Below are positions 1-64,000 of a DNA stretch of 64,000 nt, piece by piece. Position 1 is the first letter of the stretch; each line of letters opens with the position of its first letter. The position numbers were made by a program, and so were the translations under genes. Source of the DNA: Acidobacteriaceae bacterium (GTDB lineage Bacteria > Acidobacteriota > Terriglobia > Terriglobales > Acidobacteriaceae); contig JASHOC010000165.1 in NCBI GenBank assembly GCA_030041305.1, positions 1-64,000 on the forward strand. The letters are read 5' to 3'. The notes beneath the pieces are model-generated. The model ran no database searches. It worked only from the letters and a program-made list of their open reading frames with translations, and had not been told where the DNA came from.

Positions 1-2
1 AA

Positions 3-863
<861 letters not shown>

Positions 864-945
864 AGGCGGCTTTCAGCTCTCAGCTATCAGCCCAAGGGCT
901 AAGGCGCTGAAGGCTGAGAGCTAAGGGCTTGGAAGCAGAGAGATC

Positions 946-1383
946 ATGGCACAAGACACAAACCAACTTCGCGTGCGGCTTGTGACTCCCGAGCGCACGC
1001 TCTTCGATCAGCGGGCGGAGGCTGTGGAGCTGCCCTCGAAGTCCGGCTACATGGAGGTGCTTTACGGCCACGCGCCGCTGCTGGCTGAGCTGGGCGCCGG
1101 CGACGTGACCATCCACAGCGGCGGCGAGCCTGGCGGCGCGGAGGGCGCACTGCGCTACAACGTGAGCTGGGGCTTTGTGGAAGTGTTGCCGGACCGCGTG
1201 ACCATTCTGGCCAGCGACGCCCTCAAGCCCGAGGAGATCGACGTGCAGCGCGCCGAGGAGCAGCGCCAGCGCGGCGAGAAGATGTGGACCCAGGCCGGCG
1301 AAAGCGAGGAAGCCTACGCCGAAGCGCTTCGCGTGATTGCGGAAGCCGACGCCAAGATCGCTTCGGCGGCGGAAAAACACTGA
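946..1383 (+). CDS. atpC: F0F1 ATP synthase subunit epsilon
   Basis: MAQDTNQLRVRLVTPERTLFDQRAEAVELPSKSGYMEVLYGHAPLLAELGAGDVTI; directly downstream of atpD. Confidence 0.95.
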   Translation: MAQDTNQLRVRLVTPERTLFDQRAEAVELPSKSGYMEVLYGHAPLLAELGAGDVTIHSGGEPGGAEGALRYNVSWGFVEVLPDRVTILASDALKPEEIDVQRAEEQRQRGEKMWTQAGESEEAYAEALRVIAEADAKIASAAEKH

Positions 1384-1391
1384 GGCTGGGT

Positions 1392-3434
1392 TTGGCCGGT
1401 TCGCGGTGGTTGTTTGGCGGCGCGGTTTTTCTGGCTGCCTTTCTGCTTTTCCTGGTGGAACCCGTCGCCGCCAAGCAGTTGCTGCCCTATCTGGGCGGAT
1501 CGGCGGCGGTTTGGATTACCTGCCTGGTGTTTTTTCAAACTGCGCTACTCTGCGCCTATCTGTACGCCCACTGGCTCACCCGCCATCCGCAATGGAAGCT
1601 GCATTTTCTTCTTCTGCTGGCCGCCTTGGCGCTGGCGATTGACTGGGTTGCCGGCGGCATCGACTTGAGCAGCGGCTCCGAGCACCCGGTCTCGACCATT
1701 TTTCTGGCCCTTGGTGTCTGGATCGGGCTGCCCTTTCTGATGCTCGGCGCCACCAGCCCGCTCTTGCAGATCTGGTGGTCGCAGATTGAACGCGGCCCGA
1801 TCCCATGGCGGCTTTTCGCCCTCTCGAATTTGGCGTCTCTGATGGCCTTGGGAATCTATCCCACGCTCATCGAGCCATTTTTGAGCCTGCACACCCAACG
1901 CGCCGTGTGGTGCTGCGGATTCGCGGCCTTTGCGCTGCTGGCCGCGGTTTTGACGGCCCGGGCGCGATCGGCTGCGGCCCTGCCTTCGCCGGCCAAGACC
2001 GCAGACGAGTCGGGCTTGCCCGCATCGCCGCTCAGCCACAAGCTACTCTGGCTGTCGCTGGCCATGGCGGCGTCGATGCAGTTGTGCGCCGTCACCAGCT
2101 ATCTGACCGCCAACATCGCCCCCTTTCCGCTGCTCTGGATTTTGCCCCTCGGCGTGTATCTCATCACGCTGATCCTGGCCTTCGAGTTTCCCCGCCTTTT
2201 GCCGGCGAGCATTGTCACGCGCTTTCTCGCCGTGATGCTGGCCGGCCTCGCCTACATGTTGGCGCACGTGGATGTAACGCTGCCGGTGGGCGTTGGCGTG
2301 GTTTTTTTTCTCTTCGAGCTTCTCGTCTCGTGCCTGTTCTGCCACAACCAGGCGTATGCTCTGCGGCCTCAACGCAGGTCGGAATCCACGGTTTTCTATT
2401 TGCTCTTTGCCGCCGGCGGCGCGCTGGGCGCTTTCCTCGTCGGCATCGCCTCGCCGCTGCTCTTCGCGTTCAATTACGATCTCGCCCTCACCTTTTGGAT
2501 CACTGCCGTGCTGGCGCTTGCGGTCACATTGGTTCCCCATACATCGATGCGGGGGTGGGGACAGCGCCTGCTGTGGTCCGCAGCCAGCGTCATGCTGCTG
2601 GTGCTGGTTTTCTGGCTGCACATCGCCTATCAGCGCGAAACCCTGGTGGCGGTGCGCAATTTCTATGGCGCTTTGCGGGTGAAACAAGACTTCGGCTATC
2701 CGGGCACCATTCTGCGCACGCTCACCAACGGTTCCATTCAACATGGAACGCAGATCTTCGGGTCCGATGCGTTGCGCAAAACGCCCACCACGTACTATGC
2801 GCTGGACTCCGGGGTGGGCCTGGCCCTGCGCTTCTGCTGCCAGGGCCAGCCCCGCACCATCGGCGTAATCGGCCTGGGCGCGGGGACCCTGGCTGCCTAT
2901 GGCCGCCCCGGCGATCGCATCCGCTTTTACGAAATCAATCCGGCGGTCGAGCCCATCGCCCGGAACGTGTTCAGCTACATCCGCGATTCCGGCGCTCGCA
3001 TCGATATTGTCGAAGGGGACGGGCGCACCTTGCTGGCCCACGAACCCCTGCAACATTTCGACGTGCTGGTGGTCGACGCCTTTTCAGGCGACGCGATTCC
3101 CCTGCATCTGCTCACCACCGAGGCGGTCGCGCTCTACCGGCGCCATCTGGCTCCGGGCGGCATTCTGGCCTTTCACATTTCGAACCAGCGCGTCGATCTC
3201 GAGCCCGCCATCGCTCTGCTGGCGCGGAAAGCGGGCATGAAGGCGGTGCGCGTCACCAGCCCGCCCAATGACGAGCGCGGCGAATTCAGCGCCACCTGGA
3301 TGCTCTTAAGTGACAATGCCGCCTTCTTTGCCCAGCCTGAGGTCGCAGCGCACGCCAGGCCGCCCGAGTATAAACCGGGCCTGCGGGTCTGGACCGATGA
3401 CTACTCCAGCCTTTTGCCGCTGCTGCGGTGGTGA
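1392..3434 (+). CDS. Fused membrane / spermidine synthase-like (SAM-dependent) protein
   Basis: Long multi-TM N-terminal half followed by a spermidine-synthase-like Rossmann domain (TIGVIGLGAGTLAAYGRPGDRIRFYEINPAVEPIARNVFSYIRD...LVVDAFSGDAIPLHLLTTEA). Start uncertain: the ORF extends upstream into atpC; a TTG near 1392 is one plausible start. Confidence 0.8.
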   Translation: MAGSRWLFGGAVFLAAFLLFLVEPVAAKQLLPYLGGSAAVWITCLVFFQTALLCAYLYAHWLTRHPQWKLHFLLLLAALALAIDWVAGGIDLSSGSEHPVSTIFLALGVWIGLPFLMLGATSPLLQIWWSQIERGPIPWRLFALSNLASLMALGIYPTLIEPFLSLHTQRAVWCCGFAAFALLAAVLTARARSAAALPSPAKTADESGLPASPLSHKLLWLSLAMAASMQLCAVTSYLTANIAPFPLLWILPLGVYLITLILAFEFPRLLPASIVTRFLAVMLAGLAYMLAHVDVTLPVGVGVVFFLFELLVSCLFCHNQAYALRPQRRSESTVFYLLFAAGGALGAFLVGIASPLLFAFNYDLALTFWITAVLALAVTLVPHTSMRGWGQRLLWSAASVMLLVLVFWLHIAYQRETLVAVRNFYGALRVKQDFGYPGTILRTLTNGSIQHGTQIFGSDALRKTPTTYYALDSGVGLALRFCCQGQPRTIGVIGLGAGTLAAYGRPGDRIRFYEINPAVEPIARNVFSYIRDSGARIDIVEGDGRTLLAHEPLQHFDVLVVDAFSGDAIPLHLLTTEAVALYRRHLAPGGILAFHISNQRVDLEPAIALLARKAGMKAVRVTSPPNDERGEFSATWMLLSDNAAFFAQPEVAAHARPPEYKPGLRVWTDDYSSLLPLLRW

Positions 3435-3600
3435 GCTGGAGGCGCACTGCGGCTGCTTGCAACGGGTATGCCGAGCCGCTCTTCACTTGCCGTCCATGCA
3501 TCCGGCCCGGTAAAGTGACTCCGAGCGGCGGTTTTGCGACGCAGAATTGCTCTCTGCGCGCTGCGGAGCGCCTGGAACCTACTTTTCTAAAGGAATGTAT

Positions 3601-5577
3601 ATGTCTTCCCTGCCTGTCGCCGCACTCTCCAATCAGGACATTGACTCGATTTTGCATGAGGATCGGGTTTTTCCGCCGTCGCCCGAATTCGCCGCCCAGG
3701 CGCACATCGGCAGCCTCGCGCAGTACGAGGCGACGTATAAGGAATCGATCGAAAATCCGGAAAAATTCTGGGCGGCGGCGGCCCGCCAGCTCGACTGGTT
3801 CAAGCCCTGGGACAAAGTGCTGGAGTGGGACTTGCCTTGGGCGAAATGGTTTGTGGGCGGCAAGCTGAACCTGTGCCACAACTGCGTGGACCGGCACGCC
3901 AAGGGCGAGCGGGCGGCGAAAACGGCGCTGATCTGGGAGGGCGAGCCGGGCGAAATTCGCCGATTGACGTATGAGGATCTGCATGTGGAAGTGCAGCGCT
4001 TCGCCAACGCCCTCAAGGACCTCGGCATTCGCAAAGGCGATCGCGTGGGCATATACATGGGCATGACGCCCGAACTGGCCATCGCTTTGCTGGCGTGCGC
4101 GCGCATCGGCGCCATCCACTCGGTGATCTTCGGCGGCTTTGCGGCCAACGCCATTGCCGACCGCGTGAATGACGCCGGCTGCGTGGCCATTCTTACCCAG
4201 GACACCAGCTACCGGCGGGGCGGCGAAGTCCAGCTCAAGCGCACCGTGGATGAAGCCCTGGGCGGCTGCCCCACGGTGGAGCACGTGGTGGTCTATCGCC
4301 GCACGGGGTCGCCGGTTTCGATGGTCGAGGGCCGCGACCACTGGTGGCACGAGCTCACCGCCAAAGCGGCGCCCGAGTGCCCGGCCGAGGAGCAGGATGC
4401 CGAAGATCCGCTGTACATCCTTTACACCTCCGGCACCACGGGCAAGCCCAAGGGGCTGGTGCACACCACCGGCGGCTACGCTGTGCAGACCTACCTGACC
4501 ACGAAATATGTTTTCGACCTGCGCGAGGACGATATTTATTGGTGCACGGCCGATATTGGCTGGGTCACTGGCCACTCGTATGTTGTGTATGGCCCGCTGC
4601 AATGCGGGGCTACCGTGCTGATGTACGAAGGCGCCCCCAACTATCCCGATTTCTCGCGCTTCTGGAAAATTGTGGACGACCATCGCGTGACCGTGTTCTA
4701 CACCGCGCCTACGGCCATCCGCGCGTTTATCAAGTGGGGCGACGAACACGTGGAGAAGTACGATCTGGGCTCGCTGAGGCTTCTGGGAACCGTGGGTGAG
4801 CCCATTAATCCGGAAGCGTGGATGTGGTATCGCGAAAAGATCGGCCACAACCGCTGCCCTATCGTGGACACGTGGTGGCAGACCGAGACCGGGGCCGTTT
4901 TGATCACGCCGCTGCCCGGGGCCATCGCCACCAAGCCCGGCTCGGCGACGCGGCCGTTTTTCGGCATCCAGGCGGAGGTGGTGACCCGGACGGGCGAGCC
5001 GGTTCCGGCGGGGCACGGCGGTCTGCTGGTTATACGCAAGCCGTGGCCCTCGATGGCGCGCACGGTGTATGGCGACCCCGAACGCTATGTCAAGACCTAT
5101 TGGTCGGATGTTCCCGGCTGCTACTTCACGGGCGACGGCGCACGCCAGGATGCCGACGGCTACTACTGGCTCATGGGCCGCGTGGATGACGTGATCAATG
5201 TCAGCGGCCATCGGCTGGGCACGATGGAGGTGGAATCGGCGCTGGTGGCGCACCCCAAAGTGGCCGAGGCTGCGGTGGTGGGCCGTCCCGACGAGCTCAA
5301 GGGCCAGGCAATTGCGGCGTTTGTTTCGCTCGAAAGCGGCAACCAGCCCTCGAAGGAGCTCAAGGACGAGCTGCGCAAGTGGGTGACGAAAGAGATCGGC
5401 GCGCTGGCCCGGCCGGACGATATCCGGTTCACCGAGACTCTGCCCAAGACGCGCTCCGGCAAAATCATGCGGCGACTGCTGCGCGAGCTGGCCACGCATG
5501 GAGAAGTGAAAGGCGACGTGACCACGCTCGAAGATTTCACGGTGATCGCCAAGCTGCGCGAGGCGGAGGAGGGCTGA
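3601..5577 (+). CDS. acs: Acetyl-CoA synthetase (AMP-forming)
   Basis: [81 protein letters not shown]-terminal [13 protein letters not shown]. Confidence 0.97.
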
Positions 5578-5625
5578 GAGGCTCGGGATCTGCCGAGCGT
5601 AAAATGAGCTTCACGGGGGTTCGGT

Positions 5626-6138
5626 ATGGTTGTGCAGCCTTCCCTCATCACGGTGGAGGAGTATCTGAGGACGACCTCAGAACCCGACTGTGAGTACGTG
5701 GCCGGGGTCATTGAGGAGCGTGCCGTGGGCGAGTACGACCATGCAACGTGGCAGACCATTCTGGCAGCGTTTTTCACTATCCGACAGAAGGAACTCGGGA
5801 TTGAAGCACGCACTGAATTGAGAGTGCAAGTCGCCCCCGACCGCTACCGCGTGCCCGACGTGACCATCCTCAGCCGCTCGGCTCCGCGCGAACAGATCGT
5901 CACGCATGCGCCGTTAGCCGTATTCGAGATTCTGTCGCCGGAAGACTCAATGGCCCGGACGCTTGAAAAACTTGCCGATTACGAGCGCATGGGCATTGGC
6001 GCTATCTGGATGATCGAGCCGAAGAGGCAGATCTTCTTCCGCTATCACTCCGGACAACTCACGCCCGGAACAGTTTTCGAGTTGCCGGGCAGCGACTTCA
6101 GTGTTCCCTTCGCAGAAATTGCCGCACTGGCGGATTAA
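5626..6138 (+). CDS. Uma2 family (PD-(D/E)XK-like) protein
   Basis: VEEYLRTTSEPDCEYVAGVIEERAVGEYDHATWQ ... VPDVTILSRSAPREQIVTHAPLAVFEILSPEDSMARTLEKLADYERMGIGAIWMIEP. Confidence 0.88.
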   Translation: MVVQPSLITVEEYLRTTSEPDCEYVAGVIEERAVGEYDHATWQTILAAFFTIRQKELGIEARTELRVQVAPDRYRVPDVTILSRSAPREQIVTHAPLAVFEILSPEDSMARTLEKLADYERMGIGAIWMIEPKRQIFFRYHSGQLTPGTVFELPGSDFSVPFAEIAALAD

Positions 6139-6274
6139 GAGTGCTCGAAGATTTCGCCGTGCTTGAAGACTTCGCCGGAATCGCCAGGTGACGCGAGGCG
6201 GAGGAGCGATAGACCGGGCCCGGGAAAGTCGCCGCGGGCGAAGGCTGCCGAGGGCGTTCAGATCGGGCTCGGTT

Positions 6275-6391
6275 TACGGCGGTTCTCCAATTCCCGTGGA
6301 GTTTTGAGGGGCGTGCCAGGTGGCGTTTTCTTGGGAAAAACGCCACTCAACGTTCGAGGTTCTGCTCTACACCAATTGGAGAACCGCTATA
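6275..6391 (+). repeat. Family A palindromic TA-flanked element, copy 1
   Basis: TACGGCGGTTCTCCAATT...AATTGGAGAACCGCTATA outer stem, inner GTGGCGTTTTC/GAAAAACGCCAC hairpin; 117 bp, near-identical to four other copies. Confidence 0.95.
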
Positions 6392-6871
6392 GCCCGCCAG
6401 CGCCTTCTTCACTATCTCGCTGACCGTCTTGCCTTCGGCGCGGGCGCCGGCGGCTTGCAGCTTGGCCTGGACCGCCTTCATGGCTGCTCCCATGTCTTTG
6501 GGGCCGGGTTTGTGGCCGGTGGCCGCGGTCAGTTCGGCGATGGCTTCGTTGACCAGCGCCGCGAGGCCGGCTTCATCGAGCTGCTTGGGCAGAAACTCCT
6601 CGATCACCACGATTTCGGCAGCTTCTTTGGCGGCCAGCTCCGGCCGGTTGCCCCGGGTAAACTGCTCAATCGAGTCGCGACGCTGCTTGATCATGGAAGC
6701 CAGGGTCTGCTCGCTGTCGGCCTGCGACAGCGGGCCGCGCTTCTCAATGGCTTTGTTTTTGAGCGCGGTCTTGATGAGGCGCAGCGTGCCGGTGCGCTCC
6801 GGGTCGCGGGCTTTCATGGAGGTGACAATCTGCTGGCTGATGAGAGTTTCGAGCGCGCCTGCTTCGGTCAT
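6347..6871 (-). CDS. yqeY: GatB/YqeY domain-containing protein
   Basis: LETLISQQIVTSMKARDPERTGTLRLIKTALKNKAIEKRGPLSQADSEQTLASMIKQRRDSIEQFTRGNRPELAAKEAAEIVVIEEFLPKQL; last ~14 codons and stop lie inside repeat A1. Confidence 0.93.
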   Translation of the reverse strand: MTEAGALETLISQQIVTSMKARDPERTGTLRLIKTALKNKAIEKRGPLSQADSEQTLASMIKQRRDSIEQFTRGNRPELAAKEAAEIVVIEEFLPKQLDEAGLAALVNEAIAELTAATGHKPGPKDMGAAMKAVQAKLQAAGARAEGKTVSEIVKKALAGYSGSPIGVEQNLER

Positions 6872-7091
6872 GCGATTCCCTTCCCTGAACTCTTCATTTT
6901 AAGGCAGTTCCAGGAGTTCATGCGCCCGTTCCAGGATTGCGTAGGGCCGCATCTTCTTGAGAAAGAAGTTGCTTACGGCCAGGGCTGGATACTGCTTTCC
7001 CACGGCGTTCTTTGATCGGATACAAACGACTCTTCGGCGGGCGGAAACTTTCCCGTTCTCTTCGCATTGAATAGGAGTGAGGTATAAAAAC

Positions 7092-7889
7092 ATGAGGTTA
7101 ACAGGGTCAAGAGTGAAATCGACGGTGCGAGCCTGGAGGTTCGCGGTTGCACTGCTTGGCGCCGCTGCTCTTAGCGTTTGCGTGCCGGCCTTCGGCGCGG
7201 ATGTGCCGACTCTGGGGACGAACAACGCTCAGCCGGCGGCCCCAGGTACGTTGAACTACATCCAGGGGACGGTTCTGCTGGATGGAAACCAGATGAACAA
7301 CTTCAATATAGGAAGCACGGAGGTCGCCCCGGGGCAGGTGCTGAAGACGAGGACAGGTAAGGCTGAAGTGCTGCTCGACCCGGGCATCTACCTGCGGCTC
7401 GACGACTACAGTCAAGTAAAAATGCTGTCGACGGGGATTACGCCTACCCAGGTGGAAGTGGAGCATGGGCGGGTTGGCGTGGAAGTCGACCAACTTTTTA
7501 AGCAAAACGTCTTACTGGTGGTCGATAACGGCGTGACGACGCAGCTGGTCAAAACCGGCTATTACGAGTTCAACGCCAACAGCCCTATGGTGAAGGTGTT
7601 CTCGGGTCAGGCCGAGGTCCAGATGAGCAACGGCGCGTGGAAGCAGGTGAACGGACGGCATGAAATGGCTCTGGCCGGGGTTGCGCAGGCCAAGGCCACC
7701 AAGTTCCAGCCGAATCCGACTGAAGATACGTTGATGGACTGGAGCAAGCTGCGGTCGCAGTATCTGGCTGAAGCCAATCGCCAGAACAACCCGTACTACT
7801 ATGGCTACGGCCCGGGCTGGGGTCCGTGGTACGGCGGCCCGTTCGGCTGGGGCTGGGGCCCTGGTTGGGGTTGGCGCTGGGGCTGGTAA
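7092..7889 (+). CDS. FecR domain-like secreted protein with Gly/Trp/Tyr-rich C-terminal tail
   Basis: Signal peptide MRLTGSRVKSTVRAWRFAVALLGAAALSVCVPAFGA; NYIQGTVLLDGNQMN...LKTRTGKAEVLLDPGIYLRLDDYSQVKML; tail YYYGYGPGWGPWYGGPFGWGWGPGWGWRWGW; AGGAGTGAGG upstream of the ATG. Confidence 0.75.
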   Translation: MRLTGSRVKSTVRAWRFAVALLGAAALSVCVPAFGADVPTLGTNNAQPAAPGTLNYIQGTVLLDGNQMNNFNIGSTEVAPGQVLKTRTGKAEVLLDPGIYLRLDDYSQVKMLSTGITPTQVEVEHGRVGVEVDQLFKQNVLLVVDNGVTTQLVKTGYYEFNANSPMVKVFSGQAEVQMSNGAWKQVNGRHEMALAGVAQAKATKFQPNPTEDTLMDWSKLRSQYLAEANRQNNPYYYGYGPGWGPWYGGPFGWGWGPGWGWRWGW

Positions 7890-7972
7890 CCCGGCTCTGA
7901 GCCGCTGCGATTTCGAACGCAAGCCCGCGCGACCTTAGCCGGGGGCAGAAAAAGGTGAGGTTATAGCCCGAT

Positions 7973-8009
7973 AGCCCTGGAGGAGCGAAACGGTTCCTTC
8001 AGGGCTTTT
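7973..8009 (+). terminator. Candidate rho-independent terminator downstream of the FecR-like gene
   Basis: AGCCCTGGAGGAgcgaaacggTTCCTTCAGGGCTTTTG: ~12-bp stem followed by a short T run. Confidence 0.6.
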
Positions 8010-8150
8010 GTTTGCCGGCCGGCGGCGGGTGAGTCTTCCCGAGCCTTGTAGGAGCTTCGCCGCGGCTTTGCGAAGATGGGAACGGGATTTCGCGATTGGG
8101 AGCCGTGGGCGCAGGACCGGCGGTCTTTTATTCTGGGGCTGGTTTGAAGC

Positions 8151-8267
8151 TCCGGCATTTTCAGAGATACTGTGGCCTTTCCAGCAGCGCACAAGGCCGT
8201 CACTCCTTGGGATCGGGCCGACTCAGCATCCCGGCTTCGGACTACACCTTCTCTGAAAATGTTTTAG
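8151..8267 (+). repeat. Family B palindromic element, copy 1
   Basis: TCCGG CATTTTCAGAGA...TCTCTGAAAATG TTTTAGC; interior alignable with 19135-19250. Confidence 0.7.
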
Positions 8268-8277
8268 CCAATGCTCT

Positions 8278-8880
8278 ATGCGGTCCACGACGCAATTCCT
8301 TCTTTCGGCTCTCTCGCCGGCGCAATTTCCCGAGGCGCGGTTGCCGGAAATTGCGTTTCTGGGCCGCTCGAATGTGGGCAAGTCGAGCTTGTTGAACGCG
8401 CTGGTGGGGGCGAAAGCGGCGAAGGTTTCTTCGACGCCGGGACGCACGCGGGCGATCAATTTTTTTCTGGTCTCGGACGAGCGCGGGGGAAAGAAAATCG
8501 TTTTTGCCGACTTGCCCGGCTATGGCTACGCAAAGATTTCGAAGTCAATCTCCGCCCAGTGGCCCCACTTCGTCGAGCCGTATTTGGCTGAGCGCGACAC
8601 GCTGGCGCTGTGTGTCTGCTTGGTGGACGCGAACGTTCCTCCGCGGCCGTCGGATGCGCAGTTGCTGGAGTGGCTGCGTGCGGCGGGGCGGCGCTTTGTG
8701 GCGGCGGCCACCAAAGTCGACCGCCTGAGCGGAAATGAGCGCGCAAGGAATCTGGCGGCGCTCAAGAAGGGGCTGGCGCTCGACGAAATACTGCCTGTTT
8801 CCGCAAAGACCGGCTACGGCATGAAAGAACTGTGGGCCCGGATTGAAGCGGCTGCGGGCGAACCCGGCCCAACTTCGTAA
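8278..8880 (+). CDS. ysxC: Ribosome biogenesis GTP-binding protein YihA/YsxC (EngB)
   Basis: LPEIAFLGRSNVGKSSLLNALVGAKAAKVSSTPGRTRAINFFLV...VFADLPGYGYAKISKSISAQW...TKVDRLSGNERARN. Confidence 0.96.
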   Translation: MRSTTQFLLSALSPAQFPEARLPEIAFLGRSNVGKSSLLNALVGAKAAKVSSTPGRTRAINFFLVSDERGGKKIVFADLPGYGYAKISKSISAQWPHFVEPYLAERDTLALCVCLVDANVPPRPSDAQLLEWLRAAGRRFVAAATKVDRLSGNERARNLAALKKGLALDEILPVSAKTGYGMKELWARIEAAAGEPGPTS

Positions 8881-8974
8881 AAGGCGCGGCCGGCGGGTAA
8901 AAGCGGTTTCACCCCCCTTGCGGAAAAACCAATACGCCGCAAGAATGGGCCGCCATCGCTTGTTGACTCAGTTT

Positions 8975-9091
8975 TACGGCGGTTCTCCAATTCCCGTGAA
9001 GTTTTGAGGGGCGTGCCGGGTGGCGTTTTCTTGGGAAAAACGCCACTCAACGTTCGAGGTTCTGTTCTACACCAATTGGAGAACCGCTATA
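8975..9091 (+). repeat. Family A palindromic TA-flanked element, copy 2
   Basis: 117 bp, near-identical to copy 1 in the same orientation. Confidence 0.95.
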
Positions 9092-9309
9092 AGCTCATCG
9101 AGACAGGGCGGCAGCGGCCATTTTTGACCGCGATGAAACGCTCGGTTGATTGTCTTCACTATTCCCCTGTACGCCAGAACAAGACTGGTTTGATCCAGAC
9201 CAGAAAGCTTGGCGATGGATGGTTCGAAGACGCGGTTGGCGTTACCTTGGGCCGCACGCGGAGGAATGCGTCTTGTTGCGCGGGCCGTCACGGAATGTGA
9301 GGAAATTGT

Positions 9310-11517
9310 ATGAGCTCTTCCCCGGGAACACCCGTTCCCCCTTCTCCACAACCGGCGCTGGAGCTGATCTCTCTGGCCAAGATGTCACCCGAACAGGCGC
9401 GGCAGAATTTGCGCGCGCTTTTGCTCGCCAACCCCAACTATTTTGGCAACATTACCGGAAGCTCGTTTAAGGCCGTCCTGAACATCGAGGGAAACACCGA
9501 TTACGAGAGTATTGGATGCGTGGGTTATAACCCGCAGCTGCAACAGCTCCGGGCCACGATCGACATCAAGCAGACCAGCGGCTATTCCGGAGGTGTATGC
9601 ACCAGCGGCTCGGAAGAGTACGTGCGGTTTTATTTGTCGTATGACGGCGGCTCGACCTGGCAGGATCAGGGATTGCGCGCGGTGAACGTGTTCGACGTCC
9701 CCGGGCCCAAGCCGCTGGATTTCGCGGTGAATTTGCCTATCAGCCCGACCGAAGAGTTTTGTTTCACGCAGAACCTGCCTACAGTGCGCGCGATTCTGTC
9801 ATGGAATACGCCGCCTCCGCCGACTACGCCGGCCTGGACGCCGGTGTGGGGCAATGTGGTCGATGCGCGCATTCAGATTGAGGGCTTCGAAATCATCATT
9901 TTGGAAACGCTGCTGGCCGACGCCAAAGTGCAGTTACCCGAGGAAATTGCACAGGCGATCAATTTGAATCAGCCGATACACGCGGCGGCTCCGCAGCCGA
10001 TGAACGCGACAGATTTGCATCAGTTGTACAGCAGCACGAAGGTAGCGCCGCAGCGGTATCTGTCGGGCTTGCTGGCCGCTTCTACCGGGGCCTCGGTCTT
10101 TGCGAACCAGCTGGCGGCCCGGCCGGCCGCGACTTCCGCGCTTGCCGCGACGGCCAAGGCTGCGCCCGCGGCCTCCTTCGGCGGGATTACGGACATCGAC
10201 CTGAATGCCGTGGTGGAAGCCTGGCTGAACACCAACGGCGACACCTCCTATGAGCAGATGGAGTGCGTGGGCCTGGACCCAAACGCCAGCCAGTTAGCCG
10301 GCGTGCTCGAAATCAAACAGGGCAGCGGCTATGGCGGAGGGCCGTGCACGGCTGGAAGCACAGAGTTTGTGGCGTTCTGGGTAGATTGGGGATCGGGCTG
10401 GGAATATGCGGGCACAACGTCAGTAGGCGTACATGACTTCAGCTCGATCCCGGCCGGCGGATTGCAGTACAACGTTTTTCTGCCGGTGAATCTTCTCGCG
10501 CATCAACAGCCGTGCGCAAAAGGCCCGCAAACGGCCAAAGTGCGCGCGGTGCTCTCATGGAACACGCCGCCGTCGACCACCAATCCCAACGCCCCGGTGG
10601 TTTGGGGCAACAGCGTGGATGGACTGATCCTGATCCCGCCCGGCCAGGCCATTGGCGAGGGCCAGCAGGTTCCGTTCCTGAGCGCAGTGGGTGACGTGGA
10701 CACGACGCTGATTGGCGGGGACGGCCTGATCACGAGCGCGACGACGATCACCACCGGAGCATATTACGCGGATGCTCCCTTCGGTGGAAGGATTACGCTG
10801 GCGGGGCAGATCTCGAACCCGGCGCCGGGCATGCTGTATCGCATCATGAAGGCGCCGCACGGGTCATCGGCTTTTGCGCCCGTGGTGAATGAGCCTGCCG
10901 GACTCACGCTGACCCTGAACGTGTTCAGCGGCGGGGTGTGGACGGAGAGCGAGCAGACGTTCCACGCCAATGCGGAGGGCTATTACCCGTACCAGGACTA
11001 CTCGCCGGACCACACCGTGGTGGGACATTTGCTGGGGGTGTGGTACTCCACGGTGGCCGACACCGGCTACGCCTACGACGTGCGCGTGGATTTGTACAAT
11101 GCGCCGAATCCCGATATCGAGAGCAACGTGGTGACGGTGCTGGTGAACAACGCGACGCCGGTGGCCACGCTGACGCCGACCTTTGGCGAATGCGGAAAGG
11201 TGGCGCCGGGCGACACGATCACGGGGACGTTTACGGCGACGGCCACGGATTTTGGCTCCTTCGGGTTTACCATCCTGCCTCCAGGACCCGCGAACGGCGT
11301 ACTGCCGTCGCCGGCTTCCGGAGTCTCGAACGAACTCGGAGGGACGATTTCCGATCCGGGCGTGACCAGCGAAGCATTCACGCTCAACACCACGGGCATG
11401 GATCCTTGCGGCTACTCCCTGACTGTCGGGGTGTGGGACCGCACTAACGTCAACAGCGGCGAAACCAGCAATTACAACCAGGCGTCGGCCGGCTTCTGCC
11501 TGCAAACGGGAAGTTAG
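9310..11517 (+). CDS. Uncharacterised protein with an internally duplicated ~140-150 aa domain
   Basis: Two homologous blocks: FKAVLNIEGNTDYESIGCVGYNPQLQQLRATIDIKQTSGYSGGVCTSGSEEYVRFYLSYDGG...VRAILSWNTPPPP...VWGNVVDARIQI and LNAVVEAWLNTNGDTSYEQMECVGLDPNASQLAGVLEIKQGSGYGGGPCTAGSTEFVAFWVDWGSG...VRAVLSWNTPPS...VWGNSVDGLILI. Confidence 0.85.
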   Translation: MSSSPGTPVPPSPQPALELISLAKMSPEQARQNLRALLLANPNYFGNITGSSFKAVLNIEGNTDYESIGCVGYNPQLQQLRATIDIKQTSGYSGGVCTSGSEEYVRFYLSYDGGSTWQDQGLRAVNVFDVPGPKPLDFAVNLPISPTEEFCFTQNLPTVRAILSWNTPPPPTTPAWTPVWGNVVDARIQIEGFEIIILETLLADAKVQLPEEIAQAINLNQPIHAAAPQPMNATDLHQLYSSTKVAPQRYLSGLLAASTGASVFANQLAARPAATSALAATAKAAPAASFGGITDIDLNAVVEAWLNTNGDTSYEQMECVGLDPNASQLAGVLEIKQGSGYGGGPCTAGSTEFVAFWVDWGSGWEYAGTTSVGVHDFSSIPAGGLQYNVFLPVNLLAHQQPCAKGPQTAKVRAVLSWNTPPSTTNPNAPVVWGNSVDGLILIPPGQAIGEGQQVPFLSAVGDVDTTLIGGDGLITSATTITTGAYYADAPFGGRITLAGQISNPAPGMLYRIMKAPHGSSAFAPVVNEPAGLTLTLNVFSGGVWTESEQTFHANAEGYYPYQDYSPDHTVVGHLLGVWYSTVADTGYAYDVRVDLYNAPNPDIESNVVTVLVNNATPVATLTPTFGECGKVAPGDTITGTFTATATDFGSFGFTILPPGPANGVLPSPASGVSNELGGTISDPGVTSEAFTLNTTGMDPCGYSLTVGVWDRTNVNSGETSNYNQASAGFCLQTGS

Positions 11518-11630
11518 AGCAGTTCCAGAGTTCATGTGCATTTTCCGAGATCGTGCAAGGTGGCTTTTTCTTAAGAAAAAGCCACTTGGCCTCCACGGCT
11601 CCGAGACGTAGCAACTCTGGAACTGCTGTA
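11515..11630 (+). repeat. Family C palindromic TA-flanked element
   Basis: TAGA GCAGTTCCAGAGTT...AACTCTGGAACTGC TGTA 14-bp outer stem; inner GTGGCTTTTTC TTAA GAAAAAGCCAC hairpin; same layout as family A. Confidence 0.85.
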
Positions 11631-11727
11631 ACCGGCTTCCCCCAAAAAGAGCGGACGGAGTTCCTTGTTCCCCTGTATCCCCTCGAGGACCTCTGCCCGC
11701 GCCACCCAACCGCCTAGACGGAGCGCG

Positions 11728-12126
11728 ATGGACGGCTACGGCCCAATATGGCGATTCGTTCTTTCCGCGCTGGCGGTCTGGCGGGTGACTCACCTCCTTG
11801 CCGAGGAGGACGGCCCATGGGATTTGGTGGCGCGTGTGCGTGGAGCACTGGGCGACGGCTTTTGGGGGCGTTTGATGGACTGTTTTTATTGTCTTAGCCT
11901 TTGGATTTCTCTCGCGATTTCCATCTGGCTGGCAAGCGGCTGGATAGGAATCCTTCTCCACTGGCAGGCCCTTTCGGGCGCGGCCTGCTTGTTGGAGAAG
12001 GCGACTAACAGAGCAAAAGGCGAAACGGGATCTGGAGAGATGGCCGCAGCGCAAATTGCGGCTCTCGAGATCGCAGATGACCGGGGAGACACACCATGTG
12101 TTGTGGTCAAAAGAGAAGCGCGATGA
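11728..12126 (+). CDS. DUF1360-like small membrane protein
   Basis: MDGYGPIWRFVLSALAVWRVTHLLAEEDGPWDLVARVRGALGDGFWGRLMDCFYCLSLWISLAISIWLASGW; conserved W-R-x-T-x-L and C-x2-C-x2-W pattern. Confidence 0.7.
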   Translation: MDGYGPIWRFVLSALAVWRVTHLLAEEDGPWDLVARVRGALGDGFWGRLMDCFYCLSLWISLAISIWLASGWIGILLHWQALSGAACLLEKATNRAKGETGSGEMAAAQIAALEIADDRGDTPCVVVKREAR

Positions 12127-12317
12127 AGGCGAACGGCGCTCCCCACCCAACGGCAATCAAGCTGCTCTACCGCGGGCAAATTCCGATCGCCGTTCGTGGC
12201 TCGGTGACGGGCCAGGTTTACCAGTTTGCGACGCGCTACTCGGCGCAGCTGGTGAACCCGCTGGACGCAACCGCCATGACGCAAACGAGGTTGTTCAAAC
12301 AAATCCCATGGCGATAG
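12096..12317 (+). CDS. Small MCCGQ-type hypothetical protein
   Basis: MCCGQKRSAMKANGAPHPTAIKLLYRGQIPIAVRGSVTGQVYQFATRYSAQLVNPLDATAMTQTRLFKQIPWR; overlaps both flanking genes; an alternative start at 12123 makes an ATGA junction. Confidence 0.6.
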   Translation: MCCGQKRSAMKANGAPHPTAIKLLYRGQIPIAVRGSVTGQVYQFATRYSAQLVNPLDATAMTQTRLFKQIPWR

Positions 12318-13045
12318 ATCACCCATCCCCCCACAGCCACGGGGAGCACGGCAACGGCGCCGAACGGCGGATGCGTCCCCCGGCGTGCGGATACACGCAC
12401 GGGTTTGCGTCGCAAAACCCGATGGTATACTTGCGTCCTGGTGAAATTGCGGGGCGCGTTTTGCGATTCCAAGCCTTTGATGCGGATTACGTCGCGAATC
12501 TCTGCGCCGGAGACGTGCGCACGCAGGAGCACTTTGCCAGCTACTTCACGGAGTTGCTGCATCTCAAGCTTCGTTCGCGGCTCAAGTCTCCGCAAGCCAT
12601 CGAGGACGTGCGTCAGGAGACCTTCGCACGCGTATTGGCGTCGCTGCGCAAGGAGGGGACGATCCAACGGCCGGAGCGGCTGGGCGCCTTCGTCAATGCG
12701 GTTTGCAACAACGTTTTGTTTGAACATTACCGCGCTTCGGCGCGCAGCCAGTCCCTGGACGGGGAAGGCCAGCCGGAGTTGCCGGCGGCGGACGCGGATA
12801 TTTTGGCCGCTCTAACCACCAAGCAGCTGCAGAGCAAAATTCGGGAGGTTCTGCTGCAGATGCCCAGCCGCGATCGGGACCTGCTGCAAGCCGTGTTTCT
12901 GGAGGAACGGGACCGGGACGAAGTTTGCCGCGAATTCGGCGTGGACCGGGAATACCTGCGCGTCCTGCTGTTCCGGGCGAAACAAGAGTTCAAGAACGAA
13001 TATCTGAAACGGCTGGGCGCGGGCGCATATGCGGGAAGGAGTTGA
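12308..13045 (+). CDS. RNA polymerase sigma-70 family (ECF-type) sigma factor
   Basis: LKSPQAIEDVRQETFARVLASLRKEGTIQRPERLGAFVNAVCNNVLFEHYR (region 2) and LLQMPSRDRDLLQAVFLEERDRDEVCREFGVDREYLRVLLFRAKQEFKNEY (region 4). Confidence 0.9.
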   Translation: MAIDHPSPHSHGEHGNGAERRMRPPACGYTHGFASQNPMVYLRPGEIAGRVLRFQAFDADYVANLCAGDVRTQEHFASYFTELLHLKLRSRLKSPQAIEDVRQETFARVLASLRKEGTIQRPERLGAFVNAVCNNVLFEHYRASARSQSLDGEGQPELPAADADILAALTTKQLQSKIREVLLQMPSRDRDLLQAVFLEERDRDEVCREFGVDREYLRVLLFRAKQEFKNEYLKRLGAGAYAGRS

Positions 13046-13103
13046 AACGACCGGGCAGGCAAATTCACCATTTCAATAGGTGCAACCACCGGGGATGGAT
13101 GCC

Positions 13104-13787
13104 ATGAATCATAACGAAGCCAAAGAACAAATGGCGGTGGAACGGTACCTGTTGGATGAGCTCACGCCGGAACTCCGCGAGTCCTTTGAAGAGCACTATT
13201 TTGACTGTCCGGAGTGCGCCCTCGATTTGCGCATCGGGGCGGCGCTGGTGGACGAAGCAAAAGCTTTGCCGCGGGAAGCGCCTTCAGCCGCGGCCGCGCC
13301 GCCAACCACGCCGGGCCCCGAGGCCAGGAAGCCAAAGGTGCTTCTGTGGTGGCGGCCGGTTTTCGCCGCACCGGCCTTCGCGTTGTTGGTAGGTGTGATT
13401 GCGTACCAGAACCTGGCCACCTTGCCGGCGCTGCGAGAAGAAGCGGCGCAGCCAAGGCTTCTGCCCTGGACGCTGCTGCATGCGGAAACCAGGGGTGGCG
13501 GACCCCTGGTGGTGCAGGCCGATCGCACCCAAGGCGCAGTGCTGCTGATCGATCTTCCCCAGGACTCGGCCGATACATCTTATGCCTTCGATCTGTACAA
13601 TGCCCATGGCAAACGGATCTGGACGGAAACGGCAGAAACCCTGGGCGAGGGACGGACGGTTTCCATCCTGATTCCCGGCCCCGCGCTCGAGGAGGGGTCG
13701 GATATGCTGGCCATCTCCGGCATTGCCGCCAACGGGGAGCGGACGGAAATCGACCGGCGGAGTCTCGACATCCACTTTGCGAAATAG
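13104..13787 (+). CDS. Anti-sigma factor with putative zinc-finger (HxxxCxxC) and one TM helix
   Basis: MNHNEAKEQMAVERYLLDELTPELRESFEEHYFDCPECALDLRIGAALVDEAKAL; TM-like PVFAAPAFALLVGVIAYQNLA; immediately after the sigma gene. Confidence 0.82.
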   Translation: MNHNEAKEQMAVERYLLDELTPELRESFEEHYFDCPECALDLRIGAALVDEAKALPREAPSAAAAPPTTPGPEARKPKVLLWWRPVFAAPAFALLVGVIAYQNLATLPALREEAAQPRLLPWTLLHAETRGGGPLVVQADRTQGAVLLIDLPQDSADTSYAFDLYNAHGKRIWTETAETLGEGRTVSILIPGPALEEGSDMLAISGIAANGERTEIDRRSLDIHFAK

Positions 13788-13823
13788 AATCATTCCAGCT
13801 TTTTGAAAGAGGGTGTGCACCCG

Positions 13824-14663
13824 ATGCCAGAAGAAACCGAGAGGGAACATTTTTATTACGCAGAGGCCAGCGCGCTTGCCGGCGAATTGCGGCTGCCGCT
13901 GGTCCAGGAGATCAAGCCCCAACTGTACGCCAAGCTGCCCGAGCGCGGTGGTTATTTGTCGCATCGCGCCTGCGAGTACCAGCTGGAGGGAGTCATTTCC
14001 TTTCGGTCAGCATACACGCAGGTAGCCGGCAACCGCGACCTCAAGCCCGGCCACGGTTGGAGCACGCTGGCGACCTCGTCGATCGAAGACCTGAATGTGC
14101 TGGATGTGGTGACGGCGGACCGGGTGGTGGGGCAGCTCTCCACGGAGCACCCGCTGGTGGGCTATGTGCCCAAGGTCACCTTTCTCGGAACCCGGTTTGA
14201 GAACTTGCGCATCGCCGGACATCCGGTAAAGCTGGATTTGGACCCCAATCTTTTGGGCGAAAAGCTGGAAAACGATGCGGGGTATGGAAGCCACCCGGGC
14301 TTTCTTGAGCGGCTCGCCAGTCAATTTGAACGGATCGGCGCAAATTCCGGTCTTCCGGGAGAAGTATCCGAGCGCTATAATCGACTCCCGTCCAGCACCG
14401 ATGCCCCGGAGTCGATCGAATGCTCATTGGTGAACCAAGCGGAGGGTTCTTTTCCCGGGCGATGCTTTGGCCACGTGATCGACGTGCCGGATTTCGGGAG
14501 AATCTACCTCGCCACTTTGCGTTTGGAGCAGTCGGACTTCCAAAATGGAGTCCCAAAGCGGACGCTGATCAATCTGACGATGATCGAGTTGAAGCTGGGC
14601 TGCGTGGCGAACGGATCGGTCGGAATCGGCAACCCGATCGTCAACGGGCATACAAAGCCGTAG
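13824..14663 (+). CDS. Conserved hypothetical protein of the sigma/CHAT cluster
   Basis: Long high-quality ORF between anti-sigma and CHAT genes, same strand: MPEETEREHFYYAEASALAGELRLPLVQEIKPQLYAKLPERGGYLSHRACEYQLEGVISFRSAYTQVAGNRDLKPGHGWSTLATSSIEDLNVLDVVTADRVV. Confidence 0.75.
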   Translation: MPEETEREHFYYAEASALAGELRLPLVQEIKPQLYAKLPERGGYLSHRACEYQLEGVISFRSAYTQVAGNRDLKPGHGWSTLATSSIEDLNVLDVVTADRVVGQLSTEHPLVGYVPKVTFLGTRFENLRIAGHPVKLDLDPNLLGEKLENDAGYGSHPGFLERLASQFERIGANSGLPGEVSERYNRLPSSTDAPESIECSLVNQAEGSFPGRCFGHVIDVPDFGRIYLATLRLEQSDFQNGVPKRTLINLTMIELKLGCVANGSVGIGNPIVNGHTKP

Positions 14664-17122
14664 CCTGGCTGGCTGCGGCATGCGTTGCGCTTGTCCCCCT
14701 GCGCGGCGATCGTGCGCCTTCCGCCGCGGCCGATTTCGCCCGGACCTACTTGCTGTTTCAACATGGACAACTGGAGACCAGCCAGAATCTGGCCGCAGGG
14801 TTCGTGAAACGGTTTGGGAGGGCCAGCCCGGAGTGGGCGGCCAGGTTCAGAATCCTCGAGGCGGAATCGGCCGCCTGGCGGGGATTCGACCCGGTGGTGC
14901 TGGCGACGCTTTCCGACCTCTTTCCTGCTCTCGACAATCCTGAGATCCAGATCCGGCGGCTCTCACTTTTGGCCCAGGCGCATGCGCACCTGCATCAGTT
15001 CGACCAGGCCGACGGCGAATTGCGGCAGGCGCTGGACATGTGCTCGGCGCTCAATGCGGCCGAGTGCAGCAAAGCGTTTGAAGCGCAGGCGGGCCTGGCC
15101 ATCGAGCGGGGAAACTATGGGCAAGCCTTCGGCTCCTATGCGCAGAGTTTGACGGTGGCCCGCCAGTTCGGGCAGCCTTTCGACGAAGCGGAAGCGCTGA
15201 TGAACCTGGCGGTGGCCTGCATGCTGGAAGAGCGCTTCGACGAGGCCATCGACTGGCTGCGCGCCTCCAATCTCGTGGCGGAGACGCTGGACGCGGAAGA
15301 CATTCTTCTGAACAACACCGGCAATCTGGGTTGGGCGTATTACCGGCTGGGCGACCGGGTGAAGGCGCTGGGATTGTACGAGGACGCCGAGAAGCGCGCT
15401 ATGGCGCTGGGCGATATCGATGGCGCGATTACCTGGATCACCACCGCGGAATATGTGTACCAGGATTCGCACGACCTGGCGCAGGCGATGAGCTCGTACC
15501 GCGAAGCGCTCAAGCTGGCTTGGACCATCATGAATGAAGACGACATTGTCAACTCGCTGGAGGCCCTGGCGCATGTCTCGGTGGAAGAGGGCAAGCTGAA
15601 CGAAGCCGACGAGTATCTGCGGCAAATTGGCCCTTTGATGCGCGAGAATCCCAATCGTCTTGACGTGCTGGACGTGATGCTGGCGCAGGGGAGAATCGTG
15701 GCGGCGCGGGGCCAGGATGCGCAGGCGGAATCGCTGTTCCGGACGGTGGAAGGCGACCCGGCGAGCCAGACTTCGATGCGCCTGGGAGCGCAACACGAGC
15801 TGGCCAAGCTCTACGAATCCGAGGGCCGCGGCGGTGAGGCGGAACAAATGTACCGGGCTACGCTGACCACCTTCGAGTCGGCGCGGGCGCAGCTCAAAAA
15901 CGAAGACTCCCGGCTGCCGTTTTTGGCCAACGCCGCGGAGATTTACGACGATTACATTGGATTCCTGGTGAAACAAGGCGAAACCGATGAAGCCCTGAAG
16001 GCAGCCGACCAAAGCCGCGCGCGAACCCTGGCGCAGGGGCTGGGGCTGGCGTCGAACAACCAGGCGTTCAAGCCCGCGGTCCTTCACCCGGCGGAGATTG
16101 CGCGGAAAGCGGAGGCAACGCTGCTTTTCTATTGGCTGGGCGAGAAGCAGTCGTATCTTTGGGCGATTACTCCGGCAAAGACGGTTATGTTCCCGCTGCC
16201 GCCGCGGAGCCGAATTGAGCCGCGGGTCGAGCGGTATCGCAAGGCGTTGCTGGGACCGAACGATGCGCTCGATCCGGCCAATCGGGATGGAGTGGCTCTC
16301 TATCGCATGCTGATCGAGCCGGCGCGGAATCTGATCGCGCCGGAGGCGAAGGTCGTGGTCTTCTGCGATGGAGCGTTGAGCGAGCTCAATTTCGAGACCC
16401 TGATTGCGCCGGAGCCCAAGCCGCACTACTGGATTGAGGACGCGACGGTAATCTCCGCTCCGTCGCTCTACCTGCTTGCGGCGGCCAAGCCGCCGGCGGA
16501 GCCGGACCATACTCTGCTTTTGATCGGAGACGCGATTGCGCCGAACCAAGAGTTTCCCGTGCTGCCGAAAGCCAGCTTGGAGATGCGGGAGATCGAGCGG
16601 CACTTCGCGACGGAGAATGCGACCGTCTTTGCGCGTCAACGGGCGAATCCCCGGGCATATCTGGCCAGTTCACCCGGGCAGTACTCGTACATTCACTTCG
16701 TCGCCCATGGCGTGGCCAGCAGCACCGACCCGCTGGACTCGGCCATCATTCTTTCCCGCGCCAACCCGGGAGCGGATTCCTTCAAGCTCTATGCGCGGGA
16801 AATCATTCAGCATCCCATTCATGCGCGCCTGGTGACCATTGCGGCCTGCGATGGCAGCGGGGCGCGCTCCTATGCAGGGGAGGGATTGGTGGGGCTTTCC
16901 TGGGCGTTTTTGCGGGCGGGCGCCCACAATGTGATCGCCGCGTTATGGGAGGTGAGCGACGATTCGACTCCGCGCCTGATGGATGCGCTCTATCAGGGCC
17001 TCGCCGAGGGATTGTCTCCCAGCGCCGCGCTGCGCCGGGCAAAACTTGAGCTGCTGCGCGGGCAAGGCGCTTTTCGCAAGCCGTTTTTCTGGGCGCCGTT
17101 TCAGATTTACACCGGGCTATAG
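14420..17122 (+). CDS. TPR-repeat CHAT domain (caspase-like) protein
   Basis: TPR-like helical repeats, then CHAT: YSYIHFVAHGVASSTDPLDSAIILSR...HARLVTIAACDGSGARSYAGEGLVGLSWAFLRAGAHNVIAALWEVSDDSTPRLMDALYQGLAEG. Coordinates are the full ORF; true start is unclear and probably near 14600-14650. Confidence 0.88.
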   Translation: MLIGEPSGGFFSRAMLWPRDRRAGFRENLPRHFAFGAVGLPKWSPKADADQSDDDRVEAGLRGERIGRNRQPDRQRAYKAVAWLAAACVALVPLRGDRAPSAAADFARTYLLFQHGQLETSQNLAAGFVKRFGRASPEWAARFRILEAESAAWRGFDPVVLATLSDLFPALDNPEIQIRRLSLLAQAHAHLHQFDQADGELRQALDMCSALNAAECSKAFEAQAGLAIERGNYGQAFGSYAQSLTVARQFGQPFDEAEALMNLAVACMLEERFDEAIDWLRASNLVAETLDAEDILLNNTGNLGWAYYRLGDRVKALGLYEDAEKRAMALGDIDGAITWITTAEYVYQDSHDLAQAMSSYREALKLAWTIMNEDDIVNSLEALAHVSVEEGKLNEADEYLRQIGPLMRENPNRLDVLDVMLAQGRIVAARGQDAQAESLFRTVEGDPASQTSMRLGAQHELAKLYESEGRGGEAEQMYRATLTTFESARAQLKNEDSRLPFLANAAEIYDDYIGFLVKQGETDEALKAADQSRARTLAQGLGLASNNQAFKPAVLHPAEIARKAEATLLFYWLGEKQSYLWAITPAKTVMFPLPPRSRIEPRVERYRKALLGPNDALDPANRDGVALYRMLIEPARNLIAPEAKVVVFCDGALSELNFETLIAPEPKPHYWIEDATVISAPSLYLLAAAKPPAEPDHTLLLIGDAIAPNQEFPVLPKASLEMREIERHFATENATVFARQRANPRAYLASSPGQYSYIHFVAHGVASSTDPLDSAIILSRANPGADSFKLYAREIIQHPIHARLVTIAACDGSGARSYAGEGLVGLSWAFLRAGAHNVIAALWEVSDDSTPRLMDALYQGLAEGLSPSAALRRAKLELLRGQGAFRKPFFWAPFQIYTGL

Positions 17123-17161
17123 AGCGTTTGCCGAACATTCTGCTTCCAAAAAGAAAACCAG

Positions 17162-17501
17162 ATGGCCCTTTATCTGGCAATTGGCGAATATATAGAACCA
17201 GGACCCTTGTTGCCCCCGCAACAAATGGCGCACATGGTTGAGCAAGTGGTGCTGCCGAGTTTTGAGGCGATGGCGAAGCTTCAGGACGAAAAAAAAGATC
17301 GTGGCGGGCGGAGTTTACGCCGGGGAACGGAAGGGTTGCGTCATCCTGGACGTTGCTTCGAATGACGAGGTGAACCGGATACTGCTCGCTCTGCCCTTCT
17401 GGGGTTTGTTGCGTTGGACGGTGATTCCGATGGAGGGTTTCCGCGAGCGGGCGGCCGAAGAGCGGAAAGCCGTCGAGGCAATGAAACGCATGATGAAGTA
17501 G
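17162..17501 (+). pseudogene. Muconolactone-isomerase-like protein split by a +1 frameshift at an A8 run
   Basis: MALYLAIGEYIEPGPLLPPQQMAHMVEQVVLPSFEAMAKLQDEKK (frame of 17162) continues as KIVAGGVYAGERKGCVILDVASNDEVNRILLALPFWGLLRWTVIPMEGF (frame of 17238); frames meet at AAAAAAAA 17289-17296. Confidence 0.7.
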
Positions 17502-17658
17502 CCTTGACGGAAGTTGAAACCCTCGACAATGCTCTCTCAGCGGCCGAGCCCATGTTAATTCATCAACCTTTTCGGCATGGCGCCGCGATCTTTCAAAACT
17601 CAAGCCTCCCATGTCTTTTCACGCAGCCTGTGAAGCTATAACCTTTGGGCGGGATCGA

Positions 17659-18999
17659 CTAATGCGCAAAGAACTCGCCGTGTCCGCCGTTGGCCCAGGG
17701 GTCGTAATGGGCGGCGAAGTTGGCGCGGGTCTGCGTGCTGGGGTGGTCGTACAGCCAGAACTCGATGAAAGGATTGGGGCGCGGGTCTTCGAGCCAGGCT
17801 TCGCCGAGATGGTTGAAGGCGGCGACTGCGGTTTTTTGCGGGTCGGGCACGATGCCGTGAATCGCCTCCTGGCCGTAGATGTCGGCCTGGTGCTCGAAAT
17901 GGCGGCTGAAGGCGTTCGAGGCGGGCTGTAACAGGAAGGCGGCGATGGAGATGACGAAGAGAAGCACCACAAAGCCGGCGCGGGAGGAAAGCTCTTCGAT
18001 ATGCCAGCGGGCGCCGAAGCGGCGAACCAGCCAGGAAGCGCAGGCGGCGCAGCCCCAATAGACAAAAAAGAGGGCGACGGCGTAGCCGGCGAGCATTTTG
18101 GGAATGTGATGGAGGACGTAATGGCCGCTTTCGTGGCCAAAGACGAAGAGGACTTCATCGTCGGGAATGCGGCCGGCGGTGGTGTCCCAGACCACGATGC
18201 GCTTGGTGGCCCCGATGCCGGAGACGTAGGCGTTGAGGCCGTTCGTCTTAAGGCTGGCTTTCATCAGATACATGCGGTTGGGCGGGATGTTGGTTCCGGT
18301 GCGGGCGACGACTTGTTCGAGCTCCTGGACGAGCTGGGGATAGTGTTGGTTGAGGGGCTCGAACTTGTTAAAGATGGGCTCAAGGAGCGGTTCGACAAAG
18401 AGCGTGAGGACCAGAATGGGCAGGGTGGCGATCCACACGCCGAACCAGTAGCGGCGCGGCCAGCGACGCACGATCCAGTTGAAGAGCAGAAGAACCAGCG
18501 TGCCGATGACGAGGGTGAGGCCGAGAGCCTTGGCTTGGTCGCCGAACCAACCGCCCCAACCCTGCACGCTGATGCCGTAACCGCGGCTGACGTGCTGGCC
18601 GTACCAGTCGAAGGGAAGGCTGGCAAGGGTGGTGAGGAGGAAGAAGGCGAAGAAGAAGACGACGCCCTGCACCCAACGGCGCGCGGTGATGCGCTTGGCC
18701 CAGGCTTCGATCCCGGACCAGGCATGGGTGGCGAGCAGAATCCAGAGAAAGACAATGCCCCAGATGGCGCCGGCGATTTCCAGAATGTCGCGAATGCGGC
18801 TGAGGGCGACGGCTTTGGCGAGCTTATCGGGGGAAAGCGTGTAGGCCTGCTGGGTGTTGGCGTTGGCGGGCGGCGCGGCGGCCGTTGACGCCGGAGTGGA
18901 CGGGCTCGCGGGCGCCTGAGCAGATAGGGGCAACGGGGCAAGGCCGGCGAGCAGGAAGGCGCAACAACCCGCGAGCAGCAACGAACGTGCAAATTTCAT
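17659..18999 (-). CDS. M48 family metallopeptidase (membrane-associated)
   Basis: DDEVLFVFGHESGHYVLHHIPKM (HExxH); several TM segments; signal-like MKFARSLLLAGCCAFLLAGLAPL. Confidence 0.92.
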   Translation of the reverse strand: MKFARSLLLAGCCAFLLAGLAPLPLSAQAPASPSTPASTAAAPPANANTQQAYTLSPDKLAKAVALSRIRDILEIAGAIWGIVFLWILLATHAWSGIEAWAKRITARRWVQGVVFFFAFFLLTTLASLPFDWYGQHVSRGYGISVQGWGGWFGDQAKALGLTLVIGTLVLLLFNWIVRRWPRRYWFGVWIATLPILVLTLFVEPLLEPIFNKFEPLNQHYPQLVQELEQVVARTGTNIPPNRMYLMKASLKTNGLNAYVSGIGATKRIVVWDTTAGRIPDDEVLFVFGHESGHYVLHHIPKMLAGYAVALFFVYWGCAACASWLVRRFGARWHIEELSSRAGFVVLLFVISIAAFLLQPASNAFSRHFEHQADIYGQEAIHGIVPDPQKTAVAAFNHLGEAWLEDPRPNPFIEFWLYDHPSTQTRANFAAHYDPWANGGHGEFFAH

Positions 19000-19134
19000 A
19001 GGAAGTCTCCTCTTGTGAGCCAATCTCTGCGACAATCGAGCATACCGATGCTTTTTCCCAAAATTCCAGGATCGATTCCCAAGAATTGTAGTGCGTTCGG
19101 GCAGCGAGGCGCCGCAGTGCGCTGGTGTGCGGCC

Positions 19135-19251
19135 TTCCGGCGAAACCAGAGATTTTGTACCCCGTTAGGACCAGCGAAGGGTCGCCGCTCCTTGAGGTCG
19201 CGTCGACTTGAATGTGCGGCTTCGAGACACACTTTCTCTGGTTTCGCTATA
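19135..19251 (+). repeat. Family B palindromic element, copy 2
   Basis: TCCGGCGAAACCAGAGA...TCTCTGGTTTCGCTATAGC; 13-bp perfect stem 19140-19152/19235-19247; interior alignable to 8151-8267. Confidence 0.7.
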
Positions 19252-19266
19252 GCAGCCCTCACGGCG

Positions 19267-20970
19267 GTGTGGGTGTTTCCTGCAGCCGGCGTGACGCAGC
19301 AGCCCGATCCGCTCCTCGATGCAATGACGGCGGAGCTCCACCGGGCGTTTACTTCGCTCGGCAAAAAAGGCGATGGGCAGGGCGACGACAAGCAATTGCC
19401 GCCGTATTTCCTCAGCTACTCCGTGAGCGACGCGAGTTTCGTTTCGATTCGCGCGGAGTATGGCGCGCTGATGGGGAGCAGCGCCAATCACGAGCGCATG
19501 GCCGACGTGCAGGTGCGCGTGGGCAGTCCCAAGCTCGACAACACGCACGGCGACCACCGCAGCTCGGCGGTGAACAGCATGCAGTTGCCGCTGAATGACG
19601 ATCGCGAGGCGCTGGCGCGCTCGCTGTGGCTGGGGACGAATTCCGGCTACGGAAACGCCATTGACAATTACCTGCGCGTGAAGACGGAGGCGCAGGTGCG
19701 CGCCAAGGAGGAGGACACTTCGCCCGACTTCAGCGAGGAGGCGCCGCAGGTGCATATCGGCAAAGCGGCCCCGCCGGTGGAAGTCGACCGGGCGGCCTGG
19801 GAGCAGCGGGTGCGGGCGCTTTCGCGCGTTTTCCGCGATTACCCCGATGTGTACCAGAACATGGTGGCGCTGACGGCGCAGAACGAAACGGATTATTACG
19901 CTTCGTCGGAGGGTTCAAAGGTGGTAACGCCGCACCTCGAGGCGCGGCTGGTGGTGATGGCCGCGACACGCGCCGACGATGGCATGGATTTGTATCGCGA
20001 CCAGACTTTCGAGGCCGAGACGGCGGATGGGCTGCCAAGCCAGAAGGAGCTGGAGTCGGCGGTGGGCAAATTGGGCGAGAGCCTGGAAGCGCTGCGCCAG
20101 GCGCCGGTGACGGAGCCGTTCGACGGCCCGGCGATCTTGTCAGGCCGCGCGGCGGCGGTGTTCTTTCATGAAGTGCTGGGCCACCGGCTGGAGGGCCAGC
20201 GCCAGCGCGGCGAGGAAGAGGGCCAGACGTTTACGAAGGACGTGGGCACGGCGGTGTTGCCCAGCTTCCTTTCCGTGGCCGACGATCCCACCGAGACCAA
20301 ATTCGGCGGCACGTGGCTGAGCGGGAGCTATGAATACGACGATGAGGGAGAAAAGGCGCAGCGGGTCAATCTCATCGACGATGGAGTGCTGAAGACGTTT
20401 CTCATGTCGCGGCTGCCCATCGCCAACTTCAGCTCCTCAAACGGGCACGGGCGCGCGGAGACAGGACATATTCCCACAGGACGGCAGGGAAACTTGATTG
20501 TAACCTCAGCGAAGACGGTTCCCGAGGCCGAGTTGCGCAAGGAGCTGATCGCCGAAGCGAAACGGCAGGGCAAACCATACGGGCTGTATTTCGAGGACAT
20601 CTCTTCGGGCTTCGCGCTCACCACGCGCAGTTCGCCGCAGGCGTTTTCTGTGGTTCCGCTGGTGGTGTGGCGGGTGTATGTGGATGGCCGGCCGGACGAA
20701 CTGGTGCGCGGCGTGAGCATTGTGGGCACGCCGCTGGCAGCGATGAAAAGCATTCTGGCGACCAGCGACCGCAGCGAGGTGTTCAACGGCATTTGCGGAG
20801 CGGAATCGGGGTCGATCCCGGTGAGCGCGGTGGCGCCGGCCATGCTGCTGAGCGAACTGGAGACGCAGAAGGAGGAGCAAGGCACGGCGCGGCCACCGAT
20901 CTTGCCGATTCCGGGGGCGGACGAAAAGCAGGAATCAACGACTGGCAGCGGAACCGGAGGCGCGCGATGA
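19267..20970 (+). CDS. TldD/PmbA family metallopeptidase, active-type (HEVLGH), probably secreted
   Basis: GRAAAVFFHEVLGHRLEGQRQRGEEEGQTFTKDVGTAVLPSFLSVADDPTETKFGG. ORF is open from 19015; start uncertain, GTG at 19267 is one option, but an upstream start would complete a signal peptide (FSGFAIAALTAVWVFPAAG). Confidence 0.85.
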   Translation: MWVFPAAGVTQQPDPLLDAMTAELHRAFTSLGKKGDGQGDDKQLPPYFLSYSVSDASFVSIRAEYGALMGSSANHERMADVQVRVGSPKLDNTHGDHRSSAVNSMQLPLNDDREALARSLWLGTNSGYGNAIDNYLRVKTEAQVRAKEEDTSPDFSEEAPQVHIGKAAPPVEVDRAAWEQRVRALSRVFRDYPDVYQNMVALTAQNETDYYASSEGSKVVTPHLEARLVVMAATRADDGMDLYRDQTFEAETADGLPSQKELESAVGKLGESLEALRQAPVTEPFDGPAILSGRAAAVFFHEVLGHRLEGQRQRGEEEGQTFTKDVGTAVLPSFLSVADDPTETKFGGTWLSGSYEYDDEGEKAQRVNLIDDGVLKTFLMSRLPIANFSSSNGHGRAETGHIPTGRQGNLIVTSAKTVPEAELRKELIAEAKRQGKPYGLYFEDISSGFALTTRSSPQAFSVVPLVVWRVYVDGRPDELVRGVSIVGTPLAAMKSILATSDRSEVFNGICGAESGSIPVSAVAPAMLLSELETQKEEQGTARPPILPIPGADEKQESTTGSGTGGAR

Positions 20971-22643
20971 GGCGGAACGGCTCAATTTTGTGGGTGGTGG
21001 GGTTGGGATTGCTAAGCTTGAGCCTCAGCGCGCCGCGCTTGGCCGCCGCCCAGCAGACGCGCGCCGAAGCGGAGAAAGACCCCGTGCTCAAAGCCATGCT
21101 CGAGGAGATGGATCGAAGCATGAGCCAGTTGCAGTTGAAGGGCTTCGAGAAGCCGTTCTTCATCCAATACCGCATTGAGGACGTGGACGACTACTCGACG
21201 CGCGCGGAATTCGGAGCGAGCGAAGGCTCAGACCGCGTGCGCCAGCGCGTGGCGCGGGTCACGGTGCGCGTGGGCGATTACAAGACCGACAGCTCCGGTG
21301 GACGCGGCGATGGGTCGCTGGTGATTGCGGCGCTGGACGACGATCCGATTGCGATTCGCTCGGCGTTGTGGGACGCAACGGATCGGGCGTACAAGAGCGC
21401 GCTGGTGGCGTACGCGCAAAAGCAGGCCGCGCTCAAAGAGGTGCAAACGCCGCCGCAGGCCGACGACTTCAGCCATGAGAAGGCGATCGTTTCGCTGGCC
21501 TCGCCGGCAAGCTTAGAGCTGGATGAGGCGGCGTGGGCCAGTCGCGTGGCGCAGGCGAGCGGGATTTACCGGGCGGATGCGAAGGCGAAAGCGGCCGATG
21601 GGGATGTCGAATACTCGACCGCGGATTTTCATGCGCGGGCCACGACGAGCTGGCTGGTGACGAGCGAGGGAACCATTGTGCGCAAGGCGGAGACGGAATA
21701 CCAGGAGAGCCTTGCCGTGGGCGCCCAGGCCGCAGACGGGATGCGGCTGGACCGCTCCTATGCATCGACGGCGAACTCGCTTGAAGGTTTGGATGCGCCC
21801 CAAAAGATGGCGCAGCACGCGGTGGCGCTGATTGCGTCGCTTGAAGATTTGCGCAAGGCGCCGCTGGTCGACGAGGAATATCACGGACCGATCCTGTTGA
21901 GCTCGGACGCGGCGACTGAAGTGGTGCGTTCGCTGCTGGCGGGTGGGGTCGGGGCCACGCGCCCACCGCTCGGCGCCGAGGCGCGGACCAATGGGCCCTT
22001 TGCTTCGAGCTATCAGACGCGGGTGTTGCCTGAGTTCATGGAAGTGGTCGACGATCCGGGATTGAAGAGCTACGACGGCGTGGGCCTGGTGGGCGCGTAC
22101 GACGTGGACGATGAAGGCGTGCCGGCGCAGGCCGTGAAGCTGGTGACGGATGGGCGGCTCGAGAACTATCTTGTATCGCGCGAACCGGTAAAAGATTTTC
22201 CGCAGTCGAACGGGCATGGGCGCTCCGGAATCGCCGGCGCCGCGCGGCCCTCGATGGGCGTTCTGAAGGTCTTGGCGGTGAACGGGCTTTCGGACGAGGA
22301 ATTGAACCGCAAGCTGCTCGCGCTGGGCAAAGACAACGGCCTCCAAAGCGTCTACTACGTGGAAACCATGGGCGGCGCACGCGCGCCGCGACTGCTCTAT
22401 CGCGTAGGCCTGGACGGCAAACGCGAACTGGTGCGCGGAGCGGTGCTCGACGATGTCGACCAGCGAACGATGCGCACGGGCGTAACGGCCGCGGGAAGAG
22501 ATCTGCTGGTGACCAATTATTTCGGCGACGTGCCCACCACGGTGCTCGCTCCGGCGCTGCTGCTCGACGACGTCACGGTGCGGCGGGCGAACGAGAAGAA
22601 TGAGAAGCTGCCGTTTTATCCGCCGCCTGCCAGCGGTCAGTGA
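20967..22643 (+). CDS. TldD/PmbA family paralog lacking the HExxxH motif
   Basis: Signal peptide MRRNGSILWVVGLGLLSLSLSAPRLAAA; co-linear with the upstream protein (RVLPEFMEVVDDPGLKSYDGVGLVGAYDVDDEGVPAQAVKLVTDGRLENYLVSREPVKDFPQSNGHGRSG); ATGA overlap with the upstream gene. Confidence 0.85.
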   Translation: MRRNGSILWVVGLGLLSLSLSAPRLAAAQQTRAEAEKDPVLKAMLEEMDRSMSQLQLKGFEKPFFIQYRIEDVDDYSTRAEFGASEGSDRVRQRVARVTVRVGDYKTDSSGGRGDGSLVIAALDDDPIAIRSALWDATDRAYKSALVAYAQKQAALKEVQTPPQADDFSHEKAIVSLASPASLELDEAAWASRVAQASGIYRADAKAKAADGDVEYSTADFHARATTSWLVTSEGTIVRKAETEYQESLAVGAQAADGMRLDRSYASTANSLEGLDAPQKMAQHAVALIASLEDLRKAPLVDEEYHGPILLSSDAATEVVRSLLAGGVGATRPPLGAEARTNGPFASSYQTRVLPEFMEVVDDPGLKSYDGVGLVGAYDVDDEGVPAQAVKLVTDGRLENYLVSREPVKDFPQSNGHGRSGIAGAARPSMGVLKVLAVNGLSDEELNRKLLALGKDNGLQSVYYVETMGGARAPRLLYRVGLDGKRELVRGAVLDDVDQRTMRTGVTAAGRDLLVTNYFGDVPTTVLAPALLLDDVTVRRANEKNEKLPFYPPPASGQ

Positions 22644-22686
22644 TCAGAGTTCAGGGGTCAGGGAACAGCGGTCAGGGATCAGAGAC
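22632..22686. repeat. TCAG-rich degenerate microsatellite tract
   Basis: agcggtcagtgatcagagttcaggggtcagggaacagcggtcagggatcagaga. Confidence 0.6.
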
Positions 22687-22803
22687 TATAGCGGTTCTCC
22701 AATTGGTGTAGAGCAGAACCTCGAACGATGAGTGGCGGTTTTCCCAGGAAAACGCCACCTGGCACGCCCCTCAAAACTTCACGGGAATTGGAGAACCGCC
22801 GTA
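22687..22803 (-). repeat. Family A palindromic TA-flanked element, copy 3
   Basis: TATAGCGGTTCTCCAATTGG...CCAATTCCC...GGAGAACCGCCGTA orientation; 117 bp. Confidence 0.95.
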
Positions 22804-22837
22804 GGGGCCAGAGAACAGTGGTCGGGAAATGTGCGCG

Positions 22838-23356
22838 TCACCCATGGACCCTCGTCTTCCACGCCCCGACAATGATTCCCATGACGATCATGTCCACGAG
22901 CCAGAAGCCGGCGTTGATGGCGTAGAGCGCCCAGGTGCGCACCTCGAAGGCATACTGGGTGGCCAGAATCGTGGCCACCACGCCCAGCCACATCCAAAAC
23001 GCGACCCAAACGCCGCGCAACACCGTCTGCCGGCCGGTGCGTTGCAGGAAATAGGACATGACCGCGGCCATGACGGCCAGCGCGACGAGCGCCGTAACGT
23101 ACTGCAGCGCGGGATTGACGCCGGTGTTCATCAGCCAGTCGCGGGTGCGGCCGATGCCGGCGAGCCAGGGATCGCGGAAATACGCATACCAGCCGATTTC
23201 GAGCAGAAAACACAGGATGGCGGCAAAAACGATGGCCAGAGGATTCAGCCGGAAAGGCGGGGTTGCGGGCGCAGTCGCGGGCATGGAGCGCGGTGTCGAA
23301 GGCGACGTTGAAGGGGGCGTTGAGGGCGGCGTCGAGGGCGGCGTTTTGGGTTCCAT
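22838..23356 (-). CDS. Small multi-TM protein (DUF1761-like) with Ser/Thr-Pro repeat N-terminus
   Basis: MEPKTPPSTPPSTPPSTSPSTPRSMPATAPATPPFRLNPLAIVFAAILCFLLEIGWYAYFRDPWLAGIG...WMWLGVVATILATQYAFEVRTWALYAINAGFWLVDMIVMGIIVGAW. Confidence 0.75.
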   Translation of the reverse strand: MEPKTPPSTPPSTPPSTSPSTPRSMPATAPATPPFRLNPLAIVFAAILCFLLEIGWYAYFRDPWLAGIGRTRDWLMNTGVNPALQYVTALVALAVMAAVMSYFLQRTGRQTVLRGVWVAFWMWLGVVATILATQYAFEVRTWALYAINAGFWLVDMIVMGIIVGAWKTRVHG

Positions 23357-23794
23357 TGTTCTCCTTCGCTGGCTGGCCCCTTTGCTGGCCCGTTGCGGAC
23401 TTCTTGCTGGCCGCTTGCTGTTTTTGCAGCGATCTCCCGTTCTCCCCAATTCTGCCACGCAACCCCGCGTCGTGCTGCCGGCAACCTTCGGTTTATGCCT
23501 CCCGGTCCCCTCCAACGCCCACTGCCGGCAGGCGCGGGCGTGATCAGCGTCATCCCCGCCGGAGCCGTGTCCGAGATATTCAGGAGGGGGACAGTCTCCG
23601 CACAGCCGGTGATGCGCCAAGACCCCACGGGCGCTGCATCGGCGGGTTGCGCCCCGTAGGACGGAGGAGGGTCTTCAAAGGTGTGAAGCCCGTTTCCCGA
23701 GGACCTATCCAGCGTCTCCCGCGCAAGCCATTCTCGATGAGTGCTTTGCCCTGCTCTCTTCAATTGAAATTCAACCGGGTGAATCTCGATCGAC

Positions 23795-23911
23795 TAAAGC
23801 GGTTCTCCAATTGGTGTAGAGCAGAACCTCGAACGTTGAGTGGCGTTTTTCCCAAGAAAACGCCACCTGGCACGCCCCTCAAAACTCCACGGGAATTGGA
23901 GAACCGCCGTA
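23795..23911 (-). repeat. Family A palindromic TA-flanked element, copy 4
   Basis: TAAAGCGGTTCTCCAATT...AATTGGAGAACCGCCGTA; 117 bp. Confidence 0.95.
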
Positions 23912-24020
23912 AAAGCCGCCTTCCCATTCCGAAGACCTTCGATAGCGAAGGTCTACCGGAATGGAGGCCGCTGTACATAGCCATTTCCGCAACGTATTTG
24001 CGGCTTGCGGGTGCGATGGA

Positions 24021-25616
24021 TTACGAGAGCCCAATTCCAAACTGCTGGTAGAACTCGCCGTTTGGGTAGGAGGCAGGCAACGCCGAGTAACCCACATTGC
24101 TCCCTTCGCCGGACTCGTCCGCGCTGGCGCTGGCCGTGAGGCTTTCGCCCGCCTGGCAGAGAAAGAGACCCTCTCCTGCAGAGAAGTCCGTGGTGCGGCC
24201 ACCATTCTCCCCCACCATAATTGCCTGGTAATTCAGAATGGTTGCCAGATTGTCAGACGTGACAGTACTTCTGATGCCTTCGAGCGTCAGGGTGGGCGAT
24301 CTGAGAACGGCGCCATCCGGCTGGGTGATGCTCCAGGCAAATCCGGTGAGTTTCTGACTGCTCGAATCGGTCACTAGCGTCGTGGTAAGTTGCCACCCTG
24401 CCGGCAAGCGGTTGTTGGGCATGGACACCACGGCGTAGCTGCCCGACGATTGAATTGACCGGGAATCCCAGTTGACCAGGGGACTGCCTGGAAGATCCTG
24501 CTGCCGGTAACAGTTGACCCAGAAAAACAGCTCGTTGGCGGCGATGCGAAAGCCGAACTGCTGCCAGACGAAGGGATTCGCTCCGGATTTCTGCGCGGGG
24601 CTGTTGCAGTTGATCTGGAACGAGTAGTTCTCGGTCTTGTCCGGGACTATGTCTTCGGCGATGATGATGGTGAGATTAACCCCGGTGACCGCGCTGCCTT
24701 TGCTGGGGGACAGCACGTAGTTGTTGTTGCCGCCGGGCGGCGTCGGCAACAGGGTGGTAAAGGTATCCGGCCCGGTGTTGCCCGGGATGTCGCTCACCTC
24801 CGCCGACCAGCTGGTTCCGTCAAAGGTAGCTTCGTGAAGGCTTGCGTCGCTTCCCTCGCCCTTCCACATCGCGTAGAGTTTTCCGTTGAATTCGGCAATT
24901 GCCGCGCCCATGCTGCTGCCGACGCCAGAGATCTGGGTCTGCGCAGACCAGTTCGTCCCATCGAAGGCGGCGTACCAGAGGTTGTCATCGCTCCCGCCCT
25001 TCCACACCGCGTACAGCTTGCCGCCCATCGTCGCCAGCGATGGGCCGACGCTTGTTCCCACGCCCGAAATCTGGCTCTCGCTCGACCACGAGGATCCGTC
25101 ATACGACGCATACCAGATCTCCTTGTTCGAATCCCTGCCCTGCCAGGCCGCATACAGCTTGCCGTTAAAGCTTGCGAGCGACGGCCCCACGCTGCTTTCT
25201 ACGCCCGAGATCTGGGTTTGCCCGGACCACTTTGCGCCATCAAAGGTTGCGTAATAAAGGTTCTGGTCGAAGAGGTTCTTCCAGACCGCAACCAGCTTTC
25301 CGCTCTGGGTCCCCAACGCCGGGCCGGTATCGCTATAGATGCCGGGAATCTGCTGCTGCGCATCCCATTTGGAACCGTCGAATTTGGAGTAGAAGATGCG
25401 CGGATCGCTCCATTCGCCTTTCCACGCACCGTAGACAGCTCCGCTGAAGACTCCCAGCGACGGGCCGGCGCTGGTGTTACCGCCAAGCTGCCCGGCTGCC
25501 GCCCACTTGCCGCTTCCATTCCACGAGGAATAGAAAATGCGGTCATCGTCAGGCTCGCCTTTCCAGGCAGCGTACAGACTGCTACCGTTTGAAACCAATC
25601 CTTGCAGTTCGCTCAT
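24021..25616 (-). CDS. Beta-propeller lectin-like protein with six ~47-aa repeats and a C-terminal uncharacterised domain
   Basis: Repeats such as LYAAWQGRDSNKEIWYASYDGSSWSSESQISGVGTSVGPSLATMGGK / LYAVWKGGSDDNLWYAAFDGTNWSAQTQISGVGSSMGAAIAEFNGK. Confidence 0.85.
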   Translation of the reverse strand: MSELQGLVSNGSSLYAAWKGEPDDDRIFYSSWNGSGKWAAAGQLGGNTSAGPSLGVFSGAVYGAWKGEWSDPRIFYSKFDGSKWDAQQQIPGIYSDTGPALGTQSGKLVAVWKNLFDQNLYYATFDGAKWSGQTQISGVESSVGPSLASFNGKLYAAWQGRDSNKEIWYASYDGSSWSSESQISGVGTSVGPSLATMGGKLYAVWKGGSDDNLWYAAFDGTNWSAQTQISGVGSSMGAAIAEFNGKLYAMWKGEGSDASLHEATFDGTSWSAEVSDIPGNTGPDTFTTLLPTPPGGNNNYVLSPSKGSAVTGVNLTIIIAEDIVPDKTENYSFQINCNSPAQKSGANPFVWQQFGFRIAANELFFWVNCYRQQDLPGSPLVNWDSRSIQSSGSYAVVSMPNNRLPAGWQLTTTLVTDSSSQKLTGFAWSITQPDGAVLRSPTLTLEGIRSTVTSDNLATILNYQAIMVGENGGRTTDFSAGEGLFLCQAGESLTASASADESGEGSNVGYSALPASYPNGEFYQQFGIGLS

Positions 25617-26687
25617 ATAGAACCACCTTTCCATCGATGTCGGTTGCTGGATTTGACGATTGAGAGAGGAGACACTGGATGCACTGTCTGAGAGGTGCAA
25701 TTGGCCCGCACAGAGTATAGGCGCATCGATGCCACTCGTGGCGCGAAATATTTTCTTCTTCCGGCTTCCGGACGTACAGGCTCCGGCGAACGGCCTTCAC
25801 CCCAGTAATCCGGCCAGTCTTTGTCAATGTGCGCGAAATGCGCTCAACGACGTCGATTACTACCCGGGAACTCGGCGAATGTTGAGAAATCTTCCCCCTC
25901 GACGGGGTCGCGGATGTGTGCTCGTCTGCAAGGAGATTACGCACAAAGAATTCCCACAAAACAGGCGCGAAACGGTCTGATCAGCCATCCAGGCCCTTTC
26001 GCACAGGAGGCTCCTCCTAACCTCGACGACGGCAAACCACGCGCCCCTTCCGCCGGCCCACTCCGTCTGCCAGGCCCATTCCCATCCAGCCACCCCAAAT
26101 AATTCTTCCCGGCCTTACCGGTTATTTCGCGCCTTTCGTCACAATAGAAGTATCCAAGCCGGAAAATCGCCTCGCTTTTCGCGGGAAGTCGGCCCGTCCG
26201 AATCCCCCGGCGAACCCTGCTGGGAAGCAATTCACGCCGCAAAATGGCGCCGGAAACGCCACATGAGGGCAATCCGTAGCAAATCAGAGGCATTCCATGG
26301 AAGATTGCAACCGAAGAAAACCGGCAAAACAGCGGCAAATGCCAAAAGCAGAAGGCGCAAAGCATTTGTTTTCAGATATCTGTGGCTAAAGATATGATTC
26401 TCAAGTACTTACCTGGCAGCCCACGGCGCAAATTGCTGAAAACACGCCACTTGCTCGCGGGCGATGATTTGGTGGGGGGGGTCTTTAGCTACTCTAGCCA
26501 AAATAGCGAATCCGGAGCGCGGACATGACTGCCAAAGCGTCAGCCGAAGCCCGGAACCAGCTTGGCCCGGCCCTTCGGGGGGTGGCGCGCACCGCCCGAC
26601 CCGCATTCGCATTTTGCGACGCGGGGTCGCGCGGCAGGAGTATTCTGCCCCTTCTGAAAGAAATCTCTCCGCAAGCGAGGTTTGAAG

Positions 26688-27668
26688 ATGAGGCGCATGG
26701 GTTGGATGGCGGTGATGATGGGCTTGCTGTGCGCGGGCGCGGCCCCGGGTGCAGGTGGGCCGGCGAACCCGGGCAAGCCGATCCGGGTGATGATCCTGGA
26801 TGGCGAGAGCGGCGGCCCGTACCACAACTGGCGTCTCACCACGCAGGTGCTGAAGAAAGAACTCGAAGACACAGGTCTCTTCGAAGTGACCGTGGTGACC
26901 GCGCCGCCCTCGGATGGGGACTTCAGCCAGTTCAAGCCGGAGTTCGACCGCTATCAGGCGATCGTGATGAATTACGACGGGCCGGACTGGCCCCAGGATC
27001 TGCGCACGGAGTTCGAGCAGTACGTGAGCGGCGGCGGAGGGCTGGTGATCGTGCATGCGGCCGACAACGCGTTCCCGAACTGGCCGGCCTATAACGAAAT
27101 GATCGGGGTGGGCGGCTGGCGCAATCGCGACGAGCATGCGGGACCGCACTGGTACTGGCAGGACGGCAAGATGGTTGCGGATACCTCGCCCGGCCGGGCC
27201 GGCGAGCACGGCTTGCGGCTGCCCTTCGAGTTGACCACGCGCGATCCCGATCATCCCATCATGCGCGGCCTGCCGCCGGAGTGGCTGCACGTGAACGACG
27301 AACTGTATGCGAATCTGCGCGGGCCGGGCAAAAACATGACCGTCCTGGCCACGGCGCACTCGGACCCCAACAACCGGGGCACGGGGCGCGACGAGCCGAT
27401 CCTGATGGCGCTGCGGTATGGCAAGGGGCGGATTTTTCACACCGCCATGGGCCACGACGTGTTTGCGTTGAGCGGGGTGGGGTTTATGACCACCTATCAG
27501 CGCGGCACGGAATGGGCGGCGACGGGCCGCGTAACGCAGAAGGTTCCGGCCACGTTTCCGACGGCGAACACGGTGAGCTATCGCGTGGATCTTGCAGAGA
27601 TGGATCCGGATTATTTGCACGGAGCGTCGCAGATTGTGCGTGAGGGGAAGGGGACAGGTTTCAGGTAA
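26688..27668 (+). CDS. ThuA domain-containing protein
   Basis: IRVMILDGESGGPYHNWRLTTQVLKKELEDTGLFEVTVVTAP...GGGLVIVHAADNAFPNWPAYNEMIGVGGWRNRDEHAGPHWYW...HPIMRGLPPEWLHVNDELYANLRG...GKGRIFHTAMGHD; signal peptide. Confidence 0.93.
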   Translation: MRRMGWMAVMMGLLCAGAAPGAGGPANPGKPIRVMILDGESGGPYHNWRLTTQVLKKELEDTGLFEVTVVTAPPSDGDFSQFKPEFDRYQAIVMNYDGPDWPQDLRTEFEQYVSGGGGLVIVHAADNAFPNWPAYNEMIGVGGWRNRDEHAGPHWYWQDGKMVADTSPGRAGEHGLRLPFELTTRDPDHPIMRGLPPEWLHVNDELYANLRGPGKNMTVLATAHSDPNNRGTGRDEPILMALRYGKGRIFHTAMGHDVFALSGVGFMTTYQRGTEWAATGRVTQKVPATFPTANTVSYRVDLAEMDPDYLHGASQIVREGKGTGFR

Positions 27669-27697
27669 TCAGGGTTCAGAGACGAAAATTCCGGGGC

Positions 27698-27734
27698 AAA
27701 AAAATGGGCGGCAGAGCTTGTCGCCCGTGCCGCC
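27698..27734 (-). terminator. Candidate rho-independent terminator for the flagellin gene
   Basis: On - strand: GGCGGCA...TGCCGCC stem followed by ATTTTTTT. Confidence 0.55.
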
Positions 27735-27869
27735 GCCCGTCCCTGGGTTGTCTTGAAGGTGTTGCAGTCTTGCGAAAACTTTTGCCGATCCCCAATGCGG
27801 AGGGATTCCCGCCGCCCGAACTCCTGGCCTCCAGTTACCAACCACTGATCACTGACCACTGACCACTGT

Positions 27870-29150
27870 TTACTGCAGCAGCTTGGTCACTTCCTGTTGC
27901 ACGCTGTTAGCCTGCGCCAGGGCCGCGATGCCGGTCTGGCTGAGGATTTCATACTTCGACATATTCGTGGTGGCCGCGGCATAGTCCGTGGCCTGCACGG
28001 CGTTCTGGGCCGAAAGGATGTTCTCCTGCTGGGTGCTCATGACGTTACTGATCGAGTTCAGGGTGTTGATCTGCGCGCCGATGTAGCCGTCCTGCGCGGA
28101 CACGTCGCTGATGGCCTGGTTCAGCAGGCCCAGCGCGGTCTCGGCGTCCGTGGTGCTCAGCAGGTCGGTGTCGCTGAGGTTGACGGAAGTGTCGCCGCCG
28201 CTGGCAATCTCGTAGCTGATGGTCTTGGTCGCGGCGGTGTTGGCGTTCAGGGTGGTCGTAGCGCCCGTCGGAGTATCCGCGAGAGCCGTGGTGCTCAGGC
28301 TGATCGTCACATTGGAGTTGGTGTTCGTGAGCTGAATTCCGGTGTCGTCGGCGGAAATCGAGTCGCTCGAATCGCCCACCGCTCCCGCCGTCGTGAAACT
28401 GGCTGTCACGCCGGGAATACCCATCGAGTTAATCTCTGTAATCAGCCCACCCACCGTGGTCGCCGACGTCGAATATGTGCTCTGCGTGCCGTTGGCCGTG
28501 GTGACGGTGAAGGTCAGTCCGCCCGTGACGGCGTCGTTTTCTGTCGCGGCCGTGGTCAAATCGCCGCCGGTGTCCTCTGAAAGATCGACGAATTCCCCCG
28601 CGCTGCTTTGCACCACAGAGCCACCGGCATCGCCCAAGCTGGCAGAGCTCAACTGGGCGAAGAACAAGCTGTCGATCGACGAGCCCGTTGCCGACGAATC
28701 GCCCGTATAGATCGATACGCCTGACTGCGAGCCGGTGAACACCTGGTTCTGGTTATACGTGGTTGTCGATCCAATGTTGTTGATCTCGGAAAGAATCGAC
28801 TGGTACTCCTGGTTGGCCGCCGACTCCTGCGAGCTGTCCAGCGTGCCGTTCGAAGCTTCCGTGGCCAGCGTGACGGCGCGATTGAGCAGGCTGGTCACTT
28901 GCGACAGCGCGCCGTCGGCCACCTGCAACAAACCCACGCCTTCGGTCGCGTTGGTTTCGGACTGCGTGAGGGCTGCTGAGTTGGCCCCCAGGCCATTCAC
29001 GAGTGAGAGGCCCGCGGGATCGTCCGCGCCCGAGTTGATTTGCGAACCCGACGACAACTGCTGCAGAACCGTCTGCAGGCTGTTGTTCGTATTGTTCAGA
29101 TTGTTCTCTGCGTAGATCGCCGAGAGGTTGTTCAAAACACCGAGGGCCAT
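27870..29150 (-). CDS. fliC: Flagellin
   Basis: MALGVLNNLSAIYAENNLNNTNNSLQTVLQQLSSGSQINSGADDPAGLSLVNGLGANSAALTQSETNATEGVGLLQVADGALSQVTSLLNRAVTLATEASNGTL; C-terminal NAVQATDYAAATTNMSKYEILSQTGIAALAQANSVQQEVTKLLQ. Confidence 0.95.
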   Translation of the reverse strand: MALGVLNNLSAIYAENNLNNTNNSLQTVLQQLSSGSQINSGADDPAGLSLVNGLGANSAALTQSETNATEGVGLLQVADGALSQVTSLLNRAVTLATEASNGTLDSSQESAANQEYQSILSEINNIGSTTTYNQNQVFTGSQSGVSIYTGDSSATGSSIDSLFFAQLSSASLGDAGGSVVQSSAGEFVDLSEDTGGDLTTAATENDAVTGGLTFTVTTANGTQSTYSTSATTVGGLITEINSMGIPGVTASFTTAGAVGDSSDSISADDTGIQLTNTNSNVTISLSTTALADTPTGATTTLNANTAATKTISYEIASGGDTSVNLSDTDLLSTTDAETALGLLNQAISDVSAQDGYIGAQINTLNSISNVMSTQQENILSAQNAVQATDYAAATTNMSKYEILSQTGIAALAQANSVQQEVTKLLQ

Positions 29151-29258
29151 GGGACTGAACTCCTTCTTGGGATGGCTTGATGCGCGCCCATCGGCCGGCG
29201 CCTCTGCTTGTCTGCCGGCGTCGCTGTTTCCGGATGAGCCTTTTTGCATCCACCCCAT

Positions 29259-29285
29259 TCATCGGATGGGGCGGAAATAACTTTA
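29259..29285 (-). promoter_or_regulatory. Candidate sigma-28 (FliA) promoter of flagellin
   Basis: On - strand TAAAGTTA-N11-TCCGATGA versus consensus TAAAGTTT-N11-GCCGATAA; ~110 bp upstream of the flagellin ATG. Confidence 0.78.
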
Positions 29286-29317
29286 GTCATAATTTTCCCG
29301 GCGTCCGCGGCCCGCCT

Positions 29318-29420
29318 TGTTGCGCTCCGAAACAGGGTTGTCGCGCTTCGCTTCACGGCCTGTCCCGATGCGCGCCAATCGCTGTCTCGATGCGCGGCGC
29401 CGGTTTGTCCCGATTCGCGT
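29318..29420. repeat. Five imperfect copies of a ~13-14-bp motif with 21-23-bp period upstream of flagellin
   Basis: TGTTGCGCTCCGA (29318), TGTCGCGCTTCGC (29339), TGTCCCGATGCGCG (29361), TGTCTCGATGCGCG (29383), TGTCCCGATTCGCG (29406). Confidence 0.65.
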
Positions 29421-29510
29421 CAGGCTGGGCGTCTCGAGGGCGCACGGAACTACCCGGCGCTCCGTGCGAATGAGGTGGTCAACGCCAGGTCTTAAGAGGG
29501 AATGCCGCAC

Positions 29511-29548
29511 AAAAGAACGGCGGCAAGGAGCATGGCTCCCTGCCGCCG
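29511..29548 (-). terminator. Candidate rho-independent terminator downstream of the Spy-like gene
   Basis: On - strand CGGCGGCAGGGAGCCATGCTCCTTGCCGCCG followed by TTCTTTT. Confidence 0.65.
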
Positions 29549-29652
29549 ACGGTCTGGACTACGACCTCATTTGCTCTCTGCCTGAGAATTTGCGCCAGCG
29601 CTGCTCTTGTCGAGGAAAGCCATTGCGCGGCTGAATTCCGGCAGGATTTCCG

Positions 29653-30303
29653 TTATTGGTTCACGCCGGGCGCGGGGGCCTGCGGATTGTTCACCGGAGG
29701 CGGAGGAGGAGGAGGATTTTCCGGCTGCACGCCCGGACCCCGCCTTTGCCTTTGCTCGCCTGGACGCCTCTCCATGCGGCCCTCCATGTGCTCGGCGCGG
29801 AAGCTCTGCACCTGCTTCCACTGATCCGGGGTCAGCTTCATACGGATGGCCAGAAGGAAACGCGCATTGGCTCGTTCCAAATCGGCCCGCGCCGCGACCA
29901 CTTTGTCGATCTGGGCGTCGATTGACCCCTCGTTGGGCTCGTCGGCGCTCATCAGCGGCTGCATGGCCAGCTCGGCTTTTTCCAGATTTGCCTGCAGGTC
30001 GATAAGCTTTTCACGATGATCGTAGAGAATGCTGTCCATCGCCTTCTGCTGATCCGGAGTAAGTTTCAGTTGCGCGGCGATGCGGGGATTGTCCCACCAC
30101 CGGGCCATTCTGCCCTCGGGCCCGAACGCGCGCTCGAACGGAGGCTGATGATGCATGATGACGGGGCCCGGTCCCATGGGGCCTGGTTGCTGCGCGATGA
30201 TGGCGGGTCCCATCGGACCCGGATCCTGCGCTCCCGCGAAGACGCCACCCGCCAAGGCTCCCGCCAATGCCAGTACAGCATGTCGTACAAATGTTTTTTT
30301 CAT
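29653..30303 (-). CDS. Spy/CpxP-like periplasmic (LTxxQ) protein
   Basis: Signal peptide MKKTFVRHAVLALAGALAGGVFAGA; LTPDQQKAMDSILYDHREKLIDLQANLEKAELAMQPLM...RFLLAIRMKLTPDQWKQVQSFRAEHM. Confidence 0.85.
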   Translation of the reverse strand: MKKTFVRHAVLALAGALAGGVFAGAQDPGPMGPAIIAQQPGPMGPGPVIMHHQPPFERAFGPEGRMARWWDNPRIAAQLKLTPDQQKAMDSILYDHREKLIDLQANLEKAELAMQPLMSADEPNEGSIDAQIDKVVAARADLERANARFLLAIRMKLTPDQWKQVQSFRAEHMEGRMERRPGEQRQRRGPGVQPENPPPPPPPVNNPQAPAPGVNQ

Positions 30304-30364
30304 TCCTGTTCCCCTTGATTCTTCGCGCCGGGCCGCAGTTTTTTCTCTGTTTCCGCGCCTGGCG

Positions 30365-30778
30365 CTACTGGTTTGTGTTCCCTTCCATTAACTGGGCCAA
30401 CGGCTCCATCGCACTAGGAACCTCTTGCGACACGTCCTGATCCACGGTGGCCATGAAATTCGCGTCCTCGATGCGGGCGCGCTGGGCAGCCGCCAACTGC
30501 CGCTGCCGGGCCGCCTGTATGGCCGCGATCTTGGCCAGTTCGCGGCGATGATGGCGGTCATAGAGGCCGCCGGCCAGACTGCCCGCCGCCAGAACGCAGC
30601 CCAATGCCCAGGCAGCGGCCAGCCGCCAATTTCCCCGCGGCGCCGCAACCGCAGCCGTGCGCGGCAGGCTGTACGCCGCCTCGCTCCAGGCATGAACGCT
30701 CAGCCGAAAATCTTCGAGAGCCTGGTCCAATTCCCGGTCTCCCGCTTCCCCGCTCAAATCCTTCCCGCCAGAATTCAT
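30365..30778 (-). CDS. Single-TM protein co-encoded with the ECF sigma factor (possible anti-sigma)
   Basis: MNSGGKDLSGEAGDRELDQALEDFRLSVHAWSEAAY...WRLAAAWALGCVLAAGSLAGGLYDRHHRRELAKIAAIQAARQRQLA; ATGA overlap with the sigma gene. Confidence 0.72.
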   Translation of the reverse strand: MNSGGKDLSGEAGDRELDQALEDFRLSVHAWSEAAYSLPRTAAVAAPRGNWRLAAAWALGCVLAAGSLAGGLYDRHHRRELAKIAAIQAARQRQLAAAQRARIEDANFMATVDQDVSQEVPSAMEPLAQLMEGNTNQ

Positions 30779-31353
30779 CGTTTGCCTCCCAGTTCCTCCC
30801 GCACTTTTCCGAGAGCGCGGGAAAGGTGCGCCTTGACCGTGCCTTCGCTTAAGCCAGTGGCCCGCGCGATGTCTGCTAACTCCTGCTCTTCGACAAAGCG
30901 CAGCAAAAACACGGTGCGCTGCCGCTCGCTGAGGCCGGCGACGATTTTCCAAACCTTGGCCACGCGCTCCCGCGCCAACAACTGCTGTTCCGCGGTGCGC
31001 TCGCCGCTGGGCAGCCATTCGCTGGCTTCGTCCAGGTCCACAGCGTTATTGCGCGTCTGCCGCCAGAACTGCATGCGGCGATTGCGCCAGTGGTCCTTTT
31101 CCAGGTTGATGGCGATGCGCATCAGCCAGGTCATGGGGCTCGAGTCGCCGCGAAAATGCGCCCAATTCCGATAGGCTTTCAGAAAACATTCCTGGGTGAG
31201 CGTCTCAGCCAGATCAAGATCGCGCGTCGAGGCGAGGAGAAAACGAAAAATCTGCGGACGGTGCGTTTCGACAACGCGCGCAAACTCTTGCGCAGCAAGT
31301 TCTTCCGCCGCTTCAACGCTCATGGCATCGATCGCTGTTCCGGCCGCCATCAC
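30775..31353 (-). CDS. RNA polymerase sigma factor, ECF/RpoE-like
   Basis: LASTRDLDLAETLTQECFLKAYRNWAHFRGDSSPMTWLMRIAINLEKDHWR...LSERQRTVFLLRFVEEQELADIARATGLSEGTVKAHLSRALGKVRE. Confidence 0.95.
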   Translation of the reverse strand: MMAAGTAIDAMSVEAAEELAAQEFARVVETHRPQIFRFLLASTRDLDLAETLTQECFLKAYRNWAHFRGDSSPMTWLMRIAINLEKDHWRNRRMQFWRQTRNNAVDLDEASEWLPSGERTAEQQLLARERVAKVWKIVAGLSERQRTVFLLRFVEEQELADIARATGLSEGTVKAHLSRALGKVREELGGKR

Positions 31354-31605
31354 TTTGGTAGACGCTCATGTCCGGCGCGAGTTTACAGCCCCCCATTTTC
31401 ATTTCAACCCGGGATACTGACGATTGGATGCGCTCGCTTGGCAGCGCCTCGACGGCGGCTGACGGCGCGAAGGGTGCGCACGAACCGGGGTTTCAAGAAA
31501 GCATCGCTGCGCATGAGACAGGACTTTCCCCCGGGGCGGGCCGGGACGCGGCCCTGCGGCGCCCCGGTCTCCACGTGACCGGAACGGGCGTGGAGACCGC
31601 GATTT

Positions 31606-32085
31606 CTACGCTTGCGCCGCCTGCCCCATTTTCGCGGCGGCAGCCGGAGCCGGGGCTGCTTGCGGCTCCTGGTAAAGCGCGGCGCCTGCGATGGTCCCCA
31701 CAATCATTTCAACCAAAGCTCCGAGCGTGGTGTAGAGCGTAAGGCGCCGCCCAAACAGGCCCATAGCCCACATCATGCTGAGGTTGGGCAGGAGCGCGCT
31801 GGCGATCCACATGGCCACGGCGGCGCAGGTTGCCGTCTTTACCCCGGCGCCGAACCGCGGCCGGATCGCCGCGTAAACCCAGACCGCGACAATCCCGATC
31901 GCGATTCCCAAAAGGTTGAACCAGACCATTTGTCTGGTGGAGAAGCCGGGATGGCCGAGAGTTTTCATGGCCGCAGCCCAGCGCGGGGCCAGCCACATGC
32001 CATCCACCAGAAAACCCAGAATGTCCATCACGATCCCCGCCACGACGCCGCCGAGGATTACGCGGCCCATGTTCATCTTTGCCAT
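31606..32085 (-). CDS. Hypothetical multi-TM protein
   Basis: MAKMNMGRVILGGVVAGIVMDILGFLVDGMWLAPRWAAAMKTLGHPGFSTRQMVWFNLLGIAIGIVAVWVYAAIRPRFG; long ORF with typical membrane composition. Confidence 0.78.
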   Translation of the reverse strand: MAKMNMGRVILGGVVAGIVMDILGFLVDGMWLAPRWAAAMKTLGHPGFSTRQMVWFNLLGIAIGIVAVWVYAAIRPRFGAGVKTATCAAVAMWIASALLPNLSMMWAMGLFGRRLTLYTTLGALVEMIVGTIAGAALYQEPQAAPAPAAAAKMGQAAQA

Positions 32086-32262
32086 AACTCCTCCTTGGGG
32101 GACGGCGGGAGTATACGCAGGGAGGAATCCGCGCGCAAGGTAAAATTCCGCAAATGGACTTTTTTTGTGGAAATTCTCGCTGTCCGTGTATTCCCCGACC
32201 GCGCGTTTCCGTCCATCGATCCACGGGAGGGTGTTTCAGTCCAACCACAGGAGGGTGTCGCA

Positions 32263-33039
32263 ATGAAGTCAGGGAAAATTGTGCTCGGCATCGGGAGTCT
32301 GGTTCTTATGTTGGCGGCGGGGCCGGCGCTCTGGGCGCAGGCCGACGGCTGGCCCGCCATGGGCAGGGGTTTTAGGGCTGGCGGGGGGTTCGGTGGTTTC
32401 CGGATGGCTTCTTCGGTGACCGGCGCGCCGTATTCCGCGGTCCGCACTATCACACACGTGGAGAAGCTGGCGAACGGCACAACCATCACTCACCAGACCG
32501 TCATCCAGGAGGCTCGCGACTCAAATGGCAGAACTTACACCGAGACGCAGATGCAAAGCGCATCGGGGACGGCGCGTATTCTGTACCGCGTCTTCGACCC
32601 GGTGAATCGCGAGTCCATCAATTGGTCCTCCAGCGCCAAGACCGCGAGCGTTATGCATCTGCCCGACCCGAGCCAGACGGGGAGCCGGCCCAGGAGCGGG
32701 GCTTGGCGCGCTTCCGGAGCGCGTCGAAACGCCCAATTGAAGCCGACCGTGCAATCGCTGGGCTCCAAGACCATCGACGGCGTGGTGGCCGACGGCACGC
32801 TCACTACAATCGTTATTCCGGCAGGCCGGGACGGCAACGATCAGGCGATCACGGTCACGCATGAATCGTGGGTCGCCTCCGACCTGAAAGTCACGGTTCA
32901 GCGCATCGACACCGATCCGCGCTCCGGCACCACGACCACCGAGGTGACGAACATCAGTCGCGCCGAGCCGAGCGCAGCGCTTTTCCAGGCGCCGGCGGGT
33001 TACACGGTCCAGGACCGGTATCCAGGTCAGCGTCCCTGA
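32263..33039 (+). CDS. Secreted hypothetical protein
   Basis: Signal peptide MKSGKIVLGIGSLVLMLAAGPALWAQ; ATG preceded by AGGAGGGTGT. Confidence 0.78.
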   Translation: MKSGKIVLGIGSLVLMLAAGPALWAQADGWPAMGRGFRAGGGFGGFRMASSVTGAPYSAVRTITHVEKLANGTTITHQTVIQEARDSNGRTYTETQMQSASGTARILYRVFDPVNRESINWSSSAKTASVMHLPDPSQTGSRPRSGAWRASGARRNAQLKPTVQSLGSKTIDGVVADGTLTTIVIPAGRDGNDQAITVTHESWVASDLKVTVQRIDTDPRSGTTTTEVTNISRAEPSAALFQAPAGYTVQDRYPGQRP

Positions 33040-33082
33040 GCCCGGCCCTGAAGTGCTCTGCGACGTCATGCGCGTGCTTGGT

Positions 33083-33943
33083 TTAGCGCGCGGGAAAGAG
33101 GAAGCGCAACATGGGCCGGACGCGGCGGGCCCAACTGGCTTCGTCGTGGGCGCCGCCGGCGACGCGCTCGAAGTGGAGGTCTTTGCCGGGCCTCCAGCCG
33201 CCCGCCTGGAGCCGGAGCGACAGTTCCTCGGCGTCCTCTGCGGTGCGCCCGCCCTCATTCGCGCCGACGTCGAGCCAGATGCGCGGCTTAGGCGCGATGC
33301 GGGGCGCGCACAGATCGACATAACGGAGAATGCTTTTGTTGTTCCACCAAACGCTGGGCGAGAGCACGGCCAGTTTGCCGAATTGCTCCGCATAGCGCAG
33401 GCCCAGATATAGAGTGACCAGCCCGCCGAGCGAAGAACCGCCCATTCCGGTCCCGTCGCGCTCGGGACGGACGCGATAGCGTCCTGCCACCCAGGGCATC
33501 AGTTCACGCGTTAAGAGGAGACCGTATTGCTCCGCCTCGCCGCCCATGCGGCCATCGTGCTGGTGCGTATACTCGGCCAGCCTCCGCTCGCCGGCGTGGT
33601 AGACGCCCACAATCAGCAGCGGCTCGGCTTCCCTGCATTGAATGGCGGCGTCGGCGTGTTCGCGCACCTGCCAGGTGACTCCGGGTTGGAACGAAGTCTG
33701 GAGATCGAAGGGGTTTTGCCCATCGTGGAGATAGAGCACCGGATAAAGGCGCGCGGGATGCTGGTCGTATCCGGGCGGCATGTAGACCGCAATATCGCGG
33801 GCGCCGGGCAAGTAACGGCTGGTGAAGCCGCGATGGAGAAGGACGCGAGGATGAATGGCCTCCGCGCCGGCCACAGGCAAGCCGCCGACGTCGTTCCACG
33901 ATGGTGTTTCCGGCGTCAAAGTGCGCCCCCATTTGCTGGACAC
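33083..33943 (-). CDS. Alpha/beta hydrolase, enterochelin-esterase-like
   Basis: RDIAVYMPPGYDQHPARLYPVLYLHDGQNPFD...GTGMGGSSLGGLVTLYLGLRYAEQFGKLAVLSPSVWW (GxSxGG). Confidence 0.88.
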   Translation of the reverse strand: MSSKWGRTLTPETPSWNDVGGLPVAGAEAIHPRVLLHRGFTSRYLPGARDIAVYMPPGYDQHPARLYPVLYLHDGQNPFDLQTSFQPGVTWQVREHADAAIQCREAEPLLIVGVYHAGERRLAEYTHQHDGRMGGEAEQYGLLLTRELMPWVAGRYRVRPERDGTGMGGSSLGGLVTLYLGLRYAEQFGKLAVLSPSVWWNNKSILRYVDLCAPRIAPKPRIWLDVGANEGGRTAEDAEELSLRLQAGGWRPGKDLHFERVAGGAHDEASWARRVRPMLRFLFPAR

Positions 33944-34155
33944 ACTTCATTCTGCCATGTGGACCAATCCGACCCTGCGTTTGATTGCCTGACATGGAGG
34001 TCGACATCCTGCGGCCATAGGGTTCCCTTGCCTGTTGCGCAGAGCGGTTCCAAGCCGAGAACGAACGTCGTCCGCCTGATGGAAGAGTCATGTATGAATT
34101 CGACCTGCTCGCGGCAGCCAGGCTATGCGAGTGGGGCCCTACCCCTCCTGTTCAG

Positions 34156-34584
34156 CTAACGGGCCATACCGTCGACGGCGAAGAGAGGGCCGGGCGATTT
34201 GCCCTCGGCAACGCCCTTGAGCCGGAACATCAGTTCGCCCCAGACGGTATTGCACGAGACAAAGTAGTCAGTTGGCGCCTCCCAGCCGCCATGCGTGAAG
34301 CGCAGAAGAGTTCCGGATATGGTCTCCGCGAGACGGAACGTGATCCGTGTTCCTGCCCATTCCTGGCCGGTCTCGCAGCGCCACTCAAACTCCAAGGGCG
34401 GGGTAGCGATCAGGCGCCGCAGCCGGTAGACCGTTGTCCGCAGGAAGAAGCCCAATTCCAAAGCGCCGTCTGCCTCCGTAACGTCCTCAGCCCACCAACT
34501 GCGCAAACCATCGGCGGTCGAAATCAGCGGATAGATTGTTTCCGGCTTGGCTCCAACTTGCAAAGAGTGCTGAATATCAGACAT
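34156..34584 (-). CDS. SRPBCC / AHSA1-like domain protein
   Basis: MSDIQHSLQVGAKPETIYPLISTADGLRSWWAEDVTEADGALELGFFLRTTVYRLRRLIATPPLEFEWRCETGQEWAGTRITFRL. Confidence 0.8.
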   Translation of the reverse strand: MSDIQHSLQVGAKPETIYPLISTADGLRSWWAEDVTEADGALELGFFLRTTVYRLRRLIATPPLEFEWRCETGQEWAGTRITFRLAETISGTLLRFTHGGWEAPTDYFVSCNTVWGELMFRLKGVAEGKSPGPLFAVDGMAR

Positions 34585-34957
34585 GGGTTGAGCCTTTCTC
34601 TTGGCGGCGACACATTCGCGCAGCTGGATGCGCATCGGCTCGCCAAGACCAACCGATCTGTGGGAATACGCTGACCGGTTCGAAACAGGCGGCAGCCAAG
34701 CAAAGTCGCGAGTGACGGCAAACCACGGAATCCGGCACATCCCCGGCGGGCGGCGTTGTTGCTTCCATTATGCTTCCTACTCCTCTTGAAATCGCGTCCC
34801 ATCGGCGCCGGCTGCTAGGAGAAAGGCGAGAGTGCGCATAGGAGCCCCGGCTTGCGCTCAGTGCGGTAAGCTGGACCGGACCAGCCAGAGGCGAGCGGAT
34901 GCTTCGCGTAGGCGAGACGGACGACTGCTGTGGGCGAATTCTCCAGTCTTTCGCGGG

Positions 34958-36151
34958 ATGGCAGCGATGAAAATGTGTTCACTTTTAGGACAAATGAGAC
35001 TTGCCAAGTGGGTCTGCGCTCTTGTTTTTGCCGGCGTGTTCCTGTCTGCGGCTGGATTGGCCGCGCAAACGGCTTCGGAACAGCCCGCGCCGGTTGCGCC
35101 GCCGGGAGATTCGCCGGCCACGGCCGGGACGCCGGCGAGTCTTGCGGCGAAGCTGACACGGCGCGACCTGGCCAAAGCGATGAAGCTGGTGGCCGATTGG
35201 CAACTCGGGCGGCTGCCCGCCGAGCCGCAAGTGGACTGGACGTGGGCCGCGCTCTACGACGGTTTCATGGCCGTTCCACCGCAGGTAGCCGGCGACCGCT
35301 ACCGGCAGGCGATGTTGCGCATCGGCGAAGAGCTCCATTGGCAGCCAGGACCGCGGGTCATGGTGGCGGACGACCAGGCCGTTGGCCAGATGTACATGGA
35401 GCAGTATTTTTTGCACAAAGATCCGAAGATGATGGAGCCCGTGCGCGCGCGCCTCGATGTTGAAATCGCGACGCCTGAGTCGGCGTATCCCAAACAGCCA
35501 CTCTGGTGGTGGTGCGATGCGCTCTTCATGGCCCCGCCCGTCTTTGCCGACATGTTTGCGGCCACCGGAGACGCGAAGTATCTCGACTTCATGGACCGCC
35601 AATGGACCATCACCACCAACCTGCTTTACGACCGGACGAAGCAACTCTACTCGCGCGACGCAACCTACCTTGACAAGCACGAAATGAACGGAGAAAAGAT
35701 TTTCTGGTCGCGTGGGAACGGCTGGGTCATGGGCGGGATAGTGCGCGTGCTCAAGGAATTGCCGGTGGACTCACCCCTGCGGCCGAAGTTCGTGGAACAG
35801 CTCAAGGAGATGTCGGCCGAGATGCTCTCGATTCAGGGCAAGGACGGCCTTTGGCGCCCCGGCCTGCTCGATCCCGGCGCTTATCCGCTGCCTGAGATTT
35901 CCGGCAGCGCCTTCATTACGTATGCGATGGCTTACGGCGTGAACGAGGGCATCCTGGACCGCGCGACGTACGGGCCCGCGGTGGAGAGAGCCTGGATCGG
36001 CATGTTGAAGCATGTGTTCGCGGATGGCCGCCTGGGCTCGATCCAGCCGGTTGGGGCCGCTCCCGGCGCATTTACTGAGACAACCAGCTACGTGTACGGG
36101 GTGGGCGCGTATCTGCTGGCCGGATCGGAGATTTATCGGGCGGCGAAGTGA
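34958..36151 (+). CDS. Glycoside hydrolase family 88/105 (unsaturated rhamnogalacturonyl hydrolase-like)
   Basis: DWTWAALYDGFMAV...PRVMVADDQAVGQMYMEQYFLHKDPKMMEPVRARLD...WWWCDALFMAPPVFADMFAATGDAKYLDFMDRQW...KIFWSRGNGWVMGGIVRVLKELP. Confidence 0.92.
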   Translation: MAAMKMCSLLGQMRLAKWVCALVFAGVFLSAAGLAAQTASEQPAPVAPPGDSPATAGTPASLAAKLTRRDLAKAMKLVADWQLGRLPAEPQVDWTWAALYDGFMAVPPQVAGDRYRQAMLRIGEELHWQPGPRVMVADDQAVGQMYMEQYFLHKDPKMMEPVRARLDVEIATPESAYPKQPLWWWCDALFMAPPVFADMFAATGDAKYLDFMDRQWTITTNLLYDRTKQLYSRDATYLDKHEMNGEKIFWSRGNGWVMGGIVRVLKELPVDSPLRPKFVEQLKEMSAEMLSIQGKDGLWRPGLLDPGAYPLPEISGSAFITYAMAYGVNEGILDRATYGPAVERAWIGMLKHVFADGRLGSIQPVGAAPGAFTETTSYVYGVGAYLLAGSEIYRAAK

Positions 36152-36236
36152 GTGGGCCCGGGAACAGAGAACAGAGAGCAGAGCAGGGATAAGGGATGGG
36201 GATGCGTCGGTTATGCGAGCCCCTTCAGACTTGCGA

Positions 36237-37676
36237 TCACTCCCACACGCCGGTTTGGAGGTACTCATCCATGGCTTTTGCGGCTTTGCGGCCGGCGCCC
36301 ATGGCGAGAATCACGGTGGCGCTGCCGGTAACGATGTCGCCGCCAGCAAAGACGCCGCGCTTCGACGTGCGGAGGGTTTCGGGGTCGGCGACGATGTAAT
36401 TGCGGGCGTTTGTCTTGAGATCAGGCGTAGCGCTCTGCACGATGGGGTTAGCGTGCGTGCCCACGCCGATGATGACGACGCTGGCCGCGAGCACGTGCTC
36501 GGAGCCGCGGACGGGAATGGGACGGCGGCGGCCGCTCGCGTCCGGTTCGCCCAGCTCCATGCGCACGCAACGCGCGCCGGTAAGCCAACCGCCCTCGCCG
36601 CCTAGGAACTCGACGGGATCGGTCAACATCTGGAACCGGATGCCTTCTTCGCGCGCGTGGCGCACCTCTTCAGCGCGGGCGGGCATTTCAGCTTCCGAGC
36701 GCCGGTAGACCAGCGTCGCGGTGCGCGCGCCGAGGTGGCGGGCGGTGCGCACAGCGTCCATGGCGGTGTTGCCGCCGCCAACCACGATCACGTCACGATC
36801 CCGGCAATCGTAAATGGGTTCGTCGAAGCGGGGGTACTGCCAGGCGCGCATGAGGTTGGTGCGGGTAAGGAATTCGTTGGCGGAGTAGACGCCGTTGAGG
36901 TGCTCACCGGGTATGCCGAGAAACTGGGGCAGTCCCGCGCCCGTGGCGACGAAGATGGCGTCGTAGCCTTCGACGCGCATGAGTTCGTCAAGGGTGACGG
37001 TTTTGCCGACGACGACATTGGTTTCGAACTCGACGCCCATGCGGCGGAGGTTATCGATTTCGCGCTTGACGATGGGCTTGGGCAGGCGGAATTCGGGGAT
37101 GCCGTAGACGAGGACTCCACCCGGCTCGTGAAGGGCCTCGAAGACGCGCACACGATGGCCTTTTTGCACCAGGTCGCCGGCGGCGGAGAGGCCGGCCGGT
37201 CCGCTGCCGACAATGGCCACGCTCTTGCCCGTAGGCGGGGCAATAGCGGGAAGACCAAGACTGCCGCTTTCGCGCTCGAAATCGGCGATGAAGCGCTCGA
37301 GGTTGCCGATGGCCAGCGGGTCGCCTTTGCGGCCGAGCACACAGCCGCCCTCGCATTGGTTTTCCTGCGGGCAGACGCGGCCGGTGATGGCGGGCAGGGC
37401 GTTGTCTTCGCGCATTTTGGCCGCGGCGGCGAGGAACTGGCCGGCGCAGATGAGCGCGACGACTTGCTTGATTTTGACGCCAACCGGACAGTTGACCTGA
37501 CAGGTTGGGCGGGCGCAGGCGAGGCAGCGCGTGGCTTCGGTGATTGCATCGGTCTCATGGAGACCGAGGTTCACTTCTTCGAAGCAATGGGACCGGGCTT
37601 CCGGATCGATAGCCGGCATCGCGACGCGCGGAATCCTCATGCGCGCCTTGAGCGGGAGCGGATTGGCTTCAATCAT
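36237..37676 (-). CDS. gltA: NADPH-dependent glutamate synthase-like, small subunit (GltA type)
   Basis: CLACARPTCQVNCPVGVKIKQVVALI...GRVCPQENQCEGGCVLGRKGDPLAIGNLERF...VAIVGSGPAGLSAAGDLVQKGHRVRVFEALHEPGGVLVYGIPEFRLPK. Confidence 0.95.
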   Translation of the reverse strand: MIEANPLPLKARMRIPRVAMPAIDPEARSHCFEEVNLGLHETDAITEATRCLACARPTCQVNCPVGVKIKQVVALICAGQFLAAAAKMREDNALPAITGRVCPQENQCEGGCVLGRKGDPLAIGNLERFIADFERESGSLGLPAIAPPTGKSVAIVGSGPAGLSAAGDLVQKGHRVRVFEALHEPGGVLVYGIPEFRLPKPIVKREIDNLRRMGVEFETNVVVGKTVTLDELMRVEGYDAIFVATGAGLPQFLGIPGEHLNGVYSANEFLTRTNLMRAWQYPRFDEPIYDCRDRDVIVVGGGNTAMDAVRTARHLGARTATLVYRRSEAEMPARAEEVRHAREEGIRFQMLTDPVEFLGGEGGWLTGARCVRMELGEPDASGRRRPIPVRGSEHVLAASVVIIGVGTHANPIVQSATPDLKTNARNYIVADPETLRTSKRGVFAGGDIVTGSATVILAMGAGRKAAKAMDEYLQTGVWE

Positions 37677-38595
37677 TGCGCCCCTCCTCGTCCGCCAACT
37701 CGGCCCGCAGCCGCGCCAGTTCGTCCTCCTTGGCCGCCAGTTCAGCGCGGAGCTGCGCCAGCTCTTTGGCCTTGTCCGCCTCGAACTGCTTCAGCGACGC
37801 GCACTCCTTGTCGCGGTACATGGCGTTGCGTTGCATGAGTACGTCGAAATTGACTTCGGCGGCGTCGAACTCGGGACCGTCGACGCACGCAAACTTGCTC
37901 TGGTTGCCAATCAGCACGCGGCAACCACCGCACATGCCGGTGCCGTCGACCATGATGGAATTGAGGCTGACCACGGTTTGAATGCCGAGCGGCGTGGTGA
38001 GCTGGGCCACGGCGCGCATCATGGGCACAGGGCCTACGGCGAGGACGAAGTTGATGGCGCGGCCCGAGTCAAGCAGTTCCTTGAGCTTTTTCGTCACCAA
38101 GCCGGACTCACCGTAACTGCCGTCGTCGGTCATGATGTAGGTTTCGGAGCTGGCGGCGCGGATTTCGTCCTCGAAGACCACCATTTCGCGGGTGCGTGCG
38201 CCTTCAATGAAGATGACGTGGTTATCGGCGTCTTTGAGAGCCTTGGCAGTGGGCAGCGCCATGGCTGTGCCCACACTGCCAGCCACCACCGCGACCGTGC
38301 CGTAGCGCTTGATTGCAGAGGGGTGGCCGAGGGGGCCGACGATGTCGAGAATGCAGTCGCCGGCTTCGAGGCAATTGAGCAGCGACGTAGTCTTGCCGAC
38401 GGCCTGCACGGCGAGGGTCACGGTTCCTGCGGAGGGGTCGGAGCTTTTGATGGTGAGGGGAATGCGCTCCCCACGCTCGCGCAGGCGAACAATGACGAAC
38501 TGCCCGGGGCGCTGCTTGCGGGCGATGCGCGGCGCCTCGATGGTAAACTGCCTGATTTTGAAACCGACGTCGCGGGCTTCGATAATCCTGTACAT
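37669..38595 (-). CDS. Sulfide/dihydroorotate dehydrogenase-like FAD/NAD-binding protein with coiled-coil C-terminal extension
   Basis: MYRIIEARDVGFKIRQFTIEAPRIARKQRPGQFVIVRLRERGERIPLTI...MVDGTGMCGGCRVLIGNQSKFACVDGPEFDAAEVNFD; 8-bp overlap with gltA. Confidence 0.93.
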   Translation of the reverse strand: MYRIIEARDVGFKIRQFTIEAPRIARKQRPGQFVIVRLRERGERIPLTIKSSDPSAGTVTLAVQAVGKTTSLLNCLEAGDCILDIVGPLGHPSAIKRYGTVAVVAGSVGTAMALPTAKALKDADNHVIFIEGARTREMVVFEDEIRAASSETYIMTDDGSYGESGLVTKKLKELLDSGRAINFVLAVGPVPMMRAVAQLTTPLGIQTVVSLNSIMVDGTGMCGGCRVLIGNQSKFACVDGPEFDAAEVNFDVLMQRNAMYRDKECASLKQFEADKAKELAQLRAELAAKEDELARLRAELADEEGRND

Positions 38596-38973
38596 CGGCG
38601 CCGGACTCCCGATCCGGTGAAAGGCCCCCCAGGGTGAATGGACGATCTCGCATGGACGCGCTGCGGGAAACGAGAAGGGGCGTCCGATCCTCGGGGCAGG
38701 CCGTGGCCCATCCTGCAACTCGATTATTCAGGCAAGTGGCGGAAGGATGGTGTGATGCGAGTCACGGGGGTGCTACGGGCAGCCGGCGGCGCGGCCGCGC
38801 AAATTATCGCGGCGTTCACAAATTTGTAACCAGATGTGCATACTGACCCGCTATTGCTCGAATGAGCCGGGCTCTTCGAGCTTTGGGAATGGATATTGCA
38901 ATCCCCACGACATGACCTACAAGTCAGGCGCCCCAAATCGCCAGAGGACACACCCCGGCATGGAGGATCATCG

Positions 38974-40587
38974 ATGCAAAAACCCCCTGCGTTCCGGGTC
39001 GCTCTCTTACTGTCCGCCGGCTGCATGGCGAATCCGCTTGCAGCCCGCGCACAGGCCGATTTCAGCCAAACCGCAACTCCCATCAAGCACGTGGTGGTGA
39101 TCTTCGGGGAAAACATCTCGTTCGATCACTACTGGGGGACCTACCCTTACGCCACGAATCCCGCCGGCGAGCCGCGTTTTACCCCCGCTCCCGGCACTCC
39201 CAGCGTGAACGGATTCACAGCCGCTCTGCTGACCGCCAATCCCAACTTCCTCAATACCGCCGGCAACGGGGCCGGAGCGTCCAACCCCTTACGGCTGGAC
39301 CGCTCCCAGGCCGCAACCGCCGATCAGGATCACGACTACACCCCGGAACAGGAAGCCTTCCATGCCGGGCTCATGGACTCCTTTCCGGAATTCACGGGAA
39401 CCCCGGGACCTCCACCCTCGGCTGACACCACCAGCGGACTGGTGATGGGCTATTACGACGGCAATACCGTCACTGCGCTGTGGAACTACGCTCAGCGCTA
39501 CGCTCTGAATGACAACGCCTACGGGACCACCTTCGGTCCGTCGTCGGTGGGGGCGATTAACCTGATCTCCGGCCAAACCAATAACGTGACGGACGAGATA
39601 AACGCCAGCGGCGATATCGTCGGCGACGGCAGCGGCGGTTATACCCTCATCAGCGACGCCAATCCCATTGGCGACAAGTGCACCGGCACCACGAGCGGCC
39701 AGGTCAGCATGGGCGGCACGAATATCGGCGATCTGCTCGACCAGGCCGGCATCACTTGGGGATGGTTCGAGGGGGGCTTCGACCTTACGATCACCAACCC
39801 CAACGGAACCACGGGATGCGCCCGTTCTCACACCTCAACGGTGACAGGCGTGACGGAGACGGACTATATCGAACATCACGAGCCGTTCCAGTACTACACT
39901 TCCACGTCGAATCTCGTGCACGTTCGCCCCTCCTCGGTGGCGATGATCGGTCACGACGACGGGGCCGTGCACCATCAATACGACACCCACGACTTCTTCG
40001 ACACAGTGAGAGCGGGGAACATGCCCGCAGTGAGCTTCCTCAAAGCTCCTGGCTACCAGGACGCCCACGCCGGCTACTCCGATCCGCTCGATGAACAGAC
40101 TTTCGTGGTCAACGTGATCAACTTCCTCATGAGCTCGCCGTATTGGTCCTCGACGGCGGTAATCATCAATTACGACGACTCCGACGGATGGTACGATCAT
40201 CAGCTCGGCCAAATCGTAAACCAGTCCACGACTGCGGACGACATGCTGACCGGAGATGGCCATTGCGGCAATGGAACCGACACCGCGCTTCCCGGACCCA
40301 GCGGCGCCGCTCACGCGCAGGGCCGCTGCGGCTACGGTCCGCGCATTCCCATGATGGTGATCTCTCCCTGGGCGAAATCGAACTTTGTCGACCACACGCT
40401 GACCGATCAGAGTTCGATCATCCGCTTTATCGAAGACAACTGGCTGGGCGGACAACGCATCGGCGACGGGTCGTTCGACGCCATTGCCGGCTCCCTAGAC
40501 AACATGTTCGACTTCAGCCACTTCAACATGCGCGCACCGTACATGCTCAGCCCCTCGACGGGCGAGCCGATCGGCAGCATACACTGA
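38974..40587 (+). CDS. Phospholipase C / acid phosphatase family phosphoesterase
   Basis: PIKHVVVIFGENISFDHYWGTYPYATN...GYYDGNTVTALWNYAQRYALNDNAYGTTFGPSSVGAINLISGQT...VIINYDDSDGWYDHQ. Confidence 0.93.
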   Translation: MQKPPAFRVALLLSAGCMANPLAARAQADFSQTATPIKHVVVIFGENISFDHYWGTYPYATNPAGEPRFTPAPGTPSVNGFTAALLTANPNFLNTAGNGAGASNPLRLDRSQAATADQDHDYTPEQEAFHAGLMDSFPEFTGTPGPPPSADTTSGLVMGYYDGNTVTALWNYAQRYALNDNAYGTTFGPSSVGAINLISGQTNNVTDEINASGDIVGDGSGGYTLISDANPIGDKCTGTTSGQVSMGGTNIGDLLDQAGITWGWFEGGFDLTITNPNGTTGCARSHTSTVTGVTETDYIEHHEPFQYYTSTSNLVHVRPSSVAMIGHDDGAVHHQYDTHDFFDTVRAGNMPAVSFLKAPGYQDAHAGYSDPLDEQTFVVNVINFLMSSPYWSSTAVIINYDDSDGWYDHQLGQIVNQSTTADDMLTGDGHCGNGTDTALPGPSGAAHAQGRCGYGPRIPMMVISPWAKSNFVDHTLTDQSSIIRFIEDNWLGGQRIGDGSFDAIAGSLDNMFDFSHFNMRAPYMLSPSTGEPIGSIH

Positions 40588-40600
40588 TAGTTCCTCGGCG

Positions 40601-40634
40601 GTCCGGCTCTTTGCAAAACTGCGAAGGGCCGGAC
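40601..40634 (+). terminator. Strong hairpin between phosphoesterase and multicopper oxidase genes (possible terminator, no U run)
   Basis: GTCCGGCtCTTTGCA aaac TGCGAAGgGCCGGAC. Confidence 0.4.
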
Positions 40635-40677
40635 GGCTTGCACGACGATACCGCCCTCCTTCAAGCGACAATACGGA

Positions 40678-42333
40678 ATGCCTGGTCGATTTCATTCATC
40701 CCGCCGCGTTTTTCTGCGTAATGCCGGCTTCGCCTTCGCCGGATTTCAACTGAAACCGCCGGGCGAGACCCCGGATCAAGCCCCGGTCCCGGGAAGGCGT
40801 CCGGTCAAAACCCGCCACGAGTCGGCGGCTCTCGATCCTTCCACTCTGGCGCCCTTTGTCGATCCGTTGCCCCTGCCGCAGGTTGCTCGGCCCCTGGGAA
40901 CACGCGTGCATCCTGAGAAGCCCGGCGAAAGCCTTCCCTGCTACCACATGGCGATGCGCGAGGCTCTCATCAAAATTCATCGCGATGTACCGCCGACGCG
41001 GATGTGGTGCTTTGGAGATCGCTTTCCGGGCCCGACTATTGAGACCGAGAGCGGTCAGGCGGTGATGGTGGACTGGGAAAATCGGCTTCCCCCGCGCCAT
41101 TTTCTGCCCATCGACCACTCTCTGGAGGGCGCCGGAATTTCTTTGCCCGAGGTGCGCACCGTCGTGCACCTTCACGGCGGGCGTACGCCTCCCGAAAGTG
41201 ACGGATACCCGGAAAAATGGATCGTGCCCGGGCAGACGCAGTCCTGTTTCTATCCCTCGGGTCAGCGCGCGGCGCTGCTTTTTTACCATGATCACGCCAT
41301 GGGCATTAACCGCCTGAACATCTACGCCGGCTTGCAGGGGTTTTTTATCGTGCGCGATGCGCGCGAGGACTCCTTGCGTCTTCCCGCCGGCCGATACGAA
41401 ATTCCCTTGATGATCAGCGACCGGCAGTTTACCCGGGACGGTCAACTTTTCTACCCGGTTTCTCCGGATCCTGACCGGCCGTGGGTGCCAGAGGTTTTTG
41501 GGAACGCCATTCTGGTGAACGGCAAGCTGCTGCCTTACCACGAAGTGGAACCGCGAAGGTATCGTCTGCGCCTGATGAACGGCTCCAACGGGCGCTTCTA
41601 CCGCTTTGCGCTGTCGAACCGGGCTCCTTTTCACGTGATCGCCAACGATCAGGGCTTGCTGCCCGCCCCGGTTGCGGCGCGCCGCCTGCCCTTGGCACCC
41701 GCCGAACGCGCCGAGATCGTGGTGGATTTTGCGCCCTTTGCCGGCTCGAACCTCCGCCTGGTCAGCGATTCTTTCGACATTCTCCAGTTCCGGGTCGCCA
41801 AAGAGGGGGTTCACGACGACAGCGATCTGCCTTCTGTGTTCGACGAACCGCGCGAAGAAGTAAGCGAGACAGTGGCGGTGGGCAGCCGCAGGCTCACGCT
41901 CGATGAGCGGCTGGACAAGGTGCAGCGGTCCATGGGCATGCTGCTGAACAACACCCCCTGGAGCGCGCCGGTGACGGAGACTCCCAAGCTGCATTCTGCG
42001 GAGATTTGGGAATTGGTGAATCTGACCGACGACTCCCACCCCATTCATCTACACCTGGTCCGGTTCAAAATTCTCGATCGCCGTGCATTCGACACATTCG
42101 AATTCATGAACAGGGGCGCTTTGCGCTATACCGGGCCGGCGCAACCGCCAGAATCGTTTGAATCCGGATGGAAAGACACCGCGCGCGCGGACCCGGGCAT
42201 GGTGACGCGCATTCTTGTGCCCTTTGAAGATTACGCCGGCCGTTACGTCTGGCATTGTCACATACTCGAACATGAAGACAACGAGATGATGCGTCCTTAC
42301 GAGATTTTGCCGTCAGACAAAACGCCCGCATAG
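40678..42333 (+). CDS. Multicopper oxidase (bilirubin oxidase/CotA-like)
   Basis: TVVHLHGGRTPPESDGYPEKW, LLFYHDHAMGINRLNIYAGLQGFF, DDSHPIHLHLVRFKIL, YVWHCHILEHEDNEMMRPYEI: the four copper-binding motifs. Confidence 0.95.
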   Translation: MPGRFHSSRRVFLRNAGFAFAGFQLKPPGETPDQAPVPGRRPVKTRHESAALDPSTLAPFVDPLPLPQVARPLGTRVHPEKPGESLPCYHMAMREALIKIHRDVPPTRMWCFGDRFPGPTIETESGQAVMVDWENRLPPRHFLPIDHSLEGAGISLPEVRTVVHLHGGRTPPESDGYPEKWIVPGQTQSCFYPSGQRAALLFYHDHAMGINRLNIYAGLQGFFIVRDAREDSLRLPAGRYEIPLMISDRQFTRDGQLFYPVSPDPDRPWVPEVFGNAILVNGKLLPYHEVEPRRYRLRLMNGSNGRFYRFALSNRAPFHVIANDQGLLPAPVAARRLPLAPAERAEIVVDFAPFAGSNLRLVSDSFDILQFRVAKEGVHDDSDLPSVFDEPREEVSETVAVGSRRLTLDERLDKVQRSMGMLLNNTPWSAPVTETPKLHSAEIWELVNLTDDSHPIHLHLVRFKILDRRAFDTFEFMNRGALRYTGPAQPPESFESGWKDTARADPGMVTRILVPFEDYAGRYVWHCHILEHEDNEMMRPYEILPSDKTPA

Positions 42334-42533
42334 GCATTCCGGCGCACGGTTCGGGCGCATCGAATCGCGACCTGCCGCGCCCCACGAGCCAGCGGCTGTT
42401 CGCGCAGTTTGGAAGCGCTTTCCGGTATACTGAAGATTCGGCTGGGCAAAGGCGGGGAGGATAGAGACGCCCCGGAGATGCCGGCGCGGCGCCGCGATGG
42501 GCCGCAATTTTGGAAATTTTCCGGAGTGGGACG

Positions 42534-42722
42534 ATGGCAAAGGTATGCGACATTTGCGGCAAAGCGCCGCAGTTCGGCAACAATATTTCGCACGCGCACA
42601 ACGTGACGCGGCGGCGCTGGAACCCGAACCTGCAAGTGGTGAAAGCGCTGGTAAACGGCGCGCCCAAGCGGCTGCGGGTGTGCGCAAGCTGCATCAAGAG
42701 CGGCAGGGTCGCCAAGGCGTAA
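42534..42722 (+). CDS. rpmB: 50S ribosomal protein L28
   Basis: [62 protein letters not shown] (Cys-containing form). Confidence 0.97.
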
Positions 42723-42742
42723 GGTAAAGTTCGGGAATCCCG

Positions 42743-42769
42743 AAAACCCGTCCCTTGCGGACGGGTTTT
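42743..42769 (+). terminator. Rho-independent terminator downstream of rpmB
   Basis: AAAACCCGTCC CTTGC GGACGGGTTTT followed by ctgttt: 11-bp perfect stem. Confidence 0.85.
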
Positions 42770-42949
42770 CTGTTTCCGGACAGATTTCTCCAGGTCCAGG
42801 CCTCAAAAACCCTAGCAGGGCTTTCCGCATCCCATTGCTTAAGCGCTAATAGAGGCGAGCATGGCGTGTGGGGGGGGGTAACTGAGCGGGGTTTGGCAAG
42901 GGGGGTGGGGATAAGCGCATTTTTGAGGTATTGTGCCGTGGTCGGAATT

Positions 42950-43906
42950 ATGCGGAGCAGTTGGGTCAGGACGACCGTTTCCTCTGTTTTTCAGTTTGTC
43001 CAGGACAGGTTGGGCGTCAGCGTGACGCCTTCGCACTATTATTTCCCGGTTCCGAAACTGCGGACCCTGCAAAATAAAGACTGGCGCGCCCGCCAGCCGT
43101 GTGCGGCCATCGATTTCCGTTTTGAGGATCAGCTCGACCGGCTAAACACGGAACTGCGTCCGTTCGCTCCGGAATGGCGTTTCGCCGATCACCAGAACGG
43201 GAGCAAAAGCGAGTTTCATTTCAACAATGGGTTTTTTGAGCATATCGACGCCGAGGTGGCGTACTCGTTTGTGCGCCAGCGCAAGCCCCGGCGGATTGTC
43301 GAGGTTGGGTGCGGGAATACGACCCTGCTGCTAGCTGCGGCGGTAAGGAGAAACGCCGAAGAGGGATTTGCCTGCGAACTGCATGGGATCGACCCCCATC
43401 CTTCGCTGTTTTTGAAAGAGGGCGTTCCGGGCCTGACGCAGTTGATCGAAGAACCGGTCCAGCGCGCGCCCGTCGAGCTGTTCCGTGCGCTCGAGGAAAA
43501 CGACATCCTGTTTATTGATTCGAGTCATGTGGTTTCGATCGACAGCGATGTCGTGTACGAACTTCTGAACATTCTGCCCGACCTGAAGCCGGGCGTCCTG
43601 GTGCATTTTCATGACATTTTCGCTCCCCTGGATTACCCGGAAAAATTCGTGAAGAAGAATCTCTGCTTCTGGGGCGAGCAGTATCTGCTGGAAGCCTTTC
43701 TCTCGTTTAATTCGGAGTTCAAGGTGCTATGGGCGGGAAGCGCGATGCAGCATCACCACGCGGATGTTCTGCGGGATGCATTTCCGGGGTGGGAAGGCAG
43801 CTTTGAGCGGATGCCGTCGCCACTGAAGATGTTTGTTCCCAGCCTGGACGGGGTGAACGTGTGGCCCTGCAGCTTCTGGGTCGCCAAAAATGGATTGAAC
43901 CACTGA
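42950..43906 (+). CDS. Class I SAM-dependent methyltransferase-like protein
   Basis: RRIVEVGCGNTTLLLAAAVRRNAEEGFACELHGIDPHPS...NDILFIDSSHVVSIDSDVVYELLNILPDLKPGVLVHFHDIFAPLDYPE. Confidence 0.85.
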   Translation: MRSSWVRTTVSSVFQFVQDRLGVSVTPSHYYFPVPKLRTLQNKDWRARQPCAAIDFRFEDQLDRLNTELRPFAPEWRFADHQNGSKSEFHFNNGFFEHIDAEVAYSFVRQRKPRRIVEVGCGNTTLLLAAAVRRNAEEGFACELHGIDPHPSLFLKEGVPGLTQLIEEPVQRAPVELFRALEENDILFIDSSHVVSIDSDVVYELLNILPDLKPGVLVHFHDIFAPLDYPEKFVKKNLCFWGEQYLLEAFLSFNSEFKVLWAGSAMQHHHADVLRDAFPGWEGSFERMPSPLKMFVPSLDGVNVWPCSFWVAKNGLNH

Positions 43907-44050
43907 TTCGGGCGGGATGTATGCCCCGAAGATTGACCGCGCCACCCCCCGGGTAACCGGAAAGCCCCGTTTGCCTTTTAATTCCTGTTCCACAGCCGGG
44001 CGCCCCTGAATGAACAATTTGCCGCAGGGCAAACCGGCAAAAACCTCCCC

Positions 44051-44467
44051 CTATCGGTCCTCGTGAGTGAAGGTGAGCGAGGCGGAGTTGATGCAGTAGC
44101 GCAGACCGGTGGGGCGTGGTCCGTCTGGGAAGACATGGCCCAGGTGGCCGCCGCAACGGGCGCAGGTGACCTCGATGCGGCGCATGCCGTAGCTGCGGTC
44201 CTCATGCTCCGCGACAGATTTGGAATCGGCGGGGATGGTGAAGCTGGGCCAGCCGCACTCGGAGTCGAATTTGGCTCCGCTCAAAAACAGCAGGGCTCCG
44301 CAGCCGGCGCAGTGGTAGGCGCCGGTTTCATGATTTTCAGTCAGCGCGCCGGTGAACGGCCGCTCAGTGCCTTTTTCGCGCAGGACGTGGTACTGCTCGG
44401 GCGAGAGCAGCTTGCGCCACTCAGCTTCGCTGTGCACGACGGTTCCGGATGTTTCGGGCACGGGCAC
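44051..44467 (-). CDS. msrB: Peptide-methionine (R)-S-oxide reductase
   Basis: [26 protein letters not shown]...[32 protein letters not shown]. Confidence 0.96.
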
Positions 44468-44536
44468 CTCCGGTGAAGTGAGGGTTGGCCAACGATGGGA
44501 TGCGCCAGGAAGCGGAAAAGGCTCGGCAGGCGGCGA

Positions 44537-44926
44537 TCAGACTTCGGCGACGACCTCGATTTCGAGAAGAACATTTTTGGGCAGACGCGCGACCTCCACG
44601 GTGGTGCGCGCGGCCGGCTCGTCCCCGTCGCGGCCCAGATATTGATCGTAGACGGCGTTCATGGCCGCGAAATCATTCATGTCTTTGAGAAAGACGGTGG
44701 CTTTGACCACGCGGTCGAGGCTGCTGCCGGCTTCTTCGAGAATGGCCTTAAGGTTTTCGAACACGCGCGTGGCCTGCTCCGCAATCCCGCCGGAGACGAC
44801 TTGCTGCGTGGCCGGGTCGAGCGGGATCTGACCGGCGGTGAAGATGAGGTTACCCACACGCACGCCTTGCGAGTAGGGACCGATGGCGGCAGGCGCGCCG
44901 TCCGTGGCGATGGCTGATCTGGTCAT
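44537..44926 (-). CDS. ridA: RidA family protein
   Basis: [87 protein letters not shown]. Confidence 0.93.
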
Positions 44927-45162
44927 GGCTCCGATTGTAATGGCGCCGGACGGCGAAACCGCTCCTCCGGGGCTAAATGGGCCGGCGGAAAAACGCGTCC
45001 AAAGTCGCGCCCTTTTCAGAACCCAGTTTTCGAATGTGTGTTTCCGCGGCGTGTTGAGCCCGAGGCGGGCCCCAGCGGGTCTATGGCAAGGCGCCCGGCG
45101 AGCTTCCGGGCGTAGGCCGGCAGCGATGCGAATTGGACCGGATCAATCTCCTCAAGAGGAGT

Positions 45163-45259
45163 GTAAGTGTTTGAAAATAAGGCATCTGCCTTTTGAAGCC
45201 TGCGTAAGTGTTTGAAAACAGATAACTTATCTTTGGATTTGGAGGTAAGTGTTTGAAAA
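45163..45259. repeat. Three perfect copies of GTAAGTGTTTGAAAA at exact 41-bp period
   Basis: Copies at 45163-45177, 45204-45218, 45245-45259; 26-bp spacers differ; the first two copies are followed by different hairpins. Confidence 0.9.
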
Positions 45260-45406
45260 GAGGGCGGATGTTCGGCCGAATGGCGCGGGTTTGCGTTGCG
45301 CCTGGCGCTTGCGCTGCTGGTTCTGGAAACAGAGGTCGTGGCGGTTGAGGGCGGGCATGGCGCAGCGGGCGCCATTGATGCCGGTGTAGCGACAGCGGGA
45401 TTCCAT
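45227..45406 (-). CDS. Short Cys-rich ORF (59 aa), possibly degenerate zinc-binding peptide
   Basis: MESRCRYTGINGARCAMPALNRHDLCFQNQQRKRQAQRKPAPFGRTSALFSNTYLQIQR (C-x9-C-x10-C); below the cutoff of the ORF track. Confidence 0.4.
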   Translation of the reverse strand: MESRCRYTGINGARCAMPALNRHDLCFQNQQRKRQAQRKPAPFGRTSALFSNTYLQIQR

Positions 45407-45797
45407 GAAGCGCCCCTTTGAAAATCGATTCCTGCCGTCAGGAGTTTTCGAGACGGAGGCTGTTGGCTTTGAGCGAGTTAGCGCCGCTAGGCGGCGTAGC
45501 GAGTTAGCAAGTTAGCGGCATCGGTCCAATTTTCGTGCCGCATTGTGAGGCGAAGCCCAATGAGCGATTCCTAGGACGCTTTTGAGCGTAGCGGAGAACG
45601 GGGAAATGACCGGCAAGGGAATTCGTGGTGGAAGTGCTTGGGAATGAGGGAGAACACTTCGGTAACGAGTTGACCGCAGGTCTGGGCGCGGCGCGGCGGG
45701 TGGTTTGGCCGATTCGATACAATCGGGGCTGTCGCGTGCGCGACGATTCCCCAACGCGCCGATCGACATTCCAGGAAAAGGAAGGAAACCACCGCCG

Positions 45798-46919
45798 ATG
45801 ATGAACTGTCTTGGTTTTGCGATTCCCTTTGCCTTTTTGGCCGGCCTGGCGCCGGCGTTTGGCCAGGCTGGCGCGGCGCAGCATCCGACGCGCCCTACGC
45901 CGCCGACGCGCGACCCGCACACGGCTGGATATGTGCAGGCCACCGAGCTGCCCGATGGCCAGCTTCCTCCGGCGAATGCGGACGGAAACTTTATCATCGG
46001 GCCCACGCATGCGCCGGCTGCGGAGTTGGAAGCGAATCCCAATGCGCCGCAGGGCGAGGTGTACGAGTTCGCCATGAGCTCGGCGGACAGCAAGTTCTAC
46101 CCAGGAATTGCGCGGGAGCTGGGGACGTTTGGGACGCCGGACCCGGAGAATCCCGCAAAGCTGATTGTGACCACCAGCCATCCTGCGCCGTATACGCGGC
46201 GGGTTGAGGTGTATGTGCCCAAACAGTATGTGCCGGGAACGCCGGCGCCCTTTATTGTGGGCGCGGATGGGCCGGACACGCTGCTGTTCGCAGCGCTCAA
46301 CAACCTGATCGCTGAGCATCGCGCGCCAGTGATGATCGCTATCTCCATCGGCAACGGCAGCGGCGACGCGCAGGGTAGCGAGCGGGGCTTGGAATATGAC
46401 ACCATGTCCGGCAAGTACGCGGAGTTTGTGGAACACGAAGTGTTGCCCGAGGTGGAAGCGCGATATCACGTGCAGTTGACGAAGGATCCGGATGGCCGGG
46501 CCACGATGGGCGGCAGCTCGGGCGCGGCGTGCGCGCTGATTATGGCCTGGTATCACCCGGAGCTTTATCATCGCGTGCTGTCGTATTCAGGCACGTTCGT
46601 CAATCAACAATGGCCGTATAATCCGAAAATTCCGCATGGCGCCTGGGAGTTCCACGAGAAGCTGATTCCCCATAGTCCGCGGAAGCCGATCCGGATCTGG
46701 ATGGAGGTGGGCGACCGGGACCTCGACAACCCCAATGTGATGCGCGACGGCATGCACGACTGGGTGGTCGCCAACGAAGACATGGCCAAAGTGCTGGCGG
46801 CCAAGGGCTATCATTACCAGTTTGTGTTCGCGCGCAACGCCGGACACACCGACCGCGCCGTAAAGGCTCAAACGCTGGCCGCGGCGCTCGAGTATCTGTG
46901 GCAGGGTTATCCGCGCTAG
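45798..46919 (+). CDS. Secreted alpha/beta hydrolase, enterochelin-esterase-like
   Basis: RRVEVYVPKQYVPGTPAPFIVGADGPD...DPDGRATMGGSSGAACALIMAWYHPELYHRVLSYSGTFV; signal peptide. Confidence 0.88.
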   Translation: MMNCLGFAIPFAFLAGLAPAFGQAGAAQHPTRPTPPTRDPHTAGYVQATELPDGQLPPANADGNFIIGPTHAPAAELEANPNAPQGEVYEFAMSSADSKFYPGIARELGTFGTPDPENPAKLIVTTSHPAPYTRRVEVYVPKQYVPGTPAPFIVGADGPDTLLFAALNNLIAEHRAPVMIAISIGNGSGDAQGSERGLEYDTMSGKYAEFVEHEVLPEVEARYHVQLTKDPDGRATMGGSSGAACALIMAWYHPELYHRVLSYSGTFVNQQWPYNPKIPHGAWEFHEKLIPHSPRKPIRIWMEVGDRDLDNPNVMRDGMHDWVVANEDMAKVLAAKGYHYQFVFARNAGHTDRAVKAQTLAAALEYLWQGYPR

Positions 46920-47129
46920 CGGGATCCCGGAACGCTTCTTCAGGGCGAGCTTGAGCGGTTCGATCGGATCGGAACGCCAGAGAAACTTGTGCTACTATCC
47001 CTGCAAGCGAATCGCGGCACTGCTTGAATCCATCGATTTTGGCGGTCAGCTCGACGTGCGGTTGCGAGCGCCGCGCTGGATGTCTCGGAGGCCAAGGCCT
47101 GCGGCGAGTCGCACGCGACGAGGCCTTCC

Positions 47130-48158
47130 ATGATCAATCAGCTACGCCCCTTGAGTTTGGGTGAAATCCTCGACCGGACGGCGCAGCTTTACCGGCGCAA
47201 TTTCTGGCTGTTTGCCGGAGTTTCCGCGGCGCCCACGGGCGTGATCGTGGGATTGTCGGCGGGGCTTGGAGCGGTTCTTGCCGCCACGGTCATCACCCGG
47301 CATGGAATCGGGCAAATGGGCGCCGCGGCTGGGCTGGCGGGCGGGCTGTTATTGGTTGTGGCGGCTCCGCTGCTCGTGGCTGCGCTGGTGTTTTCGCAAG
47401 CCGGACTGACGCGGGCGGCGTTGAGCGCGCACAATGGCCAAACCCTCAGCATCCGCGCCGCGCTTGGGGGCGTGCGGCCGCGCTTCGGGCGATATCTGTG
47501 GCTGCTGGTGTTACAAGGGCTGCTGGCGGCTGGAATTCCGGGCGTGATCGCCGCGGGCGCGATTGCGGGTCTCGCGGCGTTGTTGCGGTTGGCCGGCGGA
47601 GGCTCCGGCGCCGGGTTCGGGTTTCTGATTTTTCTGATCCTGGCCGCGGCGATCGCAGCAGCCGTTTGGCGGGCGCTCGGCTATGCGATGAGCCTGGCCG
47701 CGTGCGTGGTGGAGGAAAAGACCGCATGGGAGTCGATTCAGCGCGCAATGAAGTTAAGCCAGGCGGCGCGTGGACGAATTTTCGTCATGTTTCTGCTGGT
47801 GTGGGCGCTTTCGCTGGTGTTGTCGATGGTGGTCTACATTCCGGTGGCGATTATGGCGGGGATTGTGGGAGCCATGGGGCACGGGGCGCAATACGCGGCG
47901 GTGGTGCTGATTTCGGCAGAAGCCCTGAATGTTCTAGGAAACTTCGCCCTGCAAACGCTCATTGCGCCGGTATATCTGATCGCGCTGCTGCTTTTCTATT
48001 TCGACCAGCGGGTGCGCACCGAGGGGTACGACATCGAGCGCATGATGGAAGAAGCCGGATTAAGTCAATGGGCGAGAGCGGAAGCCTCACCCGGCTTGCC
48101 GAACGGCGACGCGCCTTCTGCGCCGGCGATGACCCCTGATACCGTGAAAGAGCTATGA
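47130..48158 (+). CDS. Multi-TM protein at the head of the MoxR operon
   Basis: MINQLRPLSLGEILDRTAQLYRRNFWLFAGVSAAPTGVIVG...; ~6 hydrophobic segments; ATGA overlap with the next gene. Confidence 0.82.
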   Translation: MINQLRPLSLGEILDRTAQLYRRNFWLFAGVSAAPTGVIVGLSAGLGAVLAATVITRHGIGQMGAAAGLAGGLLLVVAAPLLVAALVFSQAGLTRAALSAHNGQTLSIRAALGGVRPRFGRYLWLLVLQGLLAAGIPGVIAAGAIAGLAALLRLAGGGSGAGFGFLIFLILAAAIAAAVWRALGYAMSLAACVVEEKTAWESIQRAMKLSQAARGRIFVMFLLVWALSLVLSMVVYIPVAIMAGIVGAMGHGAQYAAVVLISAEALNVLGNFALQTLIAPVYLIALLLFYFDQRVRTEGYDIERMMEEAGLSQWARAEASPGLPNGDAPSAPAMTPDTVKEL

Positions 48159-49228
48159 ATCCTCCGCGGGCGAATTCATTCCGGCGCCGGCGGGCGCTGG
48201 CCACACTTGCCGCAGCACTGCTTGCCGCCGCGCCGGGCGAGTGCGCGATGGCAGGCAAACTGGAGGCGGGACGGGCGAACGGCAGCGTGGCGCATTACCA
48301 AAAACACCTGGCGCAACTCGACGCTGTGGTGGCTGCTTGCGCGAAGATGCGCACAGCAGCGGCCTGCAATCCAGCGCTGATCGGCCCGGACGATGAAGTC
48401 GCCTTGGCAGCGGGCGGAGGCGTGGAGCAGCGGCGGATTGGTTACGACTGGCTGCGTGCTCTGCTGGCGCGGGCGGGAGGCAAGGGAGCAAAATCGCAGC
48501 CAAACACTGGGCCAGTCCCGGCGCCCGTGGTGAAGACGCGCATCCTGGAGATGGGTGAACTGCTCAACCTGGCGCGGCAACGGCTGGCGGAGGACGCGCA
48601 GGAGGCCGCCGCGCCGCCGGCCGGGCCCAGCTACGCATCGCAGCGCGCCGCGCTCAAGACGATTCTCGCGCAACGGGAGTTTCGCGCGGTGGGCGAGGAA
48701 ACCGCCCGCGAGCGCTTTGTGGAGTGGCTGGATGCCGCCCTGAACGAGATGCTCGGCCGACTGGTGCGCCTGGGAGAACGCGAGCCGTGGATCGCTGTTG
48801 CGTTTCGCGCGCTGTTTTTGGGTGGGGTGTGCCTAGGGCTGGTGTGGGCGCTGGTGCGCGTCGAACGGCGGGCGCGGATTCGCCTGGTTCCCGATGCGCC
48901 GCCGGCCGCAGGAACCCAGCGGCTGCGCGAGTGGCAACTGTGGCTCAAGGACGCGCGCGCCATGGCGGCCACGAATCATTGGCGCGAAGCGATTCATTTC
49001 GTGTACTGGGCGGCGGTGGCGCGGCTGGAGTCGCAGCATCTGTGGCCGGCCGACCGGGCGCGCACGCCGCGCGAAGTTGTGCGCCTGCTGGCGGGCGGCG
49101 ATCCGCGACGGCAGAGCCTGGCCGCGCTGACCAGCAGTTTTGAACGGACCTGGTACGGGGGAAACGCGGCGGACGCAGCCGATTACGAAACGGCGCTGGT
49201 GCTGGCCGCCGCGCTGGGAGTGGAATGA
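48155..49228 (+). CDS. DUF4129-type transglutaminase-associated protein
   Basis: C-terminal region REWQLWLKDARAMAATNHWREAIHFVYWAAVARLESQHLWPADRARTPREVVRLL...LTSSFERTWYGGNAADAADYETAL; operon context. Confidence 0.75.
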   Translation: MNPPRANSFRRRRALATLAAALLAAAPGECAMAGKLEAGRANGSVAHYQKHLAQLDAVVAACAKMRTAAACNPALIGPDDEVALAAGGGVEQRRIGYDWLRALLARAGGKGAKSQPNTGPVPAPVVKTRILEMGELLNLARQRLAEDAQEAAAPPAGPSYASQRAALKTILAQREFRAVGEETARERFVEWLDAALNEMLGRLVRLGEREPWIAVAFRALFLGGVCLGLVWALVRVERRARIRLVPDAPPAAGTQRLREWQLWLKDARAMAATNHWREAIHFVYWAAVARLESQHLWPADRARTPREVVRLLAGGDPRRQSLAALTSSFERTWYGGNAADAADYETALVLAAALGVE

Positions 49229-50430
49229 AGCTGCCGGACTCACTGGACGCGCGTGACCGCAAGCTGCTGCTGACATGCCTGGCGGCGGTGATGGCGCTGG
49301 CATTGATAATGGGGGTTCTGGCACGCAATCAGAATCGCGATGACAATCCACTGCCCAGCAGCTATTTAACGGGTCGTCACGGAGCGCGCGCGGCCTACGA
49401 TCTGCTGGCGGCGAGCGGATATCACGTCAGGCGGTGGGAGCAGCCCCTGGGCGATCTGGCGCATATGGCGAACGCGCAAACAGTGGTGATCTTCGCCGAT
49501 CCGTTTCCGAACAGCCCTGCGGATTTTAAGGCAGTCCAGGAGATTGTTCATCGCGGAGGACGTGTGCTGGTGACGGGCGCGACTGGAGGTGAGCTGGCCC
49601 CGGGCGGGGCCGTGCGGCCGGCGACGGAGTTTCGGATGGCGGCGTGCCGGCTGACGCCGGAGGGCCTGGATGAGCTGGCCGGCTCTGGCCAGGTGTGGAT
49701 GGCTCCGGCCGCGGAGTGGACTCTGGGCAACCCGCTCTACCGCATCGAATACGACTGCGCCGGGGAGCCGGCAGTGGTGGAGTACGACCAGGGCGCGGGA
49801 CACGTGGTGTGGTGGGCCAGTGCAACGCCGCTCGAGAACGGCTCGATTGGCCGCGACGGCAACCTGGCGCTGTTTCTGAATGCGCTGGGACCGCACGCCG
49901 AACACCGCTTCTATTGGGACGAGTCGTTGCATGGCGAAACGCGCTCGGAGTGGTTTTATGCGCGGGGCGCGGCCATGAACCTGCTGTTGGCGGGGTTGGC
50001 CGCAATCGGGATGCTGGTGGTTTTCAGCTTCAGCCGGCGGAGCGGACCCGTACGCGATATGCCGGCGCCGACGCGCGCCACACCGGTGGAATTTCTGGAG
50101 GCACTGGGTTCGTTGTACGCCAAGGCAGGTGCGGCGGCGACGGCGGTCGCGCTGGCTTATGAGCGGTTCCGGCGGCGGATGAGCGAGCTGAGCGGATGCA
50201 AGGGCCAACAGATGAGCGCTGACGAGCTTGGAGCGCTGTTGAGACGGCGGTTTCCGCAGGCGGGAACGGAACTCGAAGAGGATTTGGCAGCATGCGAGGA
50301 GGCGGCGAATGAAGAGCGCCTGGCGCCGAAACGGGCGCTGGCGCTGGTGCAGGCGCTCGATCGGCACGGCGCGCTATTGGCCGCCTTGGCGCTGGGGAGA
50401 GGGACAACGAAGGCAAGGAGAGCTCGATGA
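49225..50430 (+). CDS. DUF4350-type protein
   Basis: NPLPSSYLTGRHGARAAYDLLAASGYHVRRWEQPLGDLAHMANAQTVVIFADPF; single TM NLLLAGLAAIGMLVVFSFSRR; operon context. Confidence 0.75.
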   Translation: MKLPDSLDARDRKLLLTCLAAVMALALIMGVLARNQNRDDNPLPSSYLTGRHGARAAYDLLAASGYHVRRWEQPLGDLAHMANAQTVVIFADPFPNSPADFKAVQEIVHRGGRVLVTGATGGELAPGGAVRPATEFRMAACRLTPEGLDELAGSGQVWMAPAAEWTLGNPLYRIEYDCAGEPAVVEYDQGAGHVVWWASATPLENGSIGRDGNLALFLNALGPHAEHRFYWDESLHGETRSEWFYARGAAMNLLLAGLAAIGMLVVFSFSRRSGPVRDMPAPTRATPVEFLEALGSLYAKAGAAATAVALAYERFRRRMSELSGCKGQQMSADELGALLRRRFPQAGTELEEDLAACEEAANEERLAPKRALALVQALDRHGALLAALALGRGTTKARRAR

Positions 50431-51434
50431 GCGAGGAGGAGGTTTTGGAACCGGAGACGCAACGCCCAGAAGCGCCTGCAGCGCTAGCGGCGACGCGGCA
50501 GTTGGTCGCGCAGGCGCGTACGGGGTTGGGGCGCGTGATCGCCGGACAGGAAAATGCGATTGGCGAAGTGCTGGCGGTGGTGCTGGCGCAGGGGCACGGA
50601 TTGCTCGAGGGCGTGCCGGGAGTTGCGAAGACCCTGATGGTGAAAGCGGTGGGGCGGCTGCTGGGACTCGAGTTCCAACGCGTACAGGCCACTCCGGATC
50701 TGATGCCTGCCGACATTCTGGGGACTTCGATTCTGACCCCGGGAGCGGATGCGTTTACGTTTCACAAGGGACCGGTGTTTACCGATCTGCTCCTGGTGGA
50801 CGAGATCAACCGCATGCCGCCGCGGACGCAGGCGGCGCTGCTCGAGTGCATGGAAGAGCGGCAGGTGACGAGCGACGGCGTGCGGCGGACGTTACCGGCT
50901 TGGTTTACGGTCTTCGCCACGCAGAATCCTATCGAGTTTGAGGGCACCTATCCGTTGCCCGAGGCGCAGCTTGACCGTTTCCTGCTCAAGATCAAAGTGA
51001 ATTATCCGACGCCGGCCGAAGAGCGGGCGATGCTGGAGCGGCATCATGGCGCGAGCGCCGCGGGAATCTTGGAAGATGCGGCAATTGAGCCGGTGGCCGC
51101 CGATCTGCTGACGGCGGCGCGCGATGAGATTCGCGCTGTCCGCGTTGCATCCGATCTCTACGACTACATTCTCGAGCTGGTGCGGCGCACGCGCGAGTGG
51201 CCGATGTTGGGGTTGGGCGCGAGCCCGCGCGCGGCCATTTGCCTATTGCGCGTGGCGCAGGTCCTTGCGGCTTTCGAAGACCGCGATTACCTGGTCCCCG
51301 ACGACGTGAAACGGGCCGTTCTACCGACGCTGCGCCATCGGATTCTGATCAAGCCGGAGGCGGAGCTGGAAGGTTATGACGCCGATCGCGTATTGAGCGA
51401 TGTGCTGGCCGCGGCGGCAGTGCCGAGAGGGTGA
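50427..51434 (+). CDS. MoxR family AAA+ ATPase
   Basis: VIAGQENAIGEVLAVVLAQGHGLLEGVPGVAKTLMVKAVGRLLGLEFQRVQATPDLMPADILGTSI...FTDLLLVDEINRMPPRTQAALLECMEERQVTSDG. Confidence 0.96.
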   Translation: MSEEEVLEPETQRPEAPAALAATRQLVAQARTGLGRVIAGQENAIGEVLAVVLAQGHGLLEGVPGVAKTLMVKAVGRLLGLEFQRVQATPDLMPADILGTSILTPGADAFTFHKGPVFTDLLLVDEINRMPPRTQAALLECMEERQVTSDGVRRTLPAWFTVFATQNPIEFEGTYPLPEAQLDRFLLKIKVNYPTPAEERAMLERHHGASAAGILEDAAIEPVAADLLTAARDEIRAVRVASDLYDYILELVRRTREWPMLGLGASPRAAICLLRVAQVLAAFEDRDYLVPDDVKRAVLPTLRHRILIKPEAELEGYDADRVLSDVLAAAAVPRG

Positions 51435-52852
51435 TGGCGGGGTCGCTCCAACCCGAGCGGGTGCGCGCGGTTTGTCGGGCGCGGGGACGGTTTGCATTTG
51501 GCCTCACGGCGCGGACGATCTGGTTATTGGTGGCCGGGCTGGCGCTGGCGCTGCCGGGGTTCTTTGATGCGCGTCTTGCCTATGGGATGTTGGCGTGGGA
51601 TGCCTTGGTGATGACCGCCGCGCTTTGGGATGGTTGGCGGCTGCCCGCGCCAGCCGCGATCACGATGGAACGCTCGTGGAGCAACGCGCCCTCGCTCGAT
51701 AGTGAAACCGAGATCGAACTGGCCGTTGAGCAACAGAGCGGAATAGCGCTCGAATGCCGAATAACGGATGATTTGCCGGAGGCGCTGGCGCCCGCGCCGG
51801 CCACGGACAAGCTGCTAGCGCTCTCCGGCAGGCGCGCGACGCTATGCTCCAAGATCGAGCCGCGCGAACGCGGGGACGCGCGCGCGGGCAGTGTTTATCT
51901 CCGCTACGCCTCGCCGCTCGGGCTGGTGGAGCGGTGGGCCGTGGCGGGGCTGGAGCAGACGGTGCGTGTCTACCCGGCGCTGCGCCGCGGCGAAGACCAG
52001 AAAATCTATCTCGCCCGCGGCCGCCAGGTTGACTTGCAGCTTCGCCAGGCGCAACAGCGGGGCTTGGGCCGGGATTTCGAAAGCCTGCGAGACTATCTGG
52101 AGGGCGACGACCTGCGCGATGTGTGCTGGACGGCGACGGCGCGGCGCGGCCAGCTCATCACGCGCCGCTACCGGACCGAGCGCAGCCAGGCGGTGTGGAC
52201 GGTGATCGACGCGGGCAGGCTGCTGCGCGCCAGGATTGTGCCGCAGGCCGGTGGGGCGGGTGGACAACCGGAGGCGCGGCGCGTGGCGCACTCGAAGCTC
52301 GACCACGCCTGCTCGACGGCCGTGGCGCTGGCGCAACTGGCCCTGTTCTCAGGCGATCGCGCGGCATTGCTGGTTTACGGACAGAATGTGCAACAGCGGG
52401 TGTTGCCCGGCCGCGGAGCAGCGCATCTACGGCTGATTGTGGAGGCCCTTGCGCAGGCGCGGGCCGAGTTGAGCGAAGCCGACCATCTGCGCGCCACGGC
52501 GGTGCTGAACCGGCTGCAGCCGCGCCGCGCGCTGATTTTGTGGATCACCGATTTGGCGGAGACGGCGATGCGGCCTGAAGTGGTGGATGGCGCGCTGCAG
52601 TTGTTGCGCCGGCATGTGCTGCTCTTTGTCGCCATGGCTCAGCCGGACGTGACGGCAATCGCCAATCAGCGGCCGAAGAATATCGACGAGATGTTCCGGG
52701 CCGCCGCCGCGCAGGAGCTGGCGGGACGGCGCGAACTTCTGCTCGCCCGTTTGCGCGAACAGGGCGCGCTGACGCTCGATCTCGATCCGGGGCACTTGAC
52801 CTCAGCGGTATTGAATGAGTATTTGAGAGTGAAAGAGCGGGCGATGGTGTGA
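51431..52852 (+). CDS. DUF58 domain-containing protein
   Basis: LGRDFESLRDYLEGDDLRDVCWTATARRGQLITRRYRTERSQAVWTVIDAGRLL. Confidence 0.93.
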   Translation: MMAGSLQPERVRAVCRARGRFAFGLTARTIWLLVAGLALALPGFFDARLAYGMLAWDALVMTAALWDGWRLPAPAAITMERSWSNAPSLDSETEIELAVEQQSGIALECRITDDLPEALAPAPATDKLLALSGRRATLCSKIEPRERGDARAGSVYLRYASPLGLVERWAVAGLEQTVRVYPALRRGEDQKIYLARGRQVDLQLRQAQQRGLGRDFESLRDYLEGDDLRDVCWTATARRGQLITRRYRTERSQAVWTVIDAGRLLRARIVPQAGGAGGQPEARRVAHSKLDHACSTAVALAQLALFSGDRAALLVYGQNVQQRVLPGRGAAHLRLIVEALAQARAELSEADHLRATAVLNRLQPRRALILWITDLAETAMRPEVVDGALQLLRRHVLLFVAMAQPDVTAIANQRPKNIDEMFRAAAAQELAGRRELLLARLREQGALTLDLDPGHLTSAVLNEYLRVKERAMV

Positions 52853-52908
52853 AGGGGCAGAGATCGGGGTCAGTGTGGACGCCGATCAGGGGCAACGATG
52901 CGCTTGTT

Positions 52909-54456
52909 TTATGGCAACTGGGTGACGTCCCAGCCGCCACCCAGGGAGCGGACCAGGCCGACGCTGGCGGCGAACTGGCGGGTTTGGAGGTTGATGGCGG
53001 TGAATTGATCCTGGAGCAGGGTTTGTTCGGCGGTGAGGACTTCGAGGTAGCTCGTGACTCCGCCGCGGTAGCGCTGGTTGGAAAGATTGAAGGAGCGTTG
53101 CGCGGAGGCGACGGCGGTCTGTTCTACGTTCGCTTCCTGTTCGAGAATGCGCAGAGACGAGAGCTGGTCTTCGACATCTTCGAAGGCCGAGAAGACGGTG
53201 TTGCGATAACCGGCGACCTGGGCTTCGTAGGTGTGGCGGGCCTGATCGGTGAGGGCGTGGCGCTGACCGGCGTCGAAGAGAAGCTCTGTGGCCTGGGCGC
53301 CCAGACTCCAAAGCGAGCTTGGGCCTTGAATCCACGTTCCTGGACTGGTGCTTTGAAAGCCGCCGGTTGCACCCAGGGAGATGCTGGGATAAAAAGCGCT
53401 GACGGCGATGCCGATTTGCGCGTTGGCGGCGTCGGTAAGGCGCTCCTGAATCGCGATATCAGGCCGGCGTTCGAGCAGTTGCGATGGGACTCCGGTGGGG
53501 ATTTTGGGCAGAGGCAGGTTCAGGGGCGAAAAGGGAATGCTGAAGCTGGGCAAGCTGTAATTGGCGATGGTCCCGATGGCGTGCTCGAACTGGGCGCGGG
53601 CCACGCCGGCGTCGACCAATTGGGCGCGGACGGTTTCGAGCTCGGTTTCGGCCTGGGCCACGTCGACCGCCGTGGCCACGCCGCCGGCCAGCCGCTGCTG
53701 AGTCAATTGAAGCTGGTGTTCGAGGTCGGCGACCGTGTCGCGCAGGAACTGGATTTGCGAATCGAGGCCACGCAGCTCGAAGTAGTCGCTGGCCATTTCG
53801 GCTTGCAGGCCCAGGTCCACGTTGGCCGCTTGGGCGGCAGTGGCCTGAGCGTTGGCGCGGGCCTGCTCAACGGTGCGCCGGATGCGGCCGAAGAAGTCCG
53901 GTTCCCAGCTGGCCTGACCCTGGAGAACCAGGTCGCTGTAGATGGTGGGATCTGCCTTGTTGAAGAGCGGCTCGTTTGCCGAGTACTTCAACTCCGTTGG
54001 AGAAACCTGAGCGGAGACGGTGGGATAGAAATTGGCGCGCGCCGCGGCCACCTGGTCGCGTGCGGCGTAATAGGTTTCCAGCGCCTGGCGCAATTGCACG
54101 TTGGTGGTGGCGATGCGGTCCTCAAGCCGGTTCAGCGCCGGATCGCCGTAGATCTCCCACCAGTTGCCTTTTAACATGCCGTCAGAGGGGTTGGCCGGCG
54201 TCCAAGTCCCGCCGGGCGGATTGGGTGGAGGGACGACCGATGAGGCTCCCATCTCCTTATAGGCTGGCGGAGCATTGAAGCTCGGGCGCTGGTAATTGGG
54301 CCCGACGGGTTTGCATCCGGTGAGTAAGGCGAGTGCGATCAAACCGAGCAGGCAAACGCCCGTTGGCCACGGCCACGGATAACGCTGGCGGTGAGCTTTG
54401 GCGGTGCGGAATGACGGGATGGGTTGGCGATGTTCCCTGGCGCCCGAAAGCCGCAT
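52909..54456 (-). CDS. RND efflux outer membrane lipoprotein (NodT/OprM-like)
   Basis: LLTGCKPVGPNYQRPSF lipobox; ERRPDIAIQERLTDAANAQIGIAVSAFYPSISLGATGG; LSNQRYRGGVTSYLEVLTAEQTLL. Confidence 0.93.
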   Translation of the reverse strand: MRLSGAREHRQPIPSFRTAKAHRQRYPWPWPTGVCLLGLIALALLTGCKPVGPNYQRPSFNAPPAYKEMGASSVVPPPNPPGGTWTPANPSDGMLKGNWWEIYGDPALNRLEDRIATTNVQLRQALETYYAARDQVAAARANFYPTVSAQVSPTELKYSANEPLFNKADPTIYSDLVLQGQASWEPDFFGRIRRTVEQARANAQATAAQAANVDLGLQAEMASDYFELRGLDSQIQFLRDTVADLEHQLQLTQQRLAGGVATAVDVAQAETELETVRAQLVDAGVARAQFEHAIGTIANYSLPSFSIPFSPLNLPLPKIPTGVPSQLLERRPDIAIQERLTDAANAQIGIAVSAFYPSISLGATGGFQSTSPGTWIQGPSSLWSLGAQATELLFDAGQRHALTDQARHTYEAQVAGYRNTVFSAFEDVEDQLSSLRILEQEANVEQTAVASAQRSFNLSNQRYRGGVTSYLEVLTAEQTLLQDQFTAINLQTRQFAASVGLVRSLGGGWDVTQLP

Positions 54457-54457
54457 C

Positions 54458-55675
54458 TTACAGGCCTCCGTCGGTCGAAGCGGCCGGGCCGGGATGGACG
54501 ACGGTGACGCGTTCGCCGTCGATGAGCGAATCCGGAGGATCCTGAATGACCTGGTCGCCGGGGTTGAGGCCGCTGACAATCTGCACCGTAGCGCCGTCAT
54601 CTTCGCCGATGATCACCGGAACCAGGTGAGCCGTGTTGCCGTTGACGACGATGCCCACGCGCAGGCCTTCCTTGCGGAAGATCAACGCGGCGACCGGCAC
54701 TACAAAAGTGGGGCTGCTGGGCGGGGTCTTGAAATGCACCTGAGCCAGCGAACCGGGCATCAATTCTCCGGAACGGTTGTCCACGTCGATTTCGACCAGC
54801 AGCGTGCGGGTGGCGGGATCGATGGCGTCGGCGGTGCGCACCAGGGCGCCCGAGAAGGTCTTGCCGGGGTGCTCGGGGAAGGTCAACGGAATCTTCATTC
54901 CGCGCTTGACGGATTGCGAGTAGACCTGGGGAACGTTGGTGTAAACGCGCAGCGTCTCGAGGGCCTGCATGTGGAATAGCTCCGTCCCGGCGCCCTGGTT
55001 AATGAGTTGGCCGGTATCCACGTTACGCGCGGTCACCACGCCATCGAAAGGCGCATAGACCTGCTCGAAAGACTGCAGCTCCTTGAGTCGCTGCACGTTG
55101 GCCTGCGCGGAACGAACCGCTGCCGCAGTGGCCGCGGCCTGATTGACGAAAGTGTCGGTATCCTGCTGGCTTACCGCGTCCGACTTCACCAGGTCGGTGT
55201 AGCGCTTGGCCTGGATCTGCGCGATATTGGCATTGGCTTGCGACGTCGCCAGGTCTTGCTGCGCCTGGCGAAGCTGCTGGTCCAGCTCAGGGGTGGCGAT
55301 CACGGCCAGCAAGGCGCCTTTCTTCACCTTCGCGCCGATGTCGAAATACCAGTGGAGCAGGTAGCCGTTGGTGCGCGCATAGATGGGCGAATCAGTGTAC
55401 GCGGTGACGTTGCCGGGAAGCACGAAATTATCAGTGGGAGCGCCCTGTATGGCGGAGGCTACGCTGACAGTGGGCGCGGCCATCGCCTCGGTGCGGTCGG
55501 CCAGCACGGTGTCGGCATGCGTGCGGTGCACGATGCCGATCCCGGCCAGCAAGCCCAGAATAGCCAGCACCACGGCAACACCAGCGATGGTCCTGCGGCC
55601 CGAGATGGGCTTCGCCTCGGGCGGGGCGTGATGACTGTCGGCTGGTGGTGTCTGCGAATGGGATGCTTCGTTCAT
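54458..55675 (-). CDS. RND efflux periplasmic adaptor (HlyD/AcrA family)
   Basis: VTAYTDSPIYARTNGYLLHWYFDIGAKVKKGALLAVIATPELDQQLRQAQQDLATSQANA...YAPFDGVVTARNVDTGQLINQG. Confidence 0.94.
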   Translation of the reverse strand: MNEASHSQTPPADSHHAPPEAKPISGRRTIAGVAVVLAILGLLAGIGIVHRTHADTVLADRTEAMAAPTVSVASAIQGAPTDNFVLPGNVTAYTDSPIYARTNGYLLHWYFDIGAKVKKGALLAVIATPELDQQLRQAQQDLATSQANANIAQIQAKRYTDLVKSDAVSQQDTDTFVNQAAATAAAVRSAQANVQRLKELQSFEQVYAPFDGVVTARNVDTGQLINQGAGTELFHMQALETLRVYTNVPQVYSQSVKRGMKIPLTFPEHPGKTFSGALVRTADAIDPATRTLLVEIDVDNRSGELMPGSLAQVHFKTPPSSPTFVVPVAALIFRKEGLRVGIVVNGNTAHLVPVIIGEDDGATVQIVSGLNPGDQVIQDPPDSLIDGERVTVVHPGPAASTDGGL

Positions 55676-55680
55676 GAGGG

Positions 55681-58600
55681 CTACTCCCGAGTCTCGTCGA
55701 AATCATCGAACGCGGCGCCGCCCGCCGCGAGCTGCGCGGCTTTTCGGCGGCGCTGAAGATGACCGTGAATGAAGGAAAAGAAGGCAGGCACAAAAAAGAG
55801 CGTAGCCACCGTGGCCAGCGTCAGGCCGCCGATGACGGCGCGGCCCAGCGGCGCGTTCTGCTCGCCGCCGTCCCCGAGGCCCAGCGCCATGGGCACCATG
55901 CCAATAATCATGGCCAGCGCGGTCATGATGACCGGGCGAATGCGCACAAAACCCGCATTCAGCGCTGCGGTGCGCGCATCGCCCACCAGAGCCTCCATCT
56001 GCTCGCGGGCAAAGCTCACCACCAGAATGGAGTTGGCCGTGGCCACGCCCATGCACATGATGGCGCCGGTCAGCGCGGGCACGCTGAGCCGCGTACCGGT
56101 CAAGAACAGTATCCAGACGATCCCAGACAACGCCGCCGGCAGCGCGGAGATGATCAGGAAGGGGTCCAGCCACGACTGGAAATTGACCACGATGAGCAGG
56201 TAGACGAGCAGAATCGAAAACGCCAGCCCCGCCAGCAAGCCAAAGTACGACTTGGACATTGTCTCGCTCTGCCCGCGCAGAATGATGTGCGAACCACGAG
56301 GAAGATATTTCTGGTTTTCGGCCACAATCCGTTCCACGGCGCGCGTCACGCTGCCCAGATCGGCGCCGTCCACATTGGCAAAAATGTCGATGACCGGCTC
56401 GATGTCGTAGTGGCTGATTTCGGCTTCCTCAGCGCCGGGATCCACCTGGGCAAGATTGCCGAGGACTTCGACCGGCCGGGGTGCGCCCGGACCCATGGAA
56501 GCAGAACCGGGGGCCATGGTCGAGGCCGCCCCGGGCGAGCCGGCCGGAACGGCGCCGGGCGCAGTGGTGCTGACCGGGTCCCCTTCCTGCAAAACCGCGC
56601 CAGCGCCGGTAATAGGCATGCTCTTCAGATCCGCCATGGTATCCAGCCGATACTGCGGCGATTGCACGGCGATGTTATAAGAAACGCCGTTGCGCGGATC
56701 GAGGAAGTAGTTCGGGTTGGTCTGGAAGCTGCCGCTCAGGGCCACCAGCAGGCTCTGCGTCACGTTCTGATCCGTCAGCCCGGTGTCCTCAGCCAGGGTG
56801 CGATCAACGTTGATCGTCAGGTTCGGATCATTGAACGGCTGCTGGATGCGCGCATCCACCGCGCCCGGCACGTGGCGCACTTCCTCGAGGATGCGCTCGG
56901 CGAGCTCGCGATTGTTATCGATGTTGAAGCCCACGATCTGCAGATCAATGGGCGCGGCCAGTCCGAAGTTCAGAATCTGGGTCACGATATCCACCGGGGT
57001 GTCGTAGAACATCACGCCGGGATAATCGCGGTTCAGAACTTCGCGCAGCCGCCGCACGTACGTGGCGGTGGGATGATGGTTGGGCGCGAGCTGCACCTGA
57101 ATATCGGCGTCCGAAGGTCCCACCGGCGCGGAGGTCGAGTAGGAGAGATTCAGCGAGGAGTTGGGCAACCCGATGTTGTCCATGATGGTCACCAGCTCTT
57201 TGGCGGGAATCTGCGAGCGGATGGTGGCTTCAATGCGATCGCAGAGCGCCGCCGTCTCCTCAATGCGCGTGCCGGTATGAGCGCGCACATGAATCTTGAA
57301 CTGTCCGGCATCGACAGAGGGGAAGAAGTCCTGGCCCAGCCACGGGGTAAGCAGCGCAATCGATCCCACCATGACGGCGAGAAAAAGGAGCAGAAAAACT
57401 CCGGCGTGATGAACGCACAAGGTCAGCAGGCGCAGGTAGCCGCGGCGCATGTTTTCAAAGCCCGTCTCGAAGGCGGTCTGAAACTGCACCAGGGGGTTGC
57501 GGCTGGCGCGCTTGCGCTGGACCTGGGCGTCGTCATGCTCGCGGAGCATGTATTTGGCCATGGTGGGCACCAGGGTCCGCGAGAGCACGTAACTGGCCAG
57601 CATGGCAAAGACCACCGCTTCAGCCATGGGCACAAACAGGTAATGGGCCACGCCGGTGAGGAAAAACATGGGCACGAAGACGATGCAGATGGCGAGCGTG
57701 GAGACCAGAGCCGGCGTGGCGATCTGCGCCGAACCGTCAAGAATGGACTGCTCCAGCTCCTTGCCTTGTTCGAGATTGCGGTTAATATTCTCGATGGCGA
57801 CGGTGGCGTCGTCGACAAGAATGCCGACAGCGAGCGCCATGCCGCCCAGCGTCATGATGTTGATGGTCTCGTGCAAAGCGTCGAGCAGGACGAGCGAGCA
57901 GAGAATCGAAAGCGGAATGGAAACCGCGATGATCAGCGTGGAGCGCCAGCTCCCGAGGAAGATCAGAATCATCACCGCGGTGAGGCAGGCGGCGATGATG
58001 GCCTCACGGACCACGCCGCTTACCGCGGCGCGCACGAAGAGCGACTGGTCGGAGATAGCGGCAATGCGCAGCCTGGAGGGCAACTCGCCCCGAACGAAGG
58101 CCAGGCGGTCGCGTACGCCCTTAATGATGTCGAGCGTCGAGGTCGAGCCGGTCTTCAGAATGTTCATCAGCACAGCGCGGCGCCCGTCCACGCGGACGAT
58201 ATTGGTCTGCGGAGGAAACCCATCGCGCACGTGCGCCACATCGTGGATATAGACGACGGCTCCATTCGCCGCCTTGATGGGCATATTGTTCAGTTCCGAG
58301 ATCAGGCTGGGCGCGGAGTTGGTCTCGACCTGATACTCGAAGCGGTTGATCTTGATGGTGCCCGAAGGCGCGATGATGTTTTGCGCGCTGACGGCGTTGA
58401 CCACGTCCGACGGCGATAGTCCCCTGGCCTGCAGCGCGGGCATGTTCAGGTCAACCTGGATCTGGCGCACCTTGCCCCCATAGGGAAAGGGAATCTGCGC
58501 CCCCTCGATGGTGGCCAGTTGCACGCGGATGTCGTTCATGGCCAGGTCGTTCAACTGCTGCTCGTTCAATCCCTGGCCGGAAAGGCCGAGCTGGAGCACG

Positions 58601-59016
58601 GGAACGCTGGCGGCGTCGTACTGAATGACGAAAGGAGGAAATGTGCCCGGGGGCAACTGCCGCGTGATCGCCCCGCTGACTGCGGTCACCTGGGCGATGG
58701 CCTCGCCGATGTTCACGTGGGGCTGAAAAAAGATCTTGATGATGCCTACCCCGACCAGAGACTGCGATTCAATGTGCTCGATGTCGTTGACCGCCGTGGT
58801 GAGGACGCGCTCGCTGTTATACACGATGCGGTTGGCCATCTGATACGGAGAAAGCCCCTGGAACTGCCAGACCACCGTCACGACTGGGATATCGATATTG
58901 GGAAAGATATCCGTCGGCATCGTCTCGATGCTGAGCACGCCAAGGATCAGGATCAAAAACGCAAAGACGACAAAGGTGTAGGGCCGCCTGAGCGCAAGCC
59001 GGACAAACCACATCAT
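55681..59016 (-). CDS. RND efflux permease with low-complexity periplasmic insertion
   Basis: MPTDIFPNIDIPVVTVVWQFQGLSPYQM; MALAVGILVDDATVAIENINRNL; TGAIMCMGVATANSILVVSFAREQM; FVRIRPVIMTALAMIIGMVPMALGLGDGGEQNAPLGRAVIGGL. Confidence 0.96.
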   Translation of the reverse strand: MMWFVRLALRRPYTFVVFAFLILILGVLSIETMPTDIFPNIDIPVVTVVWQFQGLSPYQMANRIVYNSERVLTTAVNDIEHIESQSLVGVGIIKIFFQPHVNIGEAIAQVTAVSGAITRQLPPGTFPPFVIQYDAASVPVLQLGLSGQGLNEQQLNDLAMNDIRVQLATIEGAQIPFPYGGKVRQIQVDLNMPALQARGLSPSDVVNAVSAQNIIAPSGTIKINRFEYQVETNSAPSLISELNNMPIKAANGAVVYIHDVAHVRDGFPPQTNIVRVDGRRAVLMNILKTGSTSTLDIIKGVRDRLAFVRGELPSRLRIAAISDQSLFVRAAVSGVVREAIIAACLTAVMILIFLGSWRSTLIIAVSIPLSILCSLVLLDALHETINIMTLGGMALAVGILVDDATVAIENINRNLEQGKELEQSILDGSAQIATPALVSTLAICIVFVPMFFLTGVAHYLFVPMAEAVVFAMLASYVLSRTLVPTMAKYMLREHDDAQVQRKRASRNPLVQFQTAFETGFENMRRGYLRLLTLCVHHAGVFLLLFLAVMVGSIALLTPWLGQDFFPSVDAGQFKIHVRAHTGTRIEETAALCDRIEATIRSQIPAKELVTIMDNIGLPNSSLNLSYSTSAPVGPSDADIQVQLAPNHHPTATYVRRLREVLNRDYPGVMFYDTPVDIVTQILNFGLAAPIDLQIVGFNIDNNRELAERILEEVRHVPGAVDARIQQPFNDPNLTINVDRTLAEDTGLTDQNVTQSLLVALSGSFQTNPNYFLDPRNGVSYNIAVQSPQYRLDTMADLKSMPITGAGAVLQEGDPVSTTAPGAVPAGSPGAASTMAPGSASMGPGAPRPVEVLGNLAQVDPGAEEAEISHYDIEPVIDIFANVDGADLGSVTRAVERIVAENQKYLPRGSHIILRGQSETMSKSYFGLLAGLAFSILLVYLLIVVNFQSWLDPFLIISALPAALSGIVWILFLTGTRLSVPALTGAIMCMGVATANSILVVSFAREQMEALVGDARTAALNAGFVRIRPVIMTALAMIIGMVPMALGLGDGGEQNAPLGRAVIGGLTLATVATLFFVPAFFSFIHGHLQRRRKAAQLAAGGAAFDDFDETRE

Positions 59017-59427
59017 AAATTTGGCACTCGCTCCCGCCGGCGTCCTGGCGTCGTTTTACCTTGACCGGAGCGCCCCACCTCCCGGAAGGGCGTTGGCGGC
59101 AGCTCTGGTCCGGCTCGCGCCGGCTTTTCGGATTCCCGGACCCGTAGCGCGCCTGCCGCTTCCCGGTCCAAATATCCACTTGAAAGAACTATGTTAATCG
59201 AAAGATAAAGACAAAGGGAAAGAACGAAAACTGCCCCTACGTACTTGGGACGCTTGGGAGGGTGGAAAGGATACAATTTTCGGGCGGCGCGGCCATTTGC
59301 GCTCTATTGTGTCCGGCATCGAGACCCACCGCGGTCCGAGGGCCACCCTCCGATTTGACCGCGTGAGCAGGATATTGCTTCCGGGCCATGGTCAGCAAGC
59401 ATCGGGGAAATGACCTGAACGGGAGGG

Positions 59428-59937
59428 TCATTCACCATCGAGCAGGCGCTCGATAACGGGGGCGAGGGTTTCGGGTCTCCTCGACGGGTTGTAGCGCGCG
59501 ACGACTTCTCCCTCGCGGCCGACGAGAAATTTGGTGAAATTCCAGTGGATTCGCCCGGCGGTGAAGAAGCCGAGGGCGCCCGGCCTTTTTTCCTTCAGAA
59601 AGCGGTAAAGGGGATGTGCGTGGGGCCCGTTGACCTCGATTTTGGTGAAGAGGGGAAAGCTGACGGAGTAGTTTCTTTCGCAGAACGCGGTAATTTCATC
59701 AGGAGGTCCCGGTTCCTGCCCGGCGAACTGATTGCAGGGAAAGCCAAGCACCGCGAAGCCGCGCTGGCGATAGGCGCGATAGAGGGTCTGAAGCCCCGCA
59801 TACTGCGGCGTGAAACCGCATTGGCTGGCGGTGTTGACGATGAGCAGCACCTGGCTGCGGAAATCTTCCAGGCTCACCTCGCGCCCGTCGAGCAGCTGCG
59901 CCGAGAAGGAATAGACGGTCTGTGCGGACTCCTCCAT
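59428..59937 (-). CDS. Glutathione peroxidase (Cys-type)
   Basis: LLIVNTASQCGFTPQYAGLQTLYRAYRQRGFAVLGFPCNQFAGQEPGPPDEITAFCERNYSVSFPLFTKIEVNG...IHWNFTKFLVGREGEVVARY. Confidence 0.94.
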   Translation of the reverse strand: MEESAQTVYSFSAQLLDGREVSLEDFRSQVLLIVNTASQCGFTPQYAGLQTLYRAYRQRGFAVLGFPCNQFAGQEPGPPDEITAFCERNYSVSFPLFTKIEVNGPHAHPLYRFLKEKRPGALGFFTAGRIHWNFTKFLVGREGEVVARYNPSRRPETLAPVIERLLDGE

Positions 59938-60345
59938 GGGCGAAAACCTCGCTGCGGAACGATGTCCTGCGCTCTCGGTCCGCGTCTAATGCATTTTAAG
60001 AAAAATCCCTGCATGGGATGTTCGATGGCACAGCAACTGTCGAAGGGCGGCAACCCGCTCGGCTCCGGTAGACTGTGGACTGGGTCCCGAAAATGCGGGA
60101 GCACACGGCGGCTGGCGATGCTCGCCGCGATCAGATGAAACAACCTTCCGGGAAAGCAAGTTTTGTTTCGGAGCGGAAACGAGAGGAGCGGCGCTGGCTG
60201 GTTGCAGGCGTCAGGCGGCGACGAGTTGGTGGAAGTGACAAGAGGTTCAAGCCGAACACTCAACCGCAGGTTTGGGCGGGGTGACCGCGGTCCAATATAA
60301 TCAATCTTTCCTCGATGAAGGAACGATTTTTCAGCAATTGAGGGT

Positions 60346-63300
60346 GTGCATATTTTTCCCGTGAAGCCGAACCATGGACCGCACCAGCACATTTGTTTGC
60401 CGCAGGGCCCCGGCCCGGTGAAGATCAGGCGCATCCTCTTCCGCGAAGCGATGTGGCGCGCGGGTTCAGCGCGCATCCTCTCGGGCATCCTGGTGATGAT
60501 GACCTTGGGGCTCGCCGCCGCTTCTGGGAAGGCGCAGCAGCCGGTTCCCACGACGCAGAATCAGACACCGAATGCGATCGATGAGATTCGCGTGATCGGC
60601 AACCGGCGCATTCCCAAAGAGACGATCCTCGCCCGACTTTTCACCCACCCCGGGGACACCTACGATCCAATCTCGATCGAGCGCGACTTCAACTCGCTTT
60701 GGAATACCGGATATTTCGACAATCTGCGCATCGACCGCGAAGACACGGAGAAGGGCGTCATCCTGAACATCTACGTGGTCGAAAAACCCGATATCCGCGA
60801 AATCAATTACAAGGGCAACAACTCGATCACCCAGTCCGACATTCTCGATCGCTTCAAGAAGGAGAAAGTGGGCCTGTCGGTCGACAGCCAGTACGACGCC
60901 ACCAAGATCAAGCAGGCCGAAACGGTCATCAAAGAGATGGAGGCCGAGCACGGCCACCAGTTCTCCACGGTCCGCGAGGACGTCAAGACGATTCCGCCGG
61001 CCTCGGTTCAGATCACCTTCAATATCAAGGAAGGGCCGGTGGTGAAGGTGGGCAAAATTCGGTTCACCGGCAACCCGCACCTGGGCGCGCTCTACCTGCG
61101 ACGCTCGATGAAGAATCTGAAGCCGATCGGCATTCCCTACTCGATTGTTTTCGAGGATCTTTTCCCGCAGACCTATGATTCCTCGAAGCTCGAAGAGGAC
61201 ACGGAGCGGGTGCGGCAGGCGTACCGGGATAAGGGCTACGCCAACGCGGCGGTGGAGGAGCCGCGCACCACGATTCGCGACGAGGGCGGGCTGAACTGGT
61301 TCACTTTCCGGCCGCGCACGGGCAAGCGCATCGACATCACTTTGCCGATCGAGGAGGGCGATCGCTACCGGCTGGGGACGATTACTTTCACAGGGAACAA
61401 GGCGGTGACCAACGTCAAGGCGTTGCGGGCGACGTTTCCCCTCAAGGACGGCGAATGGTTTAACGCCACGGACATCGGCAAGGGCCTAGACAACCTGAAG
61501 AAGGCGTACGGGCAGCTCGGCTACATCAACTTCGGCGCCATTCCGCGGGTGAGTTACGACGACCAGAAGCATACGGTTTCGATCGACGTCGACATCGACG
61601 AGGGCAAGGTGTTCTACGTGTCGCGCATCGAGTTCCAGGGCAACACGATCACGCGTGACCGCGTCATCCGCCGCGAGCTGCTGCTGGACGAAGGATCGGT
61701 GTACAACTCCCAACTATGGGAGTACAGCATCCTGCGCCTGAATCAGCTCGAATATTTCGAACCGCTGAAGGTGGATACGGATTCGGAAGCCCACCAGGAC
61801 CCGGACAATGGCACGGTCGAACTGCTGCTGAAGGTGAAAGAAAAGGGCAAGAACTCGATCGGCTTGAACGGCGGGGTCAGCGGCCTGCAGGGCGCATTCC
61901 TCGGCCTCAACTACCAGACCAACAATTTCTTCGGTCTGGGCGAAACGCTGAGTCTGCAGGCCAACCTGGGCTCGATCCAACGGCAGTTCCTGTTCGGGTT
62001 CACGCAGCCCTACATCCGAAACCGGCCGATCAACGTGGGCTTCACGGTCTTCAACAACAAGCAGGATTACAACGCCAGCAAGACCATCCAGGCCAGCACC
62101 GGCGCATCGGTCAACCTGTCCACCGCGGAAAAATCGCTGACGCAGAACTACAACCAGGCGTCGGACGGAGTCACCTTCTCGATCAGCTACCCTTTGCGGC
62201 GGCACGCATTTCAGCGCGTGGGATTCACGTACTCGCTCACCCGATCGACGATTACCGCCTTCAGCGCGGCGTCGCAATCTTTCTTCGACACCATCGCCTT
62301 CCGCTCGGGCATCCAAGGATCGAATCCGCTCGCCGGCATCGTCAACAGCCTGGTTTCGCTCAGCTACATGTACAACACGGTGAGCAATCCGCTGCGGCCG
62401 CGGACGGGGAAGGAAATCACGGCGCTCATCCAAACCTCCGGCCTGTGGGGCAGCGTGCGGTACATCGCGCCCCTGGTGGCCTACGAGCGATTCATGCCAG
62501 TGCACATCCTGAGGCTTACGCCGGAGGGTAGGAACGTGCTGGCTTACCGCGTGCAATTGAGTTATGTGCGCGGGTACGGCGGAGACGTCGCGCCGCCGAA
62601 CAATCGCTTTTACACCGGCGGCGAGCAAGACCTGCGCGGGTTCGACGTGCGCGGCGCGACTCCCTACGGCTACGTGCCGACCCGGGTGAATTTCCAACTC
62701 ACCAATCCCGACGGAAGCTGTGTGCCGCGCGACGCCAACAATCCCGAAGACAACCAGTGCATCCAAGTGCCCCTGCCGGTGTACGGCGTGGCGTCGATTG
62801 GCGGCGACGCCAACCTGACCAGCAACCTGGAGTACCGGATCCCCGTTGTCGGGCCTTTCACCTGGTCGTTCTTCGACGACTTCGGCATCGACTCGGCCGT
62901 GAGCCACAGTCAATTGAAGCAGAGTCCGGAAGGCTTCGCTTCGCTCACCGCGCCGCTGTACGGATGTCCGGTTTTCAATAACGGCTCCTGCCAGGACGGC
63001 ATTCCGGGCGACGAGGTCGGCTTTCTAAAAGACATCAAACCCGTGGCCGGGACCAACTTCGTTCCCCGCATGTCGGCGGGCACCGAGCTGGGCGTGATCA
63101 TGCCGGTGATTAACGCGCCTCTGCGGTTCTATTTCGCCTACAACCCGTTGCGCCTCTACGAGCGGCCCTACTGCGACGAACCGGGGTCCGGGTACCACCA
63201 GTTGAGCTGCTCCGCCTCTTTGATCACCCGCTCGATGTTCCCGCCAGGCGGCGCGGGCGATTACACCTACCAGGAGGCCATCGAATCCTACGGATCGCAG

Positions 63301-63357
63301 TATGTCTTCCGGGAGCCGAGGAAAACCTTCCGGCTGGATATTTCGACGACGTTCTGA
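60346..63357 (+). CDS. bamA: Outer membrane protein assembly factor BamA
   Basis: Successive POTRA domains (IDEIRVIGNRRIPKETILARLFTHPGDTYD...; FYVSRIEFQGNTITRDRVIRRELLLDEGSVYN) and C-terminal barrel with terminal Phe (LDISTTF); FYTGGEQDLRGFDVRG. Start could be the ATG at 60451. Confidence 0.94.
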   Translation: MHIFPVKPNHGPHQHICLPQGPGPVKIRRILFREAMWRAGSARILSGILVMMTLGLAAASGKAQQPVPTTQNQTPNAIDEIRVIGNRRIPKETILARLFTHPGDTYDPISIERDFNSLWNTGYFDNLRIDREDTEKGVILNIYVVEKPDIREINYKGNNSITQSDILDRFKKEKVGLSVDSQYDATKIKQAETVIKEMEAEHGHQFSTVREDVKTIPPASVQITFNIKEGPVVKVGKIRFTGNPHLGALYLRRSMKNLKPIGIPYSIVFEDLFPQTYDSSKLEEDTERVRQAYRDKGYANAAVEEPRTTIRDEGGLNWFTFRPRTGKRIDITLPIEEGDRYRLGTITFTGNKAVTNVKALRATFPLKDGEWFNATDIGKGLDNLKKAYGQLGYINFGAIPRVSYDDQKHTVSIDVDIDEGKVFYVSRIEFQGNTITRDRVIRRELLLDEGSVYNSQLWEYSILRLNQLEYFEPLKVDTDSEAHQDPDNGTVELLLKVKEKGKNSIGLNGGVSGLQGAFLGLNYQTNNFFGLGETLSLQANLGSIQRQFLFGFTQPYIRNRPINVGFTVFNNKQDYNASKTIQASTGASVNLSTAEKSLTQNYNQASDGVTFSISYPLRRHAFQRVGFTYSLTRSTITAFSAASQSFFDTIAFRSGIQGSNPLAGIVNSLVSLSYMYNTVSNPLRPRTGKEITALIQTSGLWGSVRYIAPLVAYERFMPVHILRLTPEGRNVLAYRVQLSYVRGYGGDVAPPNNRFYTGGEQDLRGFDVRGATPYGYVPTRVNFQLTNPDGSCVPRDANNPEDNQCIQVPLPVYGVASIGGDANLTSNLEYRIPVVGPFTWSFFDDFGIDSAVSHSQLKQSPEGFASLTAPLYGCPVFNNGSCQDGIPGDEVGFLKDIKPVAGTNFVPRMSAGTELGVIMPVINAPLRFYFAYNPLRLYERPYCDEPGSGYHQLSCSASLITRSMFPPGGAGDYTYQEAIESYGSQYVFREPRKTFRLDISTTF

Positions 63358-63478
63358 GCCGGGATGTCGACTTGTTGCGGGCCGGCTGAGTCCGCCTGAG
63401 GGCGCGATGCGTCCCCGTGCAGGATGTCAGGCTGGCGCCTGGTCTGCGCGCTTCCGGCTCCAAAGTAGCTAAAATAGC

Positions 63479-63595
63479 TACGGCGGTTCTCCAATTCCCG
63501 TGGAGTTTTGAGGGGCGTGCCAGGTGGCGTTTTTTTGGGAAAAACGCCACTCAACGTTCGAGGTTCTGCTCTACACCAATTGGAGAACCGCTTTA
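63479..63595 (+). repeat. Family A palindromic TA-flanked element, copy 5
   Basis: TACGGCGGTTCTCCAATTCCCGTGG...AATTGGAGAACCGCTTTA; 117 bp. Confidence 0.95.
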
Positions 63596-63830
63596 ATCCC
63601 CGTCCCGCCCCCACCCCTGCATTTTTGTCTGCGCGCAAGTGCCTCATTTTCAGCAACTTGCCCGTAAATATATGAAAATACGCCATTTGATTGCAAGCAT
63701 AAGAAAACAAAGAAATAAACTCGATTTTTTCGAGGATTTGCACCGGAAAATGTGCTGTTTTTCGGATCTGAAAGTGCTGTGATTTTCGATGGATTGGCTC
63801 TCCTTGAGCACTTCTGCTTCGGTGCGTCGC

Positions 63831-63941
63831 TTGCCATTTCCCGTGTGGCCGTTGCAATTTCCGGTGCAGCCCCTGCCACTTTCATGCAATTTCCAGTGCA
63901 GCGCTTGCAATTTCAATCGGACGGAGCGCATTTCAGTGCCG
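63831..63941. repeat. Degenerate ~21-bp-period tandem repeat
   Basis: TTGCCATTTCCCGTGTGGCC / TTGCAATTTCCGGTGCAGCC / TGCCACTTTC / ATGCAATTTCCAGTGCAGC / TTGCAATTTC / GCGCATTTCAGTGCCGG at 63831, 63852, 63874, 63884, 63905, ~63926. Confidence 0.65.
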
Positions 63942-64000
63942 GACCGCGGATGGCGCATGCGGCGCATTTATTCTCGACTCCCTCAAAGATTAAAGATAGC

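Follow-up and report, generated by a model that had tools for sequence, protein, structure and literature searches.

The closest described counterpart of the locus analyzed here is the DdvS/DdvA pair of Myxococcus xanthus, in which DdvA holds the ECF sigma factor DdvS inactive (PMC4374960). An antiphage island of Myxococcus that carries CBASS and type III-B CRISPR is under DdvS control (PMC12288465). A TPR-CHAT protein is also part of Craspase (Csx29, Csx30, and CASP-sigma), where Csx29, which is bound to CRISPR and guided by RNA through Cas7-11, cleaves Csx30, the inhibitor of a sigma factor (PMC10028731). A further system, the regulated intramembrane proteolysis of RseA/DegS/RseP, serves here as a working model for a membrane anti-sigma factor, a protease on its outer side, and release of the sigma factor.

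We analyzed a 64,000-nt stretch of DNA from an Acidobacteriaceae bacterium (the window), in which genes for an ECF sigma factor, a zinc-type transmembrane anti-sigma factor, a protein termed P0003, and a TPR-CHAT protein follow one another on the plus strand. An initial annotation of this DNA had proposed this same-strand order, with P0003 as a protein of about 280 aa, and all four genes are confirmed. Its sigma factor start at 12308, however, is replaced by a conserved TTG at 12461. For comparison, 85,462 species genomes were scanned with an alignment of the CHAT protein, which yielded 80 loci. The features of the window are as follows.

12423-12431, plus strand: extended -10-like promoter element TGnTATACT (TATACT at 12426), about 30 nt 5' of the sigma factor start
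12461-13045, plus strand: ECF sigma factor, 194 aa, with a conserved TTG start codon (TIGR02937)
13104-13787, plus strand: transmembrane anti-sigma factor, 227 aa, with an N-terminal zinc domain (zf-HC2, HxxxCxxC), one transmembrane (TM) segment, and an outer domain of about 120 aa
13350-13418, plus strand: predicted TM helix of the anti-sigma factor, a conserved hydrophobic stretch followed by YQN...P.L, placed by eye
13824-14663, plus strand: P0003, a 279-aa choice_anch_P-like beta protein without a signal peptide (NF040603; AF2 model)
14408-14411, plus strand: GGAG, a Shine-Dalgarno-like site in the sequence 8 nt 5' of the CHAT start
14420-14663, plus strand: out-of-phase overlap of 244 nt between the 3' end of P0003 and the 5' end of CHAT (open -1 frame, start-codon excess)
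14420-17122, plus strand: TPR-CHAT protein, 900 aa, consisting of a disordered Arg-rich leader (residues 1-73), TM, TPR, and CHAT (PF12770; AF2 model; Foldseek)
14639-14692, plus strand: predicted membrane anchor, residues 74-91 (model helix; charge around the hydrophobic segment)
14723-16039, plus strand: TPR superhelix, residues 102-540 (model helices, TPR_12 matches)
16289-17110, plus strand: caspase-like CHAT domain, residues 624-897 (PF12770)
16706-16708, plus strand: catalytic-type His763 (HFVAHG), invariant in 60 aligned relatives
16847-16849, plus strand: catalytic-type Cys810 (AACDGSG), invariant in 60 aligned relatives

The four proteins and their relation to known systems

In its design the locus resembles DdvS/DdvA, since in both an ECF sigma factor lies under a transmembrane anti-sigma factor linked to a TPR-CHAT part. 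However, DdvA carries anti-sigma factor and TPR-CHAT on one chain, whereas here they are encoded by separate genes (13104-13787 and 14420-17122). The anti-sigma factor also has an outer domain of its own, and the locus nearly always encodes P0003 as a fourth protein, its gene overlapping that of CHAT by about 240 nt. No antiphage island was found adjoining the module, and its four proteins gave no convincing match to a defence family. Because DdvA fuses anti-sigma factor and TPR-CHAT, a joint function of the separate genes is supported. This comparison draws on PDB titles, PMC4374960, and PMC12288465. No earlier description of this acidobacterial operon was found in the literature searched, and the module is apparently undescribed so far, similar to DdvS/DdvA in design but split and with an unusual gene overlap.

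The first protein is an ECF sigma factor with sigma-70 regions 2 and 4 only. It exceeds the cut-off of TIGR02937 (47.2 versus 42.9; E = 1.8e-12), and its Pfam matches to regions 2 and 4 are both below cut-off. At the position corresponding to 12461, the start codon is TTG in 56 of 66 loci, GTG in 9, and ATG in 1. A -10-like hexamer occurs within 60 nt upstream of the sigma factor gene in 52 of the 66 loci, compared to 2.4% in shuffled sequences, mostly at a distance of 34 to 40 nt from the start. The initial annotation had suggested searching for a promoter motif that would reveal autoregulation, but the conserved element looks like a housekeeping-type extended -10 with no evident ECF type and lends no support to ECF autoregulation.

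The anti-sigma factor matches zf-HC2 above cut-off (E = 4.3e-5) and RskA_C weakly. Residues M1, H3, H31, C35, and C38 are identical in 62 of 62 aligned sequences, the last four being the zinc ligands. The HxxxCxxC motif with an N-terminal ligand, the single TM, and a gene adjoining that of the sigma factor place the protein among the ZAS/class I transmembrane anti-sigma factors, in line with its earlier description as an HxxxCxxC anti-sigma factor with a TM. The spacing of its zinc ligands resembles that of ChrR. Arg residues in the stalk are conserved but not universal; thus, no cleavage site is evident.

P0003 had been regarded as uncharacterized, which holds for Pfam, where no family matched, but not for NCBIfam, where the choice_anch_P model NF040603 scores over its cut-off (28.6 bits versus 27); the same model matches 50 of 63 P0003 relatives (E 0.01). 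The AF2 model of P0003 is all-beta (pLDDT 92.5), with no confident match to its fold in the PDB and no credible match among the sequences of solved structures. Most P0003 relatives share the choice_anch_P domain, but P0003 shows neither the signal peptide nor the C-terminal surface anchor of exported choice_anch_P proteins, and its gene shares an operon with a sigma/anti-sigma pair. P0003 has no TM, and across its family we found no hydrophobic N-terminal segment; a conserved NGxTxP strand closes the C-terminus. The protein looks cytosolic. No P0003 was found on plasmids.

The TPR-CHAT protein matches PF12770 with an E value of 1.2e-50, and its AF2 model has a pLDDT of 83.6, with the leader encoded in the overlap predicted to be disordered. 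Foldseek ranked DdvA first (8rw5; 1.1e-16), followed by Csx29, the TPR-CHAT protein of Craspase (3.7e-15), and then separase. With the CHAT domain alone, phmmer also returned DdvA first, as a weak match in which His and Cys are aligned. The catalytic-type residues noted as intact by the initial annotation are invariant in our alignments as well, including a second one in which the equivalents of H763 and C810 (H703 and C750 of P0004) are unchanged in 69 of 69 sequences. Fold and catalytic His/Cys, taken from PF12770, these invariant residues, and the Foldseek matches to Csx29 and separase, place CHAT with the clan CD peptidases. Because His763 and Cys810 never vary, CHAT is likely an active peptidase.

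The position of this domain relative to the membrane can be predicted from the charges that flank the hydrophobic segment. Among 69 CHAT proteins, the mean charge is +3.9 before the segment versus +0.1 after it, 61 fit an N-in orientation, and 29 have a lipobox-like Cys. Based on this charge asymmetry and the lipobox-like Cys, TPR-CHAT is predicted to lie outside the inner membrane, most likely anchored N-in and facing the periplasm beside the outer domain of the anti-sigma factor.

With Craspase, the locus shares a TPR-CHAT protein with His/Cys, an ECF-type sigma factor, and a sigma inhibitor, and to this extent the parallel with Csx29 drawn by the initial annotation stands: protease, sigma factor, and inhibitor are analogous parts. 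It does not extend to identity, since the system is not type III-E, its CHAT protein has a membrane anchor in place of the CRISPR complex that holds Csx29, and DdvA is structurally closer. The Csx29 family model scores 16.4 bits against TPR-CHAT, far under its cut-off of 300, and no match to a RAMP (Cas7-type) protein was found in this genome; we therefore rejected a type III-E CRISPR identity. Other arrangements of similar parts occur in the same class: one locus encodes, one after another, an ECF sigma factor, a zf-HC2 anti-sigma factor, and a CHAT protein whose N-terminus resembles a signal peptide (L244), another has the order CHAT, sigma, anti-sigma (L243), and a third encodes a CHAT protein with an N-terminal HxxxCxxC motif (L245).

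Possible control of the anti-sigma factor by TPR-CHAT

The reading that we prefer, and to which we give roughly even chances as a whole, is that TPR-CHAT is an extracytoplasmic regulator of the anti-sigma factor, similar to DdvS/DdvA but split, and that it acts, most simply, through a cut that leads to release of the sigma factor. An envelope or phage-type signal would be sensed and the anti-sigma factor inactivated, with TPR-CHAT acting in the periplasm on the anti-sigma outer domain as it may within DdvA. In the simplest route, a first cut would fall in the outer or stalk region of the anti-sigma factor, and intramembrane proteolysis by M50 and proteolysis by Clp would then free the sigma factor. 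M50 proteases are encoded in this genome. In contrast to RseA/DegS/RseP, the putative first protease would be caspase-like (clan CD) and not a serine protease. Because CHAT is most likely periplasmic, its reach would be limited to the outer part of the anti-sigma factor, excluding the sigma-binding part. Cleavage of the anti-sigma factor by CHAT is plausible. Several points count against the preferred reading: the anti-sigma stalk shows no evident cleavage site, DdvA may work without proteolysis, P0003, having no signal peptide or TM, would not be expected to contact a periplasmic CHAT domain, CHAT may be an output of the module and not its regulator, and L119 and L133 have CHAT alone of the four genes. 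As a guess, P0003 could be an adaptor at the inner face of the membrane or an output of the module. The more specific proposal, that in Acidobacteria the site-1 protease of an ECF anti-sigma factor is a caspase-like enzyme anchored to the membrane on its periplasmic side, encoded by a gene that truly overlaps its neighbor by about 240 nt out of phase, is tentative, and we hold it to be possible but doubtful.

TPR-CHAT might instead control the anti-sigma factor by binding only, as a sensor or scaffold with a DdvA-like conformational mechanism, its protease having another substrate or use. DdvA, the top structural relative, is itself an anti-sigma factor and not a known protease for one, and it has both parts on one chain. 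However, His and Cys are unvarying in 69 sequences, which suggests that catalysis matters, and we judge control by binding alone to be somewhat unlikely.

It is also conceivable that the sigma factor, under a zinc anti-sigma factor that responds to another signal, induces TPR-CHAT and P0003 as its output, so that a periplasmic caspase-like protease would serve a cell-fate or defence role. The genes for TPR-CHAT and P0003 do lie downstream of the sigma/anti-sigma pair in one array, and it is common for an ECF sigma factor to transcribe its own operon. The control of an antiphage island by DdvS points the same way (PMC12288465). Yet the conserved promoter TGnTATACT is sigma-70-like, with no ECF type evident, and the fusion in DdvA places TPR-CHAT upstream in the signal path; we regard this role as unlikely.

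The CHAT start codon and the out-of-phase overlap

The CHAT gene, which encodes a product of 900 aa, has as its start codon ATG 14420, which lies within the P0003 gene and in its -1 frame. Of 68 loci, 59 have CHAT in the -1 frame relative to P0003. Its hydrophobic segment is often encoded right at the P0003 stop codon, and 28 loci have no ATG, GTG, or TTG near the membrane segment. The P0003 motif xCSLV always provides an NTG codon in the -1 frame. We derived expectations for the overlap by resampling synonymous codons of P0003 in 56 loci. Between this NTG and the stop codon of P0003, 53 of the 56 loci keep the -1 frame open versus 3.0 expected, whereas the +1 frame, used as a control, is open in 1 versus 1.2 expected. 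In 39 loci versus 14.0 (sd 2.9) expected, the codon preceding Cys has A as its last base, which makes the start an ATG. The open stretch does not extend 5' of the NTG, where 2 of 52 loci have an open -1 frame and 0.8 would be expected. A Shine-Dalgarno-like site at the CHAT start shows a modest excess (24 of 52 loci; 15.3 expected). Seven loci have CHAT in a different frame, with a start of its own; in 6 of these 7 the -1 frame is closed, and the ATG has usually gone as well. A second set, drawn from more distant genomes, has an open -1 frame in 9 of 9 loci versus 0.8 expected, and A-ending codons number 6 versus 1.4 expected. The loci share ancestry, yet synonymous sites are near saturation (fourfold identity 0.34 to 0.50), and the signal is therefore not owed to a handful of recent copies. 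These codon patterns indicate that the 244-nt overlap is under selection and that translation of CHAT begins at a codon within P0003. Such an overlap, together with coupled translation, suggests proportional production of P0003 and TPR-CHAT.

We considered other explanations for these patterns. Conservation of the amino acid sequence of the leader was rejected: fourfold sites are no more conserved (0.50 versus 0.49), so the leader appears to be filler or weakly constrained. A CHAT start at an NTG 63 nt 5' of the P0003 stop was rejected as several clades lack that NTG (LGS, not LGC) and ATG is not selected there. Reinitiation at the P0003 stop was rejected as well, start codons being absent there in many loci. 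Finally, CHAT might be made by -1 ribosomal frameshifting from P0003, which would give a P0003-TM-TPR-CHAT fusion without its own start. The prevalence of the -1 frame (59 of 68 loci) and the 28 loci without ATG, GTG, or TTG near the membrane segment would agree with this. However, no conserved slippery heptamer was found, the -1 frame opens at the NTG, with selection for ATG, and is closed 5' of it, and loci with decoupled CHAT have lost the open frame and usually the ATG too; we consider frameshifting very unlikely.

In a 2008 survey of 338 genomes, the longest real overlap between same-strand genes measured 56 bp, and none exceeded 60 bp (PMC2478687). Against this maximum, the same-strand, out-of-phase overlap of about 240 nt described here is conserved across genera with codon-level evidence. 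Gene finders may misplace the starts of such overlapping proteins or shorten them.

Conservation of the module in Acidobacteriota

All 80 loci found with the CHAT alignment belong to Acidobacteriota, in genera that include Occallatibacter, Terracidiphilus, Acidicapsa, Granulicella, Silvibacterium, Edaphobacter, and Sulfotelmatobacter. Cultured relatives with a locus are Edaphobacter lichenicola (L157) and Granulicella aggregans (L137). Genes for sigma factor, anti-sigma factor, P0003, and CHAT are all present, in order and on one strand, in 68 of the 80 loci, or in 68 of the 71 that are informative once the 9 truncated by a contig end are set aside; three loci are genuine exceptions. In L119 and L133, CHAT is present without the other three genes. 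The initial annotation had linked the genes functionally by their order and named unlinked CHAT homologs as grounds for doubt; the neighborhoods bear the link out.

Among close relatives, 61 genomes were searched for P0003, which is present in 22, all of one genus, with a CHAT ortholog adjacent each time; in one genome (G007) a contig break separates the two. The complete four-gene set is found at 18 of 20 close-relative loci inspected for order; of the other two, one ends with its contig before the sigma factor gene, and the second (L060) is without this sigma/anti-sigma pair. In a class-wide sample of 299 genomes from 106 genera, P0003 was present in 75 genomes and 32 genera, and the four genes are complete in 33 of the 39 inspected loci, three of the other six being truncated by contig ends. 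As a control, the genome of the window carries two further CHAT genes, neither of which has a sigma factor neighbor. The order is conserved to distant Terriglobia, which marks the four genes as a conserved module of Terriglobia (Acidobacteriota), probably for envelope signalling, and not a chance cluster. That they are ordinary neighbors without joint function, as the CHAT paralogs away from sigma factors might hint, is extremely improbable given that the same order is retained across many genera while CHAT identity falls to about 40%.

The split layout makes regulator, protease, and substrate testable separately. These results extend the link between TPR-CHAT and sigma control beyond CRISPR and Myxococcus to an entire class of bacteria that are abundant in soil, and in many soil Acidobacteria the module probably senses envelope trouble.

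Genes around the module

Upstream of the sigma gene the window holds three genes, and further genes adjoin the module on its other side:

9310-11517, beta-rich protein of 735 aa that contains an internal repeat and matches no Pfam family
11722-12126, DUF1360-like membrane protein (DUF1360 match below cut-off)
12096-12317, small ORF
within 17659-22643, minus strand, M48 membrane metallopeptidase
within 17659-22643, two PmbA/TldD-type proteins

Among 68 loci, relatives of the 735-aa protein lie near the sigma gene in 14, those of the DUF1360-like protein in 18, and those of the small ORF in 11. The sigma gene itself starts with TTG in 56 of 66 loci (window position 12461), a weak start codon that is unusually constant across the family.

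Loci with altered or incomplete modules

Four loci (L097, L102, L125 and L140) have more than 1 kb of additional DNA separating the gene for P0003, the choice_anch_P-like beta protein, from that for CHAT, the caspase-like TPR-CHAT protein; here CHAT has alternative candidate start codons directly upstream of its hydrophobic segment. CHAT orthologues of the module family are also found at L119 and L133, where the other three genes are absent. The usual sigma/anti-sigma pair is absent from L060 (the same locus as L094), in one genome. Upstream on the same strand (L060 10591-12440) this locus instead encodes a different ECF sigma factor together with a TM-TPR protein whose N-terminus is Cys-rich, a possible replacement of that pair.

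Other arrangements in the class

Differently ordered sigma/anti-sigma/CHAT sets also occur in the class (L244 3649-8170 and L243 5020-8955). At a further locus (L245 5213-8617), the CHAT protein bears an HxxxCxxC motif at its N-terminus and may represent a fusion like DdvA, the Myxococcus xanthus anti-sigma factor that has TPR-CHAT in the same chain.
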